Positions 1 to 48,597 of a stretch of DNA of 48,597 nucleotides are shown piece after piece. A program made the position numbers and the translations under genes. Under the pieces are notes generated by a model, which was not told the origin of the DNA, ran no database searches, and worked only from the letters and a program-made list of their open reading frames with translations. Positions within the stretch are counted from its first letter, which is position 1, and each line of letters begins with the position of its first letter. The stretch is taken from positions 1 through 48,597 of the IMG/VR virus record IMGVR_UViG_3300033551_000007. The stretch is one strand, 5' to 3'. This DNA comes from a virus.

Positions 1-219
1 CTGCCGACCACGCCCAAGCCGCTGTAACCGAATATGCGGGACTTCAAGTCCACGGGTTTGCTGCCCGTGCGGATGATCGAATAGACGTTTGTCGCCGGCG
101 CGTTACTGGCGATCGTTACCAGGCGCGACGCCTCCCACTGCGTGCCGCGCTTTTTGTTCACCTCGTCGTAAAACTGCACCGGCATGGCCCGGTCGCCGGC
201 GAACAGGCCCTCGGGGTGC
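1..219. repeat. Terminal repeat, left copy (circular overlap)
   Basis: Bases 1-219 match 48379-48597 at every position I compared except one (T at 92, C at 48470). The minus-strand gene that runs off the left end continues in frame on the right end. The simplest reading is assembly overlap of a circular or circularly permuted genome of about 48,378 bp; a short true terminal repeat is possible but less likely because the repeat lies in the middle of a gene. Confidence 0.9.
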
Positions 220-500
220 ATGTCGAGCGGCTCACCCGTACGCCAGCACGTCGCGCTGTACGCTGAGTACCCGGTAACGCCGGTCAGGTCGATGCGCACC
301 TGTTCGCACGCGCCGTTGAAGCGCCATTCGTTCTTGCTGAACTGCGGGACTTCGACCTCGGACCCGGCGAACAGCCGGAACACACGGGGGATGCCGACCG
401 GCGTGCCGGTAAACGAAAAGGCCAGTACCCCGCCCGCGAAGTCCGAAGACATGGTCGCGGTGAGGGCCTGGCCGTTGGATATTACGAAACGTTGGGACAT
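1..500 (-). CDS. Probable virion-associated protein, N-terminal part (continues at right end)
   Basis: The gene starts at ATG 498-500 after an AGGAG ribosome site 9 bases upstream, runs off the left end and resumes at 48378 down to the stop at 48045-48047. Joined across the ends it is 834 bases, 277 residues. I do not recognise the family with certainty. The protein is beta-rich, with many Gly, Thr and Ser residues and no signal peptide or membrane segment. It ends close to the gp7-like head gene in convergent orientation, overlapping it by 12 bases, so a structural role is an inference from position and composition. Codon 136 differs between the two copies (T/C at 92/48470, Thr or Ala). Confidence 0.75.
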   Translation of the reverse strand, partial: MSQRFVISNGQALTATMSSDFAGGVLAFSFTGTPVGIPRVFRLFAGSEVEVPQFSKNEWRFNGACEQVRIDLTGVTGYSAYSATCWRTGEPLDMHPEGLFAGDRAMPVQFYDEVNKKRGTQWEASRLVTIASNAPATNVYSIIRTGSKPVDLKSRIFGYSGLGVVG

Positions 501-503
501 GGT

Positions 504-526
504 GGCGCGCTCCTGATGGACGCGCC
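504..526 (-). promoter_or_regulatory. Hairpin with ribosome site in its loop
   Basis: On the minus strand GGCGCG pairs with CGCGCC around an 11-base loop that contains AGGAG, the Shine-Dalgarno of the gene starting at 500. A GGA in a hairpin loop over a ribosome site is the layout bound by CsrA/RsmA proteins, and this phage encodes a CsrA homologue (40708-40962). The link is inference only. Confidence 0.4.
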
Positions 527-533
527 GAGTGTA

Positions 534-1073
534 TCAGGCGAGGCGGTACGCGACGATGTCGTTAACCGCTTGACTAGCAGAAGCCCAGGCCCAGCAGGAA
601 CTGGAAAGATCGTCGCGAAGGCGGATAGGGCCTGAAACACTACCTCGCCTCGTCCGAATGAAAACTTCTGAACCCCGTGGTGCGGCTTCCCAAACCCCTC
701 CGTGTTCGATCCAGTCGTCTTCAAGCCTAGGCATAGTGAACGGAAACATTTTAACTTCCGCCGCATTCGGATCGATCGGGCGCGGCGCATTGCACAGCGC
801 CTCGGCCTTCAACGAAGCGTACGCCACGCCGTCCAGCGCGCTGTCGTGGTGGTACTTGTCGGGGTTCTGCCACTGGCGCACATCTTTAAGCGTTTGGAGC
901 AAAAGCCAGCCCTCGGCCTCGGTCAGATCGCGACCGGTGATCGCGTTGAAAGCCTGGACCGTGCGGCCCATGCTGCGCTCCCCCTCCGGCGAGTCGTACT
1001 GCTTTCCGCGCTCGGCCTGGGTGTCGATGGCGGCTTGTAGGAATTCAGTGGCGTTCATGTTCTGCACGCTCAT
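534..1073 (-). CDS. DUF6378-like phage protein
   Basis: 179 residues from ATG 1073, chosen because GAGGAAGAGG lies just upstream and the start overlaps the end of the preceding small gene. Residues about 10-90 (RGKQYDSP, a GRDLTEAEGWLLLQTLKDVRQ helix, then a DxxxDGVAYASL segment) resemble the DUF6378 domain common in phages, whose biochemical role is unknown. The C-terminal half (EDDWIEHGG onwards) is unrelated to anything I know. It is the last gene before the split structural gene. Confidence 0.7.
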   Translation of the reverse strand: MSVQNMNATEFLQAAIDTQAERGKQYDSPEGERSMGRTVQAFNAITGRDLTEAEGWLLLQTLKDVRQWQNPDKYHHDSALDGVAYASLKAEALCNAPRPIDPNAAEVKMFPFTMPRLEDDWIEHGGVWEAAPRGSEVFIRTRRGSVSGPIRLRDDLSSSCWAWASASQAVNDIVAYRLA

Positions 1074-1203
1074 CGGCCTCTTCCTCGATTTCGGATTGAA
1101 TCTCCGCCAGTACCCGTTCCAGGTCTGCGGGCTTGTGCAGGTCCATGCAACCCGAGTACGTTTCGCCGTCGAGACGAATTTCCCAATCAATTTGCTTGAA
1201 CAT
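1045..1203 (-). CDS. Small acidic hypothetical protein
   Basis: 52 residues, beginning MFKQIDWEIRLDGETYSG and ending in a Glu-rich helix. ATG 1203 follows AGAGGATG. It overlaps the start of the next gene by 29 bases in another frame, which suggests translational coupling. No family recognised. Confidence 0.6.
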   Translation of the reverse strand: MFKQIDWEIRLDGETYSGCMDLHKPADLERVLAEIQSEIEEEADERAEHERH

Positions 1204-1327
1204 TTTTCATCCTCTCGCGTTTCCGTTGACGTTTAGCCTCGGCGGCCTGCAAGCGTTGCAGATCGGCCGGGGTGAGTTGTTGCTGCGGGGAAGGGCCGCG
1301 CAGCCAGTTCAGTAGGCGGCGGATCAT
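1187..1327 (-). CDS. Small basic hypothetical protein
   Basis: 46 residues from ATG 1327, which overlaps the TGA of the upstream membrane protein (GGATGATC). The C-terminal half is a highly charged, Lys/Arg-rich helix. No family recognised; the start is supported by the tight coupling. Confidence 0.5.
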   Translation of the reverse strand: MIRRLLNWLRGPSPQQQLTPADLQRLQAAEAKRQRKRERMKNVQAN

Positions 1328-1467
1328 CCTCGCCAGCCCTTTTCGACCTTCCCACCGACTGCCGCCAGGGTGAAAGCAGCGAAGGCCCACCAGAAAGAGG
1401 CCCCGCTGAGATAAAGCGCACCGCCTGCCCCTGCGTACAGGAGCGCAGAAATTATCAACCGCGCCAT
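1324..1467 (-). CDS. Small membrane protein
   Basis: 47 residues, almost entirely hydrophobic, with two likely membrane segments (about residues 3-19 and 23-40) and a short basic tail. ATG 1467 lies one base after the stop of the MazG-like gene. No family recognised. An inner-membrane role is inferred from hydrophobicity only. Confidence 0.55.
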   Translation of the reverse strand: MARLIISALLYAGAGGALYLSGASFWWAFAAFTLAAVGGKVEKGWRG

Positions 1468-1468
1468 A

Positions 1469-1975
1469 TCACTCACCCTCCTTAACGAACGCCCCGCCCG
1501 CAACCATCTTGCCGCGCCTATCTTTGATCGTCTGCCAGGCCGACTCGCAGCAGTCGTCAAAGTCAAGGCCAGCTACGAGCGACGTGCCGTACAGACTGAA
1601 CATGACCATGTCGAGCAGCTCGCCTTTCGTAGCCCCCGCCATGTCCAGTCCGGCTACTTCGCTGGCAAGGTCGCCGCAGACCTTCGAAATGGCTGCTGCA
1701 CACTCCGCCAAGGGCCGATCCGACTTTTCGTTGTCGTAGATGTACTCGACGTCCCACTCGTGGTGGTAGAAATGGCCGGCGTTGATCAGCGTCACAGCCG
1801 TATCGCCAATCGCATCGACCAACGCGTCACGGTCGTTCTTGATCACCGCGTCACACAGCTCGCCGACCTCGCTAACCGCCTTGAGCGCCTGAGCCAGCGC
1901 GGTGCTGTGCTCGTAGATGCCGCGCTCGGTCGCCCAGCGCTGCACGTTTTGTTGAAACTGTTCGAATCGGGTCAT
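1469..1975 (-). CDS. MazG-like nucleotide pyrophosphohydrolase
   Basis: 168 residues. The all-alpha NTP pyrophosphatase (MazG/dUTPase-like) fold is suggested by QALKAVSEVGELCDAV (about residues 28-43) followed by DALVDAIGDTAVTLINA (about 50-66). These give the EVGEL and D-x3-D metal-binding pattern of the family, which hydrolyses NTPs to NMP and pyrophosphate. In phages such enzymes are thought to clean nucleotide pools or lower host alarmone. ATG 1975 follows GGAGTAACCCGCA. The spacing between the two metal-binding helices is normal; the C-terminal 70 residues are an extra helical extension. Confidence 0.75.
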   Translation of the reverse strand: MTRFEQFQQNVQRWATERGIYEHSTALAQALKAVSEVGELCDAVIKNDRDALVDAIGDTAVTLINAGHFYHHEWDVEYIYDNEKSDRPLAECAAAISKVCGDLASEVAGLDMAGATKGELLDMVMFSLYGTSLVAGLDFDDCCESAWQTIKDRRGKMVAGGAFVKEGE

Positions 1976-1981
1976 TGCGGG

Positions 1982-2593
1982 TTACTCCACTCGTTTGAAA
2001 GTGCGGTTTGCGATGAACATGTCACCGGGGCGGCCCTTTTGCAGCAGGCGGGCCAGGTCGTTTGAAACTTCAATCGGCTTTTCGAGCAGCATCTGCGCGG
2101 CGGCCAGTTTGGTGGTTGCGTCGTCGAGCTGTTTTTCCAGTTCTGCGATACGCTCGCCCGGTGTTGCAAATGCTATTGGGCCGAAGTCACCCGGGTCTGA
2201 GGTGGCGTCAAACGTTTCGTCGTTCAGGAAACGGGCGCCCGGCACCGGTTCAATCGAATCGGCGGCCTTCGGCCATTCGCCGCTCAGCCTCTGGCGTATG
2301 CTGGCCATTCCGACCGGGTAGCGAACGGCCCAGTCGAGTTCGGCGCCCTGCCCGCCCGCCGGTGCAACTGGAAACGGGCCTAGGTAAGCCCCACCCACGG
2401 GGCCCGGCTTGAGCACAGTGCTCAGACGGGCGGCCTTAGCCTTGCTGTCCAATTCGTTCAGCACCTTGCACACCTGGTCGGCGTGCTCGTTCCAGTCGAG
2501 CGGGCCGATGGCAGCAGGACGGCGAATTACGGTTCTGAGGTGGCGCCCGGTCGGGCTGCTGGTGACGATAGCGTCGTCGGTGTAGGAGAACAT
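1982..2593 (-). CDS. Hypothetical phage protein with C-terminal coiled coil
   Basis: 203 residues. ATG 2593 is preferred over GTG 2602 because GGAG lies 8 bases before it. The middle has a segment common in small phage proteins (LDWNEHADQVCKVLNEL), and residues about 150-180 form a short coiled coil (GERIAELEKQLDDATTKL). It is the first gene behind a strong promoter at 2626-2654. Function unknown. Confidence 0.65.
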   Translation of the reverse strand: MFSYTDDAIVTSSPTGRHLRTVIRRPAAIGPLDWNEHADQVCKVLNELDSKAKAARLSTVLKPGPVGGAYLGPFPVAPAGGQGAELDWAVRYPVGMASIRQRLSGEWPKAADSIEPVPGARFLNDETFDATSDPGDFGPIAFATPGERIAELEKQLDDATTKLAAAQMLLEKPIEVSNDLARLLQKGRPGDMFIANRTFKRVE

Positions 2594-2625
2594 GCGGTTC
2601 ACTCCGTTCGTTGGTAAGTGGGCGC

Positions 2626-2654
2626 AGTATGCGTCACGCTTCGGAGTCTGTCAA
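2626..2654 (-). promoter_or_regulatory. Sigma70-type promoter, shared early family
   Basis: Minus strand: TTGACA, 17-base spacer, CATACT, then GCGCCC. It drives the operon starting at 2593. It lies inside the 3' end of the preceding gene. Confidence 0.75.
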
Positions 2655-2840
2655 CACCCCCGACGGCCCGTTCCCGGAACCGACGAAATCGACCCGTGTC
2701 TGCTCGGGGTCGCGCCACTCGGCAGTTGGGCCGGTCAGCGCGATGTGCTCGACGGCGATACGCCGGGCGCAGGTCCGGCACGCGGCCCGGATGTGCAGCG
2801 TACGGCCCGACGGTTGGTGCGTTACGTTGAAGAGGGGCAC
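2634..2840 (-). CDS. Small hypothetical protein with CxxC pair
   Basis: 68 residues from GTG 2840, which follows GGGAG by 8 bases. It contains RAACRTCARR, a single CxxC, and has no second cysteine pair. It overlaps the stop of the 32-residue gene upstream. No family recognised. Confidence 0.5.
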   Translation of the reverse strand: MPLFNVTHQPSGRTLHIRAACRTCARRIAVEHIALTGPTAEWRDPEQTRVDFVGSGNGPSGVLTDSEA

Positions 2841-2920
2841 GGGGTTTCTCCCACCGGCCAACGCTTCACACGAAGCGCCGGGCGGATCAGATAGTTTAGG
2901 GTGAACCAGGTGAGGGCCAT
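2822..2920 (-). CDS. Very small hypothetical protein
   Basis: 32 residues beginning MALTWFTLNYLIRP, with a short hydrophobic N-terminus and basic tail. ATG 2920 follows the upstream TGA by three bases. The ribosome site is weak (GAG). Support is mainly the tight packing between two better genes. Confidence 0.35.
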   Translation of the reverse strand: MALTWFTLNYLIRPALRVKRWPVGETPCPSST

Positions 2921-2923
2921 TAG

Positions 2924-3160
2924 TCAGCGCTCAAGGCTTGCCGAGACAGTTTGGAGCAACAGCCCGTCGAGGCCATCAGCTGCAAGTACGCACACCGCCT
3001 TAGCCCACCCGTTCCGGTAACCCCACCAGCACGACTGCACGAGCGAGTTCAGATAAGCGCCGGCTGCATCCTGCCCGAAAGGATCTTCGGACCGTGGGCC
3101 GTGTTGCTCGACCTGGGCCGCCGCATAGGCCTTTTCGAATTCGATGCGCATGCGGCTCAT
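2924..3160 (-). CDS. Hypothetical phage protein
   Basis: 78 residues. The pattern FEKAYAAA...DAAGAYLNSLVQSCWWGYRNGWAKA resembles small phage proteins in which a Y-x-x-x-x-x-x-WxGY-x-x-W helix recurs; their function is unknown. The start overlaps the preceding stop by four bases. Confidence 0.6.
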   Translation of the reverse strand: MSRMRIEFEKAYAAAQVEQHGPRSEDPFGQDAAGAYLNSLVQSCWWGYRNGWAKAVCVLAADGLDGLLLQTVSASLER

Positions 3161-3495
3161 TCCGCACCCCCTACCGCCGCAGCGATCGTCGCCTCGAACC
3201 GTGCGGCCAGCGCTGCGTTGACTTCGGCTTTCGCCAGGCTGTCGGGCGTATTCTTCGCGCGGTGCAGCGTTTCGTACTTACGGAGCTGGGTCGCAGCGTC
3301 GGTCAGGCCGGCTAGGAGGGCAGGTGCCGCCAGTAGCAGCGCCGCGTTTGCGCGAGCAACCTCAATCGGTATTCCCTGCCCAGTCCCGTAAACCTCGGCA
3401 ATGCACCAGTCGTCGCCCTGGTGGTATCGATTGACCAGCGAGAAGCTGCCGGACTCTTCCTCGATTTCCCACGGGCCAGGTGTGTGCTTGCTCAT
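3157..3495 (-). CDS. Conserved phage HTPGPW protein
   Basis: 112 residues. It opens MSKHTPGPWEIEEE and contains ARANAALLLAAPALLAGL. The HTPGPW start and the ARANAxLLxAAPxLL segment mark a small protein found very often in phages and prophages; its function is not known. Start ATG 3495 follows ACGGAGTTACCGAA, the leader cassette shared with the genes at 8527 and 14615. First gene of the operon from promoter 3528-3556. Confidence 0.75.
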   Translation of the reverse strand: MSKHTPGPWEIEEESGSFSLVNRYHQGDDWCIAEVYGTGQGIPIEVARANAALLLAAPALLAGLTDAATQLRKYETLHRAKNTPDSLAKAEVNAALAARFEATIAAAVGGAE

Positions 3496-3527
3496 TTCGG
3501 TAACTCCGTTTCGTTAGGTGTGAGCGC

Positions 3528-3556
3528 AGAATACGGTTAGCTGTACCGACTGTCAA
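3528..3556 (-). promoter_or_regulatory. Sigma70-type promoter, shared early family
   Basis: Minus strand: TTGACA, 17-base spacer, TATTCT, then GCGCTCACACC and a conserved AACGAAACGGAG leader. The -35 box touches the 3' end of the terminase gene. Confidence 0.85.
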
Positions 3557-4800
3557 CCGCGTTTTCGCAGGAATACTCGGGACTTGGGCGGGTTACGCAT
3601 GATCTTCTCGACCGCGTAGCGCAGGGCGTCAATGATGTGGTTGTTTGCATCGACCAGGTCGCGCAATACCTGGCCGCTCAGGCGGTCTACCTTGTACTTG
3701 TACTCGCCCATTTCGTTGCGCGTGTGCTTGCAGTCCGGGTGCACGACCAGGCGGAACGTGCGCAGGAAGTCTAGGCCGTCCTCGACGCTCCCTTTGCCCT
3801 TCACGCACGCGACGCACCCCGGCAGGTTCGCTTGGCCTGGGCGCCGTTTCTTGACGTGGCTGATGGACTCGGGGCGGGCGTTGTCGGCGGTGACCTCCAG
3901 GTGGGCCGCCTCGGGTATGGCCGCAATGACCGTTTTGGCCGTGTCGTCCAGTTCTAGCCCGACCTCGTAGACCTCGGCGTCAATGTACAGCTCGCGCTCG
4001 TCCGGGCTGATCCAGCAGCGCACGGCGGCCAGGGGGTCGGTCGAGAAGCCCCAGTCAAGGCCCAGGTACGGCCCGTTCCAGCCGGTCGTGTCGCGCGTGC
4101 CGTTCTCCCACTTGCCGTAGAATACGCTAGCCTTGCTGGCCTTGAGATACTTCCCCTCCCACACGTTCTGATAAACCTCGGGGTCGAACGTGAGTAACGC
4201 CTGCTGGCGCTGTTCCTCCAGCACCTCCGGGAACCAGGGGTTGTCGTTGTAGTTCAGCTCGACGATGGCGGACCGTGGCGGCATGTTCGCGCCGCGGAAA
4301 CGGGTATCGACCGGGCTGCCCTCCGTGCGGGGGTTCCAGATCACCCAAATCTCGGACTTGGGCGCGCGGATCGTCGGCTCAAGCGCAACCCACGAATACT
4401 CCGGCACATCCTCGGCCTCTTCGACGATGCACACGTCGATCTGCGCGAGCGATTTGATCGATCCGATGTTGTGGCGCAGACCCTTGAACAGGAATTCTGT
4501 CGCGTTGATCGTCGAGCGCAGGTAGTCGACGCCCACGTCATACGCCTTTTGCAGCCACGGCTCGCTGTTGATCGCCGCCTTGAGTTCGGCGTGGAACGAT
4601 TCCTTGATCGAGTCCTGCAGTTCTCGGGTGCACAGAATGCGCAGCGGCTCGACGACGCCCCACACGGCGGCCATCTTGGCGAACGAGACGGACTTGCCCG
4701 AGCCCCGCCCGCCGTACGCGCCGCGGTATCGCAGCGTGCCGCGCGGCGGCGTGAAGACGGGTAGCAGCTTAGGCGGCAGGCGGATCAGTGCCTCAGTCAT
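3553..4800 (-). CDS. terL: Terminase large subunit
   Basis: 415 residues, normal for the PBSX/Terminase_3-type large subunit, the ATPase and nuclease that pumps DNA into proheads. Walker A is GGRGSGKS at residues 30-37. Walker B with the catalytic Glu is VCIVEEAED at about 123-131. The RNase H-like nuclease starts at LGLDWGF (first metal Asp about 249); a second acidic cluster is VTADNARPESI, and the last is DANNHIIDALRYA near the C-terminus. The start overlaps the TerS stop by four bases. Unlike the helicase and polymerase genes of this phage, its P-loop is uninterrupted. Confidence 0.93.
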   Translation of the reverse strand: MTEALIRLPPKLLPVFTPPRGTLRYRGAYGGRGSGKSVSFAKMAAVWGVVEPLRILCTRELQDSIKESFHAELKAAINSEPWLQKAYDVGVDYLRSTINATEFLFKGLRHNIGSIKSLAQIDVCIVEEAEDVPEYSWVALEPTIRAPKSEIWVIWNPRTEGSPVDTRFRGANMPPRSAIVELNYNDNPWFPEVLEEQRQQALLTFDPEVYQNVWEGKYLKASKASVFYGKWENGTRDTTGWNGPYLGLDWGFSTDPLAAVRCWISPDERELYIDAEVYEVGLELDDTAKTVIAAIPEAAHLEVTADNARPESISHVKKRRPGQANLPGCVACVKGKGSVEDGLDFLRTFRLVVHPDCKHTRNEMGEYKYKVDRLSGQVLRDLVDANNHIIDALRYAVEKIMRNPPKSRVFLRKRG

Positions 4801-5390
4801 ACTCCGTCAGGCCCTACCAGGCGGATCACGCTCGGCAACGCCACGTCCTCGCCGGCACTGTTCGTCTGCGCGACTTTGGACGGCGCTTCCCAGCCCTGCA
4901 GCTTGGCCAGTAGCTGCGCCGCCTGGAGCTGCGAGTGGGTCTTGAATTTCGGGCCATGCTTGTCGACGCCCAGTTCGGAAATGATCTCCAGTTTCTGCGG
5001 GTCGTGCAGGGCCGAGTCCTTAATATTCCACACGGTCTGTGTGGCTAATACCTCGCCGGTCGCTTCGTCCACTTTGACCGGCACCTTCTCGAAGTCCGCC
5101 AGGGCACTCAGGGGCGTCCGTACGACGCGAGTGAGGAATTCCAGTACCTCGGCACGGGTTGCGACCGAACTCGTCACGGCGGCCTGTGCCATCGCGTCCA
5201 GGTAGCGTTTCACCTTTGCATTACTCATCATGATCGAAACGCAGCTATCCGCTGCAGTGTCCGACTTGGCGGTGCCCCCTGCTGCACGGTACGCCTGCCG
5301 CTGAGTCGTGCCCGGCACCAGCAGGGCCGTGCAAACGCGGCGCTGTAGCGGCGTCAGTTGCTCGAACAGTGCTAGTTGATCGGGAGTCAT
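4797..5390 (-). CDS. terS: Terminase small subunit
   Basis: 197 residues from ATG 5390, chosen because AAGGAA lies 8 bases upstream and the start overlaps the preceding stop (ATGA). The N-terminal helical region (LTPLQRRVCTALLVPGTTQRQAYRAAGG, ending in AKVKRYLDAM) is the Terminase_2-type DNA-binding fold that recognises the packaging site. The C-terminal part, with the HDPQKLEIISELGV helix, is the usual oligomerisation and TerL-contact region. It is directly upstream of terL. Confidence 0.85.
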   Translation of the reverse strand: MTPDQLALFEQLTPLQRRVCTALLVPGTTQRQAYRAAGGTAKSDTAADSCVSIMMSNAKVKRYLDAMAQAAVTSSVATRAEVLEFLTRVVRTPLSALADFEKVPVKVDEATGEVLATQTVWNIKDSALHDPQKLEIISELGVDKHGPKFKTHSQLQAAQLLAKLQGWEAPSKVAQTNSAGEDVALPSVIRLVGPDGV

Positions 5391-5836
5391 TGTGCGGTTC
5401 CTTTTTGAGATTCGACCCATTCTAACCATTCCCTGAGCTGCTGGCGAAGGTCTCGCGCTTCCTCGGGCGTTTCGACGACAGCTGTGCAGTGCCTTCGCCC
5501 GCGCCGATAAGTGCTGCCTTGGTAGCCGGTACCGTCGCGGAGCGGGAAAACGCCCGGGTACGCGACAGCAGGTGCTAAGTGCTTCGGGAGCTTATAGGCG
5601 TACAGCTCGTAAATATTCTCAACACGAGTGTCTAGCGAATTCCCATTTCTGAAACGAACCCGGCGCGGGGCGTATCCGTAGTGCAGCCAGTAGCAGAGCG
5701 AGGCGTAGTTGACCGACTTCGGATACCCTGGGCCCGGCAGTTTTACGACCTGCGAAGCTATGGGGTAGCCGTTTTGCAAAAGGGCACCGGTTCGCGGGTC
5801 GTAGCTGAAAACCCGTCGCAATTCGTTCACGTTCAT
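5387..5836 (-). CDS. HNH/AP2-type homing endonuclease relative, active site degenerate
   Basis: 149 residues. The N-terminus (VFSYDPRTGALLQNG) and the WLHYGYAP...NGNSLDTRVENI block match the frame of phage HNH nucleases, and the C-terminal third (GYQGSTYRRGRRHCTAVVETPEEARDL) resembles an AP2 DNA-binding domain. However, the two catalytic-histidine positions expected in HRLxW and DHxNG read S-L and R-F here, so nuclease activity is doubtful. It is a clear paralogue of the next gene upstream. It sits directly in front of terS, a common place for such elements. Confidence 0.6.
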   Translation of the reverse strand: MNVNELRRVFSYDPRTGALLQNGYPIASQVVKLPGPGYPKSVNYASLCYWLHYGYAPRRVRFRNGNSLDTRVENIYELYAYKLPKHLAPAVAYPGVFPLRDGTGYQGSTYRRGRRHCTAVVETPEEARDLRQQLREWLEWVESQKGTAQ

Positions 5837-6270
5837 ACCAGTTTCTCCCTCAAATCTCGCGCCAGTTCAGGCGTTTCAACCACTGCCGTGTAAAAACGGC
5901 GGCCCCCGATGTACGCACTGCCACGGTAGCCGCGGAAACGCCCGGTGCGCTGGCAATTTACGACGTGCACCCCCGGATACCTGCCGGCATGCGGCAAAAC
6001 CTTTTCGGCAGCAGTATCGGCGCTCGGGTCGTAGAGGTTGCACTCCCGGTTGTCCTGCACTTTCCCGTTACGGTGCCTCACCTGTTTCGGCAGATAGCCG
6101 TGAGCCAGGGCAAAGCAGGCGCGGGCGTACAGTACCGGGCGCCCGTCAAAGAAAAGCATCAGAGGGCCGCCTTCGTACTTCGGCGTTCCCGGAACCAGGT
6201 TTCGCCCGCGGTAGATCCGGCCGGTGCGCCCGTTGTACCGAAAAATGGCCGATAGCTTAGAAAAATCCAT
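5833..6270 (-). CDS. HNH/AP2-type homing endonuclease relative
   Basis: 145 residues from ATG 6270 (GGAG nine bases upstream). Same order as its neighbour: FRYNGRTGRIYRG, then ACFALAHGYLPKQVRHRNGK with one His kept (VRHRNG) and DNRECNLYD, then an AP2-like tail (GYRGSAYIGGRRFYTAVVE). The first catalytic-region HR pair is R-A here. It overlaps the neighbour by four bases and heads the terminase operon behind the promoter at 6323-6351. Confidence 0.6.
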   Translation of the reverse strand: MDFSKLSAIFRYNGRTGRIYRGRNLVPGTPKYEGGPLMLFFDGRPVLYARACFALAHGYLPKQVRHRNGKVQDNRECNLYDPSADTAAEKVLPHAGRYPGVHVVNCQRTGRFRGYRGSAYIGGRRFYTAVVETPELARDLREKLV

Positions 6271-6322
6271 AGATATACACTCCAATGTATCCCACCTCGC
6301 GGATCCTGTGGGCTGAGCGTGT

Positions 6323-6351
6323 ATCGTAAGGGATATGGCCATTTTTGTAAA
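6323..6351 (-). promoter_or_regulatory. Candidate promoter of the terminase operon
   Basis: Minus strand: TTTACA, 17-base spacer, TACGAT. It lacks the GCGCTC block and leader of the early family, fitting a different (late) class. It lies in the 337-base gene-free stretch 6271-6607, which also holds the AT-rich element and a terminator. Confidence 0.5.
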
Positions 6352-6464
6352 GGTGTGTCTCTACCCCGCCGAGGCCCAATGAATACGGGTGTTTTGCGTA
6401 TATCTACCTGCTCGCGGAGGGATCACACCCCGGTTTACCGTGTCCAGCCGCACGGGCCATGTAG

Positions 6465-6513
6465 GCCTATACGCCTATATGTTATATATTCATACCTTAA
6501 AGATTAAAAGTAT
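6465..6513. repeat. AT-rich repeated element, copy A
   Basis: About 49 bases aligning with 39994-40041: both share GCC, TATACG, CTATATG, TATT, ATACCT, AAGATTA and AAGTAT in the same order with small gaps. This copy is upstream of the HNH/terminase operon, the other upstream of the connector/tail operon, both in the same orientation relative to the genes they precede. A late-gene activator site is one reading. Confidence 0.65.
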
Positions 6514-6535
6514 ATAATACTTGTCTTCTAGATAT

Positions 6536-6562
6536 TGGAAAAGGCCCGTAAACATGGGCCTT
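6536..6562 (-). terminator. Rho-independent terminator
   Basis: Minus strand: AAGGCCC, 8-base loop, GGGCCTT followed by TTCC. It closes the operon 8527-6608. Confidence 0.75.
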
Positions 6563-6607
6563 GAGGTGGGTAGACATGGAATTTGAGGTTCTCGTTTCAT
6601 CACATCC

Positions 6608-6892
6608 TCAGATATACATCCCCCCTACGATCCCTCTCACCACATACCGATCTGCCCGAAAAAGCCGTTTTCGCGTTTTCGCCACCACGGCAAATTCAAA
6701 AACAACCCCTAACAGTTCTACCGGCTGTCCCGTCTGCCAGTGCTGCTCAAGTGCCGGGATCGCCTCGGGCCCCACCTCCACCATCGTATAACGCGGCTCG
6801 GGCGACGGGTGCTGCTCGAAAAACACGTCCGGAACGCACGGCGCGAACCGCTGGTTGAAATCGTAAAAGCACAGCTCGGGAATACGGTTCAT
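6608..6892 (-). CDS. Hypothetical phage protein
   Basis: 94 residues from ATG 6892, which overlaps the upstream TGA. The C-terminal half (TGQPVELLGVVFEFAVVAKTRKRLF) looks like a small beta domain. No family recognised. Last gene of its operon, followed by a terminator. Confidence 0.6.
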   Translation of the reverse strand: MNRIPELCFYDFNQRFAPCVPDVFFEQHPSPEPRYTMVEVGPEAIPALEQHWQTGQPVELLGVVFEFAVVAKTRKRLFRADRYVVRGIVGGMYI

Positions 6893-7074
6893 GCGTTTCG
6901 CTCCAGCCATTCGCCCAGAGCATCACGCAGCTCCGCGACCGTGTCGGGGTTCTCAAGGAAGACAGACGCCTGTTCGCCGTGGCTAGCCTCGACCGTTATC
7001 AGGATCGAATCACCCTCAAGGTCTAGCCGCATCTCATCTCGCGATTTCTCGCATGCTATGTACAGTTCTTTCAT
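6889..7074 (-). CDS. Small hypothetical protein
   Basis: 61 residues: two or three beta strands (MKELYIACEKS, SILITVEAS, ASVFLENPD) then a helix (AELRDALGEWLER). Overlaps both neighbours by four bases. No family recognised. Confidence 0.6.
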   Translation of the reverse strand: MKELYIACEKSRDEMRLDLEGDSILITVEASHGEQASVFLENPDTVAELRDALGEWLERNA

Positions 7075-7802
7075 TCCTGCAATTCCTCTTCCAATTGACG
7101 CCAGAGCGCCGGGTGTGAACAGTCGCGCAGTACGTCCAGTAGTGCCAGGGCCTCAGCCCGATACACCGGCCAGAACTTCGGGTCGTGCTCACGGATCGAC
7201 CGCGTGTTGCTGATCAGGTCGGCCAGTTTCACCGACTGGGATAGCGGGTGCACTTGGGCGAGCCGCTCACACTCTCGGGCTTTTCGGTATGCGCGGTTTC
7301 CCGAGAAAACTGGCACCTGATCTGTCAGGTCGTGCACGTGCCAGGCGACGCCAGGGCCGAATACACGGTTGATTGTCGAGTGGTCAATGCGCGTATCCTC
7401 AACCACATCATGCAGCCACGCGGCGGCCAGCATCGCGTCGTCGGTCACCCCGGCCCGCTTGAGCAGTGCGACGACCTCGGCCGGGTGCACTATGTACGGC
7501 TCACCCGTGTACCGCCGCACCTGCAGGCCAATGGCGATGTCGATAGCGGCCTCCGCCTCTTCTTTGAACTCGAAGTCTATCCAACCATCCGTTACTCCGA
7601 GGGTCCCGTTCAAAACCTCAGGAGACATTAGGTAGCGGTAGCGACGGGCGTCTGCCCTAAGCCGATCAAGCTCAGCGTCCCGCTCGTTCAGCAGCGCTTG
7701 CAGGCCGTCGATTACTGCCCGAGCGTCGTCATATCGGACCCACTGCCCATCCGCTTTCTGGCACGGCTGACCCACGCGCCACCACATCTCAAATCGTTTC
7801 AT
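7071..7802 (-). CDS. RelA/SpoT-type HD hydrolase with phage N-terminal region
   Basis: 243 residues from ATG 7802 (ACGGAG nine bases upstream; overlaps the preceding stop). Residues about 34-60 are a phage-type coiled segment ending DARRYRYLMS. From about residue 97 the protein reads YTGEPYIVHPAEVVALL, then WLHDVVEDT (HD pair 131-132) and SVKLADLISNTRSI, the metal-binding pattern of (p)ppGpp hydrolases of the SpoT/MESH1 type. There is no synthetase domain. Removing host alarmone during infection is a plausible role but inferred; related HD enzymes act on other nucleotides. Confidence 0.7.
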   Translation of the reverse strand: MKRFEMWWRVGQPCQKADGQWVRYDDARAVIDGLQALLNERDAELDRLRADARRYRYLMSPEVLNGTLGVTDGWIDFEFKEEAEAAIDIAIGLQVRRYTGEPYIVHPAEVVALLKRAGVTDDAMLAAAWLHDVVEDTRIDHSTINRVFGPGVAWHVHDLTDQVPVFSGNRAYRKARECERLAQVHPLSQSVKLADLISNTRSIREHDPKFWPVYRAEALALLDVLRDCSHPALWRQLEEELQE

Positions 7803-7993
7803 CGCTTCAATCTCCGTTCCATCTTTTCCATGGCTGCCCGCACACGCGCAGGGGCTGTTCGTTTGCATTGCGCCTCATACTCGTTCGGCGCGGTCGGCTC
7901 GAGCCAATCGTCCTGAACAGAACCGGTGTGCCGCCGATCCCACTCGCGCGCCTGGGCGCTGTCAGCTGAGAGTTCCTGTTTCTGCCGGCTCAT
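7799..7993 (-). CDS. Small charged hypothetical protein
   Basis: 64 residues, rich in Glu, Arg and Gln, predicted helical, no membrane segment. Overlaps the HD hydrolase by four bases and the upstream gene by 32 bases. No family recognised. Confidence 0.5.
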   Translation of the reverse strand: MSRQKQELSADSAQAREWDRRHTGSVQDDWLEPTAPNEYEAQCKRTAPARVRAAMEKMERRLKR

Positions 7994-8147
7994 ACGTCAC
8001 CTTAAACGCCAGGGTGCTGCGGTCTGCGAAAATGAACACCTTGCGATGCGCCGACGGGGTCGACTTGTACGCGCAGTTCGCCACAGCTGCTTCGTACGGG
8101 TCGTCGGCCTGGGCGCAGCGCTCGGCGATAGTTTGATTGTCGGTCAT
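7962..8147 (-). CDS. Small hypothetical protein
   Basis: 61 residues. The start overlaps the upstream stop (ATGA) and the 3' end overlaps the next gene by 32 bases. Helical N-terminus followed by beta strands (KVFIFADRSTLAFKVTYE). No family recognised. Confidence 0.5.
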   Translation of the reverse strand: MTDNQTIAERCAQADDPYEAAVANCAYKSTPSAHRKVFIFADRSTLAFKVTYEPAETGTLS

Positions 8148-8527
8148 GGGTGTCCGCTCATAAGGTCGTCGGGGTGCACGCCGAACAGCGCGGCGATAGG
8201 TTCAGACAAGGCCTCGCGAAGGCCAGAAAGCTTGCCTTCAAGATCGTCTACCCGTGCTTGTAGGCCAGCGAGGCCCGGGTCCTCTGCCATGCGCGCCGCC
8301 GCATCGTACGTCCGGTTCGACACGTACGAAAGGTCCCCATACCCCGACAGGCTGTAGCCGATAAGCTGGGCAAACTGCTCGCGGTCATCCTGAGCGAACT
8401 CAAGGCACGCCAGGTCGTTCAAGTTGATTTTGCCGTTGTCGAGCAAGTGCCGAACAATGGCGTTTTCCTTGAAGCGCAGAACCCCCGAGCTATCAGGTAC
8501 TAGCGGTTGAATAGGATGCTTTGCCAT
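8144..8527 (-). CDS. Conserved phage protein (RFKENAIVRHLLD type)
   Basis: 127 residues. Segments VLRFKENAIVRHLLDNG, INLNDLACLEF, REQFAQLIGYSLSGYGDLSYV and a C-terminal coiled coil are typical of a small protein found in many phages and plasmids of Proteobacteria; its function is unknown. ATG 8527 follows ACGGAGTTACTCGAA. First gene after promoter 8561-8589. Confidence 0.75.
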   Translation of the reverse strand: MAKHPIQPLVPDSSGVLRFKENAIVRHLLDNGKINLNDLACLEFAQDDREQFAQLIGYSLSGYGDLSYVSNRTYDAAARMAEDPGLAGLQARVDDLEGKLSGLREALSEPIAALFGVHPDDLMSGHP

Positions 8528-8560
8528 TTCGAGTAACTCCGTTTCGTTGAATGTGCGCTC

Positions 8561-8589
8561 ATTATGCGGCCCGTTTTATTTCCTGTCAA
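8561..8589 (-). promoter_or_regulatory. Sigma70-type promoter, shared early family
   Basis: Minus strand: TTGACA, 17-base spacer, CATAAT, then GAGCGCAC and the AACGAAACGGAG leader. It lies just beyond the terminator of the primase gene. Confidence 0.85.
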
Positions 8590-8592
8590 ACG

Positions 8593-8615
8593 AAAAAGCG
8601 CCCGGTTAGGGGCGC
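8593..8615 (-). terminator. Rho-independent terminator after the primase-helicase
   Basis: Minus strand: GCGCCC, 6-base loop, GGGCGC, then TTTTT. It follows the stop of the gene at 8622. Confidence 0.85.
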
Positions 8616-8621
8616 CATTCG

Positions 8622-11234
8622 TCAGCTCTTTTTAACACACCACTTAGTCACCCCGCCCTTACCGACCCCGCCCGCCGTGAAGTGCATCCCGTCGACCTTG
8701 CGGCCTTTCATGCGCCGCAGCCAGTAGCCGAACTGTGCCGGGTCCTGCCGCCCTTTGAACGTGGTTATCAGCCCATACACCTCCTGCCACTCAGCGGCTA
8801 TCTCGCCCTCGAACGGGTGGGCTGCCAGATCGCGCAACAGCATGGCCTCATCACCGAACCGCTCGCACCACACGGTCAGCATTCGGCGCAGAAGCATGGT
8901 CTCGCCGTCCTCCGCCTGGGCCTCTTTCAGCGTCTGCAGCGGGTCTGCGAACCCGAGCCACAGTACGCAGTTGCGCACCAGGCGGTTCCACTGTTCAAAC
9001 GACGCCATGCCCTCGCGGCTCTGCAGCGGCATACCAGCAGCCTGGTACGAAACGATCAGATCGAGCAGATCCGCCCGGTATTCGGCCAGGTTGCCGCGGA
9101 TCACCTCGCGCGGGTCGAAATCGTGCCGCTGGGTCTCGGGGTTCTCCGGGCTATCCAGTACGATTGACAGCACCCGGCGCACCACGTCGCCGCGCAGTTC
9201 GACGTTGTTGCCGTTCAGCACCCACAGCGCCCGGTTGCTGACCGATACCAGTTTCATGCCACCCAGCCCACGCGCCCGGTACGACTCGCTGGTCATGGCC
9301 GAGCAGAACGTGGCGTTAGGCTTGAGCACCGACATGACGTTGTCGAACAACACGCCGCGCGGACCCTCGAGCAGCATCGAAATGAGGGTCTTGCCCTGCT
9401 CGGCCGGATCGTCGGGCAGCGTGAGCGGTGCGGTCGACCCAGTGGCGGCGATCATCAGCGCCTCGGACAGCAGCGTTTTACCCGTGCCGTGCACCTGGGC
9501 ATTGACCAAGAACGCCGGCGCGGTGTCCAGGGCTGGCCGTACGACCGCCGTCAGCAGCGCAGCCACCAGGGTACCGCGCGCCGCGTCGTTGGCGAACGGG
9601 AACTCACGGAACGGCGCCCACACCCGAGCCTTGCACGCTTCGAGTTCCGCTCCCGCAAGTGCGCGAGGCTCCCGGTCAACTGCGCGCAGCAGGAACAGTC
9701 CGGTGGCCTCGTCCAGGCCCGGCGCGGTGATCACCGAACCGTCGGGCCGTGCCGTAGGCATCGGCACCGCCGCTTTGATCGAGCGGACGCCGGGGTACTC
9801 ACCGTGGCCCAGTAGGCGGCGCGCCAGGGTCTCGGGGCACTTGGCCGCCGCCCCCTTGCCGCCCTTCGTGAGCTGCAGGAACGTTTCCAGCAGGTGCGAC
9901 AGACTGTGCACATCATGGTCAAGGATCCGACCGTCAGCGGTCACCCGCACCAGCAGGCCATCCCGTTCGAACAGGCCGGGCAGGTGCTGGAACATTCCGA
10001 GGCACACCCGGAAGGCGTGCACCAGGGTGCCGTCGTCCACCGGTACCGCCGGTTGGTCGGCCATCACGATCGCCTGCTCAGGCGTTTTCGGCTTGACCGT
10101 GTACCAGGTTGTGCGGCCGGCACAGGCGCGGGCCACAGCGTCACGATCAACGGCCCGGCCGCCCAGTGCGAGGATTTCCGCTACGCGCTCGCAGTTACTG
10201 CCGCAGCGCCAGGCCAGGTCGTCGAGCACGTCACCGCCAGCCTGCCAGCGCGCAGCGAACCCGCGATGGTCGTCGGCTAGCATGTCGCCCAGCATGTCTG
10301 CCGCCGGCGCGTCAGCCTTGAAATTGGCTACCGGCTCAGTCGTCCACACCGCAGCAGCCGGAGCCGGAAGTTCGGCAGGCACGCCAGCGGCGGTAAATGC
10401 TGCCAGTGGATCGACCTGGTTCTGTTCGGCGGTGAGTCCCGCGTCGTGCAGCAGGCTGCCGATGGTCCGCAGGCCTACGCCGTCCGAGGTCCACTCGTTC
10501 CATTTGTCATCGAACTGGCCGTCGTCGTGCCGAGGGTCCTGGGCAGACCACTCGCGGCACAGCTCATAACCCAGTTCGTCCGCGCCCTCGGTTGTATCGG
10601 CCCAGTGGCGAACCGAGGCTATCGTCCCAACCCACTGCGGGTACGGACAGTCGGCCGGGATCAAGGCCAGGGCCTGGCGTATACGGTCAACGTCCGCCAG
10701 GTTACCGGTGCGCGGGGCCTCGGAGGTGGTCGCTCGGGCCTGTTTCACCAAGAACCCCGGGATGGGCGCCGGCTGTGCGTCGTGACCGTTAACCCACTCA
10801 TAACGGCTGCCGTTCGGGTGCAAGCTGGGCGGCAGTACTGCATATCCGTTGTACTTGCCGTCGACACCCTGAGCGGGCGCGCCTGAGTATCGGACAGTCG
10901 GCAGGTTCGGCGCGGCAAAATACAGGTGGTAGCCGCCGCCAGGGCTGGCCACGCGCATAGCTGAATCGACCGGTGGCAGGCTCGCAACGCCTTCGGTGCC
11001 ACCATTACGTGGGTCAACGTCGAACACGTAGAGACCGCCGCAGCTGGCGGAAGGTTTTACCCCGATGTTGGCCTCAGGGTGCGCAGCCCACCACGCGTCG
11101 ATGCGCGCAAGATCGGTCGTCGCCTCGGTCGAGCCGGTCGAGCCAGCGAAGGGTGATTTAGTGCCAGGAACGAGGGGGAAAATAGCGAAGCCCCGCCCGG
11201 CGTAGTAACGGGCCCACTGGTGCAGGGGGCTCAT
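8622..11234 (-). CDS. Prim-pol / helicase replication protein
   Basis: 870 residues. Residues 1-165 are a bifunctional primase-polymerase (archaeo-eukaryotic primase) domain: WARYYAGRGFAIFPLVPGTK, ANIGVKPSASCGGLYVFDVDP with the catalytic D-x-D, and GYHLYF. Residues about 195-290 resemble a PriCT-type domain (CPYPQWVGTIASVRHW...WSAQDPRHDDGQFD). The C-terminal half is a P-loop ATPase with Walker A QVHGTGKT at about 580-590, a GVLFDNV strand and an Arg-rich GLGGMKLVSVSNRALWVLNGNN segment, as in phage D5/DUF927-type helicases. One protein therefore likely primes and unwinds. No intein in its P-loop. Confidence 0.85.
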   Translation of the reverse strand: MSPLHQWARYYAGRGFAIFPLVPGTKSPFAGSTGSTEATTDLARIDAWWAAHPEANIGVKPSASCGGLYVFDVDPRNGGTEGVASLPPVDSAMRVASPGGGYHLYFAAPNLPTVRYSGAPAQGVDGKYNGYAVLPPSLHPNGSRYEWVNGHDAQPAPIPGFLVKQARATTSEAPRTGNLADVDRIRQALALIPADCPYPQWVGTIASVRHWADTTEGADELGYELCREWSAQDPRHDDGQFDDKWNEWTSDGVGLRTIGSLLHDAGLTAEQNQVDPLAAFTAAGVPAELPAPAAAVWTTEPVANFKADAPAADMLGDMLADDHRGFAARWQAGGDVLDDLAWRCGSNCERVAEILALGGRAVDRDAVARACAGRTTWYTVKPKTPEQAIVMADQPAVPVDDGTLVHAFRVCLGMFQHLPGLFERDGLLVRVTADGRILDHDVHSLSHLLETFLQLTKGGKGAAAKCPETLARRLLGHGEYPGVRSIKAAVPMPTARPDGSVITAPGLDEATGLFLLRAVDREPRALAGAELEACKARVWAPFREFPFANDAARGTLVAALLTAVVRPALDTAPAFLVNAQVHGTGKTLLSEALMIAATGSTAPLTLPDDPAEQGKTLISMLLEGPRGVLFDNVMSVLKPNATFCSAMTSESYRARGLGGMKLVSVSNRALWVLNGNNVELRGDVVRRVLSIVLDSPENPETQRHDFDPREVIRGNLAEYRADLLDLIVSYQAAGMPLQSREGMASFEQWNRLVRNCVLWLGFADPLQTLKEAQAEDGETMLLRRMLTVWCERFGDEAMLLRDLAAHPFEGEIAAEWQEVYGLITTFKGRQDPAQFGYWLRRMKGRKVDGMHFTAGGVGKGGVTKWCVKKS

Positions 11235-11482
11235 ACTGATTTTACCGTAAAGGTCAAACTGTCGAGCCGACCAATCTGTTTTTTCAGTGAGGCGATTTTT
11301 CTGTGACGCATTTCGTCCGCCCGCGCTAGCGCCCCCGCCTCACTATCGAACCATTCGCCCTTGTGGGCGAACTGCATGAATCGGCCTTTGCCGGTACGGT
11401 ACGTGAGCATGCCGTCTGAGGAGTCCCCCTCTACAAGCTGAACACCGGCGGTCAGAGCGTACTTCGTCACCCAAGCTCTCAT
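11231..11482 (-). CDS. Small hypothetical protein
   Basis: 83 residues. Beta-rich first half (YRTGKGRFMQFAHKGEWFDSE) and basic helical second half. It overlaps the primase start and the HTH gene's stop by four bases each, so it is co-translated with the replication protein. No family recognised. Confidence 0.6.
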   Translation of the reverse strand: MRAWVTKYALTAGVQLVEGDSSDGMLTYRTGKGRFMQFAHKGEWFDSEAGALARADEMRHRKIASLKKQIGRLDSLTFTVKSV

Positions 11483-11847
11483 ACCCCACCCCCGACCTGA
11501 CGTTCGTGCAGCATCATCGCGTAGTTGCCCACGCTCGCGTAATCCTGCTGAGCGGCGGCCCGCGCCAGCAGATCGTGCAGTTCATCCACCGGGCAGCCCT
11601 CCCACCCGTGTTTACCTTCGGCGCGACCCTTGGCCATCTTGTCCCGCATGGCGCTGGTGAAACGGGTAATCGCTGCGTCGTCGGTCGTCATGCTGCAGCC
11701 GGTGGCGGCGAGTACGGCGACCACATCGAAGCGCATCAGGTCTCCGAACCGGTGGTGCGGGATAGAGCCCTGCGCGGCCAGGCGCTGAACGTGCCGGACG
11801 GACAGCCCCAGCAGCTCGGCAAGTTGTTTAGCGTCAACAAAAGTCAC
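11479..11847 (-). CDS. Excisionase-like HTH protein
   Basis: 122 residues from GTG 11847 (GGAGG seven bases upstream). Residues 3-50 are a MerR/excisionase-type winged helix (VDAKQLAELLGLSVRHVQRL, then a GSIPHHRFGDLMRFD wing). The C-terminal part (MRDKMAKGRAEGKHGWEGCP...NYAMMLHERQ) is a widespread phage segment of unknown role. No integrase was found, so it is more likely a regulator or replication accessory factor. It heads the primase operon. Confidence 0.65.
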   Translation of the reverse strand: MTFVDAKQLAELLGLSVRHVQRLAAQGSIPHHRFGDLMRFDVVAVLAATGCSMTTDDAAITRFTSAMRDKMAKGRAEGKHGWEGCPVDELHDLLARAAAQQDYASVGNYAMMLHERQVGGGV

Positions 11848-11885
11848 AATGCGTCCTCCGCGTTATTTTGCGACATGGTACGGCA

Positions 11886-11912
11886 ATAAAAAGCCCCGTG
11901 CAATGACGGGGC
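11886..11912 (-). terminator. Rho-independent terminator
   Basis: Minus strand: GCCCCGT, 6-base loop, ACGGGGC, then TTTTT. It ends the ThyX-containing operon and separates it from the primase operon. Confidence 0.85.
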
Positions 11913-11926
11913 GCTGAAAAGTTCCG

Positions 11927-12277
11927 TTAGAACAACGGGTCGTCGTAAGTGAGATCAGGCGGCGGTCCTTGCATAAGGCTGACAGCTTCGGCGGCTACCT
12001 GAGCGGCGGCCAGGTCTCGTTCCAAGTAGCTGAGACGGCGTCTGACACGTATGCAATAGCTCTCCCAAGCCAGCTCGCGGGTAGGGTAGCAGTGCCGTTT
12101 TCGGCTTGTCTTAGAAACCCACCGGCGCTCTTGGAAAGCCGGGTCGTAGGATTTCTGCCAATCCGGCACAACCCAGTAACCGTGCTCCGTCTCTTTTACG
12201 CACACGAACCGATCGAGCCAAAAGCGCGGCTTGCCGTCTTCGAACCAGGCGGTCGAGTAACGATAGTGGTCAGTCAT
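11927..12277 (-). CDS. Hypothetical phage protein
   Basis: 116 residues from ATG 12277, overlapping the ThyX stop by four bases. Aromatic-rich N-terminus (YRYSTAWFEDGKPRFWLDRFVC, a beta domain) then a helix (AWESYCIRVRRRLSYLERDLAAA). The second half resembles small phage proteins with a KTSRKRHCYPT segment; function unknown. Confidence 0.65.
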   Translation of the reverse strand: MTDHYRYSTAWFEDGKPRFWLDRFVCVKETEHGYWVVPDWQKSYDPAFQERRWVSKTSRKRHCYPTRELAWESYCIRVRRRLSYLERDLAAAQVAAEAVSLMQGPPPDLTYDDPLF

Positions 12278-13242
12278 TGGTTCACCCACACTTCCGCCAC
12301 ATCGGAGCAGGCCACCGCCAGGGACATTTGCCGCACCACTTCGCCCGCCTCGGCCTGGGCGTGCCCATCGGCCCGCAGATCGTGCAGGCGCTTCAACGTG
12401 GCCAGGCTGTACGTGAAGTACCCTTGAGTCTCCATCGCTTGCAGGAGCGCCCAGCGCGCTTGCTCAGGCGCCACGCCGATGCGGATCATCGCAGCGTAGG
12501 CGAACCGGCTGACCTCACGCGCCGTTGCGAACAGCAGTCGTGCGAGTCGTTGGTTGCCGTAGTTCAGCGCACCGCCGCTGCCCTGCTTGATGTTGCCAAC
12601 CGGCCGTGCGCGCCAGTTGACCGGTGTATCGAACGTGGGGGCCTCATCGACATAGCGGCGGCTGACTTCGTTCAGCGCCAGCCCGACCATCGTTTTCTGG
12701 ATCTGCCGCACGACCGGGATTGGCGCGGTGAGGCGGAACGTAACGTCGATGAACCGCGGGTCGGTTTCGTCAGCATCGAGGATGGGTCGGGCCACCCCGG
12801 TACCTAACTGACCGACCCATAGCTCTGCGGGCAAGGTTGTGTTCAATTGGTTTGTCTGCTCAGGGAACAGCCGGTAAAGCGACTGAAGCACAACGCCGGC
12901 AGAGTTAGCGGCAACCAAGCCCGAGCGTAGCCAACAGGCCCAGCCCCACACCGAATGGCGCGCCTTGATGCGCAAGAAACCCCTGCCGTCGCGATACTTG
13001 GAGAACACGAACCCGGCGAGGTGTGTTTCGGTTGCACGGCTCAAGTCAAGGTCATAGTACGGCGCGTCGATCGTCATACGGGCATGAGTGTATGGCGTGA
13101 AGTGGTTTTCGCGCGCCAGGTACGCCAGCAGCCGCCGGTCAGTATCCGGATCGAACGTGCCGTGATGCTTGGCCATGCTCACGCGGGCCGAGTTGACGGC
13201 GAGCAGGTCGCCATTGCTGCGGTCGATCAGTTCGACTTTCAT
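12274..13242 (-). CDS. thyX: ThyX-family protein with degenerate signature motif
   Basis: 322 residues, longer than the usual 220-260 of flavin-dependent thymidylate synthases, which methylate dUMP. Family features: ARVSMAK (20-25), LARENHFTPYTHARMTI (42-58), DVTFRLTAPIPVVRQI (166-181), NEVSRRY (191-197), PEQARWALLQAMET and a C-terminal LHDLRADGHAQAE. Two oddities stand out. The RHR of the RHRx7-8S motif is K183-T184-M185 here, and an insertion of about 100 residues separates the substrate-binding N-part from the motif strand. Membership of the fold is fairly sure; canonical activity is not. It might have another pyrimidine substrate, be an inactive partner, or be a working variant. Confidence 0.72.
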   Translation of the reverse strand: MKVELIDRSNGDLLAVNSARVSMAKHHGTFDPDTDRRLLAYLARENHFTPYTHARMTIDAPYYDLDLSRATETHLAGFVFSKYRDGRGFLRIKARHSVWGWACWLRSGLVAANSAGVVLQSLYRLFPEQTNQLNTTLPAELWVGQLGTGVARPILDADETDPRFIDVTFRLTAPIPVVRQIQKTMVGLALNEVSRRYVDEAPTFDTPVNWRARPVGNIKQGSGGALNYGNQRLARLLFATAREVSRFAYAAMIRIGVAPEQARWALLQAMETQGYFTYSLATLKRLHDLRADGHAQAEAGEVVRQMSLAVACSDVAEVWVNQ

Positions 13243-13538
13243 CAGTAGGTTCTCTTTTGTCCAGGCTCAAGCGGCCAGTGTTTTTCGGTTTTGCAGCCGG
13301 TGCACAGTTTCGTGTCGGTGCTGTGCATGGGTACCAGGTGTTCGCCCGGGCAGCACGTCGAGGGTTTCGTGGCGGCGGGAGCGGCGGCCGGTGCGCGGCG
13401 GTTCCAGGCGTCCTGCGATTGCGATTCAGACCCATGCACCTGGGTCGAACAGTTACAACTGGCGCACTGCACCCAAAAAGCACCGTCGTACTGCATATCC
13501 AATATTTCGTCACTTCCGCAGAACGGGCAGGCCTTCAC
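13242..13538 (-). CDS. Lar-like zinc-ribbon protein
   Basis: 98 residues from GTG 13538 (AAGGAG eight bases upstream). KACPFCGSDEI, then QCASCNCSTQ and SQSQDAWNRRA, is the pattern of the restriction-alleviation protein Lar family common in phages. A second zinc pair follows near the end (CTGCKTE). Overlaps ThyX by one base (TGATG). Anti-restriction is the textbook role of Lar; most phage members are untested. Confidence 0.65.
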   Translation of the reverse strand: MKACPFCGSDEILDMQYDGAFWVQCASCNCSTQVHGSESQSQDAWNRRAPAAAPAATKPSTCCPGEHLVPMHSTDTKLCTGCKTEKHWPLEPGQKRTY

Positions 13539-13879
13539 AATACTCGCTCCTTCGTATGGCCGCAGTGGCCGCAATACCAGTAGTGCCCGCCGAACCGCAT
13601 CGGTTTCATGTGGCAGCGCGGCGGTACCGGAGCCTCACAGCCGAGCAGTTCGCGGGTGTTGTCCAGCAGCTGCCAGGCGCACGCCAGCACGCGGCTGTCG
13701 TTCGGCAAGGCGGCCAGGGCTTTCAGTTTCGGGCGGTGCTCATACGGCGCCCGTGGCCGGATGCGCCGTGCGGTATCGCGTAGTGCCTGAGCCGTACCGT
13801 GGAACTTGAGCGCAAGCGCCATGGTCAGCACCACATCAAGCGAATTGAGCGGCGTGCTCGTCGTGTTTCCGTGTTTCAT
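13535..13879 (-). CDS. Hypothetical protein with C-terminal zinc ribbon
   Basis: 114 residues. The first 80 are helical; the C-terminus reads RCHMKPMRF...YWYCGHCGHTK, a likely zinc ribbon. It overlaps neighbours on both sides by four bases. No family recognised. Confidence 0.6.
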   Translation of the reverse strand: MKHGNTTSTPLNSLDVVLTMALALKFHGTAQALRDTARRIRPRAPYEHRPKLKALAALPNDSRVLACAWQLLDNTRELLGCEAPVPPRCHMKPMRFGGHYWYCGHCGHTKERVL

Positions 13880-13977
13880 ACGTCAGGCTCATCAGTGATT
13901 GCGCCGCATACGCGGCATTCGTATTCGCCCGAGGCGATTCGGCGGTACTCGTGCTGGCAGAGGTAAGTGAGTTTCAT
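13876..13977 (-). CDS. Tiny zinc-ribbon protein
   Basis: 33 residues: MKLTYLCQHEYRRIASGEY followed by ECRVCGAITDE, with Cys-x-His and CxxC pairs that can bind one zinc. ATG 13977 overlaps the previous stop and TGA 13876 overlaps the next start, giving perfect coupling on both sides. Confidence 0.6.
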   Translation of the reverse strand: MKLTYLCQHEYRRIASGEYECRVCGAITDEPDV

Positions 13978-14615
13978 TTCTTTTTCAGCCCCCGCAGCGG
14001 CATGACTACTGCGACTTCACCGTTGTCACCTTCGAAAAGCATGGAGTCATTCGGGCCGTCAATCGAACCTCGGGTGCAGCGGGAGGCTGCCAGTTCGAAT
14101 TGCTCCGGGATAAAATCAGCCGACTTATCGCCTTGCGTCACTCGTAACCTGCCCTTACCCGTAATTTCCTGGAGCATCCAGTCTAGGGGCACTGTGTTCC
14201 GGTCTGGAATGATTCGCGGGTAGTCGGGAAACTTTCCGGGGTGCCCCGCAGGGGATGCTTCGCAGTCCTCTTGCAGATCCCACACTTTCACCATACTGAC
14301 CGGGTCGTAAAGGCCGCGCGGCAGTTCGCTAGGCGCTTTGTGCAGAACGTGCCCGTCAGTCGCTACAATCTCTGAACCGGTAGCACAAACAAAACGCAGG
14401 TAAGCGCGAATATCTTTCTTCGCGGCCGCGGAGGCAACCCAGGCTTCGACGGTCTTCCCTTTCGGCGCTTTCGGCATGAACCAGGCGAGTAGCTTCGCCA
14501 GCTCTTGCCGGCTTTCCGGATGTCTTTCAGCGAGCGCTGCGACGATAGTTTCGGCCTCGTCTTTTTTGACAGATCCGCGGTACTTGAATGCATCTGCGTA
14601 GAGTGAACTAGTCAT
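13974..14615 (-). CDS. Possible sliding-clamp-like protein
   Basis: 213 residues. SEIVATDGHVLHKAPSELP (about 105-123), PDYPRIIPDRNTVPLDW and the C-terminal EGDNGEVAVVMPLRGL resemble the beta-clamp-like proteins of some phages, in which a xATDGHRLH strand and a DYPxIIP segment recur. The length would give fewer domains than bacterial DnaN. Assignment is by motif recall, not alignment. ATG 14615 follows ACGGAGCTACGAA. It is the first gene of the operon that ends with ThyX, suggesting a DNA-metabolism role. Confidence 0.45.
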   Translation of the reverse strand: MTSSLYADAFKYRGSVKKDEAETIVAALAERHPESRQELAKLLAWFMPKAPKGKTVEAWVASAAAKKDIRAYLRFVCATGSEIVATDGHVLHKAPSELPRGLYDPVSMVKVWDLQEDCEASPAGHPGKFPDYPRIIPDRNTVPLDWMLQEITGKGRLRVTQGDKSADFIPEQFELAASRCTRGSIDGPNDSMLFEGDNGEVAVVMPLRGLKKK

Positions 14616-14647
14616 TTCGTAGCTCCGTTTGCGTTTCGAATGAGCGC

Positions 14648-14676
14648 AATATACGCCCTGTTAATTCTATCGTCAA
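14648..14676 (-). promoter_or_regulatory. Sigma70-type promoter, shared early family
   Basis: Minus strand: TTGACG, 17-base spacer, TATATT, then GCGCTC and an AACGCAAACGGAG leader. Drives the operon 14615-11927. Confidence 0.8.
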
Positions 14677-14700
14677 ACAAAAGCGGCCACTCGGACCGCC
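14677..14700 (-). terminator. Rho-independent terminator
   Basis: Minus strand: GCGGTCC, short loop, GGCCGC (one unpaired T), then TTTTG. It ends the HTH regulator gene just before the next promoter. Confidence 0.65.
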
Positions 14701-14705
14701 TTTAA

Positions 14706-15368
14706 TTACTCGACCAGGGCGCGCAGGTCGGTGAAGTGGTACCGCACGGTCGAACCCGCCACGCCAATCTCTTTAGCCACACGGCCCGAGGTAATCGTCT
14801 CGCCCCGTGCGTGCAGCTCGCGGACCGTGGCAATGATCTGTTCGCGGCGGCCGATGGCCGGAGCCGGCGACTCACCCAGCACGGACAGGTCAGGGTAATA
14901 CGTGCGGACCAGCACATCGGAGCAATTGCAGGCACGGGCCAGCGCCGAATACGTCAGGTCCTTGAACCCCATCGCACGGGCAGCCTCGTGAATCTGTGCA
15001 CGGCGGTCATCGCCCGACATGCGGGAGCCGGCGAAACCGCGAGCCTTCAACCTGGCCCACACGGCGGACATGCGTACACGCTTCTCGGCCCACTTCTCGG
15101 ACCGGCCGAAATACGCGCCGAGTGCGGCCAGGGTAACGCTGTCGAACCCCGACCGTTCGGCCAGGGTCTCGGCGGCCTGCAGCATCTGCTCGGTTGATAC
15201 GTCGGTTGGCGGCACCGGTGCGCCCACGGCTGAGCGCAGTTCCTCGGGCGTGATGAGCCGAACAAGCTGGTGGCGCGTGATGCCAAGTTCTCGGGCCACC
15301 GCCGCCTGTGTCGGTCGTTCGCCCACACGCTGGGCGGCGGCTAGCACGTCGTCGCGGGTGATGGTCAT
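14706..15368 (-). CDS. Multi-HTH DNA-binding regulator
   Basis: 220 residues from ATG 15368; the upstream in-frame ATG at 15404 overlaps the -10 box and would be missing from the transcript. It holds several helix-turn-helix segments: TQAAVARELGITRHQLVRLI (about 21-40), a TetR-like ERSGFDSVTLAALGAYFGRS, LTYSALARACNCSDVLVRTY and TSGRVAKEIGVAGSTVRYHF near the end. Three or four HTHs in one protein suggest a regulator contacting several sites; the promoter family with GCGCTC blocks is an obvious target to test. It is transcribed alone between its own promoter and a terminator. Confidence 0.65.
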   Translation of the reverse strand: MTITRDDVLAAAQRVGERPTQAAVARELGITRHQLVRLITPEELRSAVGAPVPPTDVSTEQMLQAAETLAERSGFDSVTLAALGAYFGRSEKWAEKRVRMSAVWARLKARGFAGSRMSGDDRRAQIHEAARAMGFKDLTYSALARACNCSDVLVRTYYPDLSVLGESPAPAIGRREQIIATVRELHARGETITSGRVAKEIGVAGSTVRYHFTDLRALVE

Positions 15369-15402
15369 AGATAACGTCTCGTTGGTTAATACATTAGGGC
15401 GC

Positions 15403-15431
15403 ATTGTGCGCTTATATCAGTCACTTGGCAA
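15403..15431 (-). promoter_or_regulatory. Promoter of the HTH regulator
   Basis: Minus strand: TTGCCA, 17-base spacer, CACAAT, then GCGCCC. Same architecture as the other early promoters but with weaker boxes; the -35 overlaps the end of the upstream nuclease gene. Confidence 0.6.
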
Positions 15432-15905
15432 TTCCCCCGTGCTGAACACCGCCAAGCCGCCCTTGCTGCGGATCAACCCGGCCCATGCGAACTGTGCTTT
15501 CTCGCGCTTCGAATCCTCGCCGGGTTTCCAGCCGGGGTGCTTCGCTTCGATCGAAACAAACTGGCCGATGGTCGTGCCGACGTGCGCCGGGGTGATCAGT
15601 ACGGGGCGCAGGCCGATCAGGTCGGCTGATTTAACCGCCTCGTTCATCTGCGCCGAGTCGTTGGCCAGGCCGTAGCGGATGAACCGGCGCGACCCCTCGG
15701 GCTTGTACGCACCGACGTTGTTCCGCCCAAGCCACCAGTTACGGCGCGGCGCCTCGCGGCGTATCAGTGACTGGGCGTAGTCCTCCATCCGCCCGTCAGG
15801 GTCCGGCTCGCTGGCCAGTTCGGGCGGGTAGAACATCTGTTGCAGTTCGAGCAGCGCGGCAAACGGTATATTGTGGCGCACGGCCCATTGATCGAACGGG
15901 GTCAT
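15417..15905 (-). CDS. VRR-NUC-type nuclease
   Basis: 162 residues. SADLIGLRPVLIT (the D), then GQFVSIEAKHPGW with the E-x-K pair, and KREKAQFAWAGLIRSKGGLAVF form the core of VRR-NUC/PD-(D/E)XK nucleases common in phages. Such enzymes are thought to resolve branched DNA. The N-terminal half includes YAQSLIRREAPRR. It overlaps the upstream gene by four bases. Confidence 0.65.
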   Translation of the reverse strand: MTPFDQWAVRHNIPFAALLELQQMFYPPELASEPDPDGRMEDYAQSLIRREAPRRNWWLGRNNVGAYKPEGSRRFIRYGLANDSAQMNEAVKSADLIGLRPVLITPAHVGTTIGQFVSIEAKHPGWKPGEDSKREKAQFAWAGLIRSKGGLAVFSTGELPSD

Positions 15906-16240
15906 TTTGTCACCTCGGCGAGGGTTTCGATAAAGTCGGTCAGCCTGCCCAGGCGCTCAAGCTTGTCGGCTGACGGGCGCTGCCCCATCGTGCGCAGTAG
16001 CTTGCGCTTATCGCCTTCCAGGAACTGTAGGAGCGACACCAGGTCAGGCATGCGTTCACGGAGCGCTCGAACCGCCGCTTTGGTAACGCTCGGCCGACGG
16101 GCACGGGGTTTGTACCCGGCTTTCTTCAGGCGGTAGCGAATCACCTCAAGCGGCAAATTCAAGTCGCGCTTGATCTGGGCCATCGAATCGCCCGCATCGT
16201 AGCGGCGCTTGATTTCGGATGTTTCTATCGGGTGCGTCAC
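15902..16240 (-). CDS. HTH-containing hypothetical protein
   Basis: 112 residues from GTG 16240 (GGAG eight bases upstream; GTGA overlap with the previous stop). IKRRYDAGDSMAQIKRDLNL, continuing into a second helix LEVIRYRLKKAGY, looks like a homeodomain-like HTH. The C-terminus is helical and basic. Possibly a DNA-binding partner of the nuclease it is coupled with; that is inference. Confidence 0.55.
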   Translation of the reverse strand: MTHPIETSEIKRRYDAGDSMAQIKRDLNLPLEVIRYRLKKAGYKPRARRPSVTKAAVRALRERMPDLVSLLQFLEGDKRKLLRTMGQRPSADKLERLGRLTDFIETLAEVTK

Positions 16241-17019
16241 GGCTTGCGCTCCAGGGCGGCGCGGGCTTGCCAGGTCAGCCAGCATGGCTGGGCGTCATCC
16301 CAATCGTATTCACCTTCGTAAAAGCCAGGCACGAACCCGTCGTTCATGCTGGCGTAATGTTTTTCAAACGCCTCCCGCTCATCGCGCTCAACCGGCGGCG
16401 CAGCTGCACAGTCCGGGCAAGGGACGGTATCAAGGACGTTGCCGACTGCGCCTTCGTCGTTGCAGGTCGCGCAGTCCGGCGCGCTCGGCTCTGCGCTGGC
16501 GGATAGGGCTTTGATCCGGTTAACGAGGTCGGCCGGGAGATCGAAATCCACACCAGACCAGTGACGCTTCGTGATCTCAGCCAGCAGCGCATCCCGCTCG
16601 GCCAGTTGGGCGCGCAGGGCGTCGCGTTCTTCGGCCCAATCCTCGGCATCTTCTTTCCGCAGCACAGTCTGACCGTTTGCCAGCGCCTTTGCTTCGCGCA
16701 ATTCGAAACGCAGTTGCTCAACCTCAAGATTGAATCGGTGTGCCTCATTGCGCCACTTGCACGCCTGGCCAGGATCAGCGTGGGTGTAGAGCAGCGTGAA
16801 AAGGTGAAGGAACTCCGGCCCCTTGGGCTTCCCTTGCAGCCATTTATTCTTGTCGTGGCAGAAGGTGAAGTAGCCGGCCGGCTCGCCCTGGTGCTGCTCG
16901 GCAGGCTTGGTCAGTGCGATCTGTAGACCGCGAGGGAGAGTCACATAGCCATGGAAGACTAAGGCGGCATTGATTTCTTCCGCCAGCTCACGCGGCACCA
17001 TCACAAATTCATCTTTCAT
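16237..17019 (-). CDS. Phage protein with coiled coil and zinc-binding cysteines
   Basis: 260 residues. The N-terminal MVPRELAEEINAAL helix and a GEPAGYF segment are typical of composite phage proteins. Residues about 90-145 form a long coiled coil (EVEQLRFELREAKAL, ERDALRAQLAERDALLAEI). CATCNDEGAV and a following CPDC make a DnaJ-like zinc pair. The last 50 residues (FEKHYASMNDGF...WLTWQARAALE) are the Ea10-like tail often seen in such mosaics. Function unknown. Confidence 0.6.
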   Translation of the reverse strand: MKDEFVMVPRELAEEINAALVFHGYVTLPRGLQIALTKPAEQHQGEPAGYFTFCHDKNKWLQGKPKGPEFLHLFTLLYTHADPGQACKWRNEAHRFNLEVEQLRFELREAKALANGQTVLRKEDAEDWAEERDALRAQLAERDALLAEITKRHWSGVDFDLPADLVNRIKALSASAEPSAPDCATCNDEGAVGNVLDTVPCPDCAAAPPVERDEREAFEKHYASMNDGFVPGFYEGEYDWDDAQPCWLTWQARAALERKP

Positions 17020-17350
17020 TGCGAACCTCCGATACGATCAAATCCAGGGTGTCCAGTAGCTGCGTGCGGAATTGCTCAGGCCAGGTCGCCGGCACGTTTC
17101 GCAATGCGCGCAGCGCCGCGATTAAAGGGTCTTCCGGTTCCGGCAAAGGCGGCACAAACCGAAATTCCTCAACGACCGTAAAACCTGCGGGCGGGCGGTC
17201 TCCTGAGAAATCCGCATACCATGCTTGATACTTGTTGTTCGCCGTGGCCGTTACAAACGTATCGCAGCCCATGTCGGCGGACAGCTTTTTAGCGGTTTTT
17301 GTTACGCCCCTGCGGTCAGCAAAGGGGCCGTACTGGTGGCGGGTCGCCAT
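17009..17350 (-). CDS. Hypothetical phage protein
   Basis: 113 residues. KLSADMGCDTFVTATANNKYQAWYADFSG is a beta-alpha segment; the C-terminal WPEQFRTQLLDTLDLIVSEV is helical. ATG 17350 follows ACGGAGGATGTGCC. First gene of the operon 17350-15417. No family recognised. Confidence 0.6.
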   Translation of the reverse strand: MATRHQYGPFADRRGVTKTAKKLSADMGCDTFVTATANNKYQAWYADFSGDRPPAGFTVVEEFRFVPPLPEPEDPLIAALRALRNVPATWPEQFRTQLLDTLDLIVSEVRNER

Positions 17351-17376
17351 GGCACATCCTCCGTGTTAATGAGCGC

Positions 17377-17405
17377 ACATTACGCCCCGTTTAATAGGCT
17401 GTCAA
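17377..17405 (-). promoter_or_regulatory. Sigma70-type promoter, shared early family
   Basis: Minus strand: TTGACA, 17-base spacer, TAATGT, then GCGCTC. The whole element overlaps the last codons of the helicase gene. Confidence 0.75.
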
Positions 17406-20319
17406 TCTTTCCGCGCAGCTTCTCGGCGTCAGCGCGTTTCAGCGACGCGGCGGTCAGCACGTCCACGCCGAACGTCGCATAGAACCGGCGCTGAATCTGC
17501 GTGTCGGACTCACCGCGCGCCCGGTACTTGCCGCCGAACCGTGCCATGGCGTCGTCCAGTTCTGCCAGCGCCTCCAGTTTCTCGCGGTGGCGGTTGACGT
17601 TGGCCGAGGCCATCATATGGTTCATGCGCCCGTGCTCGCCGCTTGCGATCGACGAACGGTAATGCTCAATCGACTGCCGGGCTTCCAGGTAACTGGCGCG
17701 GATCGCCGCCATGGTCTCTTCGTCGAGCAGCTCCAGGTCGCCTTCCACTTCGGCAGGGTCGCGTCGGCCTTTCGGCTCGGGCATGTACCCGCAGAACTCA
17801 CAGCAGCGCAGGAACGCCTCGTACGGCTGGGCGCACGGTATGCCCGTCTCGGTCGCGTGGCCGTGCTCGAGCAACTGCTCGTTCGTCCAGCCTGCCTTAC
17901 GCCAAGCACCCCAGCCGATGCCGGGCTTTACCAGCGTCAGACCGGGGTTCGTGCAGGCGCGCAGCGGGATTGCGTCACTGTCCGATGCGCCAGAGCTGCC
18001 GCCGCCTTCAAGCGACCAGATGTGCGGCTTGTCCGGCAGGCCGTGGGTGACGATGTTGTTCGCGTGGTCGATGATCAGCCCGAATGGCTTCATGCTCGCC
18101 GCGATACGCTCCAGGCGGCCCGCGTCGCTCAGGTCGTCGTACCCCGTGTAGTCGACCAGCAGGCGCAGGACCCGGCCACACCACTGCAGGTAACGACCGA
18201 GGCTGGCGGTCTTCGTGCCGAGGATCACGACCTCGATTGCAGGTAGGTCGTAGCCTTCCCCGAAGAGGTCAACGTTCACGAGCATTTTCAGCTCGCCCCG
18301 TTCGAGCCGGTCCTTGGCGTCCGACCGAATCTCGTCGTCGGTGGTGCCGTCCAGCGCCAGTGCCGGGACCCCCGCTGCGGTGAACCGCTCGGCCAGTTCC
18401 TCAGCGCGCTTGATACTGGATACGAAGCACACCCCGCGTTTGCCCGGGGCGTACTTCTGATACGTCTCGACGATATCGCCGAGCAGCCCGCTGTGTTCCT
18501 CCGCAGCGACGAGCTGGGCGGCGACGTACTCACCAGACGGGCCGATTTTAACCTGCTCATAGTTGACGCTGACCTTGGCACATACGACCTTGAACGGGGT
18601 CAGATACCCCATGCCGATCAGGTCGCCAGTACCCGGCCCCTCGACCATCACGTCCGCCATGCCGTCGTAACCCGGCAGGCGCTCGCCCTTTGCGTCGAAC
18701 TTGCGCCCCAAGCCACGGCCATCTCCCCGGCACGGCGAGGCAGTAGGTAGCAGCCAGCGCTTGCAGCCCGGCAGCAGACCCATACCCCGGCCCCACTTGT
18801 TATCCCAGCAGACGTGGTGCGCTTCGTCGATGGCCCCGAGCGTGACGCGCTGCAGCCAGGCGCGGTGGGCCTTGCCCAGGGAACTGGTCGGGGTGTTCAG
18901 CAGCGTATCGATACCGGCGACGCCCAGCTCGGCAGTCGGGTCGTAATGGCAGACGCCGTGCTTTTTGAGCAGCAGCTTCGTGATGATCGCGATGGTTTTC
19001 TTCGGCGCCAGGATGCGGAACCGAAGGCCGGCTTTGTTCAGCGACTCACAGATCTGGCCCACCAGCTCCTGGCGGTGTGCGACGAGCATGCCCGCGCCGA
19101 TGTGCTGGCTGAAGACGCCGGACAGGACGACCGTGTTGTGCGTTACCGTAAAGTCGCCGAGCAGGAAAAGCCGGTCTCCCGTAATCTCGAAGCCGTAGTA
19201 GTCGCCGACTCCGATGGCCTCGACTTTGATACCCGTTACCGTAACGTCCTTCTTTTGAAGTCGAGGGGCCGCCTTTTTACGTTCAATGCGGCAAGGTATG
19301 CAATCCACGTGACCGGAGATCGAAACTCGGAAATAGTCCCCCTTCACCCCGTTATTACCGCAGGTTTTGGACGACGCTTTTTTATAGGCCGCCATCCCTA
19401 GGGAACGCGCCAGGTAGCAGACCGCGTCAGCGAGGCATTCTAGCTTGCTGATAAAGTCATAGCCTTTATGGGTATAGCTGCCGTCTGTGTCTAGCAACCC
19501 CGCCAGTAGGTCGAGGCGTTGGGCGCGTGAGCCCGTCAGGTAGTCTTGAGGTACGTGCTTATTCCGGATCAAGTTGTACCTTTTGAGCGCGGCTCGAACA
19601 GGGTTCGCCGAAGGGCCGCGTCCGGTATTATCCCCCGACATTGCATACCCGGCTGTCCGACCCGCATATTTCTTCTCGACTAACCGCAGCCCGCAGGCGG
19701 CTGAATGAGCCCTCAAGTAGTCAATAATCTCAGGGTCTACTGACGTCACGTCAGAGTTCCTAGAGGTGCCGTCGCCCAACCAGACCCCTAGTAGGTATGG
19801 CGGCAAAGCGGCCGGGTAAGTCTTCTCGTCGAACTCCACGCCAGTGCGCCAGCCTTTATGCGTATGTTTGAAAGTGGCGGACTTGGCTAGGTACTCCCGC
19901 ACAGTAAGGTTCACGACTCGTCCTGCTCGCTGCGATGGGTACTTCGGGGTCGACCGGGTCGCCGTCGCCTTGAGGCTGAGGATATGGCTCTCGTTAACAA
20001 CATAAGGGTCCCCCTTGGTAGGGGTCACCCGATAGAGCATCTCTCGTCCTCGGGCCAGCATCATCACCCGCCGAAGCCGGCTGTCCGGCCCCATTAGGCA
20101 ATCGCCGACCTTCACATCCTCAACTGGCTTTATTGTGCCGTCATACATCAGTACAGGCGTGCCGCGCCCTAGGCATTTGCCGCCGCCGGTCGCGAGCACG
20201 GCCATTACGTTTTCAGCCCCGGCCTGCCACGCAGCGTAAATTCGCGCGATGAGTTCTGCTTGATAGGGGCGCGGTCGTATCGCCGCAGCGAGCGGCTTTA
20301 ATAGAAACGGTGCGTTCAT
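17380..20319 (-). CDS. SF2 (DEAH-type) helicase interrupted by an intein
   Basis: 979 residues as translated, 632 after removal of the intein (residues 49-395). Before it the protein has RPYQAELIARIYAAW (Q-motif-like) and LATGGGK, the start of Walker A; after it TVVLSGVF completes the P-loop as GGGKT. Further motifs: GMLVAHRQEL (Ia), LGAIDEAHH (DEAH box, about residue 500), GVCFVSSIKRAEELAERF (IV) and a GTKTASLGRYLQWCGRVLR motif VI segment. The C-terminal region has a Cys cluster (CCEFCGYM). It is a likely DNA unwinding enzyme for replication or recombination; splicing must occur before ATP binding is possible. Divergent from the polymerase cluster. Confidence 0.88.
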   Translation of the reverse strand: MNAPFLLKPLAAAIRPRPYQAELIARIYAAWQAGAENVMAVLATGGGKCLGRGTPVLMYDGTIKPVEDVKVGDCLMGPDSRLRRVMMLARGREMLYRVTPTKGDPYVVNESHILSLKATATRSTPKYPSQRAGRVVNLTVREYLAKSATFKHTHKGWRTGVEFDEKTYPAALPPYLLGVWLGDGTSRNSDVTSVDPEIIDYLRAHSAACGLRLVEKKYAGRTAGYAMSGDNTGRGPSANPVRAALKRYNLIRNKHVPQDYLTGSRAQRLDLLAGLLDTDGSYTHKGYDFISKLECLADAVCYLARSLGMAAYKKASSKTCGNNGVKGDYFRVSISGHVDCIPCRIERKKAAPRLQKKDVTVTGIKVEAIGVGDYYGFEITGDRLFLLGDFTVTHNTVVLSGVFSQHIGAGMLVAHRQELVGQICESLNKAGLRFRILAPKKTIAIITKLLLKKHGVCHYDPTAELGVAGIDTLLNTPTSSLGKAHRAWLQRVTLGAIDEAHHVCWDNKWGRGMGLLPGCKRWLLPTASPCRGDGRGLGRKFDAKGERLPGYDGMADVMVEGPGTGDLIGMGYLTPFKVVCAKVSVNYEQVKIGPSGEYVAAQLVAAEEHSGLLGDIVETYQKYAPGKRGVCFVSSIKRAEELAERFTAAGVPALALDGTTDDEIRSDAKDRLERGELKMLVNVDLFGEGYDLPAIEVVILGTKTASLGRYLQWCGRVLRLLVDYTGYDDLSDAGRLERIAASMKPFGLIIDHANNIVTHGLPDKPHIWSLEGGGSSGASDSDAIPLRACTNPGLTLVKPGIGWGAWRKAGWTNEQLLEHGHATETGIPCAQPYEAFLRCCEFCGYMPEPKGRRDPAEVEGDLELLDEETMAAIRASYLEARQSIEHYRSSIASGEHGRMNHMMASANVNRHREKLEALAELDDAMARFGGKYRARGESDTQIQRRFYATFGVDVLTAASLKRADAEKLRGKIDSLLNGA
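19135..20175 (-). other. Intein with LAGLIDADG endonuclease, in the helicase P-loop
   Basis: 347 residues. Block A is CLGRGTPVLMYDG, block B contains NESHILSL (N-x-x-H where T-x-x-H is usual), block F is YYGFEITGDRLFLL, and block G ends VTHN followed by extein Thr. The dodecapeptide endonuclease domain is visible as LLGVWLGDGT and LLAGLLDTDGSY, in frame with the splicing domain. All residues needed for class 1 splicing (Cys1, block B His, terminal His-Asn, +1 Thr) are present. The insertion point between Lys and Thr of Walker A is a highly conserved target. Confidence 0.92.
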
Positions 20320-20338
20320 AATTTCCGTTCGGTAGGTG

Positions 20339-20367
20339 TTGACAGGTGGCTAACCTTACCGCACTAT
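20339..20367 (+). promoter_or_regulatory. Promoter of the polymerase cluster
   Basis: Plus strand: TTGACA, 17-base spacer, CACTAT, then GCGCCCC. Same family as the minus-strand early promoters; it serves genes 20407-23371. Confidence 0.75.
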
Positions 20368-20389
20368 GCGCCCCGTAGCAACTAATCAA
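20361..20389 (-). promoter_or_regulatory. Candidate opposing promoter of the helicase gene
   Basis: Minus strand: TTGATT with TAGTGC at 17 bases (or CATAGT at 15). The -10 is weak, but the region must carry a helicase promoter, and either choice overlaps the -10 box of the plus-strand promoter. Confidence 0.4.
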
Positions 20390-20406
20390 CCACGGAGAAA
20401 CACCCC

Positions 20407-21273
20407 ATGCAATTCACCGTTGACACCCGTAACGCCACCGCCTTCGAACTGAACGCGCTGGCCGAGTTCGTGCAGAAACTGGCATCCGTCGCACCCGAGA
20501 ATTTCGCAGAAGGCTGGACCGTGCAGCGCGCACCTAGCGGCGCCATGGTTGCGAGCGGCAGCGCGCCGCTGACCCTGGTCCCGGGCGCTTTCGAACACGC
20601 CGAGCAACTGATGGGAAACGCTCCAGCCACGGTTGCAAGTGGTGCTCCGGATCTGCCGCCGGCTGCTGGGCCTGCACCGGAAGTTCCGCCTGTCCCTGGG
20701 AACACCCCGCCGGCCGTTGCAGCTGCGCCCGCCTCCACCGCCCCGACCGATGTGCCTGCGGTTCCTACGTCGGTGCCTGCCGTTCCTGCCTCGACAAGCG
20801 CGGCGGACCCAGTCGCTGGGCAAGTTGAACTGGACAGCGCCGGTTGCCCGTGGGACGCCCGAATCCACACCAGCAACAAGGCGACCATTGGTGACGGCAC
20901 CTGGCGGAAAAAGCCGGGCGTCGATCCGGCACTGTTCGAGTCGGTGCGCAACGAACTGATGGGAAACGTTCCGGCTGCCCCTGCGGCGGAACCGGTTGGT
21001 ACGACGACCCCGAACCCGGCCCCTGCGATTGCCCCGCCGGTACCGGAAGCCTCTATGCTTCCTGAAGCCCCGGCACCTGCTCTGCTGACCGGTAACGACG
21101 TGATGGCCCGCGCCATGGAAATCCAAATGGCCGACGGCACCAAGTTCGCCGCACTGTTCCAGGCGATCCAAGGTGCGGGCATCCCTGCCGGTCCGATGGG
21201 TCTGCCCGGCTGCACCGACCAGGCAGTACTGGCTGCTGCCTTGGCTGCCGTTAACGCCGTGGGCGCGCAGTGA
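20407..21273 (+). CDS. Ala/Pro-rich protein with conserved phage DSxGxPWDxRIH domain
   Basis: 288 residues. The N-terminal 45 residues (QFTVDTRNATAFELNALAEF) are well ordered. About 90 residues of Ala/Pro/Val linker then lead to LDSAGCPWDARIHTSNK (about 140-156), followed by GDGTWRKKPGVDPALFESV, a short conserved motif of phage replication-region proteins of unknown function. A second Pro-rich linker precedes a helical C-terminus (NDVMARAMEIQMADGTKFAAL). The flexible linkers suggest a scaffold or ssDNA-associated protein, which is inference. First gene behind the plus-strand promoter; ribosome site ACGGAG. Confidence 0.7.
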   Translation: MQFTVDTRNATAFELNALAEFVQKLASVAPENFAEGWTVQRAPSGAMVASGSAPLTLVPGAFEHAEQLMGNAPATVASGAPDLPPAAGPAPEVPPVPGNTPPAVAAAPASTAPTDVPAVPTSVPAVPASTSAADPVAGQVELDSAGCPWDARIHTSNKATIGDGTWRKKPGVDPALFESVRNELMGNVPAAPAAEPVGTTTPNPAPAIAPPVPEASMLPEAPAPALLTGNDVMARAMEIQMADGTKFAALFQAIQGAGIPAGPMGLPGCTDQAVLAAALAAVNAVGAQ

Positions 21274-22394
21274 CACTGCCGACCCCAAGTGCTGCCGGAG
21301 TTTGGGGCAAATGCCCCGGCTCCGTGCCGCTCTCCGCACAGTTCCCCGACCTGCTGCCTAGCGAAGCTAAGCAAGAGGGGATCGCGGGGCATTGGGTAGC
21401 CCATCAGGTCGCAACACTCGGCAAGCCCGCCGTTGGCGCTATCACTCCTAACGGCTGGGCAGTAGATGAGGCCATGATCGACGGCGGCGTCCTATACCAC
21501 GGGGCTATCTTCTCGATTGCCAACCACCGCGGCGGCATGAGTAAGGTTTGTTTTGAGCAGCCGTTGGCATTGGATTTCATCCTCGAGGGGATGAATGGGC
21601 GCCCCGACGCCTCGTTGTTCACGGGCCCGGAACTGCACGTATGGGAATACAAGTACGGGCATTCTGAGGTCAGCCCGGTAGAAAACCCGACCATGACCCT
21701 GTACGCGCTGAGCATTCTCGAAAAGCACGGCATAAACGGCCTTGCTGATCAGCACATTAAGGTCTTTTTCCACGTCGTGCAGCCACGTTGCTACACATCG
21801 GGCGGGGCTTTCCGCACTTGGTCGTGCATGGCATCTGACCTTCGCGGACCGGGGAACATACTGCAGCACAGCGCGGGAGTTTCGCAGAAGCCGAACCCTC
21901 CAACCCTGGTGGGTGAACACTGCCACAAATGCTCAGGGCGGCGCGGCTGTGCGACGTTCAAGCGGGCCAGTGACCGCGACAAGGACTACGCAGGTACGGC
22001 GGTGCCGCTCGGCATTACAGGGCACGAACTGGCAACGGAGCTGATGTACTGTGAAGAGGCGTTCGCCCGACTCAGTGCGCGTCGTGATGCCCTGGCCGAG
22101 CAGGCCGAACACGAAATCACGACCGGGCATGCCGTGCCAGGTTACGAAATGCAGCGCGGCAACGGCTCCGAGAAATGGAAAGTCGCGCCTGAGAACGTGG
22201 CCGGTTTCGGCGACATGCTCGGCGTCGATTTCCGCAAGCCACTGGCCGTCGATACGCCTGCGCAGTGCCGCGACAAATTGAAGAAAAAAGGTGTTGACGG
22301 TGCGCTAATCGCGCCGTACATTGAGCGCATTCCGGGCAAACTGAAACTCGGTATTGCAGACTACTCCCTCATACAGAAGGCATTCAAAGCATGA
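21270..22394 (+). CDS. DUF2800-type RecB-like nuclease
   Basis: 374 residues from GTG 21270, overlapping the previous stop by four bases. PSAAGVWGKCPGSVPLSA and QEGIAGHWVAHQV open the family; the PD-(D/E)XK core is GRPDASLFTGPELHVWEYKYG (the D, then E-x-K). A Cys cluster follows (GEHCHKCSGRRGCATF), as in RecB/Cas4-like nucleases that carry an iron-sulfur centre. DUF2800, DUF2815 and family A polymerase genes often travel together in phages, as here. Confidence 0.78.
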   Translation: MTLPTPSAAGVWGKCPGSVPLSAQFPDLLPSEAKQEGIAGHWVAHQVATLGKPAVGAITPNGWAVDEAMIDGGVLYHGAIFSIANHRGGMSKVCFEQPLALDFILEGMNGRPDASLFTGPELHVWEYKYGHSEVSPVENPTMTLYALSILEKHGINGLADQHIKVFFHVVQPRCYTSGGAFRTWSCMASDLRGPGNILQHSAGVSQKPNPPTLVGEHCHKCSGRRGCATFKRASDRDKDYAGTAVPLGITGHELATELMYCEEAFARLSARRDALAEQAEHEITTGHAVPGYEMQRGNGSEKWKVAPENVAGFGDMLGVDFRKPLAVDTPAQCRDKLKKKGVDGALIAPYIERIPGKLKLGIADYSLIQKAFKA

Positions 22395-23371
22395 CCACTC
22401 AAGTTCAAGGTGTTGACTACGAAGTAACCGGCCTGGGCCGTATCGTACAGGGCGATCTGGAAACCCTGTCGAACAAAGACGCCCAGGGCAACGTGAAACT
22501 GGTTAAGTCCGGCGCCAACATGGGCCAGCCGGCCGCCCCGGAAAACTTCTTTTCCGTCGCCTTCCCCAAGACAGTTCAAGCGCCTGCGGGCCACCCGCAA
22601 GCCGGGCAGATGATCCCTAATCCGGATTGGGCTCGCTGTAAAGCGTACCTGGAGCGCGCTGGTAAGCTCGGCTGGCCTAATTTCTATCCGAACGGCGCAA
22701 CCGAGTGCACTTTCCCTAAGTTCTCTTTCAAGATCATGGACGGAGACGGCTACGACAACAAGGGCATTCACAACGCCACGAAAGAAGGTTTCGCCGGTTG
22801 CTGGGTACTCAAGTTTAGCAGTCAGTTTCTGGCCAAGCGTTTCTACCAGGGCCGCTACCAGCCTCAGGACCAGATCACTGAGCCGGGCGTGATCAAGCGT
22901 GGGGACTATGTCCGCGTCATTTTCACATCCGAGGCCAACAAGTCGACGGAAAGCCCGGGCGTATTCGTCCGTGCGTCCAGTGTAGAGCTGTGCCACATCG
23001 GCAACGCCATCGTCAGCGCGTCCGTCGCTGGACCCGATGCGTCGACCGGCTTCGGCGCAGCCCCAGCAGTCGCCTATGCCCCTCAGGGCGCAAGCGCGGT
23101 TCAGGTTCCAGCCGGACAGGCCCCGGCGGCGGCGGCTTTTTCCGCGCCAGCCACCCCTGCACCACAGCAAGCACCCGCCGTACCCGGCCAGCAGCCCGAA
23201 CCCTACAGCGGCTATATCCCAGTGCCTGAGCAAGCCCCTGCGGTGCCGTCGGTACCTACCACTCCGGTATGGCCGCCAGCCGGCTGGACTCAGCACCCTC
23301 AGAACCCGCAGTACTGGTACATGGGTACCGAGGTGATCACCGAAGCGGAACTGCGCGCCCGTCAGCAGTAA
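22391..23371 (+). CDS. DUF2815-type ssDNA-binding-like protein
   Basis: 326 residues. The first 215 (VTGLGRIVQGDLETL, ENFFSVAFPKT, AYLERAGKLGWPNFYPNG, KEGFAGCWVLKFSS, RGDYVRVIFTS, GVFVRASSVELCHIG) match the OB-fold-like DUF2815 family that accompanies phage polymerases. The remaining 110 residues are an Ala/Pro/Gln-rich linker ending in PPAGWTQHPQNPQYWYMG, an acidic or aromatic tail of the type that recruits partners in SSB proteins. Coupled to the nuclease by a four-base overlap and followed by a terminator. Confidence 0.75.
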   Translation: MTTQVQGVDYEVTGLGRIVQGDLETLSNKDAQGNVKLVKSGANMGQPAAPENFFSVAFPKTVQAPAGHPQAGQMIPNPDWARCKAYLERAGKLGWPNFYPNGATECTFPKFSFKIMDGDGYDNKGIHNATKEGFAGCWVLKFSSQFLAKRFYQGRYQPQDQITEPGVIKRGDYVRVIFTSEANKSTESPGVFVRASSVELCHIGNAIVSASVAGPDASTGFGAAPAVAYAPQGASAVQVPAGQAPAAAAFSAPATPAPQQAPAVPGQQPEPYSGYIPVPEQAPAVPSVPTTPVWPPAGWTQHPQNPQYWYMGTEVITEAELRARQQ

Positions 23372-23378
23372 CAACATC

Positions 23379-23403
23379 GGGTCGCCTTCGGGCGGCCCTT
23401 TTA
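23379..23403 (+). terminator. Rho-independent terminator with TTCG tetraloop
   Basis: GGGTCGCC, TTCG, GGCGGCCC, then TTTTA directly after the DUF2815 gene. Readthrough or an unseen promoter must serve the polymerase. Confidence 0.8.
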
Positions 23404-23424
23404 CTATCCGGGGAGGATAAAACA

Positions 23425-23577
23425 ATGGGTCCACGTTATTTCATAAACCGCGAGTCCCGCCTGGCGCGCATTTCCTACGACCGCGAAATCGAAGGCTTTG
23501 AAGAGGTCACCCGCGAACAGTTCGAACAGTTCCGCGCCGAGAATCGCGCATGGTTCGCGCAGCAGGTGGCGATGTGA
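23425..23577 (+). CDS. Small hypothetical protein
   Basis: 50 residues, MGPRYFINRESRLARISYD then a helix (EEVTREQFEQFRAENRAW). ATG 23425 follows GGGGAGGATAAAAC. It overlaps the next start. No family recognised, though similar short proteins occur in phages. Confidence 0.6.
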   Translation: MGPRYFINRESRLARISYDREIEGFEEVTREQFEQFRAENRAWFAQQVAM

Positions 23578-23738
23578 TCGAACAACTAAAGCTGATGCGG
23601 GACGCAGCTGAGTGGCGCAAAAGCCGACTGGATTATGACGCTGAGGACTACTGGACGAAAGACGCCCGGTTGTCGGATCTGATCGGCTACTTGGAGTACG
23701 CGATCGAGGCGGCCGAAAAACTGGAGGGGTTATCGTGA
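23574..23738 (+). CDS. Small acidic helical protein
   Basis: 54 residues from GTG 23574, overlapping the previous stop (GTGA) and the polymerase start. Predicted all-helical. No family recognised. Confidence 0.5.
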   Translation: MIEQLKLMRDAAEWRKSRLDYDAEDYWTKDARLSDLIGYLEYAIEAAEKLEGLS

Positions 23739-26700
23739 GTATTCCGCCGCTGCCCCCGGGCGTACCGGCTTTGCCTCAGCACGCTCTATGCGCAACGCTC
23801 GACATGGAAACATACAGTGAGGCCGGGTATCGCTGGGACGAAGAGAAACGTACCTGGCTGGGGCCGGAGGGCTCCAATGCCAAGGGCCTGGGCGCCGTCG
23901 GCTCGCGCAAATACGCGGAGCACCCGACCGCCGAGGTGCTGACATTCTCCTACAGCTTGCCCAACGGGCTGAAAGGCCGCTGGGTGCCGGGCCAGCCGTG
24001 CCCGCCCGCCCTAGCCGCGCACATCGCTCGATGCGGTCTGATCGAGGCGCACAACGCCATGTTCGAACGCAACATGTGGACTTTCGTTCTGGTGCGTAAA
24101 CACGGTTTTCCGCCGATCAACCCCGTCCAGTGGCGCTGCAGCATGTCCAAGGCGCGAGCCGCTGGGTACCCCGGCGCCCTTGCCCAACTCGGTGCGGCTA
24201 TGCGCCTGAACATCCAGAAAGACAAACGCGGCGCCGATCTGATCAAACTGCTCTGCATGCCGCGCAAGCCGACGAAAGCCGACCCGCGTCTGCGGATCTT
24301 GCCGAGTGACGACCCCGAGGCGTTCGAGGGCCTGCAGAGCTACTGCGATACCGACCGTGACACGGAGCACGAAGCGTCGAGCAAGCTGCCGGACCTGATC
24401 CCGTCCGAGCTGGCCTACTGGCAGGCCGACCAGGCTGTTAACTTCCGCGGCCTGGGCGTCGATCTGCCGCACGTCGAGGCGGCCTGCGAGATTGTGAACC
24501 AGACCCTGGCCCAGTTCGGCGCCGAGTGCGAGCGTCTGACCGGCGGTATCGGCCCGAGCAAGGTTCAAGCCCTCGCCGGCTGGTGCACGGCCATGGGCGT
24601 GCGCATGGAGTCGCTTGATGCCGAATCGCTGGAAACCGCGCTCAAGCGCACCGACTTGCCACCAGTGGTGCGCCGCGTGCTGGAAATCCGCCAGCTCACC
24701 GGCTCAGCCAGTGTGAAGAAAGTATTCGCCATGCGCTCGTTCTGTTCGGACGCCGGCCGCCTGCACGACCTGTTCATCTACCATGGCGCCCGCACTGGCC
24801 GTGATACGCACGCTGACGTACAGCCAGGCAACCTGCCGAAGGCCGGCCCGCGCGTGCGCCAGTGTGGCGATATGGGCTGCCAGAAATGGTACGGCGCCCA
24901 TGGCGACAACTGCCCCTGGTGCGGCGCGTCTTCGGCGTTTTCAAGCCCGCTCGAAGACTGGAAATTTGAGGCCGTGGCTGACGCCCTGGCCACTATCGCC
25001 ACCCGCAGCGCCGCGGCTGTGCAATACGTCTTCGGCGATGCGTTGCTTACCGTGTCCGGCGTTGTTCGCTCGCTGATCGTCGCGGCGCCGGGTCATGACC
25101 TGATCTGCTCGGACTATTCGTCCATCGAGGCGGTCGTGATTGCCGAACTGGCCGGCGAGCAGTGGCGGATCGATGCGTTCGCACGGCGCGAGGATATTTA
25201 CCTGCACGGCGCGGCGGGTGTAACGGGACTGACCTATGAGGTTTATAAAGCCTGGGCAGCTGAACACAATCGTAAGCACCCCGACCGGCAGAAGATCGGT
25301 AAGCCCTGCCTTGGCCCCCAAACCCAAGTGTTGACCGACCGCGGGTACGTGGCTATTGTGGATGTTTTACAGACCGATAAAGTTTGGGATGGTGAAGAAT
25401 GGGTAAGTCACGAGGGCCTGCTGGACCAGGGGATAAAAGACACGCTGCACCTGGATGGAATCCGGATAACCCCGGATCATCTGGTCAATATGAACGGTTC
25501 TTGGAGGGAGGCAAGGCAACTCGTTTCAAGTCCCGATTCGTTCCGCCAAGCCTTGGCGACCGGTTCGGCGAACTTACCGTCGTCGGCGATACAGTATCTA
25601 CCAAGAGCGACCGGAAAACCCTGGTGCAGTGCAGTTGCGAAGGAGAACCCTATCGGGTGTCTTTCACAAACTTACGGAAAGGCAAGTCAACTCGATGCAA
25701 CGCATGCGCTAAGCGAGCGACGGGGGTGTATCGAAAGATGTACTACAGCTATGCGTCTGCTATGCAGGATGACGAACATCGACGCAGGCTGCTCAACCGG
25801 TTCTCTTCGGCGTGCGGACGCTGCCACAACCCGAAGTCTAAACAGTTCCCGGCCTACGGAGGGCGGGGGATCTTCGTCTACGCCCCTTGGCGAAAAGACC
25901 GTGCGGAGTTCCTCCGATATGTCCAGACCTTACCTGGCTGGGACGATCCGGGACTCGAGATGGATCGAGAGGACTGTGACCGAGGTTATGAGCCCGGCAA
26001 TCTACGATTTGTCACCCGTCAAGTCAACGCGCTTAACAAACGAAAGGTCAATGACAAGGACCAGGAAATCCTGCGACTCAAGTGCGAAATCCTCGGACTC
26101 CAGCAACGTTTACGATCTTGCGAATGCGGGGCCGCGCCGGCGGTTCACCATCAAAACGGATTCGGGACATCTGCTTGTTCATAATTGCGAGTTAGGCCTG
26201 GGTTTCGGCGGCTGGATTGGCGCACTGTTTGCATTCGGCTACGACGGCAGCGAGGACGAAGCGCGCGAGATTGTCCAGAAGTGGCGGGCAGCTTCCCCGA
26301 TGATCGTCGAGCTTTGGGGCGGTCAGTTCCGAGGCACCCCATGGGCGCCGACTTCGACTGAGTTCTACGGGCTCGAGGGGATGGCCGTACAGGCTGTCCT
26401 AAACCCGGGTCAGCGGTTCACCTATCGCCTGATATCGTTTGAAGTCGATCCGGCGGCAGACGTGCTGTACATGATCCTGCCGAGCGGGCGCCGGATCTCG
26501 TACCGCGAGCCGCGTCTAACGCACGGTTCGAAGCGCGAAGGCTGGGCGGCGGTCTACGAACTGACGTTCATGACGCACAACAGCAACCCAAAGATGGGGC
26601 CGCTGGGCTGGGTGCGCATGCCGACCTACGGCGGGCGGCTGGCGGAAAACGCGACTCAGGCAGTGGCCAGGGACATAATGGCGAACGCTGTGGTTAATCT

Positions 26701-26881
26701 CGAGCAGCGCGGGTATCCCGTGGTCCTGCGCGTGCATGACGAAATCGCAAGTGAGGTGCCGAAGGGCTTCGGTTCGGTCGAAGAGTTTGAGGCGATTATG
26801 CAGGACCTGCCGACCTGGGCAACCGGTTGGCCGATCCGTGCGGCCGGTGGATATCGTGCAGAACGCTATCGCAAAGACTAA
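23735..26881 (+). CDS. Family A DNA polymerase interrupted by an intein
   Basis: 1048 residues as translated, 755 without the intein (525-817). A 3'-5' exonuclease domain is present: LDMETYS (exo I), EAHNAMFERNMW (exo II), YCDTDRDTE (exo III). Polymerase motif A is ICSDYSSIEA (about 455-464). Motif B starts RQKIGKP before the intein and resumes ELGLGFGGW after it. Motif C is VHDEI (about 1000). An extra Cys-rich loop (CGDMGCQKWYG...CPWCG) lies between the exonuclease and motif A. It would be the replicative polymerase; splicing is needed to restore the O helix. GTG start overlaps the previous stop. It converges with Rz, overlapping by four bases. Confidence 0.93.
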   Translation: MSIPPLPPGVPALPQHALCATLDMETYSEAGYRWDEEKRTWLGPEGSNAKGLGAVGSRKYAEHPTAEVLTFSYSLPNGLKGRWVPGQPCPPALAAHIARCGLIEAHNAMFERNMWTFVLVRKHGFPPINPVQWRCSMSKARAAGYPGALAQLGAAMRLNIQKDKRGADLIKLLCMPRKPTKADPRLRILPSDDPEAFEGLQSYCDTDRDTEHEASSKLPDLIPSELAYWQADQAVNFRGLGVDLPHVEAACEIVNQTLAQFGAECERLTGGIGPSKVQALAGWCTAMGVRMESLDAESLETALKRTDLPPVVRRVLEIRQLTGSASVKKVFAMRSFCSDAGRLHDLFIYHGARTGRDTHADVQPGNLPKAGPRVRQCGDMGCQKWYGAHGDNCPWCGASSAFSSPLEDWKFEAVADALATIATRSAAAVQYVFGDALLTVSGVVRSLIVAAPGHDLICSDYSSIEAVVIAELAGEQWRIDAFARREDIYLHGAAGVTGLTYEVYKAWAAEHNRKHPDRQKIGKPCLGPQTQVLTDRGYVAIVDVLQTDKVWDGEEWVSHEGLLDQGIKDTLHLDGIRITPDHLVNMNGSWREARQLVSSPDSFRQALATGSANLPSSAIQYLPRATGKPWCSAVAKENPIGCLSQTYGKASQLDATHALSERRGCIERCTTAMRLLCRMTNIDAGCSTGSLRRADAATTRSLNSSRPTEGGGSSSTPLGEKTVRSSSDMSRPYLAGTIRDSRWIERTVTEVMSPAIYDLSPVKSTRLTNERSMTRTRKSCDSSAKSSDSSNVYDLANAGPRRRFTIKTDSGHLLVHNCELGLGFGGWIGALFAFGYDGSEDEAREIVQKWRAASPMIVELWGGQFRGTPWAPTSTEFYGLEGMAVQAVLNPGQRFTYRLISFEVDPAADVLYMILPSGRRISYREPRLTHGSKREGWAAVYELTFMTHNSNPKMGPLGWVRMPTYGGRLAENATQAVARDIMANAVVNLEQRGYPVVLRVHDEIASEVPKGFGSVEEFEAIMQDLPTWATGWPIRAAGGYRAERYRKD
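25307..26185 (+). other. Intein in polymerase motif B with an out-of-frame endonuclease
   Basis: 293 residues between IGKP and CELGLGF. Splicing blocks are intact: block A CLGPQTQVLTDRGY, block B RITPDHLVNMNG (T-x-x-H), block F NVYDLANAGPRRRFTI, block G HLLVHN, then extein Cys. The middle, about 190 residues, is rich in Ser, Arg and Thr with no endonuclease motif and little hydrophobic pattern. In another frame the same DNA encodes an HNH-type protein (25399-26184). The splicing frame therefore seems to be kept open as a passenger through the nuclease gene. Confidence 0.9.
25399..26184 (+). CDS. HNH-type homing endonuclease, nested out of frame in the intein
   Basis: 261 residues, in the frame two bases ahead of the polymerase, wholly inside the intein. 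From about residue 51 it reads SLGDRFGELTVVGD, CSC (78-80) and CNAC (100-103), a zinc ribbon typical of these phage nucleases. CGRCHNPKSKQ (139-149), YGGRGIFVYAPW (153-164), MDREDCDRGYEPGNLRFVT (188-206) and NALNKR (210-215) follow the HNH pattern. The TAA stop (26182-26184) straddles the last two intein codons. The first about 45 residues overlap intein block B and may be non-native; ATG 25399 follows GGTGAAGA, and a later start is possible. Presumed role: cutting intein-free polymerase genes. Confidence 0.82.
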   Translation: MGKSRGPAGPGDKRHAAPGWNPDNPGSSGQYERFLEGGKATRFKSRFVPPSLGDRFGELTVVGDTVSTKSDRKTLVQCSCEGEPYRVSFTNLRKGKSTRCNACAKRATGVYRKMYYSYASAMQDDEHRRRLLNRFSSACGRCHNPKSKQFPAYGGRGIFVYAPWRKDRAEFLRYVQTLPGWDDPGLEMDREDCDRGYEPGNLRFVTRQVNALNKRKVNDKDQEILRLKCEILGLQQRLRSCECGAAPAVHHQNGFGTSACS

Positions 26882-27345
26882 CGAGGCCAAGCGCGCTGGC
26901 ATTCCTGGCGCGCTATTCGTTCTCGGTCAGCATACGCAGCCAGTTCTGCTGCAACTTCTCCAGCCCTGCTGCACACGTTGGCGAGCACAGCGCCGGTACT
27001 TCCGGCCCCGCCGGCGGTTCCCCCGTTCTCGGCAGGTATTCGGCCGATGGCGTCTCGCAGCGCTGTGCGCAGCCGCTCACGATCAGCATTAACCCGAGCA
27101 ATATCAGCACTCGCATTCTTCGTTTCCTCGTCACGTTGGGCCGCTGCGGCGGTCCGAGCGGCCATATACCCGTCTTCGCGCTGGCGCACCGCCTGGTCGT
27201 AGGCCAGTTGTGCGCGCTGCCAGTCGGCGAGTACTGCGGCTCGGCCTTGCTGCGTGCCCTTGCCATACAGCCAGAACGCTGTGAACACGACGACCGCCCC
27301 CGTCAGCAGATGCAGCGAATACCGGCGCAGCAGGTCAATAACCAT
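26878..27345 (-). CDS. Rz: Rz-type inner-membrane spanin
   Basis: 155 residues: short cytoplasmic N-terminus, one membrane anchor (about 12-27, HLLTGAVVVFTAFWLYG) and a long charged helix (RVNADRERLRTALRDAI) reaching across the periplasm. With Rz1 it fuses inner and outer membranes in the last step of lysis. The overlapping lipoprotein gene confirms the assignment. Ends four bases inside the polymerase gene, in convergent orientation. Confidence 0.85.
   Translation of the reverse strand: MVIDLLRRYSLHLLTGAVVVFTAFWLYGKGTQQGRAAVLADWQRAQLAYDQAVRQREDGYMAARTAAAAQRDEETKNASADIARVNADRERLRTALRDAIGRIPAENGGTAGGAGSTGAVLANVCSRAGEVAAELAAYADRERIARQECQRAWPR
26913..27116 (-). CDS. Rz1: Rz1-type outer-membrane lipoprotein spanin, embedded in Rz
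   Basis: 67 residues, fully inside Rz in another frame. MRVLILLGLMLIVSGCAQ is a lipoprotein signal with lipobox VSGC; the mature part is Pro-rich (TPSAEYLPRTGEPPAGPEVP). This embedded arrangement is classic for spanins. Confidence 0.88.
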   Translation of the reverse strand: MRVLILLGLMLIVSGCAQRCETPSAEYLPRTGEPPAGPEVPALCSPTCAAGLEKLQQNWLRMLTENE

Positions 27346-27841
27346 TAGCTTTCATCGCGTCAGCGTAAGACTTGCTCCACTTGGCCCGCAGTTCGTCTGG
27401 CTGCCGGGCGTACGCGCCGGGGCGCCACGTGCGCAAGTACAGTTCCCAGTTGCCCTGCTCGTCCCCCAGCACTGGAAGTGCCCTCGGGTCGGTGTAATAC
27501 AGCAATCGCGCCAGTGCGGCGGCGAGCACCGCGTCGGTTTGAATGGCGGTGAACACTTCGGATAGCGACGGTGAGTAACCGCGGGCGCGACAGCACTGTC
27601 GGGCATGGGCAGCACTGGCCGGATGAGTCAGTACACCTTTCACGCCGCCACCTTTCTCGAACTGGTAGTCGCCGGCTGCGGGCCCGATCGGCTGCAGCTT
27701 ACCGTCAACTTTCACGATCTGACGCGGGCTGCGGGCGGGATTTTCCTGGCGGTTGGTCGCGTAGAGCAGAACACGCGCGGCTGGCGAGCGCATCTTGGAG
27801 GGGAGCAGGGCAAGGCCTGCGTCGATATCGTCCAGCAGCAT
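27335..27841 (-). CDS. Endolysin-like (lysozyme/transglycosylase-type) protein
   Basis: 168 residues. The family is recognised by PAARVLLYATNRQENPARSPRQI, then GPAAGDYQFEKGGGVKGVLTH, LARLLYYTDPRALPVLGDE and YLRTWRPGA. The Glu in RQEN, followed by a GP-x-x-G-x-x-QFE segment, resembles lytic transglycosylase active sites. There is no signal peptide, so export would need a holin, and two small membrane proteins lie just upstream. The start overlaps a 9-bp inverted repeat rather than a strong ribosome site. Confidence 0.65.
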   Translation of the reverse strand: MLLDDIDAGLALLPSKMRSPAARVLLYATNRQENPARSPRQIVKVDGKLQPIGPAAGDYQFEKGGGVKGVLTHPASAAHARQCCRARGYSPSLSEVFTAIQTDAVLAAALARLLYYTDPRALPVLGDEQGNWELYLRTWRPGAYARQPDELRAKWSKSYADAMKANGY

Positions 27842-27843
27842 AA

Positions 27844-27872
27844 CGGGCTCACTTTCTGATTGTGTGAGCCCG
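27844..27872 (-). promoter_or_regulatory. Perfect 9-bp inverted repeat before the endolysin start
   Basis: CGGGCTCAC and GTGAGCCCG separated by 11 bases, between a candidate -10 box and the ATG at 27841. It could be an operator or an mRNA hairpin; no T-run follows, so it is not a typical terminator. It overlaps the last codons of the upstream membrane protein. Confidence 0.6.
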
Positions 27873-28103
27873 CAGTATACGCCCCCAATACGTTTTCATG
27901 AACCAGTGCCGCGCGGCAACGGCCGCCATGGAAACGTTCAGTAGCTCTTGAGTGTGGCTGCCAGGGTTACTGATGTAGGAGAGGGCGGCGAGTGACACGC
28001 AGAGGTAGAGCAGTTTGCCTAGTACGCCGTCGCTGACGCGCTTGCACAGCAGGCACCACACGGCATGAACGACGAGCACACCAACGGCAATCAAGCTGAG
28101 CAT
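27849..28103 (-). CDS. Membrane protein, possible holin or antiholin
   Basis: 84 residues with two likely membrane segments (about 2-18 and 30-46) and a basic C-terminal tail (MKTYWGRILRAHTIRK). It lies between another membrane protein and the endolysin. Holin function is inferred from size, topology and place. Confidence 0.6.
   Translation of the reverse strand: MLSLIAVGVLVVHAVWCLLCKRVSDGVLGKLLYLCVSLAALSYISNPGSHTQELLNVSMAAVAARHWFMKTYWGRILRAHTIRK
27874..27902 (-). promoter_or_regulatory. Candidate lysis promoter
   Basis: Minus strand: TTCATG, 17-base spacer, TATACT, then GCGGGCTC. Good -10 but weak -35, so an activator or weak basal activity is likely. The inverted repeat sits at the expected start point. 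Confidence 0.4.
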
Positions 28104-28411
28104 TACTGGCCCCCATCGCCACCCATACGGGCTTTGAGTAGACCGATCAGGTCAAGGTTCCCAATGGCCTTGTAAATAGCCGACATGATCCCGCCGCCGA
28201 ACGCGCCCACGAGAAACCCGACCGCACCGATAAGCTCCGGTTTGATCGGGTAAAACTCCATGACAAGCGGCGTCGTGTACCAGCCGACGGCGAGCCCGGT
28301 GACAACGAATACCACTCGCTGCCCCCAGGTCACGATTTCTTTCTGGAAAAATACGCCTACTATTGCGCCGACAGTGACGGCCACAATCAAGCCCCAGTCT
28401 TCTTTGCTCAT
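28103..28411 (-). CDS. Membrane protein, probable holin
   Basis: 102 residues with three likely membrane segments (about 7-22, 33-53, 60-80) and a short charged tail, the topology of class I holins. It is the first gene of the lysis block, after the tail spike. Its ribosome site lies in a hairpin (28416-28435). Confidence 0.65.
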   Translation of the reverse strand: MSKEDWGLIVAVTVGAIVGVFFQKEIVTWGQRVVFVVTGLAVGWYTTPLVMEFYPIKPELIGAVGFLVGAFGGGIMSAIYKAIGNLDLIGLLKARMGGDGGQ

Positions 28412-28415
28412 ACAC

Positions 28416-28435
28416 CCTCCCCGGTGATGGGGAGG
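28416..28435 (-). promoter_or_regulatory. Hairpin masking the holin-like gene's ribosome site
   Basis: Minus strand: CCTCCCC, 6-base loop, GGGGAGG, then GTGT and ATG. The ribosome site GGGGAGG is the 3' arm of a perfect 7-bp stem. No T-run, so translational control is more likely than termination. Confidence 0.6.
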
Positions 28436-28447
28436 ATTGTATCACGC

Positions 28448-30382
28448 TCAGGAGAAAGGCGAGGCGGACGAAGTCCCGTCTATGCTCACCCTATCTCTAC
28501 CAGACCAAACATCTCGGTAAAGAAGTACACCTGTATTCTGTGCCCGGAAGTCCTCACCAGAGTTCCCGTCTGAGACGCAGCCATCCAGCCAAATCTGAGC
28601 ACCACTTGCGGTCTTCGCGTCGGCGCTTACTACGAAGCCGTAAGCGTTTACGTTAGGCCCATTGTTGCGACTGGTGCAGCCGACGTTGTAAGTCTGCGCA
28701 TCGTTAACATCAGCGAAACCGGGACCGGCGTTGCCGTAGCAGTGGGTGCCCACGCGAATGCCCTTGACTAGCTCGTGCGAGGTCGACCCGTTGCCGGTCC
28801 CTGATTCCCGACTCATCGCCCCGAGGCAATCGACCTCAATGAAGTGCGGCGAGATGAACAGGCTAAGGTCGCCTGCGGCGTCCGGGGTATGGTAGTTGAA
28901 CCCGTCGTTACCGTTTCGAGAGCATCGGACCCGGATGGCGATTGAGATACCCATGTTCTTCATCTGCCAACCGTCGCCGGTAAGCTGGCCGCAGCACCCA
29001 ATATCCTCGCCGAACACCACGGTGTTGACGTTACCGCCTCGGACGGAGAATGCGCCGGCGTTACCGCCGATGTAGTTGATGCCCTTGTGATGAAACTTTT
29101 TGTCTCCGCCGGTTACCCGCATCGGGGCAGACTGGTAGTAATAGATGCTAGAGGTCGGGACATCAAAGTTCGGTAGGGAAATGAAAAGCTCAGTCGCCGA
29201 GCGGAACCACGATCCGGCCACTGCCCCCACACCGTTCACATCGGCCGCTGGAAGCAAAGTAAGCGGGTTGCCTACTTCGTCGGTATAGTCAAGCGCTACT
29301 ACGCCAGTGAGCAGAGAGTCAGAATTGCCCTGCTTGTAAACCCCGGGAGTCCCTGTAGCGTTCCACGAAGGGGCGGTGTTAGATACAGGTCCGGAAATGA
29401 AATTGACGGGGCCGCCGATAGCCTGGATGGATATACTACGGGTTCCGGTATACGTCCCGAGGTTATTACCTGACAAGTAATTTCCTGCCAGTACAAAAAT
29501 CACATCTACGTCGGTTTTTTGAGACGCCACCGCAACACTCGCCAGGGCGGTTGCCCACGTAGTGCCTGCCGAAGCGTTATTTCCGGACGGCGTTACAAAA
29601 TACGCTTTAAGACCTAATGCGGTGTAGTTGTCCGGCGTCGCGAAAGCACCCTTCGGTTTGTACTTGTCCAGGTTGCTTATCAGATAGGCATTCCCACTGC
29701 TATCTTTACGGAACCACAGAGGGCCGAAACGAGTGTTGAATCCGCTAGGCGTCGAGTACACCCCGCTGCGCCCGACTGCGCCTAGGTTCTTCGCGGCAAG
29801 TTTTAGAGTGGTGCCCAGGTTTCCCCCGCGAGTACCCTCTGCAAAATTCTGTGAGTCCGTAATGTCTTGCGTCAAGTCTGAAACGGCGTCGAGAATCGCT
29901 TGGTTCAGCCGTTTCAGCTCGAACCCCACTGTCGCCGCTGCGTAGGTAATTCCCGAGCTAAAGCCTACTAGCCCTGCGCCTGACGTAAGGGCCAGGGACT
30001 GGCGAAGGGACTGGTCCCCCACATCGACCAGTAGGTTTTGGTCCGTCGCCCAGGTTCCCGTAAGGGTTAACGGGAATGTTGCTGGCATTTTTACGCGGTA
30101 GACCGAAGGAGCCCGATCAATCAATTGCGTCGGTCGGTCAACCTGCAGCGAACTCCCGTCTACATAGGTGAGGTGCGCCGTTTCGAACCCGCTGTTTATC
30201 AGGAACTGATTGAATTCATTTTCTAAGCCCGCCCAGGACTTCAGTGCCTTTCCAGTACGGCCCGTTACGGTCAGATCCGAGCCGTTTAAAAGCGCGTCGA
30301 AAACTCGCGTGTTGTCGTGCCGATCGTACGCATCCGCCGACGGTACGGGGTTGCCCGTGTCATAAATAACTTCGCCAGTCAT
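28448..30382 (-). CDS. Tail spike / fibre with beta-helix domain
   Basis: 644 residues from ATG 30382, which overlaps the upstream stop by four bases. The N-terminal 110 residues (MTGEVIYDTGNPVPSADAYDRHDNTRVFDALLNG) are the virion-attachment head found in many Pseudomonas-group tail spikes. From about residue 260 (AYFVTPSGNNASAGTTWATAL) a pectate-lyase-like right-handed beta-helix follows, with repeated short beta turns (GGDKKFHHKGINYIGGNAG). It probably binds or degrades a surface polysaccharide. No catalytic residues can be named from the sequence alone. Confidence 0.8.
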   Translation of the reverse strand: MTGEVIYDTGNPVPSADAYDRHDNTRVFDALLNGSDLTVTGRTGKALKSWAGLENEFNQFLINSGFETAHLTYVDGSSLQVDRPTQLIDRAPSVYRVKMPATFPLTLTGTWATDQNLLVDVGDQSLRQSLALTSGAGLVGFSSGITYAAATVGFELKRLNQAILDAVSDLTQDITDSQNFAEGTRGGNLGTTLKLAAKNLGAVGRSGVYSTPSGFNTRFGPLWFRKDSSGNAYLISNLDKYKPKGAFATPDNYTALGLKAYFVTPSGNNASAGTTWATALASVAVASQKTDVDVIFVLAGNYLSGNNLGTYTGTRSISIQAIGGPVNFISGPVSNTAPSWNATGTPGVYKQGNSDSLLTGVVALDYTDEVGNPLTLLPAADVNGVGAVAGSWFRSATELFISLPNFDVPTSSIYYYQSAPMRVTGGDKKFHHKGINYIGGNAGAFSVRGGNVNTVVFGEDIGCCGQLTGDGWQMKNMGISIAIRVRCSRNGNDGFNYHTPDAAGDLSLFISPHFIEVDCLGAMSRESGTGNGSTSHELVKGIRVGTHCYGNAGPGFADVNDAQTYNVGCTSRNNGPNVNAYGFVVSADAKTASGAQIWLDGCVSDGNSGEDFRAQNTGVLLYRDVWSGRDRVSIDGTSSASPFS

Positions 30383-30834
30383 GCTGTAGGCCACTCCAGG
30401 TTAATAGTCTTGTCGAAAAGTTCAGAAGTCAAAATATCCTCCGGGAAATTGCCCTCCCCCGCGTCCGGAAGCGGCCGCCTGCGCAGCACCATCTGCGCCT
30501 CATACCGCCATCGGTCATAGCCTACTCGAATAGGGCCCGCGTAGGCTGACACGAAGTGGCACTGCTCAACGTGGCGGCCTACGGGCGAGCGCAAAGGCAT
30601 CTCAAACCACTCTGCACCGTCGCGTATCACATCACGGTACCATGCCTCGAACACCTGGCCTTCCGAGTCACTAAAGATCCAGCTGACCGACGTGGCCGTG
30701 GGCACATCGGTAAACCGTCGGTCCCAGCGGGTCTGGCCGTTGTCTGAGGCGCTTGAGACCAGGGGGTCTACCATCTGGAATGACCGGTCGCCTTTGAGTG
30801 GTGCCGGCAGAACCGACGGGTACTGTTTAAGCAT
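30379..30834 (-). CDS. Minor tail protein
   Basis: 151 residues from ATG 30834. Internal pattern WIFSDSEGQVFEAWYRDVIRDGAEWFEMPLRSPVG and then a YAGPIRVGYDRWRYEAQMVL strand matches a phage minor tail protein family in which the F-x-AWY-x-x-x-x-x-x-GA-x-WF motif recurs. It sits between the tail-tip and spike genes and probably forms part of the baseplate. Confidence 0.65.
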   Translation of the reverse strand: MLKQYPSVLPAPLKGDRSFQMVDPLVSSASDNGQTRWDRRFTDVPTATSVSWIFSDSEGQVFEAWYRDVIRDGAEWFEMPLRSPVGRHVEQCHFVSAYAGPIRVGYDRWRYEAQMVLRRRPLPDAGEGNFPEDILTSELFDKTINLEWPTA

Positions 30835-33550
30835 CTTCCGGCGGCTCCTGGTCGTCGTATTGATACACCCGTTCATCATACCCGAGTGCTTCAACGTTGG
30901 CACGGAACTGGCCGGATGGCGTAACGCTCGACATGAGCACAGGCCAGAACATTTCGGTAACAGTACCGAAGAAAACGTGCGTGGCTACACGGCCGCCGTC
31001 TGCCTCAGTCAGTGGCGTGAAATCTAGCGGGCCGGCCACAGAGAACGTGTAATTGTCGATCCGGCTAAAAGCGACCGGTCCGAACTTTGTGCCGTCAGGC
31101 TTGCGCATCGCAACGATAGTGGCGTCTGCGGGTATCGGCTCGTTGCTCTCGAACGTGAGCGCCCCGCCCCAGTAACGCAGGTGGCCGGCACTTGCCAGTT
31201 CGGGCACCGTATCTTGCACCTCGCAGTAGTCCATATATGCGCTGGCCAGCGCCGACATGTCGCAGGACCAGGTGTGCTTCCACCTGCGGTAACGGGCAAT
31301 CATCAGCTCGCGCATACCGAGTCGCCAAGCCCGGGTCTTGTCGTTCACACCTTCTAGGGTCAACTGCGTGACCTTGTTGGGCGACGGCACGTCCGGAAGT
31401 CGGCACTTCACCGTTTCCGTTGTCCAGGTGACCGGGTCCATGTATTTCACGTCGACGCCGTCCGTGTCATTGGGGGTAACCGGCTGCCCGGAGCGTTTTA
31501 TGTCAGTGCTGTTACCGACCCCGTATAGCCGCGCCGCCGCCTTCTCGGCATCGCTCCGTTTCGCGTCCCGCACCGGCCGCAGGATGCCGCGAGGCGCGAT
31601 CACCTGTGCGTACCCGGGCCGGCAGATGACGTTCAGCGCATCTTCGGCAGTGGTCTCGGTCTCGAACGATCCGTCAAAATAGTCGCCACGCGCTTCCCAT
31701 ACGGCATCGAGTCGGTCCCACTCGGCCAGGTCAAGGCGCGCGTCTGTGTAGCCCCGGTCCTTGGCTAGGTACAGCGCCGCGTCACGAATCGAACGGGTTG
31801 GGCCTTCGGCGATCCACTCGCCACCGGATCGCCGCGGGAGTATCCGCGTGGCCCAAAAGGACACCATCTGTTCGGCTTGCGCTGCGAGCACGCCGCCACC
31901 GAACACCCGAACCCCCGCGGTGGATATCCCCGCATATGAGGTAGGCCGTGTGCGTAGCCGGGACTTAAGCCCATACCACTGGACCTGGTCAGATATAGTC
32001 CCCTCGGTGGAGTCAAAGGTTATCCGCCGTACTTGCGCTTCGGGGCTTATAAAACCTGGCAATGGGATCTGGTGTGTGAAGCCGACCTGGGCGATCTCTT
32101 TACTGGAGTGGACGAACTCCACGGCTGTCCAGGGGCCGGCGGTTTCGCGGTCACGGTACTGAACCTCAACCCTGACAGAGTATCCCTCAGTATCTGAGCC
32201 CCTGGTCCTGTAAAGCCCTGCCGGGTAGAAGAAGTCGATTTCTAGTAGGTCCGTTAGCTCCCCCTCCGGACAGGCGGCATAGGGACCCCTGAAACCCCCT
32301 TGCGTGTTACTGGTGTCTAGCGTGAACTGCGCGGCACTAGTAGTGAGGCTGTCAAACCCCGGCCACGTAGGGTCGGTAGCACCTGTGTCGGTAAGGCGCT
32401 CCAGTGTGATGACCTGGTCCGTTTCGGCCAGTATCCGATAACGCAGCCCCTCGTACCCTACGGTCAGCGAGTTTGTGCCGAGCTGCAGGGCGGTGACAGG
32501 TGAGCCGTTCGGGTAGTCCAGCGTCACGTAGTCAATGTCAGGCCCGGTCATAACAACGGTGTTCACGACGAAGAGTCCCGAGAACGCCCCCGCCACCTCC
32601 AGTTTCATGCCGGCGAACGGCGCGATCTGCGCCCATGGTCCCGACACGCGATCGCGCAGCCCGACGCCGCCGTCGGTCACGGTCCAACTGTACGGCGTAA
32701 GCGCCCGCACGATCATCCCAGCGGCCCAGCCGGTCGGCCACGATCCAGCGCCCGACGGGATAGTCACACTCGTGCCTGCCAGGACGTAAGTCGAGGCACT
32801 GGCCTGCTGTTGGATAGGGCTTGTTACGGTCATGTCGAGGCCGGCTGAGCCGCCAGATGTGCCGCCAACTTCCGCCGAGGTGTACCAGTTGTCCGCCATT
32901 TCCTCGCCAGCGACACTGGCGCCGGGGTCGTAAGTGCGTACGACCAAGTTCTCCCCGAGCGCCGCCTGCGGCGTTTCGCCTACCTTCGACTTGCCGAGGT
33001 CGATAGCGAATTTACCGCGGCCTAGGCTCAGGAACATTTCGACCGCCTGGCGCTTCGGCTGTCCGGCCACGAAATACCGCCGGACCTGGGTCAGGTGGTC
33101 CGGGTATATCCGGCCCTCGCCGAATTTCTCTCGGATGGCTGAACCCTGCTTGACTGTGTTGGCCTTGGCCGACGCTTGATCCATATCGTCACGGTCGCGC
33201 TGCTGGCTGCTGCCGGTCCCGAAACCGCCTACCTTGGGCGTCAGGAACTTCATTACCAGGTTCCAGGCGCCCAGTGTGAACACGTTGATCACATCGTTGA
33301 TCACGTCGCCACGGGGTGTTAGATAGAAATCGACCACGGTCTCGGCGTTCAGGACCGCCCGGCCGTAGCGCGACGGCTCAATCGGCAGGCCGCCGACCTT
33401 GCACTGCCACGGCGTGGGCTTGTGCGGGTCGTACGAAGGTACGAGGCGTTGAACCACCTCGAGTACCGTTTCGCCGGGCAGGTTCGGGCCGGACCACATC
33501 GGGTCGTGCAGGTCGGGGTTACTGAAGGGGCTGGGGAATATCCGGATCAC
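30827..33550 (-). CDS. Tail-tip protein (lambda J-like)
   Basis: 907 residues, the largest tail protein after removal of inteins elsewhere. N-terminus: VLNAETVVDFYLTPRGDVINDVINVFTLGAW, then DDMDQASAKANTVKQGSAIREKFGEGRIYPDHL, typical of J-like central fibre proteins. The middle holds the phage tail hub folds, and AARLYGVGNSTDIKRSGQP starts a segment close to the C-terminal hub. Forms the tail tip that recognises the host. Overlaps the NlpC/P60 gene by 32 bases. Confidence 0.8.
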   Translation of the reverse strand: MIRIFPSPFSNPDLHDPMWSGPNLPGETVLEVVQRLVPSYDPHKPTPWQCKVGGLPIEPSRYGRAVLNAETVVDFYLTPRGDVINDVINVFTLGAWNLVMKFLTPKVGGFGTGSSQQRDRDDMDQASAKANTVKQGSAIREKFGEGRIYPDHLTQVRRYFVAGQPKRQAVEMFLSLGRGKFAIDLGKSKVGETPQAALGENLVVRTYDPGASVAGEEMADNWYTSAEVGGTSGGSAGLDMTVTSPIQQQASASTYVLAGTSVTIPSGAGSWPTGWAAGMIVRALTPYSWTVTDGGVGLRDRVSGPWAQIAPFAGMKLEVAGAFSGLFVVNTVVMTGPDIDYVTLDYPNGSPVTALQLGTNSLTVGYEGLRYRILAETDQVITLERLTDTGATDPTWPGFDSLTTSAAQFTLDTSNTQGGFRGPYAACPEGELTDLLEIDFFYPAGLYRTRGSDTEGYSVRVEVQYRDRETAGPWTAVEFVHSSKEIAQVGFTHQIPLPGFISPEAQVRRITFDSTEGTISDQVQWYGLKSRLRTRPTSYAGISTAGVRVFGGGVLAAQAEQMVSFWATRILPRRSGGEWIAEGPTRSIRDAALYLAKDRGYTDARLDLAEWDRLDAVWEARGDYFDGSFETETTAEDALNVICRPGYAQVIAPRGILRPVRDAKRSDAEKAAARLYGVGNSTDIKRSGQPVTPNDTDGVDVKYMDPVTWTTETVKCRLPDVPSPNKVTQLTLEGVNDKTRAWRLGMRELMIARYRRWKHTWSCDMSALASAYMDYCEVQDTVPELASAGHLRYWGGALTFESNEPIPADATIVAMRKPDGTKFGPVAFSRIDNYTFSVAGPLDFTPLTEADGGRVATHVFFGTVTEMFWPVLMSSVTPSGQFRANVEALGYDERVYQYDDQEPPEDA

Positions 33551-33929
33551 GGTAGTATTTGACCTCTGCGAAACGGGCCTCGAAGTCGGGCAGAGGTTCT
33601 ACGCCCACCCCACGGCCGGGGTTTATGTCCAGCACCATCAGCCGGCCATCAATGGGCACTACTATACCAACGTGCACACAGATCCGCCCGCGAAACGCTG
33701 CGGCGATGGCCGCCGGCTCGGGCGGCCCGACCCGCATTTCTCGCGCTTGCTGCTCGTATGCCCGCGTGAACCCCCGGGGGTCCGTGTGCCGGCACTCGGC
33801 GAACGAAGGCAGCCAGGCGTACCCCATGTCGTGCCGCACCTCGCGCACCAGGCCCCAGCAGTCGATGCGGACCGGGCCGCGTGCGCCGTCCTCGTACTGC
33901 CAGGACCGGTACCGGCGGAAGTCAATCAT
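33519..33929 (-). CDS. NlpC/P60-type tail assembly protein
   Basis: 136 residues. IDCWGLVREV gives the catalytic Cys (about 24) and CVHVGIVVPIDGRLMVLDINP the His-containing strand of NlpC/P60 cysteine peptidases. In phages such proteins (lambda K class) sit next to the tail tip and may help peptidoglycan penetration. Position before the J-like gene matches. Confidence 0.75.
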   Translation of the reverse strand: MIDFRRYRSWQYEDGARGPVRIDCWGLVREVRHDMGYAWLPSFAECRHTDPRGFTRAYEQQAREMRVGPPEPAAIAAAFRGRICVHVGIVVPIDGRLMVLDINPGRGVGVEPLPDFEARFAEVKYYRDPDIPQPLQ

Positions 33930-34416
33930 TGATGTACCTGATGCCCGGGGCGAACTCGAGCGTGTAGGTAAGGCGCGGCCAGCGGGTGTTCAGCAAGTCG
34001 AGTAGCCCTGCCTTGACCTGTGCGGCCGTCGAGTCGAACGAGGCCCCCAGTACCGTCATTACGCTAGGCGGCTCGGCCGGTGCGCTCAGGTTGGGCCACA
34101 GGTACGACCTGCGCGTCAGGGTCACCTCGGACTGCTCGTCAATGGCCAGGGTCAGGAGCGACTGCGCGGCCCGCGACACGTTGTCGAGGCCGAACGTCAG
34201 TTCCTGCCGGGCCGAGCCTTCCGACTTCGGCAGTGCGATATCCAAGCCACTGGCGGTGAAGGTCAGCACCCGGCCGTCCTCTGTGACGCACACCTGGTCT
34301 TCGAACCCCTGGCACAGCAGGATCGGCTCAGCCCAGGCGTCAGCCGTGATTTCCAGCGTGTGTAGCAGCACCTGCTCGGAGTTACCCGAGCAGTAGTATT
34401 CGTTCAAAGGGTTCAT
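33922..34416 (-). CDS. DUF1833-type minor tail protein
   Basis: 164 residues. LLHTLEITADAWAEPILLCQGF, then ELTFGLDNVSRAAQSLLTLA and FAPGIRYIND fits the DUF1833/minor-tail-L-like family next to NlpC/P60 genes. It overlaps both neighbours. Likely a tail-tip ring component. Confidence 0.65.
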   Translation of the reverse strand: MNPLNEYYCSGNSEQVLLHTLEITADAWAEPILLCQGFEDQVCVTEDGRVLTFTASGLDIALPKSEGSARQELTFGLDNVSRAAQSLLTLAIDEQSEVTLTRRSYLWPNLSAPAEPPSVMTVLGASFDSTAAQVKAGLLDLLNTRWPRLTYTLEFAPGIRYIND

Positions 34417-36950
34417 TGGCCCACCCGAGTAACGTTCGAAACGCCCTGCAGGGCCTGGAACATCGGACCGCCCGAGTCCATGTCCTCGACGAACACGCTG
34501 ACGAACTTGCCGGTCTCGTCCTCGCGCGTTTCGGTTCGGACTTGGGCCTTGGCCGCCTGGTTGTAGACGTTAACGGTTACTGCACCGCCACCGCCGGCCG
34601 TCGCGTCAGCATTCGATACGACCTGGCCGCGCTTGTTCGGCATGAGGTATTGCTGACCGTTGCCGCCGGTGAAAATCTCAGGCGCGCCGCCTTCGTTCAC
34701 GCGGTACAGGCCACCCGCTGCCACTGTGCCGCCGTTTTTCCGGCCACCCAGTGCGAGCATGGCGGTCATTGCGGGCACTGCTGCGGCCATAGACGCCGAA
34801 GCGGCAGTGGGCGCAGCACCGAACGAAGCGATGCTCGCAGCAATCGCCGCCGGCCCATATGCAGCCGCCAGCGCCGTACCCTGCGCGATCCCGGCAGCAG
34901 TCGCCGAGGCTTGGGCGGTCTGGCCCATGACCACTGCCTTCACCTGAGCGAAACCCCATTCTACGACCGCGCCGACAGCTTGGTTAAAGATCGTGTTAGC
35001 GAGCGCCCGGACGGCGTCCGTGCCGCTCATAGCACCGGTTATCAGGCCCGTGAACACCTGAGTACTGGTGCCCTGCAGCGCGTTGAGCGAATCAATCAAC
35101 AACGCATTGCCTCGGCTCTGCGCAGCGAATATCTGCTCCTGCGCGGCCAGGCGCTGCTGGTCGTACTCAGTCTCGGCGGCGTTTTTGAGTTCGAGGTACT
35201 GCTGGTCGCTGAGCAGCTTCTGTGCGTTTAGTTCCTGCAGGGCGGTGAGCTGCTGGGTGTAGTTCACGCCTGCCGCCGCCACTGGGTCTACCTGGGCGAG
35301 CTGCTGCTGAGCGTACTTCGCGTCGTACAGCGCCGCGGCAATATCCCGAATGGCCTGCACCTGCTCAGGGGTGGCGTACTTGTTCAGCGCCAGGGCGGCC
35401 TGATCCTGAGCCAGTTCTCGGGCAGATTTCCCGACACTGCCCAGCTCGGCGCCTAGACGGGCAAACACTTGGATGTTCTGCTCGGTGCCACGCTTGGCCT
35501 GTTCGTCGGCCCGGCGCTGCTCAGCTTCTTCTTTGCGCTTCTCGCGTGCCGCCTCGGACTCGGCTTTACGGCGCGATGCGATGCCGGCCTGGGTGTCTTT
35601 CTGACGCTGCTTCTCGGCCTCCTGCATATTGAAGTTTTCAACGGCCAGTGCTACTGCCGCATCTTTCTCCTGCTGGGTCGCACTCGCTCCCAGTTTCTGC
35701 AATGCGATGATCTTGGCCCGCTCGACGCCCTGCGCACGCAACTGCTGGTTCTGTTGGGCCAGTGCGTCGATTACCTTCTGGCCTTCGGCAGTGGTCGTAG
35801 CAGCGGGCTTGGAGGCCCCGCCGGCGCCTGCCGACTCATCCTTGATCTGCTGTACGCGACGGTCCTGCATCGCCTTGATTTCGGCGTTGATCGCGTCGAG
35901 GCGTTTTTTGTTGTTCTCCTGCTGCTTACGGGAACCGTAGGTCAGCGAGGACTGGTACTGTGATTCTATTTCTGAGCGGTCTTTTAGAAGCTGGGCGAAT
36001 TTCTGTACGTCGTCGGGATTGAAGTTCACCCGAAGCAATTTCGCAATATGGTCGAGGACGCCGGCGAGCTTTTGAGACGCGCCTATCATCTGATCAACTG
36101 AGGACAACGCCGCGCCGAACTCTGTACTAATGGCGTTAGCCGCTTGGCTGACCGTGCGGGGCAGCTTGGCGAATTCCTGGTCGACTTCTTTGGTGCGGCC
36201 GAGCAGAACGTCGAACAGCGCCTCAGCAGTAATCTGGCCGTCGATCATGGCTTGACGCAGTTCGCCCATGCTCATGCCGAACCCTTTCGCCATCTGGCGG
36301 GCCAGCTCCGGGGTGTTCTCTACGATAGAGTTGAACTCTTCAGCGCGCAGCGTGCCAGCCGCCAAGCCCTGGCTCAGCTGGCGCAGAGCGTTGGCCGTTT
36401 CTTCGGCGCTCGATCCGCCAATCGTCCCGATCTTCTGCAGCGTTGAAGTCAACTGCAGGACTTGGGCGTTTGTAGCGCCTAGACTTTTGAGCGTGGACGT
36501 CAGGGACTCCCACAAGCGGACGCTGTCACCCATCGAACTGCCGGTTTGACTTGCGATCGCGAGCAACGACTGGTAGGTACCACGGGCAGTTTCAACGTCA
36601 GCACTCAGGCGTGTAATACGGGCTTGGAACAGCGTGAACTGCTCGGCCATCTTGCCCCAGGTTGCCAGGGTTTGAACGGTGATAACGCCGGCGATAGCCG
36701 CGGCCAGTGGGGTAAGCTTCGAGGCGAAACCTTCCGCCTTGCTACCGGCGTCGTTAGCAGCCTTGCCGACCTTGCTGAATCCGTTGCTAAGCTCGCCCGT
36801 AGAAGCGTTGGTCTTACCCATTTGCTTCTCGACGTCGGCAAGCCCCTTTTCTGTCTTGGCGATCTGCCGGTCTACGTCTTTCGAGGTCGTGAGCAGGCCG
36901 TCCGCCTTTGCGTCAACTTCGTAGTAGATCGTGCCGAGGTCTTGTGCCAT
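34413..36950 (-). CDS. Tape measure protein
   Basis: 845 residues. The N-terminal 90 residues are helical; residues about 90-290 form the conserved tape-measure N-terminal domain (SLTSTLKSLGATNAQVLQL, AEETANALRQLSQGLAAGTL, EEFNSIVENTPELARQMA). A long coiled-coil region follows (KRRKAESEAAREKRKEEAEQ-like), then a hydrophobic Ala-rich stretch (about 690-770, AAAYGPAAIAASIASF) that could enter the host membrane. The protein sets tail length and helps DNA delivery. Confidence 0.88.
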   Translation of the reverse strand: MAQDLGTIYYEVDAKADGLLTTSKDVDRQIAKTEKGLADVEKQMGKTNASTGELSNGFSKVGKAANDAGSKAEGFASKLTPLAAAIAGVITVQTLATWGKMAEQFTLFQARITRLSADVETARGTYQSLLAIASQTGSSMGDSVRLWESLTSTLKSLGATNAQVLQLTSTLQKIGTIGGSSAEETANALRQLSQGLAAGTLRAEEFNSIVENTPELARQMAKGFGMSMGELRQAMIDGQITAEALFDVLLGRTKEVDQEFAKLPRTVSQAANAISTEFGAALSSVDQMIGASQKLAGVLDHIAKLLRVNFNPDDVQKFAQLLKDRSEIESQYQSSLTYGSRKQQENNKKRLDAINAEIKAMQDRRVQQIKDESAGAGGASKPAATTTAEGQKVIDALAQQNQQLRAQGVERAKIIALQKLGASATQQEKDAAVALAVENFNMQEAEKQRQKDTQAGIASRRKAESEAAREKRKEEAEQRRADEQAKRGTEQNIQVFARLGAELGSVGKSARELAQDQAALALNKYATPEQVQAIRDIAAALYDAKYAQQQLAQVDPVAAAGVNYTQQLTALQELNAQKLLSDQQYLELKNAAETEYDQQRLAAQEQIFAAQSRGNALLIDSLNALQGTSTQVFTGLITGAMSGTDAVRALANTIFNQAVGAVVEWGFAQVKAVVMGQTAQASATAAGIAQGTALAAAYGPAAIAASIASFGAAPTAASASMAAAVPAMTAMLALGGRKNGGTVAAGGLYRVNEGGAPEIFTGGNGQQYLMPNKRGQVVSNADATAGGGGAVTVNVYNQAAKAQVRTETREDETGKFVSVFVEDMDSGGPMFQALQGVSNVTRVGQ

Positions 36951-37573
36951 CAGTGCACCCCTTTAGCTGCCTGAACTTTATCGAACCATTTCATGGTCGC
37001 ATCATACTCGCTCAGGGTGGGCGCGCGCTTGGCCGATTGCTGTTCTGGCGTTTCCATTTTCGGGTACTTCGCCTCGATCGCCAGCCGTATGCCGGTCATC
37101 GTCATATTCCAGGCTTCTCGCTCGCTGACGGCCAGGTGGCCCATGGCGAGCGCGGCAAACTTGCGGCATTCGAATAGCTGCGAGTACTCATCGTCGCGAG
37201 GCGGTTCGGCGTTTTCCTCGGGTGGATCGGGATCGCCGAGAACACCGTGGCGCAAGAGGGCCTGTGCGATGGTAACCAGGTCGGCGGGGTCGACAGCGCC
37301 CATCCGCCAGCCGCCACGTGGCGAGAAGTAGCCGGTCAACGGGTCAAGGTCCGTTTCTTCTGGCGCGCAGACGTACCACACGTCGAGCGCGGCCCGTAAC
37401 TGCTGCTTGACCGACAGACGAGTGCCGTTCAGGCCCTGGCCGAATACTACGGCGACCGTCTGCACGATTTCTGCTGGCGTACCGAGACGGGACATGGCAA
37501 GCAGCGAGGGCCGCAAAACTAGCGACCCCCCTGCATGGTGAATGCCTACCTCGCCGATATGGACGAGTGTCAC
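36950..37573 (-). CDS. Tail assembly protein in chaperone position
   Basis: 207 residues. TLVHIGEVGIHHAGGSLVLR and PSLLAMSRLGTPAEIVQTVA resemble the DUF6246-type proteins encoded between the tube and tape-measure genes. That is the usual site of tail assembly chaperones. I could not identify a programmed frameshift product. ATG overlaps the next stop by one base. Confidence 0.6.
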   Translation of the reverse strand: MTLVHIGEVGIHHAGGSLVLRPSLLAMSRLGTPAEIVQTVAVVFGQGLNGTRLSVKQQLRAALDVWYVCAPEETDLDPLTGYFSPRGGWRMGAVDPADLVTIAQALLRHGVLGDPDPPEENAEPPRDDEYSQLFECRKFAALAMGHLAVSEREAWNMTMTGIRLAIEAKYPKMETPEQQSAKRAPTLSEYDATMKWFDKVQAAKGVH

Positions 37574-37923
37574 CCCTCGACGATCCAGGCGAACACATCA
37601 GCCGCGCCGCCGGTGACAGCCACGGTACCCGCCAGGAAGTTGCGGATCGAGCTTAGCACTACCGCACGGGTCGCGCCGGCGGCCAGTACGATGCTGTACC
37701 CCGCCGAGTTGTCGATGGGGCGGCCCTGGCCCGGCAGGCTGACCGTAGTCACGCCGTCGCCGTCGATGACGATAGTCACCTCGGCCACGGTGTTGTTCTG
37801 CAGGTACAGGGTCTGCACCGCGGCGGCGTTGAACACGAGCGAGTCGGTGCCGGTAAGTGCGGTCGGAGTTACCGCGAAATCGCCGGCCTTGTCGCGAGTG
37901 GTAATGCTGGAAATTACAGCCAT
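37570..37923 (-). CDS. Hypothetical tail-module protein
   Basis: 117 residues, beta-rich, with many Val, Thr and Gly residues (TGTDSLVFNAAAVQTLYLQNN). No membrane segment. The position behind the tail tube gene suggests a structural component; no family recognised. Confidence 0.6.
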   Translation of the reverse strand: MAVISSITTRDKAGDFAVTPTALTGTDSLVFNAAAVQTLYLQNNTVAEVTIVIDGDGVTTVSLPGQGRPIDNSAGYSIVLAAGATRAVVLSSIRNFLAGTVAVTGGAADVFAWIVEG

Positions 37924-37935
37924 GTCTCGCTCTCC

Positions 37936-38412
37936 TTACACGACAGGGGTCGGAACGGCAGTACCGGCCTTGATGGCGGTCGCCTCGAAGCTGAACGTTA
38001 CCGCCGAACGGTTCTCACCGGTGCGGCTCATGTTGTTCACCAGCGCGGGGAAGGTGAAGGTCAGGTCCGGGTAGGTCAGGCGAATCCAGGCATACGGCTG
38101 GCCGCCGGTCGCTTCTGGATTGTGCACGTGCTGGGTCAGCGCGATCTGATTCGACGTGCTGTCGTCAGCCTTTTTGCACAGGCCGTCGCCGGACACGGTC
38201 ATGTTCAGCGACGCGGCGAGCTGTTCCATGACCGAGCCTTCGTTGTCGTCGCCGTCAGCTTCGGTCAGATCCCACTCGAGCGAGAAGTCTTTGGTAGTCA
38301 TCGCGCCGACGCGTTTCCAGTCGAGTTCGACCGGCGCTTCCTCCGGGCAAAGGATCTGATATTCGAGCACAGCCTTGATGCCTGTGAATTTACTTTGTGC
38401 GCACTCAGCCAT
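37936..38412 (-). CDS. Major tail (tube) protein
   Basis: 158 residues from ATG 38412 (AGGAGG upstream). KFTGIKAVLEYQILCPEE, WKRVGAMTTKDFSLEWDLTEA and the C-terminal RTGENRSAVTFSFEATAI resemble phage tail tube proteins (strand-rich, ending in a beta hairpin). Position between the tail terminator and the chaperone-type gene fits exactly. Confidence 0.75.
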   Translation of the reverse strand: MAECAQSKFTGIKAVLEYQILCPEEAPVELDWKRVGAMTTKDFSLEWDLTEADGDDNEGSVMEQLAASLNMTVSGDGLCKKADDSTSNQIALTQHVHNPEATGGQPYAWIRLTYPDLTFTFPALVNNMSRTGENRSAVTFSFEATAIKAGTAVPTPVV

Positions 38413-38423
38413 GGGATGGCCTC

Positions 38424-38813
38424 CTAAACGAGAAGTTGTAGAGAAACGCCATACCACGGGCGGCCCGTGTCAGTATAGCCGGGACCCATTATGCCACCGA
38501 TCACGTCGATTTGTGCGACTCCGCACGCCTCTGTGTCGCCCTCGACGGTCAGGCGCGTAACGATCCGCTGCATAAGGTCGCGCAGGTTCTTTAGTTCGCC
38601 CGTGCGGCTTTCCCAGTCGGTCGGACCTACCACCACGACGCGATAGGTGTAAGTCTGCATCACCTGCTCGATTTGGCCGTCGTCCTCGACGATAGACACC
38701 AAACGTTCGTTCCGTTGGCTCTCCAGGTCGCGCCAGGGGCCTCGAAAGTACTTACAGGCTGCCCAGGTGCTGTCCTGCTTCAACCACTCGCTAAGGGCCT
38801 CGTAGGGGCTCAT
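38424..38813 (-). CDS. Tail terminator-like protein
   Basis: 129 residues. The alternation of helices and strands (MSPYEALSEWLKQDSTW, TYTYRVVVVGPTDWESRTGELKNL, VSLQLLV) resembles gpU/gp17-type tail terminators, which cap the tail tube. Called mainly by fold impression and gene order. Confidence 0.55.
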   Translation of the reverse strand: MSPYEALSEWLKQDSTWAACKYFRGPWRDLESQRNERLVSIVEDDGQIEQVMQTYTYRVVVVGPTDWESRTGELKNLRDLMQRIVTRLTVEGDTEACGVAQIDVIGGIMGPGYTDTGRPWYGVSLQLLV

Positions 38814-39202
38814 ACGCTCATGCCTTTGATAATCGCCTTTTTGATCGCGTCGAGGCCGTCGCGCTCGAAGCCTTTGGTCAGGAATTCCGGCTCGGCGTCC
38901 GGATCCCAGTAATTACCGGTACCGGGCGTAGGCCGTGGCGTGTTCGTGCCTTTGAGCGCGCCCTTGGCGCCGTGCACCGCCGCCGCGTAGGCTGCAGTGT
39001 ACCCGTACCGACCGACCCAGCCGTTGCCGGGCTTCACGACCTCGCGGAAACGAGAACGCAGGAGGTTCCCCAGCGCGTTCGGTGTGAGCAGGTCCGCGTA
39101 CATGCCGCCGATGACCATTACTTCCGTCACGGTCTTCTCGGACATGGGCCCGGTGATCTTGTCGACCAGTTTCGCCCAGTTCTTGCGCACGCTCTTGGCC
39201 AT
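38810..39202 (-). CDS. HK97 gp10-like connector protein
   Basis: 130 residues. KNWAKLVDKITGPMSEKTVTEVMVIGG and YGYTAAYAAAVHGAKGAL are typical of the HK97 gp10 family, which joins head and tail. C-terminal GFERDGLDAIKKAIIKGM helix also fits. Overlaps the tail terminator-like gene by four bases. Confidence 0.7.
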   Translation of the reverse strand: MAKSVRKNWAKLVDKITGPMSEKTVTEVMVIGGMYADLLTPNALGNLLRSRFREVVKPGNGWVGRYGYTAAYAAAVHGAKGALKGTNTPRPTPGTGNYWDPDAEPEFLTKGFERDGLDAIKKAIIKGMSV

Positions 39203-39204
39203 GG

Positions 39205-39540
39205 TCAGGTGTCCAGTCGAAACGCCGGGGGTTCGTCAAAGAACGACATGTCGTCCTCGTTCTTCCCCAGTATCTCGCGCCATTCGGGATTGGTCGAGTT
39301 TAGGCGGATTTCGTCGAACACTCGCGGGCGCACGTCTTCCGTGTGCACCTCCCAGGCCGGCACGACTTCACGGCCTTGGCTGTCGGACAAGACCTTCTGT
39401 TCCTTGGGCATCCGCCAGGTGCATTCGATCTGGTAGGGCTCGCCCCACATCACGCCGCCGTTCTCGGTGTCGGTCTCGCCGCGCGGGCGCACGGTCGCGG
39501 TGTTCGTGTTAGCCCAGCCGGACGTGGTGTTACTTGCCAT
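39205..39540 (-). CDS. Hypothetical head-tail junction protein
   Basis: 111 residues. GWANTNTATVRPRGETDTENG and CTWRMPKEQKVLSDSQGREVV suggest a small beta-barrel like the minor capsid or head-closure proteins of this region. No family named with confidence. Confidence 0.6.
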   Translation of the reverse strand: MASNTTSGWANTNTATVRPRGETDTENGGVMWGEPYQIECTWRMPKEQKVLSDSQGREVVPAWEVHTEDVRPRVFDEIRLNSTNPEWREILGKNEDDMSFFDEPPAFRLDT

Positions 39541-39931
39541 AGCACGCCACCCCGATGCGCGCGCCGTAGCGCTTCGTCACGTTCGGGTTAACCGGGATCA
39601 CGTCGCCCAGGCAGTTCGCCGGGTCGAACGCGCCGATCACGGACAGGGTGCCGCGCCACATTTCGGCCAGTTGGGGCGTGCTGAAAGAACGGCTCGCACC
39701 GTTAGGCGCGCTCTGCGACGTGATGTAACGCGGATAGTTGGCCATGGCTAGTAGGTAGGCCAGGGAAAGCGCCAACATCGCCTGTGCAGCATCGGTGTAG
39801 CCGTTAGCGGCGAAGCATTCGGCCAGGTCGGGGTTGTTCACAAGTTCGACAATCGCGTCGACGACAAACGACGGCAGTGCGGTGATGCCCTGGGCCGTCA
39901 GGTACTCGTTCAGTTGGTCGGCGGTGATCGC
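39530..39931 (-). CDS. Head-tail connector protein
   Basis: 133 residues from ATG 39931 (GAGG upstream). AITADQLNEYLTAQGITALPSFVVDAIVELVNN and the helical YTDAAQAMLALSLAYLLAMANYPRYITSQSAPNGASRSF resemble the helical gp6/DUF7370-type connectors. First gene of the connector/tail operon, next to the promoter at 39970. Confidence 0.65.
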   Translation of the reverse strand, partial: AITADQLNEYLTAQGITALPSFVVDAIVELVNNPDLAECFAANGYTDAAQAMLALSLAYLLAMANYPRYITSQSAPNGASRSFSTPQLAEMWRGTLSVIGAFDPANCLGDVIPVNPNVTKRYGARIGVACYGK

Positions 39932-39969
39932 CATGGGCCACCTCGGGAGGGATGGGTGAGATGGAAGAG

Positions 39970-39978
39970 ATTGTACCA
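39970..39978 (-). promoter_or_regulatory. Extended -10 promoter of the connector/tail operon
   Basis: Minus strand TGGTACAAT, an extended -10 box with no good -35. It lies 15 bases from the AT-rich element (39994-40041), which could replace the -35 by binding an activator or the RNA polymerase alpha subunit. Confidence 0.5.
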
Positions 39979-39993
39979 CCGCTCCGCCATGGC

Positions 39994-40041
39994 GCCTTAT
40001 ACGTCTATATGTATATTTATACCTATTAAGATTAGAAGTAT
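39994..40041. repeat. AT-rich repeated element, copy B
   Basis: Partner of 6465-6513. It lies between the connector/tail operon (minus) and the small plus-strand operon. The gap 39932-40202 otherwise holds only the two promoters and no gene. Confidence 0.65.
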
Positions 40042-40133
40042 CTCTGCATACCTATAAGACATACAGTACGGCCAGTGTTTTCAGGCGGTTCGGACGGGTA
40101 GACATGAAAGGCTCGATGTAGGCACGATGCCTA

Positions 40134-40162
40134 TTGACAGTGCAGAAAAGCGGCCCTATTAT
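40134..40162 (+). promoter_or_regulatory. Sigma70-type promoter, shared early family
   Basis: Plus strand: TTGACA, 17-base spacer, TATTAT, then GTGCTCAACGAAACGG, the same leader as at 3495 and 8527. It drives the six-gene plus-strand operon with the CsrA homologue. Confidence 0.85.
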
Positions 40163-40202
40163 GTGCTCAACGAAACGGACAACGCCCTGGAGGGCAAAGA
40201 CG

Positions 40203-40478
40203 ATGATCACTGTGTACAAAATACCGGTAGTGCTTAAGGATACGTTCACCTGGGATTTGCCGTCAGGCGCTCAGTTTCTCTCTCTTCAAATGCAGGACGG
40301 CGACCCCCAAATGTGGTTTCGGGTCGACACTCGCCATCCCGATCGCCGCTTAGTGTTTGGGGTCTGCGGCACCGGACAGGTGCTACCAGACGCAGTAGCG
40401 TCGGCGCCGTTCCTAGGGACGTTCCAGATGGAGGGAGGCGCACTAGTGCTGCACGTTTTTGGGGGCATTTACGAATGA
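40203..40478 (+). CDS. DUF7352-type phage protein
   Basis: 91 residues. ITVYKIPVV, DLPSGAQFLSLQMQDGD, MWFRVDT, FGVCGTGQVLP and GTFQMEGGALVLHVFG match the beta-rich DUF7352 family found widely in phages; function unknown. ATG follows GGAGGGCAAAGACG. Confidence 0.72.
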   Translation: MITVYKIPVVLKDTFTWDLPSGAQFLSLQMQDGDPQMWFRVDTRHPDRRLVFGVCGTGQVLPDAVASAPFLGTFQMEGGALVLHVFGGIYE

Positions 40479-40705
40479 TCACCGACAAAACGCTAGACGA
40501 AGCGCTTGTAGAGGCGCACCGATTCATCAAAGCCGCGAAGGCGCTGCGTGCTAAGCGCAAGGCTGAGTCGCATGACCACCTCGGGCGCCGTTACGGAAAC
40601 GCCGAGGCCGTTTGTCGCCGGGTCTGCTCAATTGAGCACGCCGCCTGCAAGCGCGCCTCGCTCGACCTAACCCGCAAACTGGCCGACCTTCGGCAAGGAC
40701 GTTAA
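40475..40705 (+). CDS. Small helical hypothetical protein
   Basis: 76 residues, nearly all helix and strongly basic (FIKAAKALRAKRKAE, ACKRASLDLTRKLADLR). It overlaps the previous gene by four bases. No family recognised. Confidence 0.6.
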   Translation: MITDKTLDEALVEAHRFIKAAKALRAKRKAESHDHLGRRYGNAEAVCRRVCSIEHAACKRASLDLTRKLADLRQGR

Positions 40706-40707
40706 TC

Positions 40708-40962
40708 ATGCTCGTACTCACTCGAAAAGCCGGCCAGTCGGTCCGTGTCGGCGAATACCTGGTAACGGTGCTCGGCACCTTCGAGCGTCGCGGTTGCCGC
40801 GTGCGGGTCACCGGCCCGGGCGTCGACATGACCGAATCTATTTACCCTGGCGCCGGTATCGACTTCGGTGGCGGAACGTTGTGGGGCGGCAAGCGCACGC
40901 AGCCGGGCCATACGCCCCTGGCGTTCGATTTCCCGCGTGAAGTGGAGATTTCCCGATGCTGA
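40708..40962 (+). CDS. csrA: CsrA/RsmA-like RNA-binding regulator
   Basis: 84 residues. MLVLTRKAGQSVRVGEYLVTVLG is the hallmark start of CsrA (MLxLTRKxGExxxIG), and CRVRVTGPG corresponds to the VRIGIxAP strand. The C-terminal 40 residues (GAGIDFGGGTLWGGKRTQPG) are unlike cellular CsrA and lack its usual helix. The host protein binds GGA motifs at ribosome sites and controls carbon metabolism and virulence. A phage copy could switch host or phage translation; which is unknown. Confidence 0.72.
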   Translation: MLVLTRKAGQSVRVGEYLVTVLGTFERRGCRVRVTGPGVDMTESIYPGAGIDFGGGTLWGGKRTQPGHTPLAFDFPREVEISRC

Positions 40963-41171
40963 GCCTAGTGTTAGTTGCCGCACTATGCGGCGCCGGTGGG
41001 TGCGATTACCTGGACGTTACCGGACGGTTTCCCGAGGTTACCGACAACGAGTCGTGCTTTGCGATGGCCATGTCGCTGAACGAGCAGAACGCCGGGATGG
41101 GCGAGGATCCCCGGTTCGCTTGCCTGGAGTCCGCGACGTTCGTCCGGCTCTCGCACAAACCGGAGATGTAG
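40956..41171 (+). CDS. Small possibly exported protein
   Basis: 71 residues. The N-terminus MLSLVLVAALCGAGGCDYLD is hydrophobic and ends in a weak lipobox-like AGGC, though without the usual basic start. The rest is soluble. It overlaps the CsrA-like gene by seven bases. Function unknown. Confidence 0.5.
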   Translation: MLSLVLVAALCGAGGCDYLDVTGRFPEVTDNESCFAMAMSLNEQNAGMGEDPRFACLESATFVRLSHKPEM

Positions 41172-41173
41172 AT

Positions 41174-41377
41174 ATGGGCGCTCTCAGCAAGATGGACCGG
41201 CGCTCACGCGCACAATGGCAGGCCGTAGCAGCGCGTAAGCGCGAGTGGTACGCAAAGCCTCGGACACCCGGTCGTTTCCGCAGTCGTAGCGTTGTTCGTG
41301 ACGTCAGGTTTACGCATGGCGTTCTGCTGACGTACGCCCGGTCCGGCGAACCGTTTGACCCGTACTGGTGGGCCTAG
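41174..41377 (+). CDS. Small basic hypothetical protein
   Basis: 67 residues, rich in Arg and Lys (MDRRSRAQWQAVAARKREWY), with a C-terminal FDPYWWA. Two bases after the previous stop. No family recognised. Confidence 0.55.
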   Translation: MGALSKMDRRSRAQWQAVAARKREWYAKPRTPGRFRSRSVVRDVRFTHGVLLTYARSGEPFDPYWWA

Positions 41378-41379
41378 CG

Positions 41380-41757
41380 ATGGTCAAACATGGGGTCCCG
41401 CCGTACCTTGAGTGCTCTTCCCGAGGTGATGCTAGATTCTCGGCGTTCGGAGCCCGCGTCAAACGGTACGGGGGCTCGATTGAGTCGCTATATCAGGCGC
41501 GTAAGGTGTTCGCGGGCGAGGAGACCGGCTTAAACTGGCGTGCCGCAAAGGGGCGAAAGCCCTTAAACGCCGACGAGTGCGCAAAATGGTACGCACACCT
41601 ATGGGACCAGTATTTGTGGGAGAACCCTCACCTGATAGTGGTTCTGCGATCTTATGCTGGCCTGAGTGATAGGTTCGGACAGGCCGGGCATTGCTGCCAA
41701 GCTACCGAGCTTTGGCGTATACGTGCCGAAGGGATCCGGCCTTTCCCAGAACTGTAG
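41380..41757 (+). CDS. Conserved phage/plasmid hypothetical protein
   Basis: 125 residues from ATG 41380. YLECSSRGDARFSAFGARV, SIESLYQARKVF, WRAAKGRKPLN, LWDQYLWENPHL and AGLSDRFGQAGHCCQATELW form a clear conserved family known from phages and plasmids but without assigned function; the invariant Cys-Cys-x-x-T-x-L-W end suggests an enzyme. Last gene of the operon, followed by a terminator. Confidence 0.72.
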   Translation: MVKHGVPPYLECSSRGDARFSAFGARVKRYGGSIESLYQARKVFAGEETGLNWRAAKGRKPLNADECAKWYAHLWDQYLWENPHLIVVLRSYAGLSDRFGQAGHCCQATELWRIRAEGIRPFPEL

Positions 41758-41766
41758 AAACGACAA

Positions 41767-41790
41767 ACGGCCCGTGAGGGCCGTTCGTTG
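41767..41790. terminator. Bidirectional terminator between convergent operons
   Basis: ACGGCCC, GTGA loop, GGGCCGT, T-rich on the plus strand (TCGTTGT) and TTTGTCGTTT on the minus strand. Confidence 0.7.
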
Positions 41791-41806
41791 TACTGCGCAG
41801 CGGCTG

Positions 41807-42136
41807 TTACTTCTTGCCGTTGCCGGTCGCCAGTTTCATCGCTTCGGCCTGGGCCGCTTCGACGATCTTTTTCGCTTCGGCCTGGGCGTCAGCGATCAGT
41901 TGCTTCGCTTCGGCCTGGGCCGCTTCGACGATCTTTTTCGCTTCGGCTTCCAGTTCCTTGCGCAGCTCGGCACGGATCGCCTCCAGGTCAACCGCAGGAG
42001 CGGCCGAGCCAGCGTCAGCCGACACGATACGGCTCGCATACAGCGGACTGGCGGCCTTCTCGGCGGTCAGCTTGACAGTGGCGCCGCGCTTCAAGTCGCC
42101 GATATCGGCGATCAAACGGTAGGTTTTCTTTTCCAT
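41807..42136 (-). CDS. Coiled-coil protein with hendecad repeats, behind the capsid gene
   Basis: 109 residues. The N-terminal 35 residues (YRLIADIGDLKRGATVKLTA) look like a small beta domain. Residues about 50-100 repeat an 11-residue unit (EAKKIVEAAQA, EAKQLIADAQA, EAKKIVEAAQA), a right-handed coiled coil as in LEA or apolipoprotein-like helices. The position right after the major capsid gene suggests a head-associated role. Two 41-bp identical DNA repeats underlie the helix. Confidence 0.6.
   Translation of the reverse strand: MEKKTYRLIADIGDLKRGATVKLTAEKAASPLYASRIVSADAGSAAPAVDLEAIRAELRKELEAEAKKIVEAAQAEAKQLIADAQAEAKKIVEAAQAEAMKLATGNGKK
41841..41881. repeat. 41-bp exact direct repeat, copy 1
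   Basis: Identical to 41907-41947, 66 bases apart, in the coding region of the hendecad repeats. Such identity implies a recent duplication or gene conversion. Confidence 0.85.
41907..41947. repeat. 41-bp exact direct repeat, copy 2
   Basis: Second copy of the repeat described at 41841-41881. Confidence 0.85.
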
Positions 42137-42137
42137 G

Positions 42138-43214
42138 TTATGGCGACCCGTAGAATACGCCTTTGCTCTTACCAGCAGCGTCGGCGCGGATTTGAAGGCC
42201 GGTAGCGGTCCACACCAGGACTTGGAAATCGTCCATCGGGGTTTTCCGTACCATCGGGGTGGAGGTCAGCGGCATACCGACGATCGGCTTGATGTAGCGC
42301 GCGTCGAGGATCACACCGGCAATCTCGTTGCCGCTGAAGTTCTTGTCGTACACGATGCCCGCGATTTCCGGGTTGTCCAGAACGATCGAAGCGATCGAGC
42401 GGGTCGAACCAACCACGCCGGCAATACGCGACATGTTCTGAATCACGGCGGACGAGGTGTAGAACTTGATGCGGCCAGTGGCGAACTGCAGGCGCATCGC
42501 GGCGATTACCTGGATGAAGAAGTTGTTCGCCTCTTCCAGGGTCAGGGTCGCCGAGGTCAGGTCAACCGCGGTAATGCCGCTGCCGCCGACCGACAGGTCA
42601 ACTGCCAGGGTGTTCGGACTGGTCTTGATGCCGTGACCGGTGTAGCCCTTGTACACCTTGGAGGTGTCGCCGTTGATCATGTAGTTCGCCGACTGGTCCT
42701 GAACTTCCAGGGTCGCACCGGACTGGTCTTCCAGCAGGCCGTCAAAGCCTTCCGAGCGCTCGCCTTCCAGTTCGCGCCAGGTGCGGCCGACTTGGGAAGT
42801 GTGCACCAGGACCAGCGTGCCGTCGTAGTCGTAGGTGCCGCGGTCCATCGGCTTTTTGTGCTGGCCGTCGATGGACGACTGCGCAGAGAACTCGCCGTTG
42901 GTACGACGGTACTCGCTGACGATCTTGCCGATGTTGACCGAACGGGCCAGCGGGGCCAGGTCGCGCAGCAGCTCGGACTCAGGATCACGGCCCAGGGCCA
43001 TGGTCTGAGTGTCGAAATCACGCCACACGGCTTCCAGGTCGCGCGCCGCGTTGACGGTCAGCGAGCCCATGGCCGGGGTATTGCGGTTGCCGAGTTGAGC
43101 GGCGAAAGTGTCCTCGTTTACTGCGAAATACTGACGCAGGTCGAGAACGTCGTCCCACTGGCGCGGGAGGCCGGGGTTACCGGCGATTCGTGCTTGGTCG
43201 AAAATGAACGACAT
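42138..43214 (-). CDS. Major capsid protein
   Basis: 358 residues. FDQARIAGNPGLPRQWDDVLDLR, SVNIGKIVSEYRR, DGTLVLVHTSQVGRTWREL and PMVRKTPMDDFQVLVWT fit the DUF6260-type capsid family in siphophages of Proteobacteria (HK97 fold). AAGGAGAACGTCAA precedes ATG 43214. Its place after a decoration-like and a protease/scaffold gene is classic. Confidence 0.8.
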   Translation of the reverse strand: MSFIFDQARIAGNPGLPRQWDDVLDLRQYFAVNEDTFAAQLGNRNTPAMGSLTVNAARDLEAVWRDFDTQTMALGRDPESELLRDLAPLARSVNIGKIVSEYRRTNGEFSAQSSIDGQHKKPMDRGTYDYDGTLVLVHTSQVGRTWRELEGERSEGFDGLLEDQSGATLEVQDQSANYMINGDTSKVYKGYTGHGIKTSPNTLAVDLSVGGSGITAVDLTSATLTLEEANNFFIQVIAAMRLQFATGRIKFYTSSAVIQNMSRIAGVVGSTRSIASIVLDNPEIAGIVYDKNFSGNEIAGVILDARYIKPIVGMPLTSTPMVRKTPMDDFQVLVWTATGLQIRADAAGKSKGVFYGSP

Positions 43215-43226
43215 TTGACGTTCTCC

Positions 43227-43640
43227 TTACTTGAACTTAATCGCGATGCGCTGATCGGCGACGGTTGCACCAGTAACGGCACCATCGGCGTAGCACACTG
43301 CGGTGGCGGCGTCGCTGACAACCAGGCGGCCGGTGGCGTTCGGGGTGAGTGGCGCGTCGGCGGCGATGGTCTGTGCGGCAGCAGCGCGGCCGGTGAACAG
43401 GTCACCGCTGTGCGTGTCGTACAGGCGCTGGGTGTCGGTAGCGACCGGCACGTCGTCAATGCCGCCGTGCAGCTGCTCGCCCCACACATAGGCGGGCAGG
43501 CCCGCTACTGCGCCGGCGCCGTCCAGGCCGACAACACAGCCCGGCAGACGGGCAGCGGCGGATGCCAGGATGACTTCGGTGGTCTCGGGAGTGGTGCGGT
43601 GGACACCGCCACGCCATACCTTGTTCGGAACGTAAGCCAT
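43227..43640 (-). CDS. Possible capsid decoration protein
   Basis: 137 residues, beta-rich and Ala/Gly/Val-rich (ASAAARLPGCVVGLDG, TGRLVVSDAATAVCYADGAV). Placed between protease/scaffold and major capsid genes, where head-stabilising (lambda D-like) proteins are encoded. Called by position and composition. Confidence 0.55.
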   Translation of the reverse strand: MAYVPNKVWRGGVHRTTPETTEVILASAAARLPGCVVGLDGAGAVAGLPAYVWGEQLHGGIDDVPVATDTQRLYDTHSGDLFTGRAAAAQTIAADAPLTPNATGRLVVSDAATAVCYADGAVTGATVADQRIAIKFK

Positions 43641-43652
43641 GGTCAGCTCTCC

Positions 43653-43985
43653 TTATTTCGGCATTTCGGCGCGAGCACGGGGCTTCACGTCGGAACGGTT
43701 GACGGACAGTTGACCTTCGGGAACGTCGGTCGCCGGTTTGACTTTCGCGAGGGTGGCGCGCAGGGCGTTTACCGACAGTTCGGCTGCGGCGTCAGCGCCG
43801 ATGTGGGCGGCCACTTCGGTGCGCAGCGCTTCGGTTTCGGCTGCTTCGCCTTTACCGACCTGAGCCTCCAGGGCGGTGAGGCGGTCCAGTACGGGGGCCA
43901 GGGCGCCGGTTACGGCCTCCGAGGCATTCACTTTCAGGTCAGCGGCGATACCCTCGCGCAGAGCCTGGATTTGTTCTGGCGACAT
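43653..43985 (-). CDS. Nested in-frame scaffold protein
   Basis: 110 residues starting MSPEQIQALREGIAADLKVN inside the protease gene. A perfect AGGAGG lies 8 bases before ATG 43985, unlikely to be chance in the middle of a coding region. Same frame as the protease, so the product is its helical C-terminus, like lambda Nu3 within C. Confidence 0.65.
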   Translation of the reverse strand: MSPEQIQALREGIAADLKVNASEAVTGALAPVLDRLTALEAQVGKGEAAETEALRTEVAAHIGADAAAELSVNALRATLAKVKPATDVPEGQLSVNRSDVKPRARAEMPK

Positions 43986-44876
43986 ATCGTCAGCCTCCTG
44001 AGTTGTGGTTTGCACGTCGAAGTTTAACGCGCCACGATTGAAAACGCTATTCGCCAGAATTTGCCACTGACTTTTGCGTACTGCCGGACGAACGGCCTCC
44101 GCCAAATTGGCCACCGCGCCGCTCATTTCGTAGTCGACTGCAACGTAGCGATTCGCTGGTGCCGGCCCGTCTGACCGCTGTTCCAGTTCGAACACGGCGG
44201 TTTGGTCGGTGAAGTCTGCCAGCCAGACGTACAGCTCGGGCCAGCGAGCCACGCCAGCGGCGCGCAGTACCTCGTGTTTTTCTTGCTGGGTCATGCCGGT
44301 CAGCGTGCCGGCGTCGACGTTGACGAACAGGCCGACGCCCTGGTCAACGCCTGCAGCAGGCGCTTCGCCGATCAGAATTGCGTCGTGGTCAATGGCCAGG
44401 TATTCGGCACGGCCGCTGTACGGCAGGCCCTCGGCGACCGGGTGCACGCGCAGCCACACCGCGATAGACGTGCTGATCGGCTCGCCCTTTTCGATAGCCG
44501 CCAGTACTTCCGGACCTCGCTCGGTCGCGTTGGCGAATAGCACGTCAATCCACTTCTCGACGTGCACCCGACCGTCTTCGCCCAGCGTCACGTTACGGTT
44601 GAACGCCCCGACGTGGTTCGCATGGATCGCCACCGGGTCGCCGGCACTAATCCACTTACCGCTGGCATCCTTGGGGTGCCCGAGAGGGGCCAGCTTGCCG
44701 TCCAACTGGGTGTAGGTTCGCGCGGTTTCCTCCGCCGGGTACAGGACGCCGTTCATCACTATATTCGGCGGCAGCGTTGCGGACGGCACGATAACGTACT
44801 CGCGACCGTCGACGGTTTCGCGCCGGATTTTCGAATTGTCGACCGCCGTGAAGGCGTTTACGCGTAGCTCCCGCAT
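43653..44876 (-). CDS. DUF2213-type capsid maturation protease fused to scaffold
   Basis: 407 residues. The N-terminal 210 (VPSATLPPNIVMNGVLYP, LGHPKDASGKWISAG, ISTSIAVWLRVHPVAEG, LAIDHDAILIGEAPAAG) match the DUF2213 prohead protease family; HP in LGHPK, the Ser in STSIA and the His in IDHDA are candidate catalytic residues. The C-terminal 105 are a helical scaffold with a coiled coil (PVLDRLTALEAQVGKG). ATG follows AGGAGG. An internal start (43985) makes the scaffold alone. Confidence 0.72.
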   Translation of the reverse strand: MRELRVNAFTAVDNSKIRRETVDGREYVIVPSATLPPNIVMNGVLYPAEETARTYTQLDGKLAPLGHPKDASGKWISAGDPVAIHANHVGAFNRNVTLGEDGRVHVEKWIDVLFANATERGPEVLAAIEKGEPISTSIAVWLRVHPVAEGLPYSGRAEYLAIDHDAILIGEAPAAGVDQGVGLFVNVDAGTLTGMTQQEKHEVLRAAGVARWPELYVWLADFTDQTAVFELEQRSDGPAPANRYVAVDYEMSGAVANLAEAVRPAVRKSQWQILANSVFNRGALNFDVQTTTQEADDMSPEQIQALREGIAADLKVNASEAVTGALAPVLDRLTALEAQVGKGEAAETEALRTEVAAHIGADAAAELSVNALRATLAKVKPATDVPEGQLSVNRSDVKPRARAEMPK

Positions 44877-44934
44877 TTCGGGGCCTCCTATGGGTTAAAC
44901 TGCCGCAATCATAACTCAGAACGAGGCGGCACAC

Positions 44935-46206
44935 ATGGCTACCCCCGAAGAACGCGCCCGCGCCGGGATGCTGCGCACGATGGGCCTGGACAACAAACGG
45001 CCGGACGCTTGGGCCGAGTACGGCTACAAGGAAAAGCTCGGATTCCAGGATTTCTACAACCTGTATACGCGGCACGGCGTGGCGGCGGGCGTGGTCGATC
45101 GGATCGCCGAGAAGGTCTTCCAGACCGCCCCATGGGTGATCCAGGGTACGAAAGACGACGAGCGGACTACCGAAACGGCGTGGGAAAAGGAGTTTGCGAC
45201 CCTGGCCGAGGACACGGACCTCTGGTGGTACCTCAAGGAAGCGTATGGCATGCGCATGGTCGGCGCATGGTCCGGCCTGATCCTCAAGTTTGCCAACGGC
45301 AAGGACGGCGAGACTCTGGCCGACGCAGTGACCGGCTCGCCTGTGCTCGAAGACCTGGTGCCGGTATGGCGCGGCCAGCTCCAGCCAGCCACCCGCGACG
45401 CCCTGGGCAACGTGACGATGTGGAACTACACGCCGACCGGCTTTGACGCCACGGACCTCGAAAACAGCCCACCGGTTCAGCTGCACCCTGACCGCCTGTA
45501 CATTGTCGGCGACTACAAGCGCGGGCGGTCGATGTTAGAACCCGGCTTTAACGCGTTCGTCGACATGGAGAAGGTGACGGGCGGTTCTGGCGAGGGTTAC
45601 CTGAAGAACGCGGCGCGCCAAATCCATATCAACTACGAGTCCGACGCGGAACCGACTAAGCCAGGTCAGCCCGACGACGAAGTCGCCGAAGAGTTGAACC
45701 AGCAGGCCAAGGCCTTGAACACCCGCCAGGACTTGGTACTGGCTACTCAAGGTGCCGAGGTGGGTATTCTCTCTGCGGCTCTGCCCGATCCTGAAAAGCC
45801 GTTCACCGTATCGCTGCAGGTCGCCATGGCGTCGTTCCGTACGGCCGCCCGCCTCGTGGTCGGCAGCCAGACCGGCGAGCGTGCCAGTGTCGAAGATATC
45901 CGCGATTTCAACGAGCGCTGCCAGGGTGACCGCGAGGGCGAAGTGGCCCGGGAGATTCGCGGCATGGTCCGCCACCTGGAGCGCGTGAAGGCGATCAAAC
46001 CCGCAGGCCGCATTACTGTGATGTGGGACGACCTGGCCGAGCCGACCGCTACTGACCGTGCTGACCTGGCTTACAAAATGGCGCAAACCAACCAAGCCAA
46101 CACCAGTACTGGCGACCCTGTCTACAGCGCCGACGAAATCCGCATCGCCGCGGGGCACGAAGCCGGTGCGCCTCAGCCGGATCTGCCAGAAGACGAGGAC
46201 GTGTAA
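44935..46206 (+). CDS. Portal protein (DUF1073 type)
   Basis: 423 residues. YTRHGVAAGVVDRIAEKVFQTAPWV, EAYGMRMVGAWSGLILKFANG, VPVWRGQLQPA, HPDRLYIVGDYKRGRSMLEPGF, MASFRTAARLVVGSQTGERAS and DIRDFNERCQGDREGEVAREIR are typical of DUF1073 portals, the dodecameric ring for DNA entry. The 58 bases before it hold no clear promoter. Its stop TAA is followed by the gp7-like gene. Confidence 0.85.
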   Translation: MATPEERARAGMLRTMGLDNKRPDAWAEYGYKEKLGFQDFYNLYTRHGVAAGVVDRIAEKVFQTAPWVIQGTKDDERTTETAWEKEFATLAEDTDLWWYLKEAYGMRMVGAWSGLILKFANGKDGETLADAVTGSPVLEDLVPVWRGQLQPATRDALGNVTMWNYTPTGFDATDLENSPPVQLHPDRLYIVGDYKRGRSMLEPGFNAFVDMEKVTGGSGEGYLKNAARQIHINYESDAEPTKPGQPDDEVAEELNQQAKALNTRQDLVLATQGAEVGILSAALPDPEKPFTVSLQVAMASFRTAARLVVGSQTGERASVEDIRDFNERCQGDREGEVAREIRGMVRHLERVKAIKPAGRITVMWDDLAEPTATDRADLAYKMAQTNQANTSTGDPVYSADEIRIAAGHEAGAPQPDLPEDEDV

Positions 46207-48056
46207 TGGGCCAGCCTATTCTGCCAACCAACGAAGCCGACCCCTCTGGTCAAGCGCGGCGCGAACGGGGCGCCATGAACGAAATGGGCAAGCGCGTGCG
46301 CCGGTGCGGCAAGGCGTACCGCGATGCCCTCTCGCAGATCCAGTTTCTCGCCGTGAACGTCGAGCGCTATGAGTTCCTGACCAGTGTTGACGCTATCGAT
46401 CTGCTGCTGGCTGACTTGGCGCGTATCGTTGACGCGACGATGAACGAAGGCGGCCGGTGGCTGTTCACCGGTTACGTGCGCCCGGCCTATCAGCAAGGCA
46501 CGGCCAAGGCGAACGCCAGTATCGCCAACCAGTCGAAACTGTATGCCGATGCCCGGTCGCTTGAGCAGCTGTTGACCTCGCCGCCGTACCTGAAGCGCCT
46601 TTCGCTGTTGCGCGGGCGGATCTTCGAGAAGATGGAAGGCATCACGGCGGACGTCCAGCAGACGCTCGCCTCGACGCTGACCCAGGGCCTGGCCGACGGG
46701 GTGGGGCCGCTCGAAATCTCCAAGCGGATCACCGAATCGACCGGGATTGTCGAGCGCCGGGCCAACAACATCGCACGGACAGAAACGGGCGAGGCGCTGC
46801 GCGAGGGCCGTCTGGCCGAGACGGAGGACGCCCGGTCGATCGGTGTGAACGTGGGCGTGATGCACTTGAGTGCGCTGAGTCCTACCACAAGAATTTCGCA
46901 TGCACGCAGGCACGGGGGTATTTTTTCGGTTCAGGAAGAGCGCGCTTGGTATGCACAAGACGGCAACCGGTACAACTGCTACCTGCCTGGAACGCGCGTG
47001 GCAGGCCGTTTCATAGCAGGTTCAAAAGCCCGTTACGAGGGGCCTGCCGTACGTCTCGTGACTGCTTCGGGATACGACCTGCGCGTTACCCCGAATCACC
47101 CCGTGATGACCGCTCGCGGGCTTCTGCCGGCCGCAGAACTCCGCAAAGGCGATCACCTTGTCACGCACCGCCCCCAGGTCGAAGCTCCCGCCGGGGGCGG
47201 TGACCTGTATGGTCAACTGCGAGAAGCCCCGATTGAGGAAGTCTTCCGTTCGCTTGTGGATCTCGGCCATTCGCTGTTTGTCGGGGTGACTGCTGTAGAT
47301 TTCCACGGCGATGCCGCGCACATCGAGGAGGATATCCACGTTGTAGTGGCCGATCGGGTACTGCCCCTGGCAGTGGACGCCCACCTCGCGCAGTGCTTGG
47401 ATGAGTTCAAGTTCGTACTTGCCGACTCGACGGCTGCCGGTAAGGGCTCGCAGGCGCTTAGTTTCCGCCGTGTCAATTCGGCCCCGACTAGCCTCGTGGG
47501 CGGGGGCGGTGACGGCGAATTTGCCGCGACCCTTCCGCAGCAGCGCGGCCGCGGAACGACTTCGCGAACCTACCCCGCGTTCGGCAAACCATCGGTTCAA
47601 TGTAATTCGAGACACGCCAGTCTCAGCGCTGATCTGCTGGACCGGGACCCCGCTCTCGTGCCGGGCGATCAAGGCCTCAATATCGAACCGATCGGACAGC
47701 TTCGGGGCGAGGTTCTCGAATCGCAGGCCACGCTCGTCGAGAAGCCACTGGTAGAGGGTCCTACCGGACACTTGGGCGGTGTCCGCGACCTGCTGGAGCG
47801 ACATTCCGCCACGGCACAGCTCGATGAGGTGATCGAGGTCAGCGAGTTCTCGTTTAGTGGGCATGTTTACGACCTTGAGGAATTATCAGGCCTTATGATA
47901 GCGAATGGTGTAATGGCGAGCAACTGCAAATGCTCCCCGTCTGAGATACTGCTGAACGATGACGGTACCCCCGCTTTCCCGGATGTGGTGAAACGCACCC
48001 AGGCTGCCCGGGCGCGGTTCGTTGAGACTGCCGAACGTGGCAAGTCAGAGCGTTAG
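46206..48056 (+). CDS. SPP1 gp7 / Mu gpF-like head protein interrupted by an intein
   Basis: 616 residues as translated, 300 without the intein (258-573). Extein: GKRVRRCGKAYRDALSQIQF, GLADGVGPLEISKRITESTG, ERRANNIARTETGEALREGR and SPTTRISHARRHGG belong to the minor head protein family of SPP1 gp7 and Mu F, which bind the portal. The intein splits the conserved NRYN-CKCSPSE motif (NC[RK]C in relatives) before its first Cys. Converges with the minus-strand gene that spans the contig ends. Confidence 0.88.
   Translation: MGQPILPTNEADPSGQARRERGAMNEMGKRVRRCGKAYRDALSQIQFLAVNVERYEFLTSVDAIDLLLADLARIVDATMNEGGRWLFTGYVRPAYQQGTAKANASIANQSKLYADARSLEQLLTSPPYLKRLSLLRGRIFEKMEGITADVQQTLASTLTQGLADGVGPLEISKRITESTGIVERRANNIARTETGEALREGRLAETEDARSIGVNVGVMHLSALSPTTRISHARRHGGIFSVQEERAWYAQDGNRYNCYLPGTRVAGRFIAGSKARYEGPAVRLVTASGYDLRVTPNHPVMTARGLLPAAELRKGDHLVTHRPQVEAPAGGGDLYGQLREAPIEEVFRSLVDLGHSLFVGVTAVDFHGDAAHIEEDIHVVVADRVLPLAVDAHLAQCLDEFKFVLADSTAAGKGSQALSFRRVNSAPTSLVGGGGDGEFAATLPQQRGRGTTSRTYPAFGKPSVQCNSRHASLSADLLDRDPALVPGDQGLNIEPIGQLRGEVLESQATLVEKPLVEGPTGHLGGVRDLLERHSATAQLDEVIEVSEFSFSGHVYDLEELSGLMIANGVMASNCKCSPSEILLNDDGTPAFPDVVKRTQAARARFVETAERGKSER
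47022..47864 (-). CDS. Antisense homing endonuclease: two HTHs plus PD-(D/E)XK core
   Basis: 280 residues, entirely within the intein, on the other strand and in exact codon register with it. HTH 1: SLQQVADTAQVSGRTLYQWL (22-41). HTH 2: PVQQISAETGVSRITLNRWF (74-93). A basic linker follows (RSRSAAALLRKGRGK). From 150, YELELIQALREVGVHC, IGHYNVDILLD (Asp177) and GIAVEIY (Glu188), then RTEDFLNRGF form a Vsr/EDxHD-like fold. E-x-Y stands where E-x-K is usual. ATG 47864 has AAGG eight bases upstream and a candidate promoter. Equally long antisense frames over other genes lack such domains, so the call rests on motifs. Confidence 0.75.
   Translation of the reverse strand: MPTKRELADLDHLIELCRGGMSLQQVADTAQVSGRTLYQWLLDERGLRFENLAPKLSDRFDIEALIARHESGVPVQQISAETGVSRITLNRWFAERGVGSRSRSAAALLRKGRGKFAVTAPAHEASRGRIDTAETKRLRALTGSRRVGKYELELIQALREVGVHCQGQYPIGHYNVDILLDVRGIAVEIYSSHPDKQRMAEIHKRTEDFLNRGFSQLTIQVTAPGGSFDLGAVRDKVIAFAEFCGRQKPASGHHGVIRGNAQVVSRSSHETYGRPLVTGF
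47895..47923 (-). promoter_or_regulatory. Candidate promoter for the antisense endonuclease
   Basis: Minus strand: TTGCTC, 17-base spacer, TATCAT, 30 bases before ATG 47864. It lies inside the codons of intein block G and the splice junction, so it would be present only when the intein is. Confidence 0.4.
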
Positions 48057-48597
48057 CGGCAAGTCGAGCCCGCCTTCGTACATTTCAAGGCGGGCCATCA
48101 CGTCCTGGCTTCCGGGGTCTAGGCTGGCAATCTCCAGCAGGTACGCCGTGTTCGGCTCGTCGAGAATGCGGTTGCTGCCCATCGACTGCGGGATCGATCC
48201 GCGTGACTGCTGGCTGCCCGGGCCGATGCCAAAAATATCCGCGCCGCATTTCGTCCCGTTGGCGGTCAGCGTGAACCCGGTCAGCAGCTGTGCCAGGGGC
48301 TGGGTGCCCAGATAGCGCGGGTTCATGTTGAACCACGGGTCGGGTGTGCCGCCGGTGAAGGTGGGCGCTTTGTAGATCCTGCCGACCACGCCCAAGCCGC
48401 TGTAACCGAATATGCGGGACTTCAAGTCCACGGGTTTGCTGCCCGTGCGGATGATCGAATAGACGTTTGCCGCCGGCGCGTTACTGGCGATCGTTACCAG
48501 GCGCGACGCCTCCCACTGCGTGCCGCGCTTTTTGTTCACCTCGTCGTAAAACTGCACCGGCATGGCCCGGTCGCCGGCGAACAGGCCCTCGGGGTGC
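48045..48597 (-). CDS. Probable virion-associated protein, C-terminal part (continues at left end)
   Basis: C-terminal 184 codons of the protein starting at 500. SRIFGYSGLGVVGRIYKA, GPGSQQSRGSIPQSMGSNR and TAYLLEIASLD, then a VMARLEMYEGGLDLPL beta tail, give no certain family. The ATG at 48563 is internal. Ends 12 bases inside the gp7-like gene. Confidence 0.75.
   Translation of the reverse strand, partial: HPEGLFAGDRAMPVQFYDEVNKKRGTQWEASRLVTIASNAPAANVYSIIRTGSKPVDLKSRIFGYSGLGVVGRIYKAPTFTGGTPDPWFNMNPRYLGTQPLAQLLTGFTLTANGTKCGADIFGIGPGSQQSRGSIPQSMGSNRILDEPNTAYLLEIASLDPGSQDVMARLEMYEGGLDLPLTL
48379..48597. repeat. Terminal repeat, right copy (circular overlap)
   Basis: Matches 1-219 with one difference (C at 48470 for T at 92). 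See the left copy. Confidence 0.9.

Follow-up and report, generated by a model that had tools for sequence, protein, structure and literature searches.

The window analysed here, the whole 48,597-base record of the virus IMGVR_UViG_3300033551_000007, carries a head morphogenesis gene interrupted by an intein, and the complementary strand of this intein carries a nuclease gene. We consider it very probable that the intein is of the homing kind and that its endonuclease, instead of being an in-frame domain, is encoded by a gene of its own on the antisense strand. Both genes, selection on the two strands, codon avoidance and a presence/absence polymorphism were established by computation. In the proposed mechanism, the endonuclease gene would lie between splicing blocks B and F, where intein endonucleases are normally found. 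The sense strand would encode the head protein precursor, spliced via Cys1, Asn316, and Cys+1, and the antisense strand would encode helix-turn-helix (HTH) segments and an EDxHD/Vsr nuclease, expressed from its own promoter and ribosome site. The nuclease would cut intein-free head genes near the N/C codon, and repair of the cut would copy the intein together with its nuclease. Such an in-register overlap would be possible because every nuclease codon that makes a sense stop has synonyms. A broader reading, which we favor with some reserve, is that this intein is one of a widespread class of mobile inteins with two folds on the same base pairs, the active site of the nuclease and a structured subdomain of the sense strand with a DFHGD motif, each of them selected; the class would have arisen at least twice (EDxHD and LAGLIDADG), both times in the sole register that can be opened by synonymous choice alone.

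Head gene and intein

The following features define the sense strand of the locus:

46206..48056, + strand: MuF/SPP1 gp7-like head morphogenesis ORF, 616 aa precursor, interrupted by the intein (Pfam PF04233, 2.7e-12; PHROG 758, 2.5e-88)
46977..47924, + strand: intein of 316 aa, from Cys1 to Asn316 and followed by Cys+1 (Pfam Intein_splicing, 3.7e-6)
46977..47186, + strand: N-terminal half of the splicing (Hint) domain, blocks A to B (pLDDT mostly >90; strong sense-strand selection over most of it)
47811..47924, + strand: C-terminal half of the splicing domain, blocks F and G (GHVYDLEELSGLMIANGVMASN; pLDDT >90; sense-conservation z down to about -18)

The N-extein ends in RYN and the C-extein begins with CKCSP, placing Cys+1 within the CKC motif of the extein. 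An intein-free MuF homologue is found in Phage TPWB-08 (L018). The first-pass annotation had described a gp7-like intein that keeps all splicing blocks and has no endonuclease motif in its own frame, and our analysis bears out both points. The nucleophile at position 1, the TxxH of block B, the C-terminal Asn, and the +1 residue are all present in the window (block B, TPNHPVMT; block F, GHVYDLEE). Residues C1, T38, H41, G48, and N316 are invariant across 70 inteins, Intein_splicing is matched in 70 of 70 relatives, Cys occupies the +1 position in 96 of 96, and the intein profile matches the KlbA and RecA intein structures. A Pfam scan of the sense frame gave no endonuclease family, the one consistent match being Intein_splicing. 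The penultimate His of block G is replaced by Ser in the window (Ser in 63 and His in 22 of 96 relatives), so the efficiency of splicing is uncertain; this His varies among active inteins.

Antisense nuclease

Five features were located on the opposite strand:

47022..47864, - strand: putative homing endonuclease gene, 280 aa, ATG to stop, wholly inside the intein
47580..47828, - strand: two HTH segments, residues ~13-52 and 54-95 (HTH_7, 4.5e-11; HTH_23, 3.3e-9; model helices)
47187..47429, - strand: Vsr/EDxHD-like nuclease core, residues 146-226 (profile, fold, and conserved residues)
47873..47876, - strand: AAGG resembling a Shine-Dalgarno site, 8 nt upstream of the antisense ATG (weak, and not among the motifs of the strict set)
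47895..47923, - strand: promoter-like TTGCTC - 17 nt - TATCAT within block G (scores 8/12)

An antisense protein with two HTH segments and a Vsr/PD-(D/E)XK-like core, in a frame confined to the intein, had been proposed from the letters of the window, and profile and fold searches agree with this description. HTH_7 and HTH_23 each match two stretches of the protein. The nuclease domain of the single window sequence has a weak match to MTES_1575 (0.06); a family profile built from 73 relatives significantly matches PDB 3r3p, the catalytic domain of I-Bth0305I (2.9e-6), and 3hrl, an endonuclease-like protein (6.5e-6). The AlphaFold2 model of the 280-aa protein is confident (pLDDT 86.7), and its best Foldseek matches by probability are 3r3p (1.00), 3hrl (0.99), and 1vsr (Vsr, 0.98), with E-values of 0.007-0.03. 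In the core, E151, Q168, Y174, N175, D177, A186-V187-E188, and R205 are invariant or nearly so; the alignment shows no variation at Y174, N175, and D177, and almost none at E151 and E188. The acidic catalytic residues E151 (75 of 77 loci), D177 (78 of 78), and E188 (76 of 77) are located on helix 1, a strand, and a strand, respectively. H193 is kept in 56 of 77 loci, its register against the xHD of the I-Bth0305I EDxHD motif not being established. By fold, profile, and catalytic residues, the antisense protein is a predicted Vsr/EDxHD-like nuclease.

The antisense start codon, ATG, is read from the bases opposite the His codon of block F. In the part of blocks F/G that precedes it, 36 of 67 relatives have a Shine-Dalgarno motif, where synonymous shuffling predicts 12.6, and 46 of 67 have a -10-like hexamer, against 23.6 +/- 3.1 expected. 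In the window itself both signals are modest, and a stricter promoter scan did not call its TTGCTC-17-TATCAT. We infer antisense expression from these sequence signals.

Alleles at the insertion codon

In one group of Gordonia phages, the extein flanks are ~90-99% identical over 400 nt on each side of the insertion site. The site is empty in ChadMasterC, and Kewpiedoll and Angelicage carry different inteins at the same codon, each with an antisense EDxHD nuclease; a third intein type occupies this codon in Sitar, Thing3, and SchottB. Across Gordonia Vividuovirus and related MuF genes (L207 to L210, L011, L014, and L019), one codon is either empty or holds one of three inteins, which provides a ready system for testing homing and intein competition. 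We infer a homing function for the antisense nuclease.

It is improbable that the antisense gene, although real, encodes a DNA-binding regulator or another kind of nuclease that serves, for example, head gene expression or superinfection exclusion. The two HTH segments would suit such a role, and phage nucleases can exclude competing phages, but the gene cannot be separated from a mobile element that is inserted at one extein codon and polymorphic with an empty site, its catalytic residues are strictly conserved, and its closest solved relative, I-Bth0305I, is a homing enzyme. Somewhat less probable again is a functional nuclease in an intein that spreads mainly via ordinary phage recombination. 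The inteins of L087 and L089 are 99.5% identical, with left exteins 57-73% identical and a right flank 96-100% identical, and general recombination could explain this pair because the identity runs on through the right flank. Against such spread stand the empty site and the three inteins at one codon between exteins nearly identical on both sides, and the maintenance of the catalytic residues implies selection for activity. Homing by the antisense nuclease is the reading that we prefer.

At the left boundary of its intein, the L087/L089 pair shows a recombination junction; that the inteins of this pair have diverged less than the exteins also speaks for mobility. In L010 (Sejanus), L126, and L129, related inteins with an antisense nuclease appear to be inserted elsewhere, close to the conserved Cys/His region of MuF or of protease-fused head proteins, which suggests more than one target site.

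Relatives and constancy of the arrangement

More than 100 related loci were gathered from viruses, phages, prophages, and plasmids. One IMG/VR scan returned 218 relatives, 80 of which were kept, and other scans together with phage, plasmid, and genome collections added more. Profile scans of contig collections used sub-alignments of closer members; genome contigs gave no match when scanned with a single sequence and 11 matches when scanned with an alignment. At 104 loci spanning 34-70% GC, one continuous sense ORF runs through the nuclease in a single register, the intein and host gene being unsplit, with the exception of L120, a weak 48-residue match without intein blocks. In this register, nuclease codon position 3 lies opposite sense position 1, and the remaining two antisense phases are closed.

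The antisense layout was found in every full-length relative examined. No intein with the sense DFHGD motif was found to lack the antisense nuclease (11 of 11 loci picked on the sense strand have it), and no free-standing full-length relative was found in 796 genomes, where the full-length ones are all antisense-embedded. The free-standing matches in these genomes span the nuclease or the HTH part only, and ~29 of 40 nuclease-only matches carry stops in the opposite in-register frame. Among homologous inteins the antisense frame is almost never broken; in L076 alone (L076:2746-3432, from a virus with 34% GC), the sense intein frame is intact and the nuclease frame is interrupted by stops, a clear sign of a decaying endonuclease. 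The first-pass annotation had named two refuting outcomes, a failed profile or fold match and homologous inteins with a broken antisense frame; both were checked for, and its proposal passed. The arrangement is apparently old and widespread. The annotations deposited for the fetched phage and plasmid regions contain no antisense gene inside the intein, and standard gene callers therefore miss it; the intein itself is annotated by some depositors, such as those of phages Snoke and Sitar.

Selection on the two strands

Substitutions were counted by codon position in 18 pairs of relatives. At sense positions 1/2/3, the exteins have 1051/806/2276 substitutions, the nuclease middle 862/281/562, and the remaining intein ends 159/76/250. 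The peak is at sense position 3 in the exteins and at antisense position 3 in the nuclease (chi2 346, p=3e-77), and over the greater part of the insert selection acts on the antisense frame. For the pair formed by the window and its closest relative, the counts are 18/8/75 in the exteins and 22/3/5 in the nuclease middle. The catalytic residues show free synonymous wobble (N175, AAC42/AAT36; D177, GAC42/GAT36; E151, GAG39/GAA36). Compared with a shuffle of synonymous codons, blocks A-B and F are under strong sense selection; opposite nuclease residues 62-178 and most of 193-235, sense conservation does not exceed that of the synonymous nuclease-codon shuffle.

The nuclease codons TTA, CTA, and TCA would create sense stops, and all three can be replaced by synonyms; codon choice therefore suffices to keep the sense frame open and places no constraint on the nuclease sequence. 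Local codon usage predicts 304.9 of these codons in the nuclease genes and 1 was observed; in loci below 50% GC, 158.1 were expected and none was observed. The coding status of the antisense gene is close to certain. That it is a chance frame, or a passively conserved shadow of the intein in GC-rich DNA, has practically no probability and is refuted by the codon avoidance and the codon-position substitutions: high GC often leaves in-register antisense frames open and the window has other long antisense frames, but this frame is also open in loci of 34-45% GC, its substitutions peak at antisense position 3, its catalytic residues are conserved with antisense-synonymous wobble, its fold matches homing and repair nucleases, and sense-stop codons are avoided.

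A 261-aa antisense frame over the N-extein (46173-46958, - strand), which matches no family significantly, has the look of a chance frame in GC-rich DNA and contrasts usefully with the nuclease.

Sense strand inside the insert

Between the two halves of the splicing domain, the sense strand contains two regions:

47223..47411, + strand: structured sense subdomain facing the nuclease core, intein residues 83-145, with motifs IEEVF..L and DFHGD (pLDDT ~81-94 in an AlphaFold2 model of the intein, a value on which antisense constraint in the input alignment also bears)
47418..47768, + strand: sense linker predicted to be disordered, intein residues 148-264 (pLDDT <50; no sense selection beyond synonymous expectation)

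The sense motif D[FL]HGD[GA] lies opposite the catalytic [VI]AVE[IV] and is conserved beyond synonymous expectation (z of -9 to -21). A second sense motif nearby, IE[ED]VF.[AS], is likewise selected on its own. The sense strand is apparently not a passive shadow throughout, the motif that faces the active site being independently selected on this evidence. No known-domain match was found for the DFHGD subdomain. The same base pairs seem to encode two folded regions, because residues 83-145 are predicted to be structured and DFHGD is selected; the conservation of this island may otherwise be a DNA- or RNA-level signal. The disordered linker lies opposite the half of the nuclease gene that encodes the HTH segments.

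Second antisense enzyme family

The MuF intein of Sitar, Thing3, and SchottB (L208:1449-2273, L209, and L210:1364-2188) has an in-register antisense frame of the LAGLIDADG type. This frame matches I-MsoI (3.8e-4) and resembles annotated phage endonucleases (7e-7); its match to Pfam LAGLIDADG_3 is sub-threshold (0.26). Substitutions in the nuclease at sense positions 1/2/3 number 43/4/9, and of 50 changed codons, 41 leave the antisense residue unchanged, against 5 for the sense residue. No further antisense LAGLIDADG inteins were found in the viral contig scan. The Sitar-type intein appears to be an independent second instance, in which an unrelated enzyme family uses the same register.

Significance and comparison with known systems

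Many claims of antisense overlap have only ORF length behind them, and demonstrations are rare. The loci described here supply many natural examples of antisense protein genes that overlap completely, with strong, quantitative evidence that both strands are selected. The arrangement would be a new way of freeing a mobility enzyme's expression from that of a late structural gene: the enzyme would have its own promoter and perhaps its own timing, and yet stay physically inseparable from the splicing element. Other so-called mini-inteins could hide more antisense nuclease genes, and the origin of sense/antisense dual coding becomes testable. No published description of an antisense-strand intein endonuclease was found in the literature searched, in which subscription papers were sparsely covered.

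The HEN domains of inteins occupy one conserved insertion site (PMC6801210). Conventional homing inteins, with LAGLIDADG or HNH in frame between blocks B and F, resemble the present intein in splicing fold, endonuclease slot, and mobility logic, but their endonuclease lies within the precursor polypeptide, whereas here it is a separate gene on the opposite strand. The enzyme I-Bth0305I belongs to a group I intron (PMC3943268), and hence its gene need not share bases with a translated splicing element. I-Bth0305I (PDB 3r3p) and Vsr share with the antisense protein the catalytic fold, the E/D/E residues, and the coupling to DNA-binding segments; the gene described here, unlike that of I-Bth0305I, overlaps an opposite-strand protein-coding frame. 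Fractured genes with split inteins and free-standing endonucleases were reportedly described by Dassa and colleagues in 2009 (cited in PMC10448857). In these, too, the endonuclease gene is apart from the intein polypeptide and inside the intein locus, but the host gene and intein are broken, whereas here the sense frame is open through the nuclease gene. In the case of nuclear rDNA group I introns, some endonuclease genes are antisense, on the strand opposite the splicing element as in the present intein. These introns need no dual protein coding because the intron is untranslated, whereas here both strands must encode protein.

Follow-up and report, generated by a model that had tools for sequence, protein, structure and literature searches.

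An intein within a MuF head morphogenesis gene

The window, i.e., the whole stretch of DNA that was analysed (48,597 nucleotides), contains near its end a gene for a MuF/SPP1 gp7-like head morphogenesis protein of 616 aa (46206..48056, + strand; Pfam Phage_Mu_F, E 2.7e-12; phrog_758, E 2.5e-88). The gene is interrupted by an intein of 316 aa that extends from Cys258 to Asn573 (46977..47924, + strand), between the extein sequences ...RYN and CKCSP. This intein matched the Pfam family Intein_splicing with 28.3 bits, a score below the curated cut-off of 35.8 bits; the same profile matched 69 of 70 relatives of the intein. Among these 70 relatives, the class 1 Hint residues C1, T38, N40, and H41 were invariant or nearly so, and the window intein has both the N-terminal Cys and the T-x-x-H of block B. 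Block B (T-P-N-H-P; 47088..47102, + strand) lies opposite residues ...V-I-R-G of the nuclease described below, and its N40 and H41 are invariant in alignment A8. The intein ends with blocks F and G as ...HVYDLEELSGLMIANGVMASN|C, with N316 invariant among the relatives; the penultimate residue is Ser and not the usual His, which is found in many relatives.

In the AF2 model, the Hint part of the intein had a pLDDT >95, and the predicted fold matched the Mtu RecA intein (2in8) with a VIA Z of 12.0 over 105 residues (rmsd 1.4). Residues 85-143 of the sense model were fairly well ordered, and residues 153-263 were mostly disordered (pLDDT <50). An intein-free MuF homologue is present in Phage TPWB-08, which reads RRNNCKCSPSE at the insertion site and has an extein DNA identity of 74%; the insertion absent from this homologue is precise and in frame. 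Judged by its sequence, the element is a class 1 intein with a Hint domain, and from this anatomy and that of the relatives we infer that it splices.

A nuclease gene on the opposite strand

The strand opposite the intein contains a nested gene of 280 aa (47022..47864, - strand) for a putative EDxHD/Vsr-like homing endonuclease, recognised through tblastn relatives, a PDB profile, an AF2 model, and VIA comparisons. Its frame is in codon-for-codon register with the intein and is free of stops over 286 codons, which correspond to intein residues 17-302. The initial annotation had described this register, with sense D-F-H-G opposite A-V-E-I, and all its coordinates proved exact.

Nuclease residues 8-95 (47580..47843, - strand) contain two helix-turn-helix (HTH) modules, which would form a DNA-binding arm (Pfam HTH_7 and HTH_23; match to 2lvs, E 7e-10); the sense stretch opposite the two modules is a largely disordered shadow. 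In five relatives (L003, L004, L015, L018, and L020) the nuclease has one HTH module instead of two, and the inteins are therefore shorter, about 270 versus 316 aa.

The catalytic domain (residues 146-246; 47127..47429, - strand) contains residues that are invariant or nearly so over 155 clusters: E151, Y174, N175, D177, A186, E188, and R205. These include the acidic residues expected for the active site, the Glu of the helix (E151, 152/155 clusters) and the Asp and Glu of the strands. Asp177 (GAT; 47334..47336, - strand; 155/155 clusters) lies opposite sense Ile377 (ATC), and Glu188 (GAA; 47301..47303, - strand; 154/155 clusters) lies opposite sense Phe366 (TTC), so that the active-site strand faces DFHGD with the pairings first annotated. 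For the remaining EDxHD residues, the His and the final Asp, the sequence columns give a less clear picture, H193 being found in 93/153 clusters.

Pfam searches with the antisense protein returned mainly HTH matches and, for the nuclease domain of the window, weak DUF559/MTES_1575 scores; therefore, PDB profiles and folds were used. The PDB profile search matched I-Bth0305I (3r3p) at E 3.1e-6. The AF2 model of the nuclease (pLDDT 89.7) matched Vsr (1cw0) with a VIA Z of 12.2 (rmsd 2.6, 114 residues aligned) and the I-Bth0305I domain (3r3p) with a Z of 10.6 (rmsd 2.8, 94 aligned), and has a PD-(D/E)XK-like Vsr fold. According to this model, the antisense protein is a two-HTH nuclease of the Vsr/I-Bth0305I fold.

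The putative ATG start of the nuclease (47862..47864, - strand) is the complement of CAT, the codon of the block F His (G-H-V-Y-D-L). A Shine-Dalgarno-like AAGG (47873..47876, - strand) is located 8 bases before the ATG and is likewise the complement of block F coding sequence. Codon choice was counted in the 103 relatives whose block F could be recognised. Here CAT encoded the His in 95/103, compared to 181/485 in exteins; the block F Leu codon was CTC in 82/103, compared to 21%; and a Shine-Dalgarno-like word preceded the ATG in 85/103, against a background of 8% for the same window placed elsewhere. As read from these sequences, the start codon and Shine-Dalgarno site within splicing block F are made of selected codons. 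A scan of the window for promoters and terminators recognised neither a sigma-70-like promoter nor a terminator for the antisense gene.

Distribution of the double-sided unit

A tblastn search found relatives of the nuclease in 46 phage records; almost all of them lie opposite a MuF gene, and among the records examined no separate gene had been annotated for any of them. The antisense frame with YNxD...AVE lies opposite the same intein in phages of Pseudomonas, Vibrio, Cronobacter, Klebsiella, Edwardsiella, Aggregatibacter, Salmonella, Pantoea, Idiomarina, and Gordonia. All 18 MuF inteins examined, including that of Aaphi23 (~41% GC), have an antisense-register frame that is open across the intein and contains YNxD...E. 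Scans of viral and genome contigs added more than 200 nuclease loci. These scans were seeded with sub-alignments, the full 16-sequence nuclease alignment being too divergent as a seed; sub-alignment A6 returned no matches in them.

At 70% amino acid identity, the nucleases fall into 155 clusters, with one free-standing nuclease counted in. In the great majority of clusters for which both ends could be placed, the intein is inserted before CRC-type codons of MuF. The complement is fully open opposite the nuclease in 231 of 233 loci, and 232 of 233 have a Hint-profile match in register on the complementary strand, in agreement with the early proposal of a widespread dual-coding family. The two exceptions to openness are a partial match (L234) and the free-standing nuclease (L227:2794-3660, + strand). 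The latter overlaps the terminal part of a MuF gene without an interruption (...HPGCRC...), has five stops in its complement, and is a possible ancestor or escaped form of the nuclease.

In Virus Rctr197k (L244:1602-2954), the same intein-nuclease unit is found in an extein that resembles dCMP/cytidine deaminase (PCVA|CAKRLINLG); the record labels the product a head morphogenesis protein.

The window has a GC content of 62%, at which the chance of an open complement is about 0.14, and long antisense open reading frames are common in it. With so many antisense frames in a GC-rich window, openness alone means little, and the sequence comparisons decide whether the antisense frame is real. A 630-aa open frame at 42135-44027 (+ strand), for example, runs opposite minus-strand genes.

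The number of stops expected in the complement was computed from extein codon usage by GC group. For 134 nucleases, 725 stops were expected and none was observed, with the limitation that decayed copies are under-sampled because most loci were found via the nuclease. In the group with the lowest GC content (36-45%), about 12 stops were expected for each nuclease, and the frame is open.

We compared substitutions per codon between pairs of related phages. The values for codon positions 1/2/3 are 0.139/0.091/0.347 in the N-exteins and 0.303/0.094/0.170 in the intein middle, as totals that pool overlapping pairs drawn from a few lineages. Between the window and L010, the changes at positions 1/2/3 number 14/5/56 against 18/3/3 in the intein middle. 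The pattern in the intein middle is reversed relative to the N-exteins; therefore, the protected frame is that of the nuclease in the intein middle and that of the sense protein in the N-exteins.

Inteins were also collected through the sense strand, a check suggested at the outset, using only the N-half of the sense protein as query against phages and about 1,190 genomes. Seventeen newly examined loci had a full-length match; two of them (L245 and L250) are the same as L024 and L031, which were already in the set. The 15 that remain all contain the nuclease in exact register, and 14 of them have an FHGD-like core. About 37 conventional inteins and Hint proteins were matched mainly around block B, and these have neither the FHGD motif nor this nuclease. 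The one exception to the FHGD core, in Mycobacterium phage Sejanus (L239:1709-5020), reads DFDVED with LDIEI in the nuclease. Sejanus has kept the nuclease and lost the sense HGD, and its insertion is upstream of NCRC; it provides a natural test of the need for DFHGD.

Selection on both strands at the DFHGD block

The sense residues D365-F366-H367-G368-D369 (47298..47312, + strand) lie opposite nuclease residues 185-189 (I-A-V-E-I), which include Glu188. Using 154 clusters, we compared the conservation of each strand to that expected from the residues of the other strand and codon usage. For nuclease residues 61-184, the nuclease is conserved in large excess, and the sense strand shows no excess. 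Opposite splicing blocks A-B (nuclease residues 251-280), the excess is mostly on the sense strand and not in the nuclease; in the block B region, the constraint is on the sense strand and the nuclease is mostly a shadow. Opposite DFHGD (residues 185-189), both strands show a large excess. The sense excess over the shadow expectation has z of about 26-38 at columns 185-188 and 11 at column 189, and the nuclease excess has z of about 28-36 at residues 186-188; the size of these scores is inflated because related clusters were treated as independent, and the effects are still very large.

Codon choice within the block is nearly fixed, although synonymous changes in the nuclease codons would be expected to vary the sense residues opposite A186, V187, and E188; the same residues elsewhere in the nuclease mix their codons. 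A186 is encoded by GCC in 146/150, compared to 217/549 at four other conserved Ala columns; V187 by GTG in 134/141, compared to 15/89 at V84; and E188 by GAA in 120/153, compared to 168/328 at three other Glu columns. The sense motif [FL]HGD is present in 128/154 clusters. Upstream of DFHGD, the sense element I-E-E-V-F (I-E-x-V-F, columns 207-211; 47232..47246, + strand) is also conserved beyond the nuclease shadow, with sense z of 45 (F), 24 (E), and 14 (I) at nuclease columns 207, 210, and 211; sense column 184 is likewise over-conserved. The flanking sense V/I-x-V-V opposite YNxD behaves as a shadow.

The initial annotation had suggested that DFHGD may be conserved because it is the shadow of a nuclease active site. 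The idea of a shadow holds for most of the insert and fails for DFHGD itself, where the codon tests reject it as the sole explanation. Comparison of the aligned sequences indicates that DFHGD is constrained twice, with selection acting on each of the two strands. As a working guess, its role in the intein is structural, within the segment inserted between the Hint halves.

A possible second nuclease family in Gordonia phages

Gordonia phage Nordenberg (L237:1496-4603) harbors a different intein, without DFHGD, at the same MuF codon; inteins of this type are also found in Sitar, Lennon, Thing3, SchottB, and Barsten. The Nordenberg frame in antisense register is LAGLIDADG-like (AAYVAAFIDGEG), with matches to I-MsoI (E 1.6e-4) and to the endonuclease phrog_5046 (E 2e-15) and none in Pfam. 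Used as a query against viral_contigs, the LAGLIDADG-like sequence found no relatives. These sequence matches, from a single high-GC lineage, weakly suggest that antisense nesting also arose with a second nuclease family. Across Gordonia phages with exteins that are 93-99% identical in DNA, three different inteins, the Nordenberg type among them, occupy one codon, which fits mobile elements.

Discussion

Our main reading, to which we assign a probability of roughly 0.9, is that the locus is a mobile intein with a homing endonuclease nested in antisense. The two frames, their conservation, the start signals, the insertion site, and the folds are established by computation; splicing, expression, cleavage, and homing are read from the anatomy of the locus and its relatives. 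The plus strand would be translated as a single polypeptide of MuF head protein and intein, and self-excision of the Hint domain would rejoin the head protein at ...YN|CKC.... The nuclease would not be a domain of the intein; it would be made from a separate gene on the opposite strand, wholly within intein DNA, using its own ATG and the Shine-Dalgarno site embedded in block F. The most likely target of this two-HTH Vsr/EDxHD-type enzyme is the MuF gene without an intein, which it would cut at the N|CRC codons and into which repair would then copy the intein. The sense polypeptide between the splicing halves would be mostly translated nuclease shadow and would stay open since any stop would abolish the head protein. 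The exception would be DFHGD, whose five codons are constrained by their place in the intein and by the active-site strand of the nuclease alike.

That high GC content and selection on the intein produced the antisense frame as a by-product, without a functional nuclease, has a negligible probability. Several genes of the window carry long antisense frames, and above a GC content of 0.64 chance openness reaches about 0.39; however, the frame stays open at 36-45% GC, the catalytic residues are invariant, substitutions track the antisense frame, the start and Shine-Dalgarno codons are selected, the fold is that of a known nuclease, and a free-standing homologue exists. A chance open frame was rejected given 231/233 open complements and 725 expected stops against none. 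We also consider it very improbable that DFHGD is conserved solely as the shadow of the active site. The alternation of F and L at Phe366 follows GAA/GAG of Glu188, the neighbouring V/I opposite YNxD is pure shadow, and DFHGD and the nuclease always co-occur in the sample; yet A186, V187, and E188 hardly vary among their synonymous codons and keep those that preserve sense G, H, and F, and sense columns 207-211 and 184 are over-conserved as well.

If the nuclease is real, the codons of DFHGD might be frozen as a DNA- or RNA-level element, such as a binding or protective site for the nuclease, and not as a sense peptide. Nuclease-silent changes are suppressed at these codons, and DFHGD is not known to have a role in splicing. 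The changes that are tolerated, however, look like those of a protein (F and L, or H and Y, are exchanged; G and D hardly change), and sense residues 85-143 are predicted to be ordered while 153-263 mostly are not; on balance we judge such an element unlikely. Quite unlikely, too, is a role of the nuclease other than homing, through exclusion of competing intein-free phages or through regulation by the HTH modules. Those modules do resemble DNA-binding regulators, but a close relative of known structure is a homing endonuclease catalytic domain, and the strict common insertion site and the replacement of inteins in near-identical exteins fit homing.

We put forward tentatively, at somewhat less than even odds, that antisense nesting is a general and repeatedly evolved intein design, and that in the EDxHD family the DFHGD block is essential to the intein, leaving the nuclease not free to decay. 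If true, such inteins would evade the usual homing cycle, in which elements invade, decay, and are lost.

Convincing cases of two antisense genes that overlap completely and each produce a conserved protein are rare. The present one is unusually strong: the 155 clusters serve as natural replicates, the free-standing copy serves as a control, and the start signals are selected. As far as the sequences tell, the double-sided intein/nuclease gene is shared by well over 100 different phages, and the nuclease probably spreads the insert. This changes the view of how the mobility of inteins can be encoded and accounts for much of the odd sequence in the middle of many phage head proteins as now annotated; a conserved nuclease gene is also missing from many phage records. 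The DFHGD/AVEI codon block, constrained twice, makes the family a system in which to study how proteins evolve when both strands are constrained.

Our literature search found no description of antisense endonucleases in inteins, although a preprint (10.1101/2025.01.02.630785) may overlap with this work. The ShiLan paper (PMC11855218) cites that preprint for overlapping frames in actinobacteriophages, so the preprint may already report part of the antisense-nuclease finding for Gordonia phages.

Comparison with known systems

Mobile inteins with an in-frame LAGLIDADG or HNH endonuclease (PI-MtuI, PI-PkoII) resemble the window in their Hint domain, precise in-frame insertion, and mobility endonuclease. 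In the window, by contrast, the nuclease is of the EDxHD/Vsr type and is encoded by a separate gene on the opposite strand that overlaps both splicing halves. The fractured genes attributed to Dassa et al. (2009) reportedly consist of split inteins with a free-standing gene for a Vsr-like endonuclease between the halves. As in the window, inteins are paired there with a separately encoded endonuclease of this class; however, in the fractured genes the intein is split around the nuclease, whereas here the intein is continuous and both genes occupy the same bases.

The catalytic fold and an HTH-tethered nuclease domain are shared with I-Bth0305I/EDxHD (PMC3943268; PDB 3r3p) and Vsr (PDB 1vsr, 1cw0). 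I-Bth0305I is encoded by a group I intron, and the window nuclease differs from it in domain layout, in its two N-terminal HTHs, and in its antisense nesting. The ShiLan domain of phage methylases (PMC11855218) is, like the window insert, read through in the frame of its host gene and contains a homing-type endonuclease in another frame. There, an HNH enzyme is encoded in the third frame of the same strand without a splicing domain, whereas the nuclease of the window is antisense, codon-registered, and within a real intein. With its antisense frame and Hint domain, the window does not qualify as a hidden endonuclease insertion of the ShiLan type. Ambigrammatic narnaviruses (PMC6884476) similarly have an open frame across the reverse complement of a gene; no function has been described for their reverse frame, whereas that of the window encodes a recognisable enzyme.
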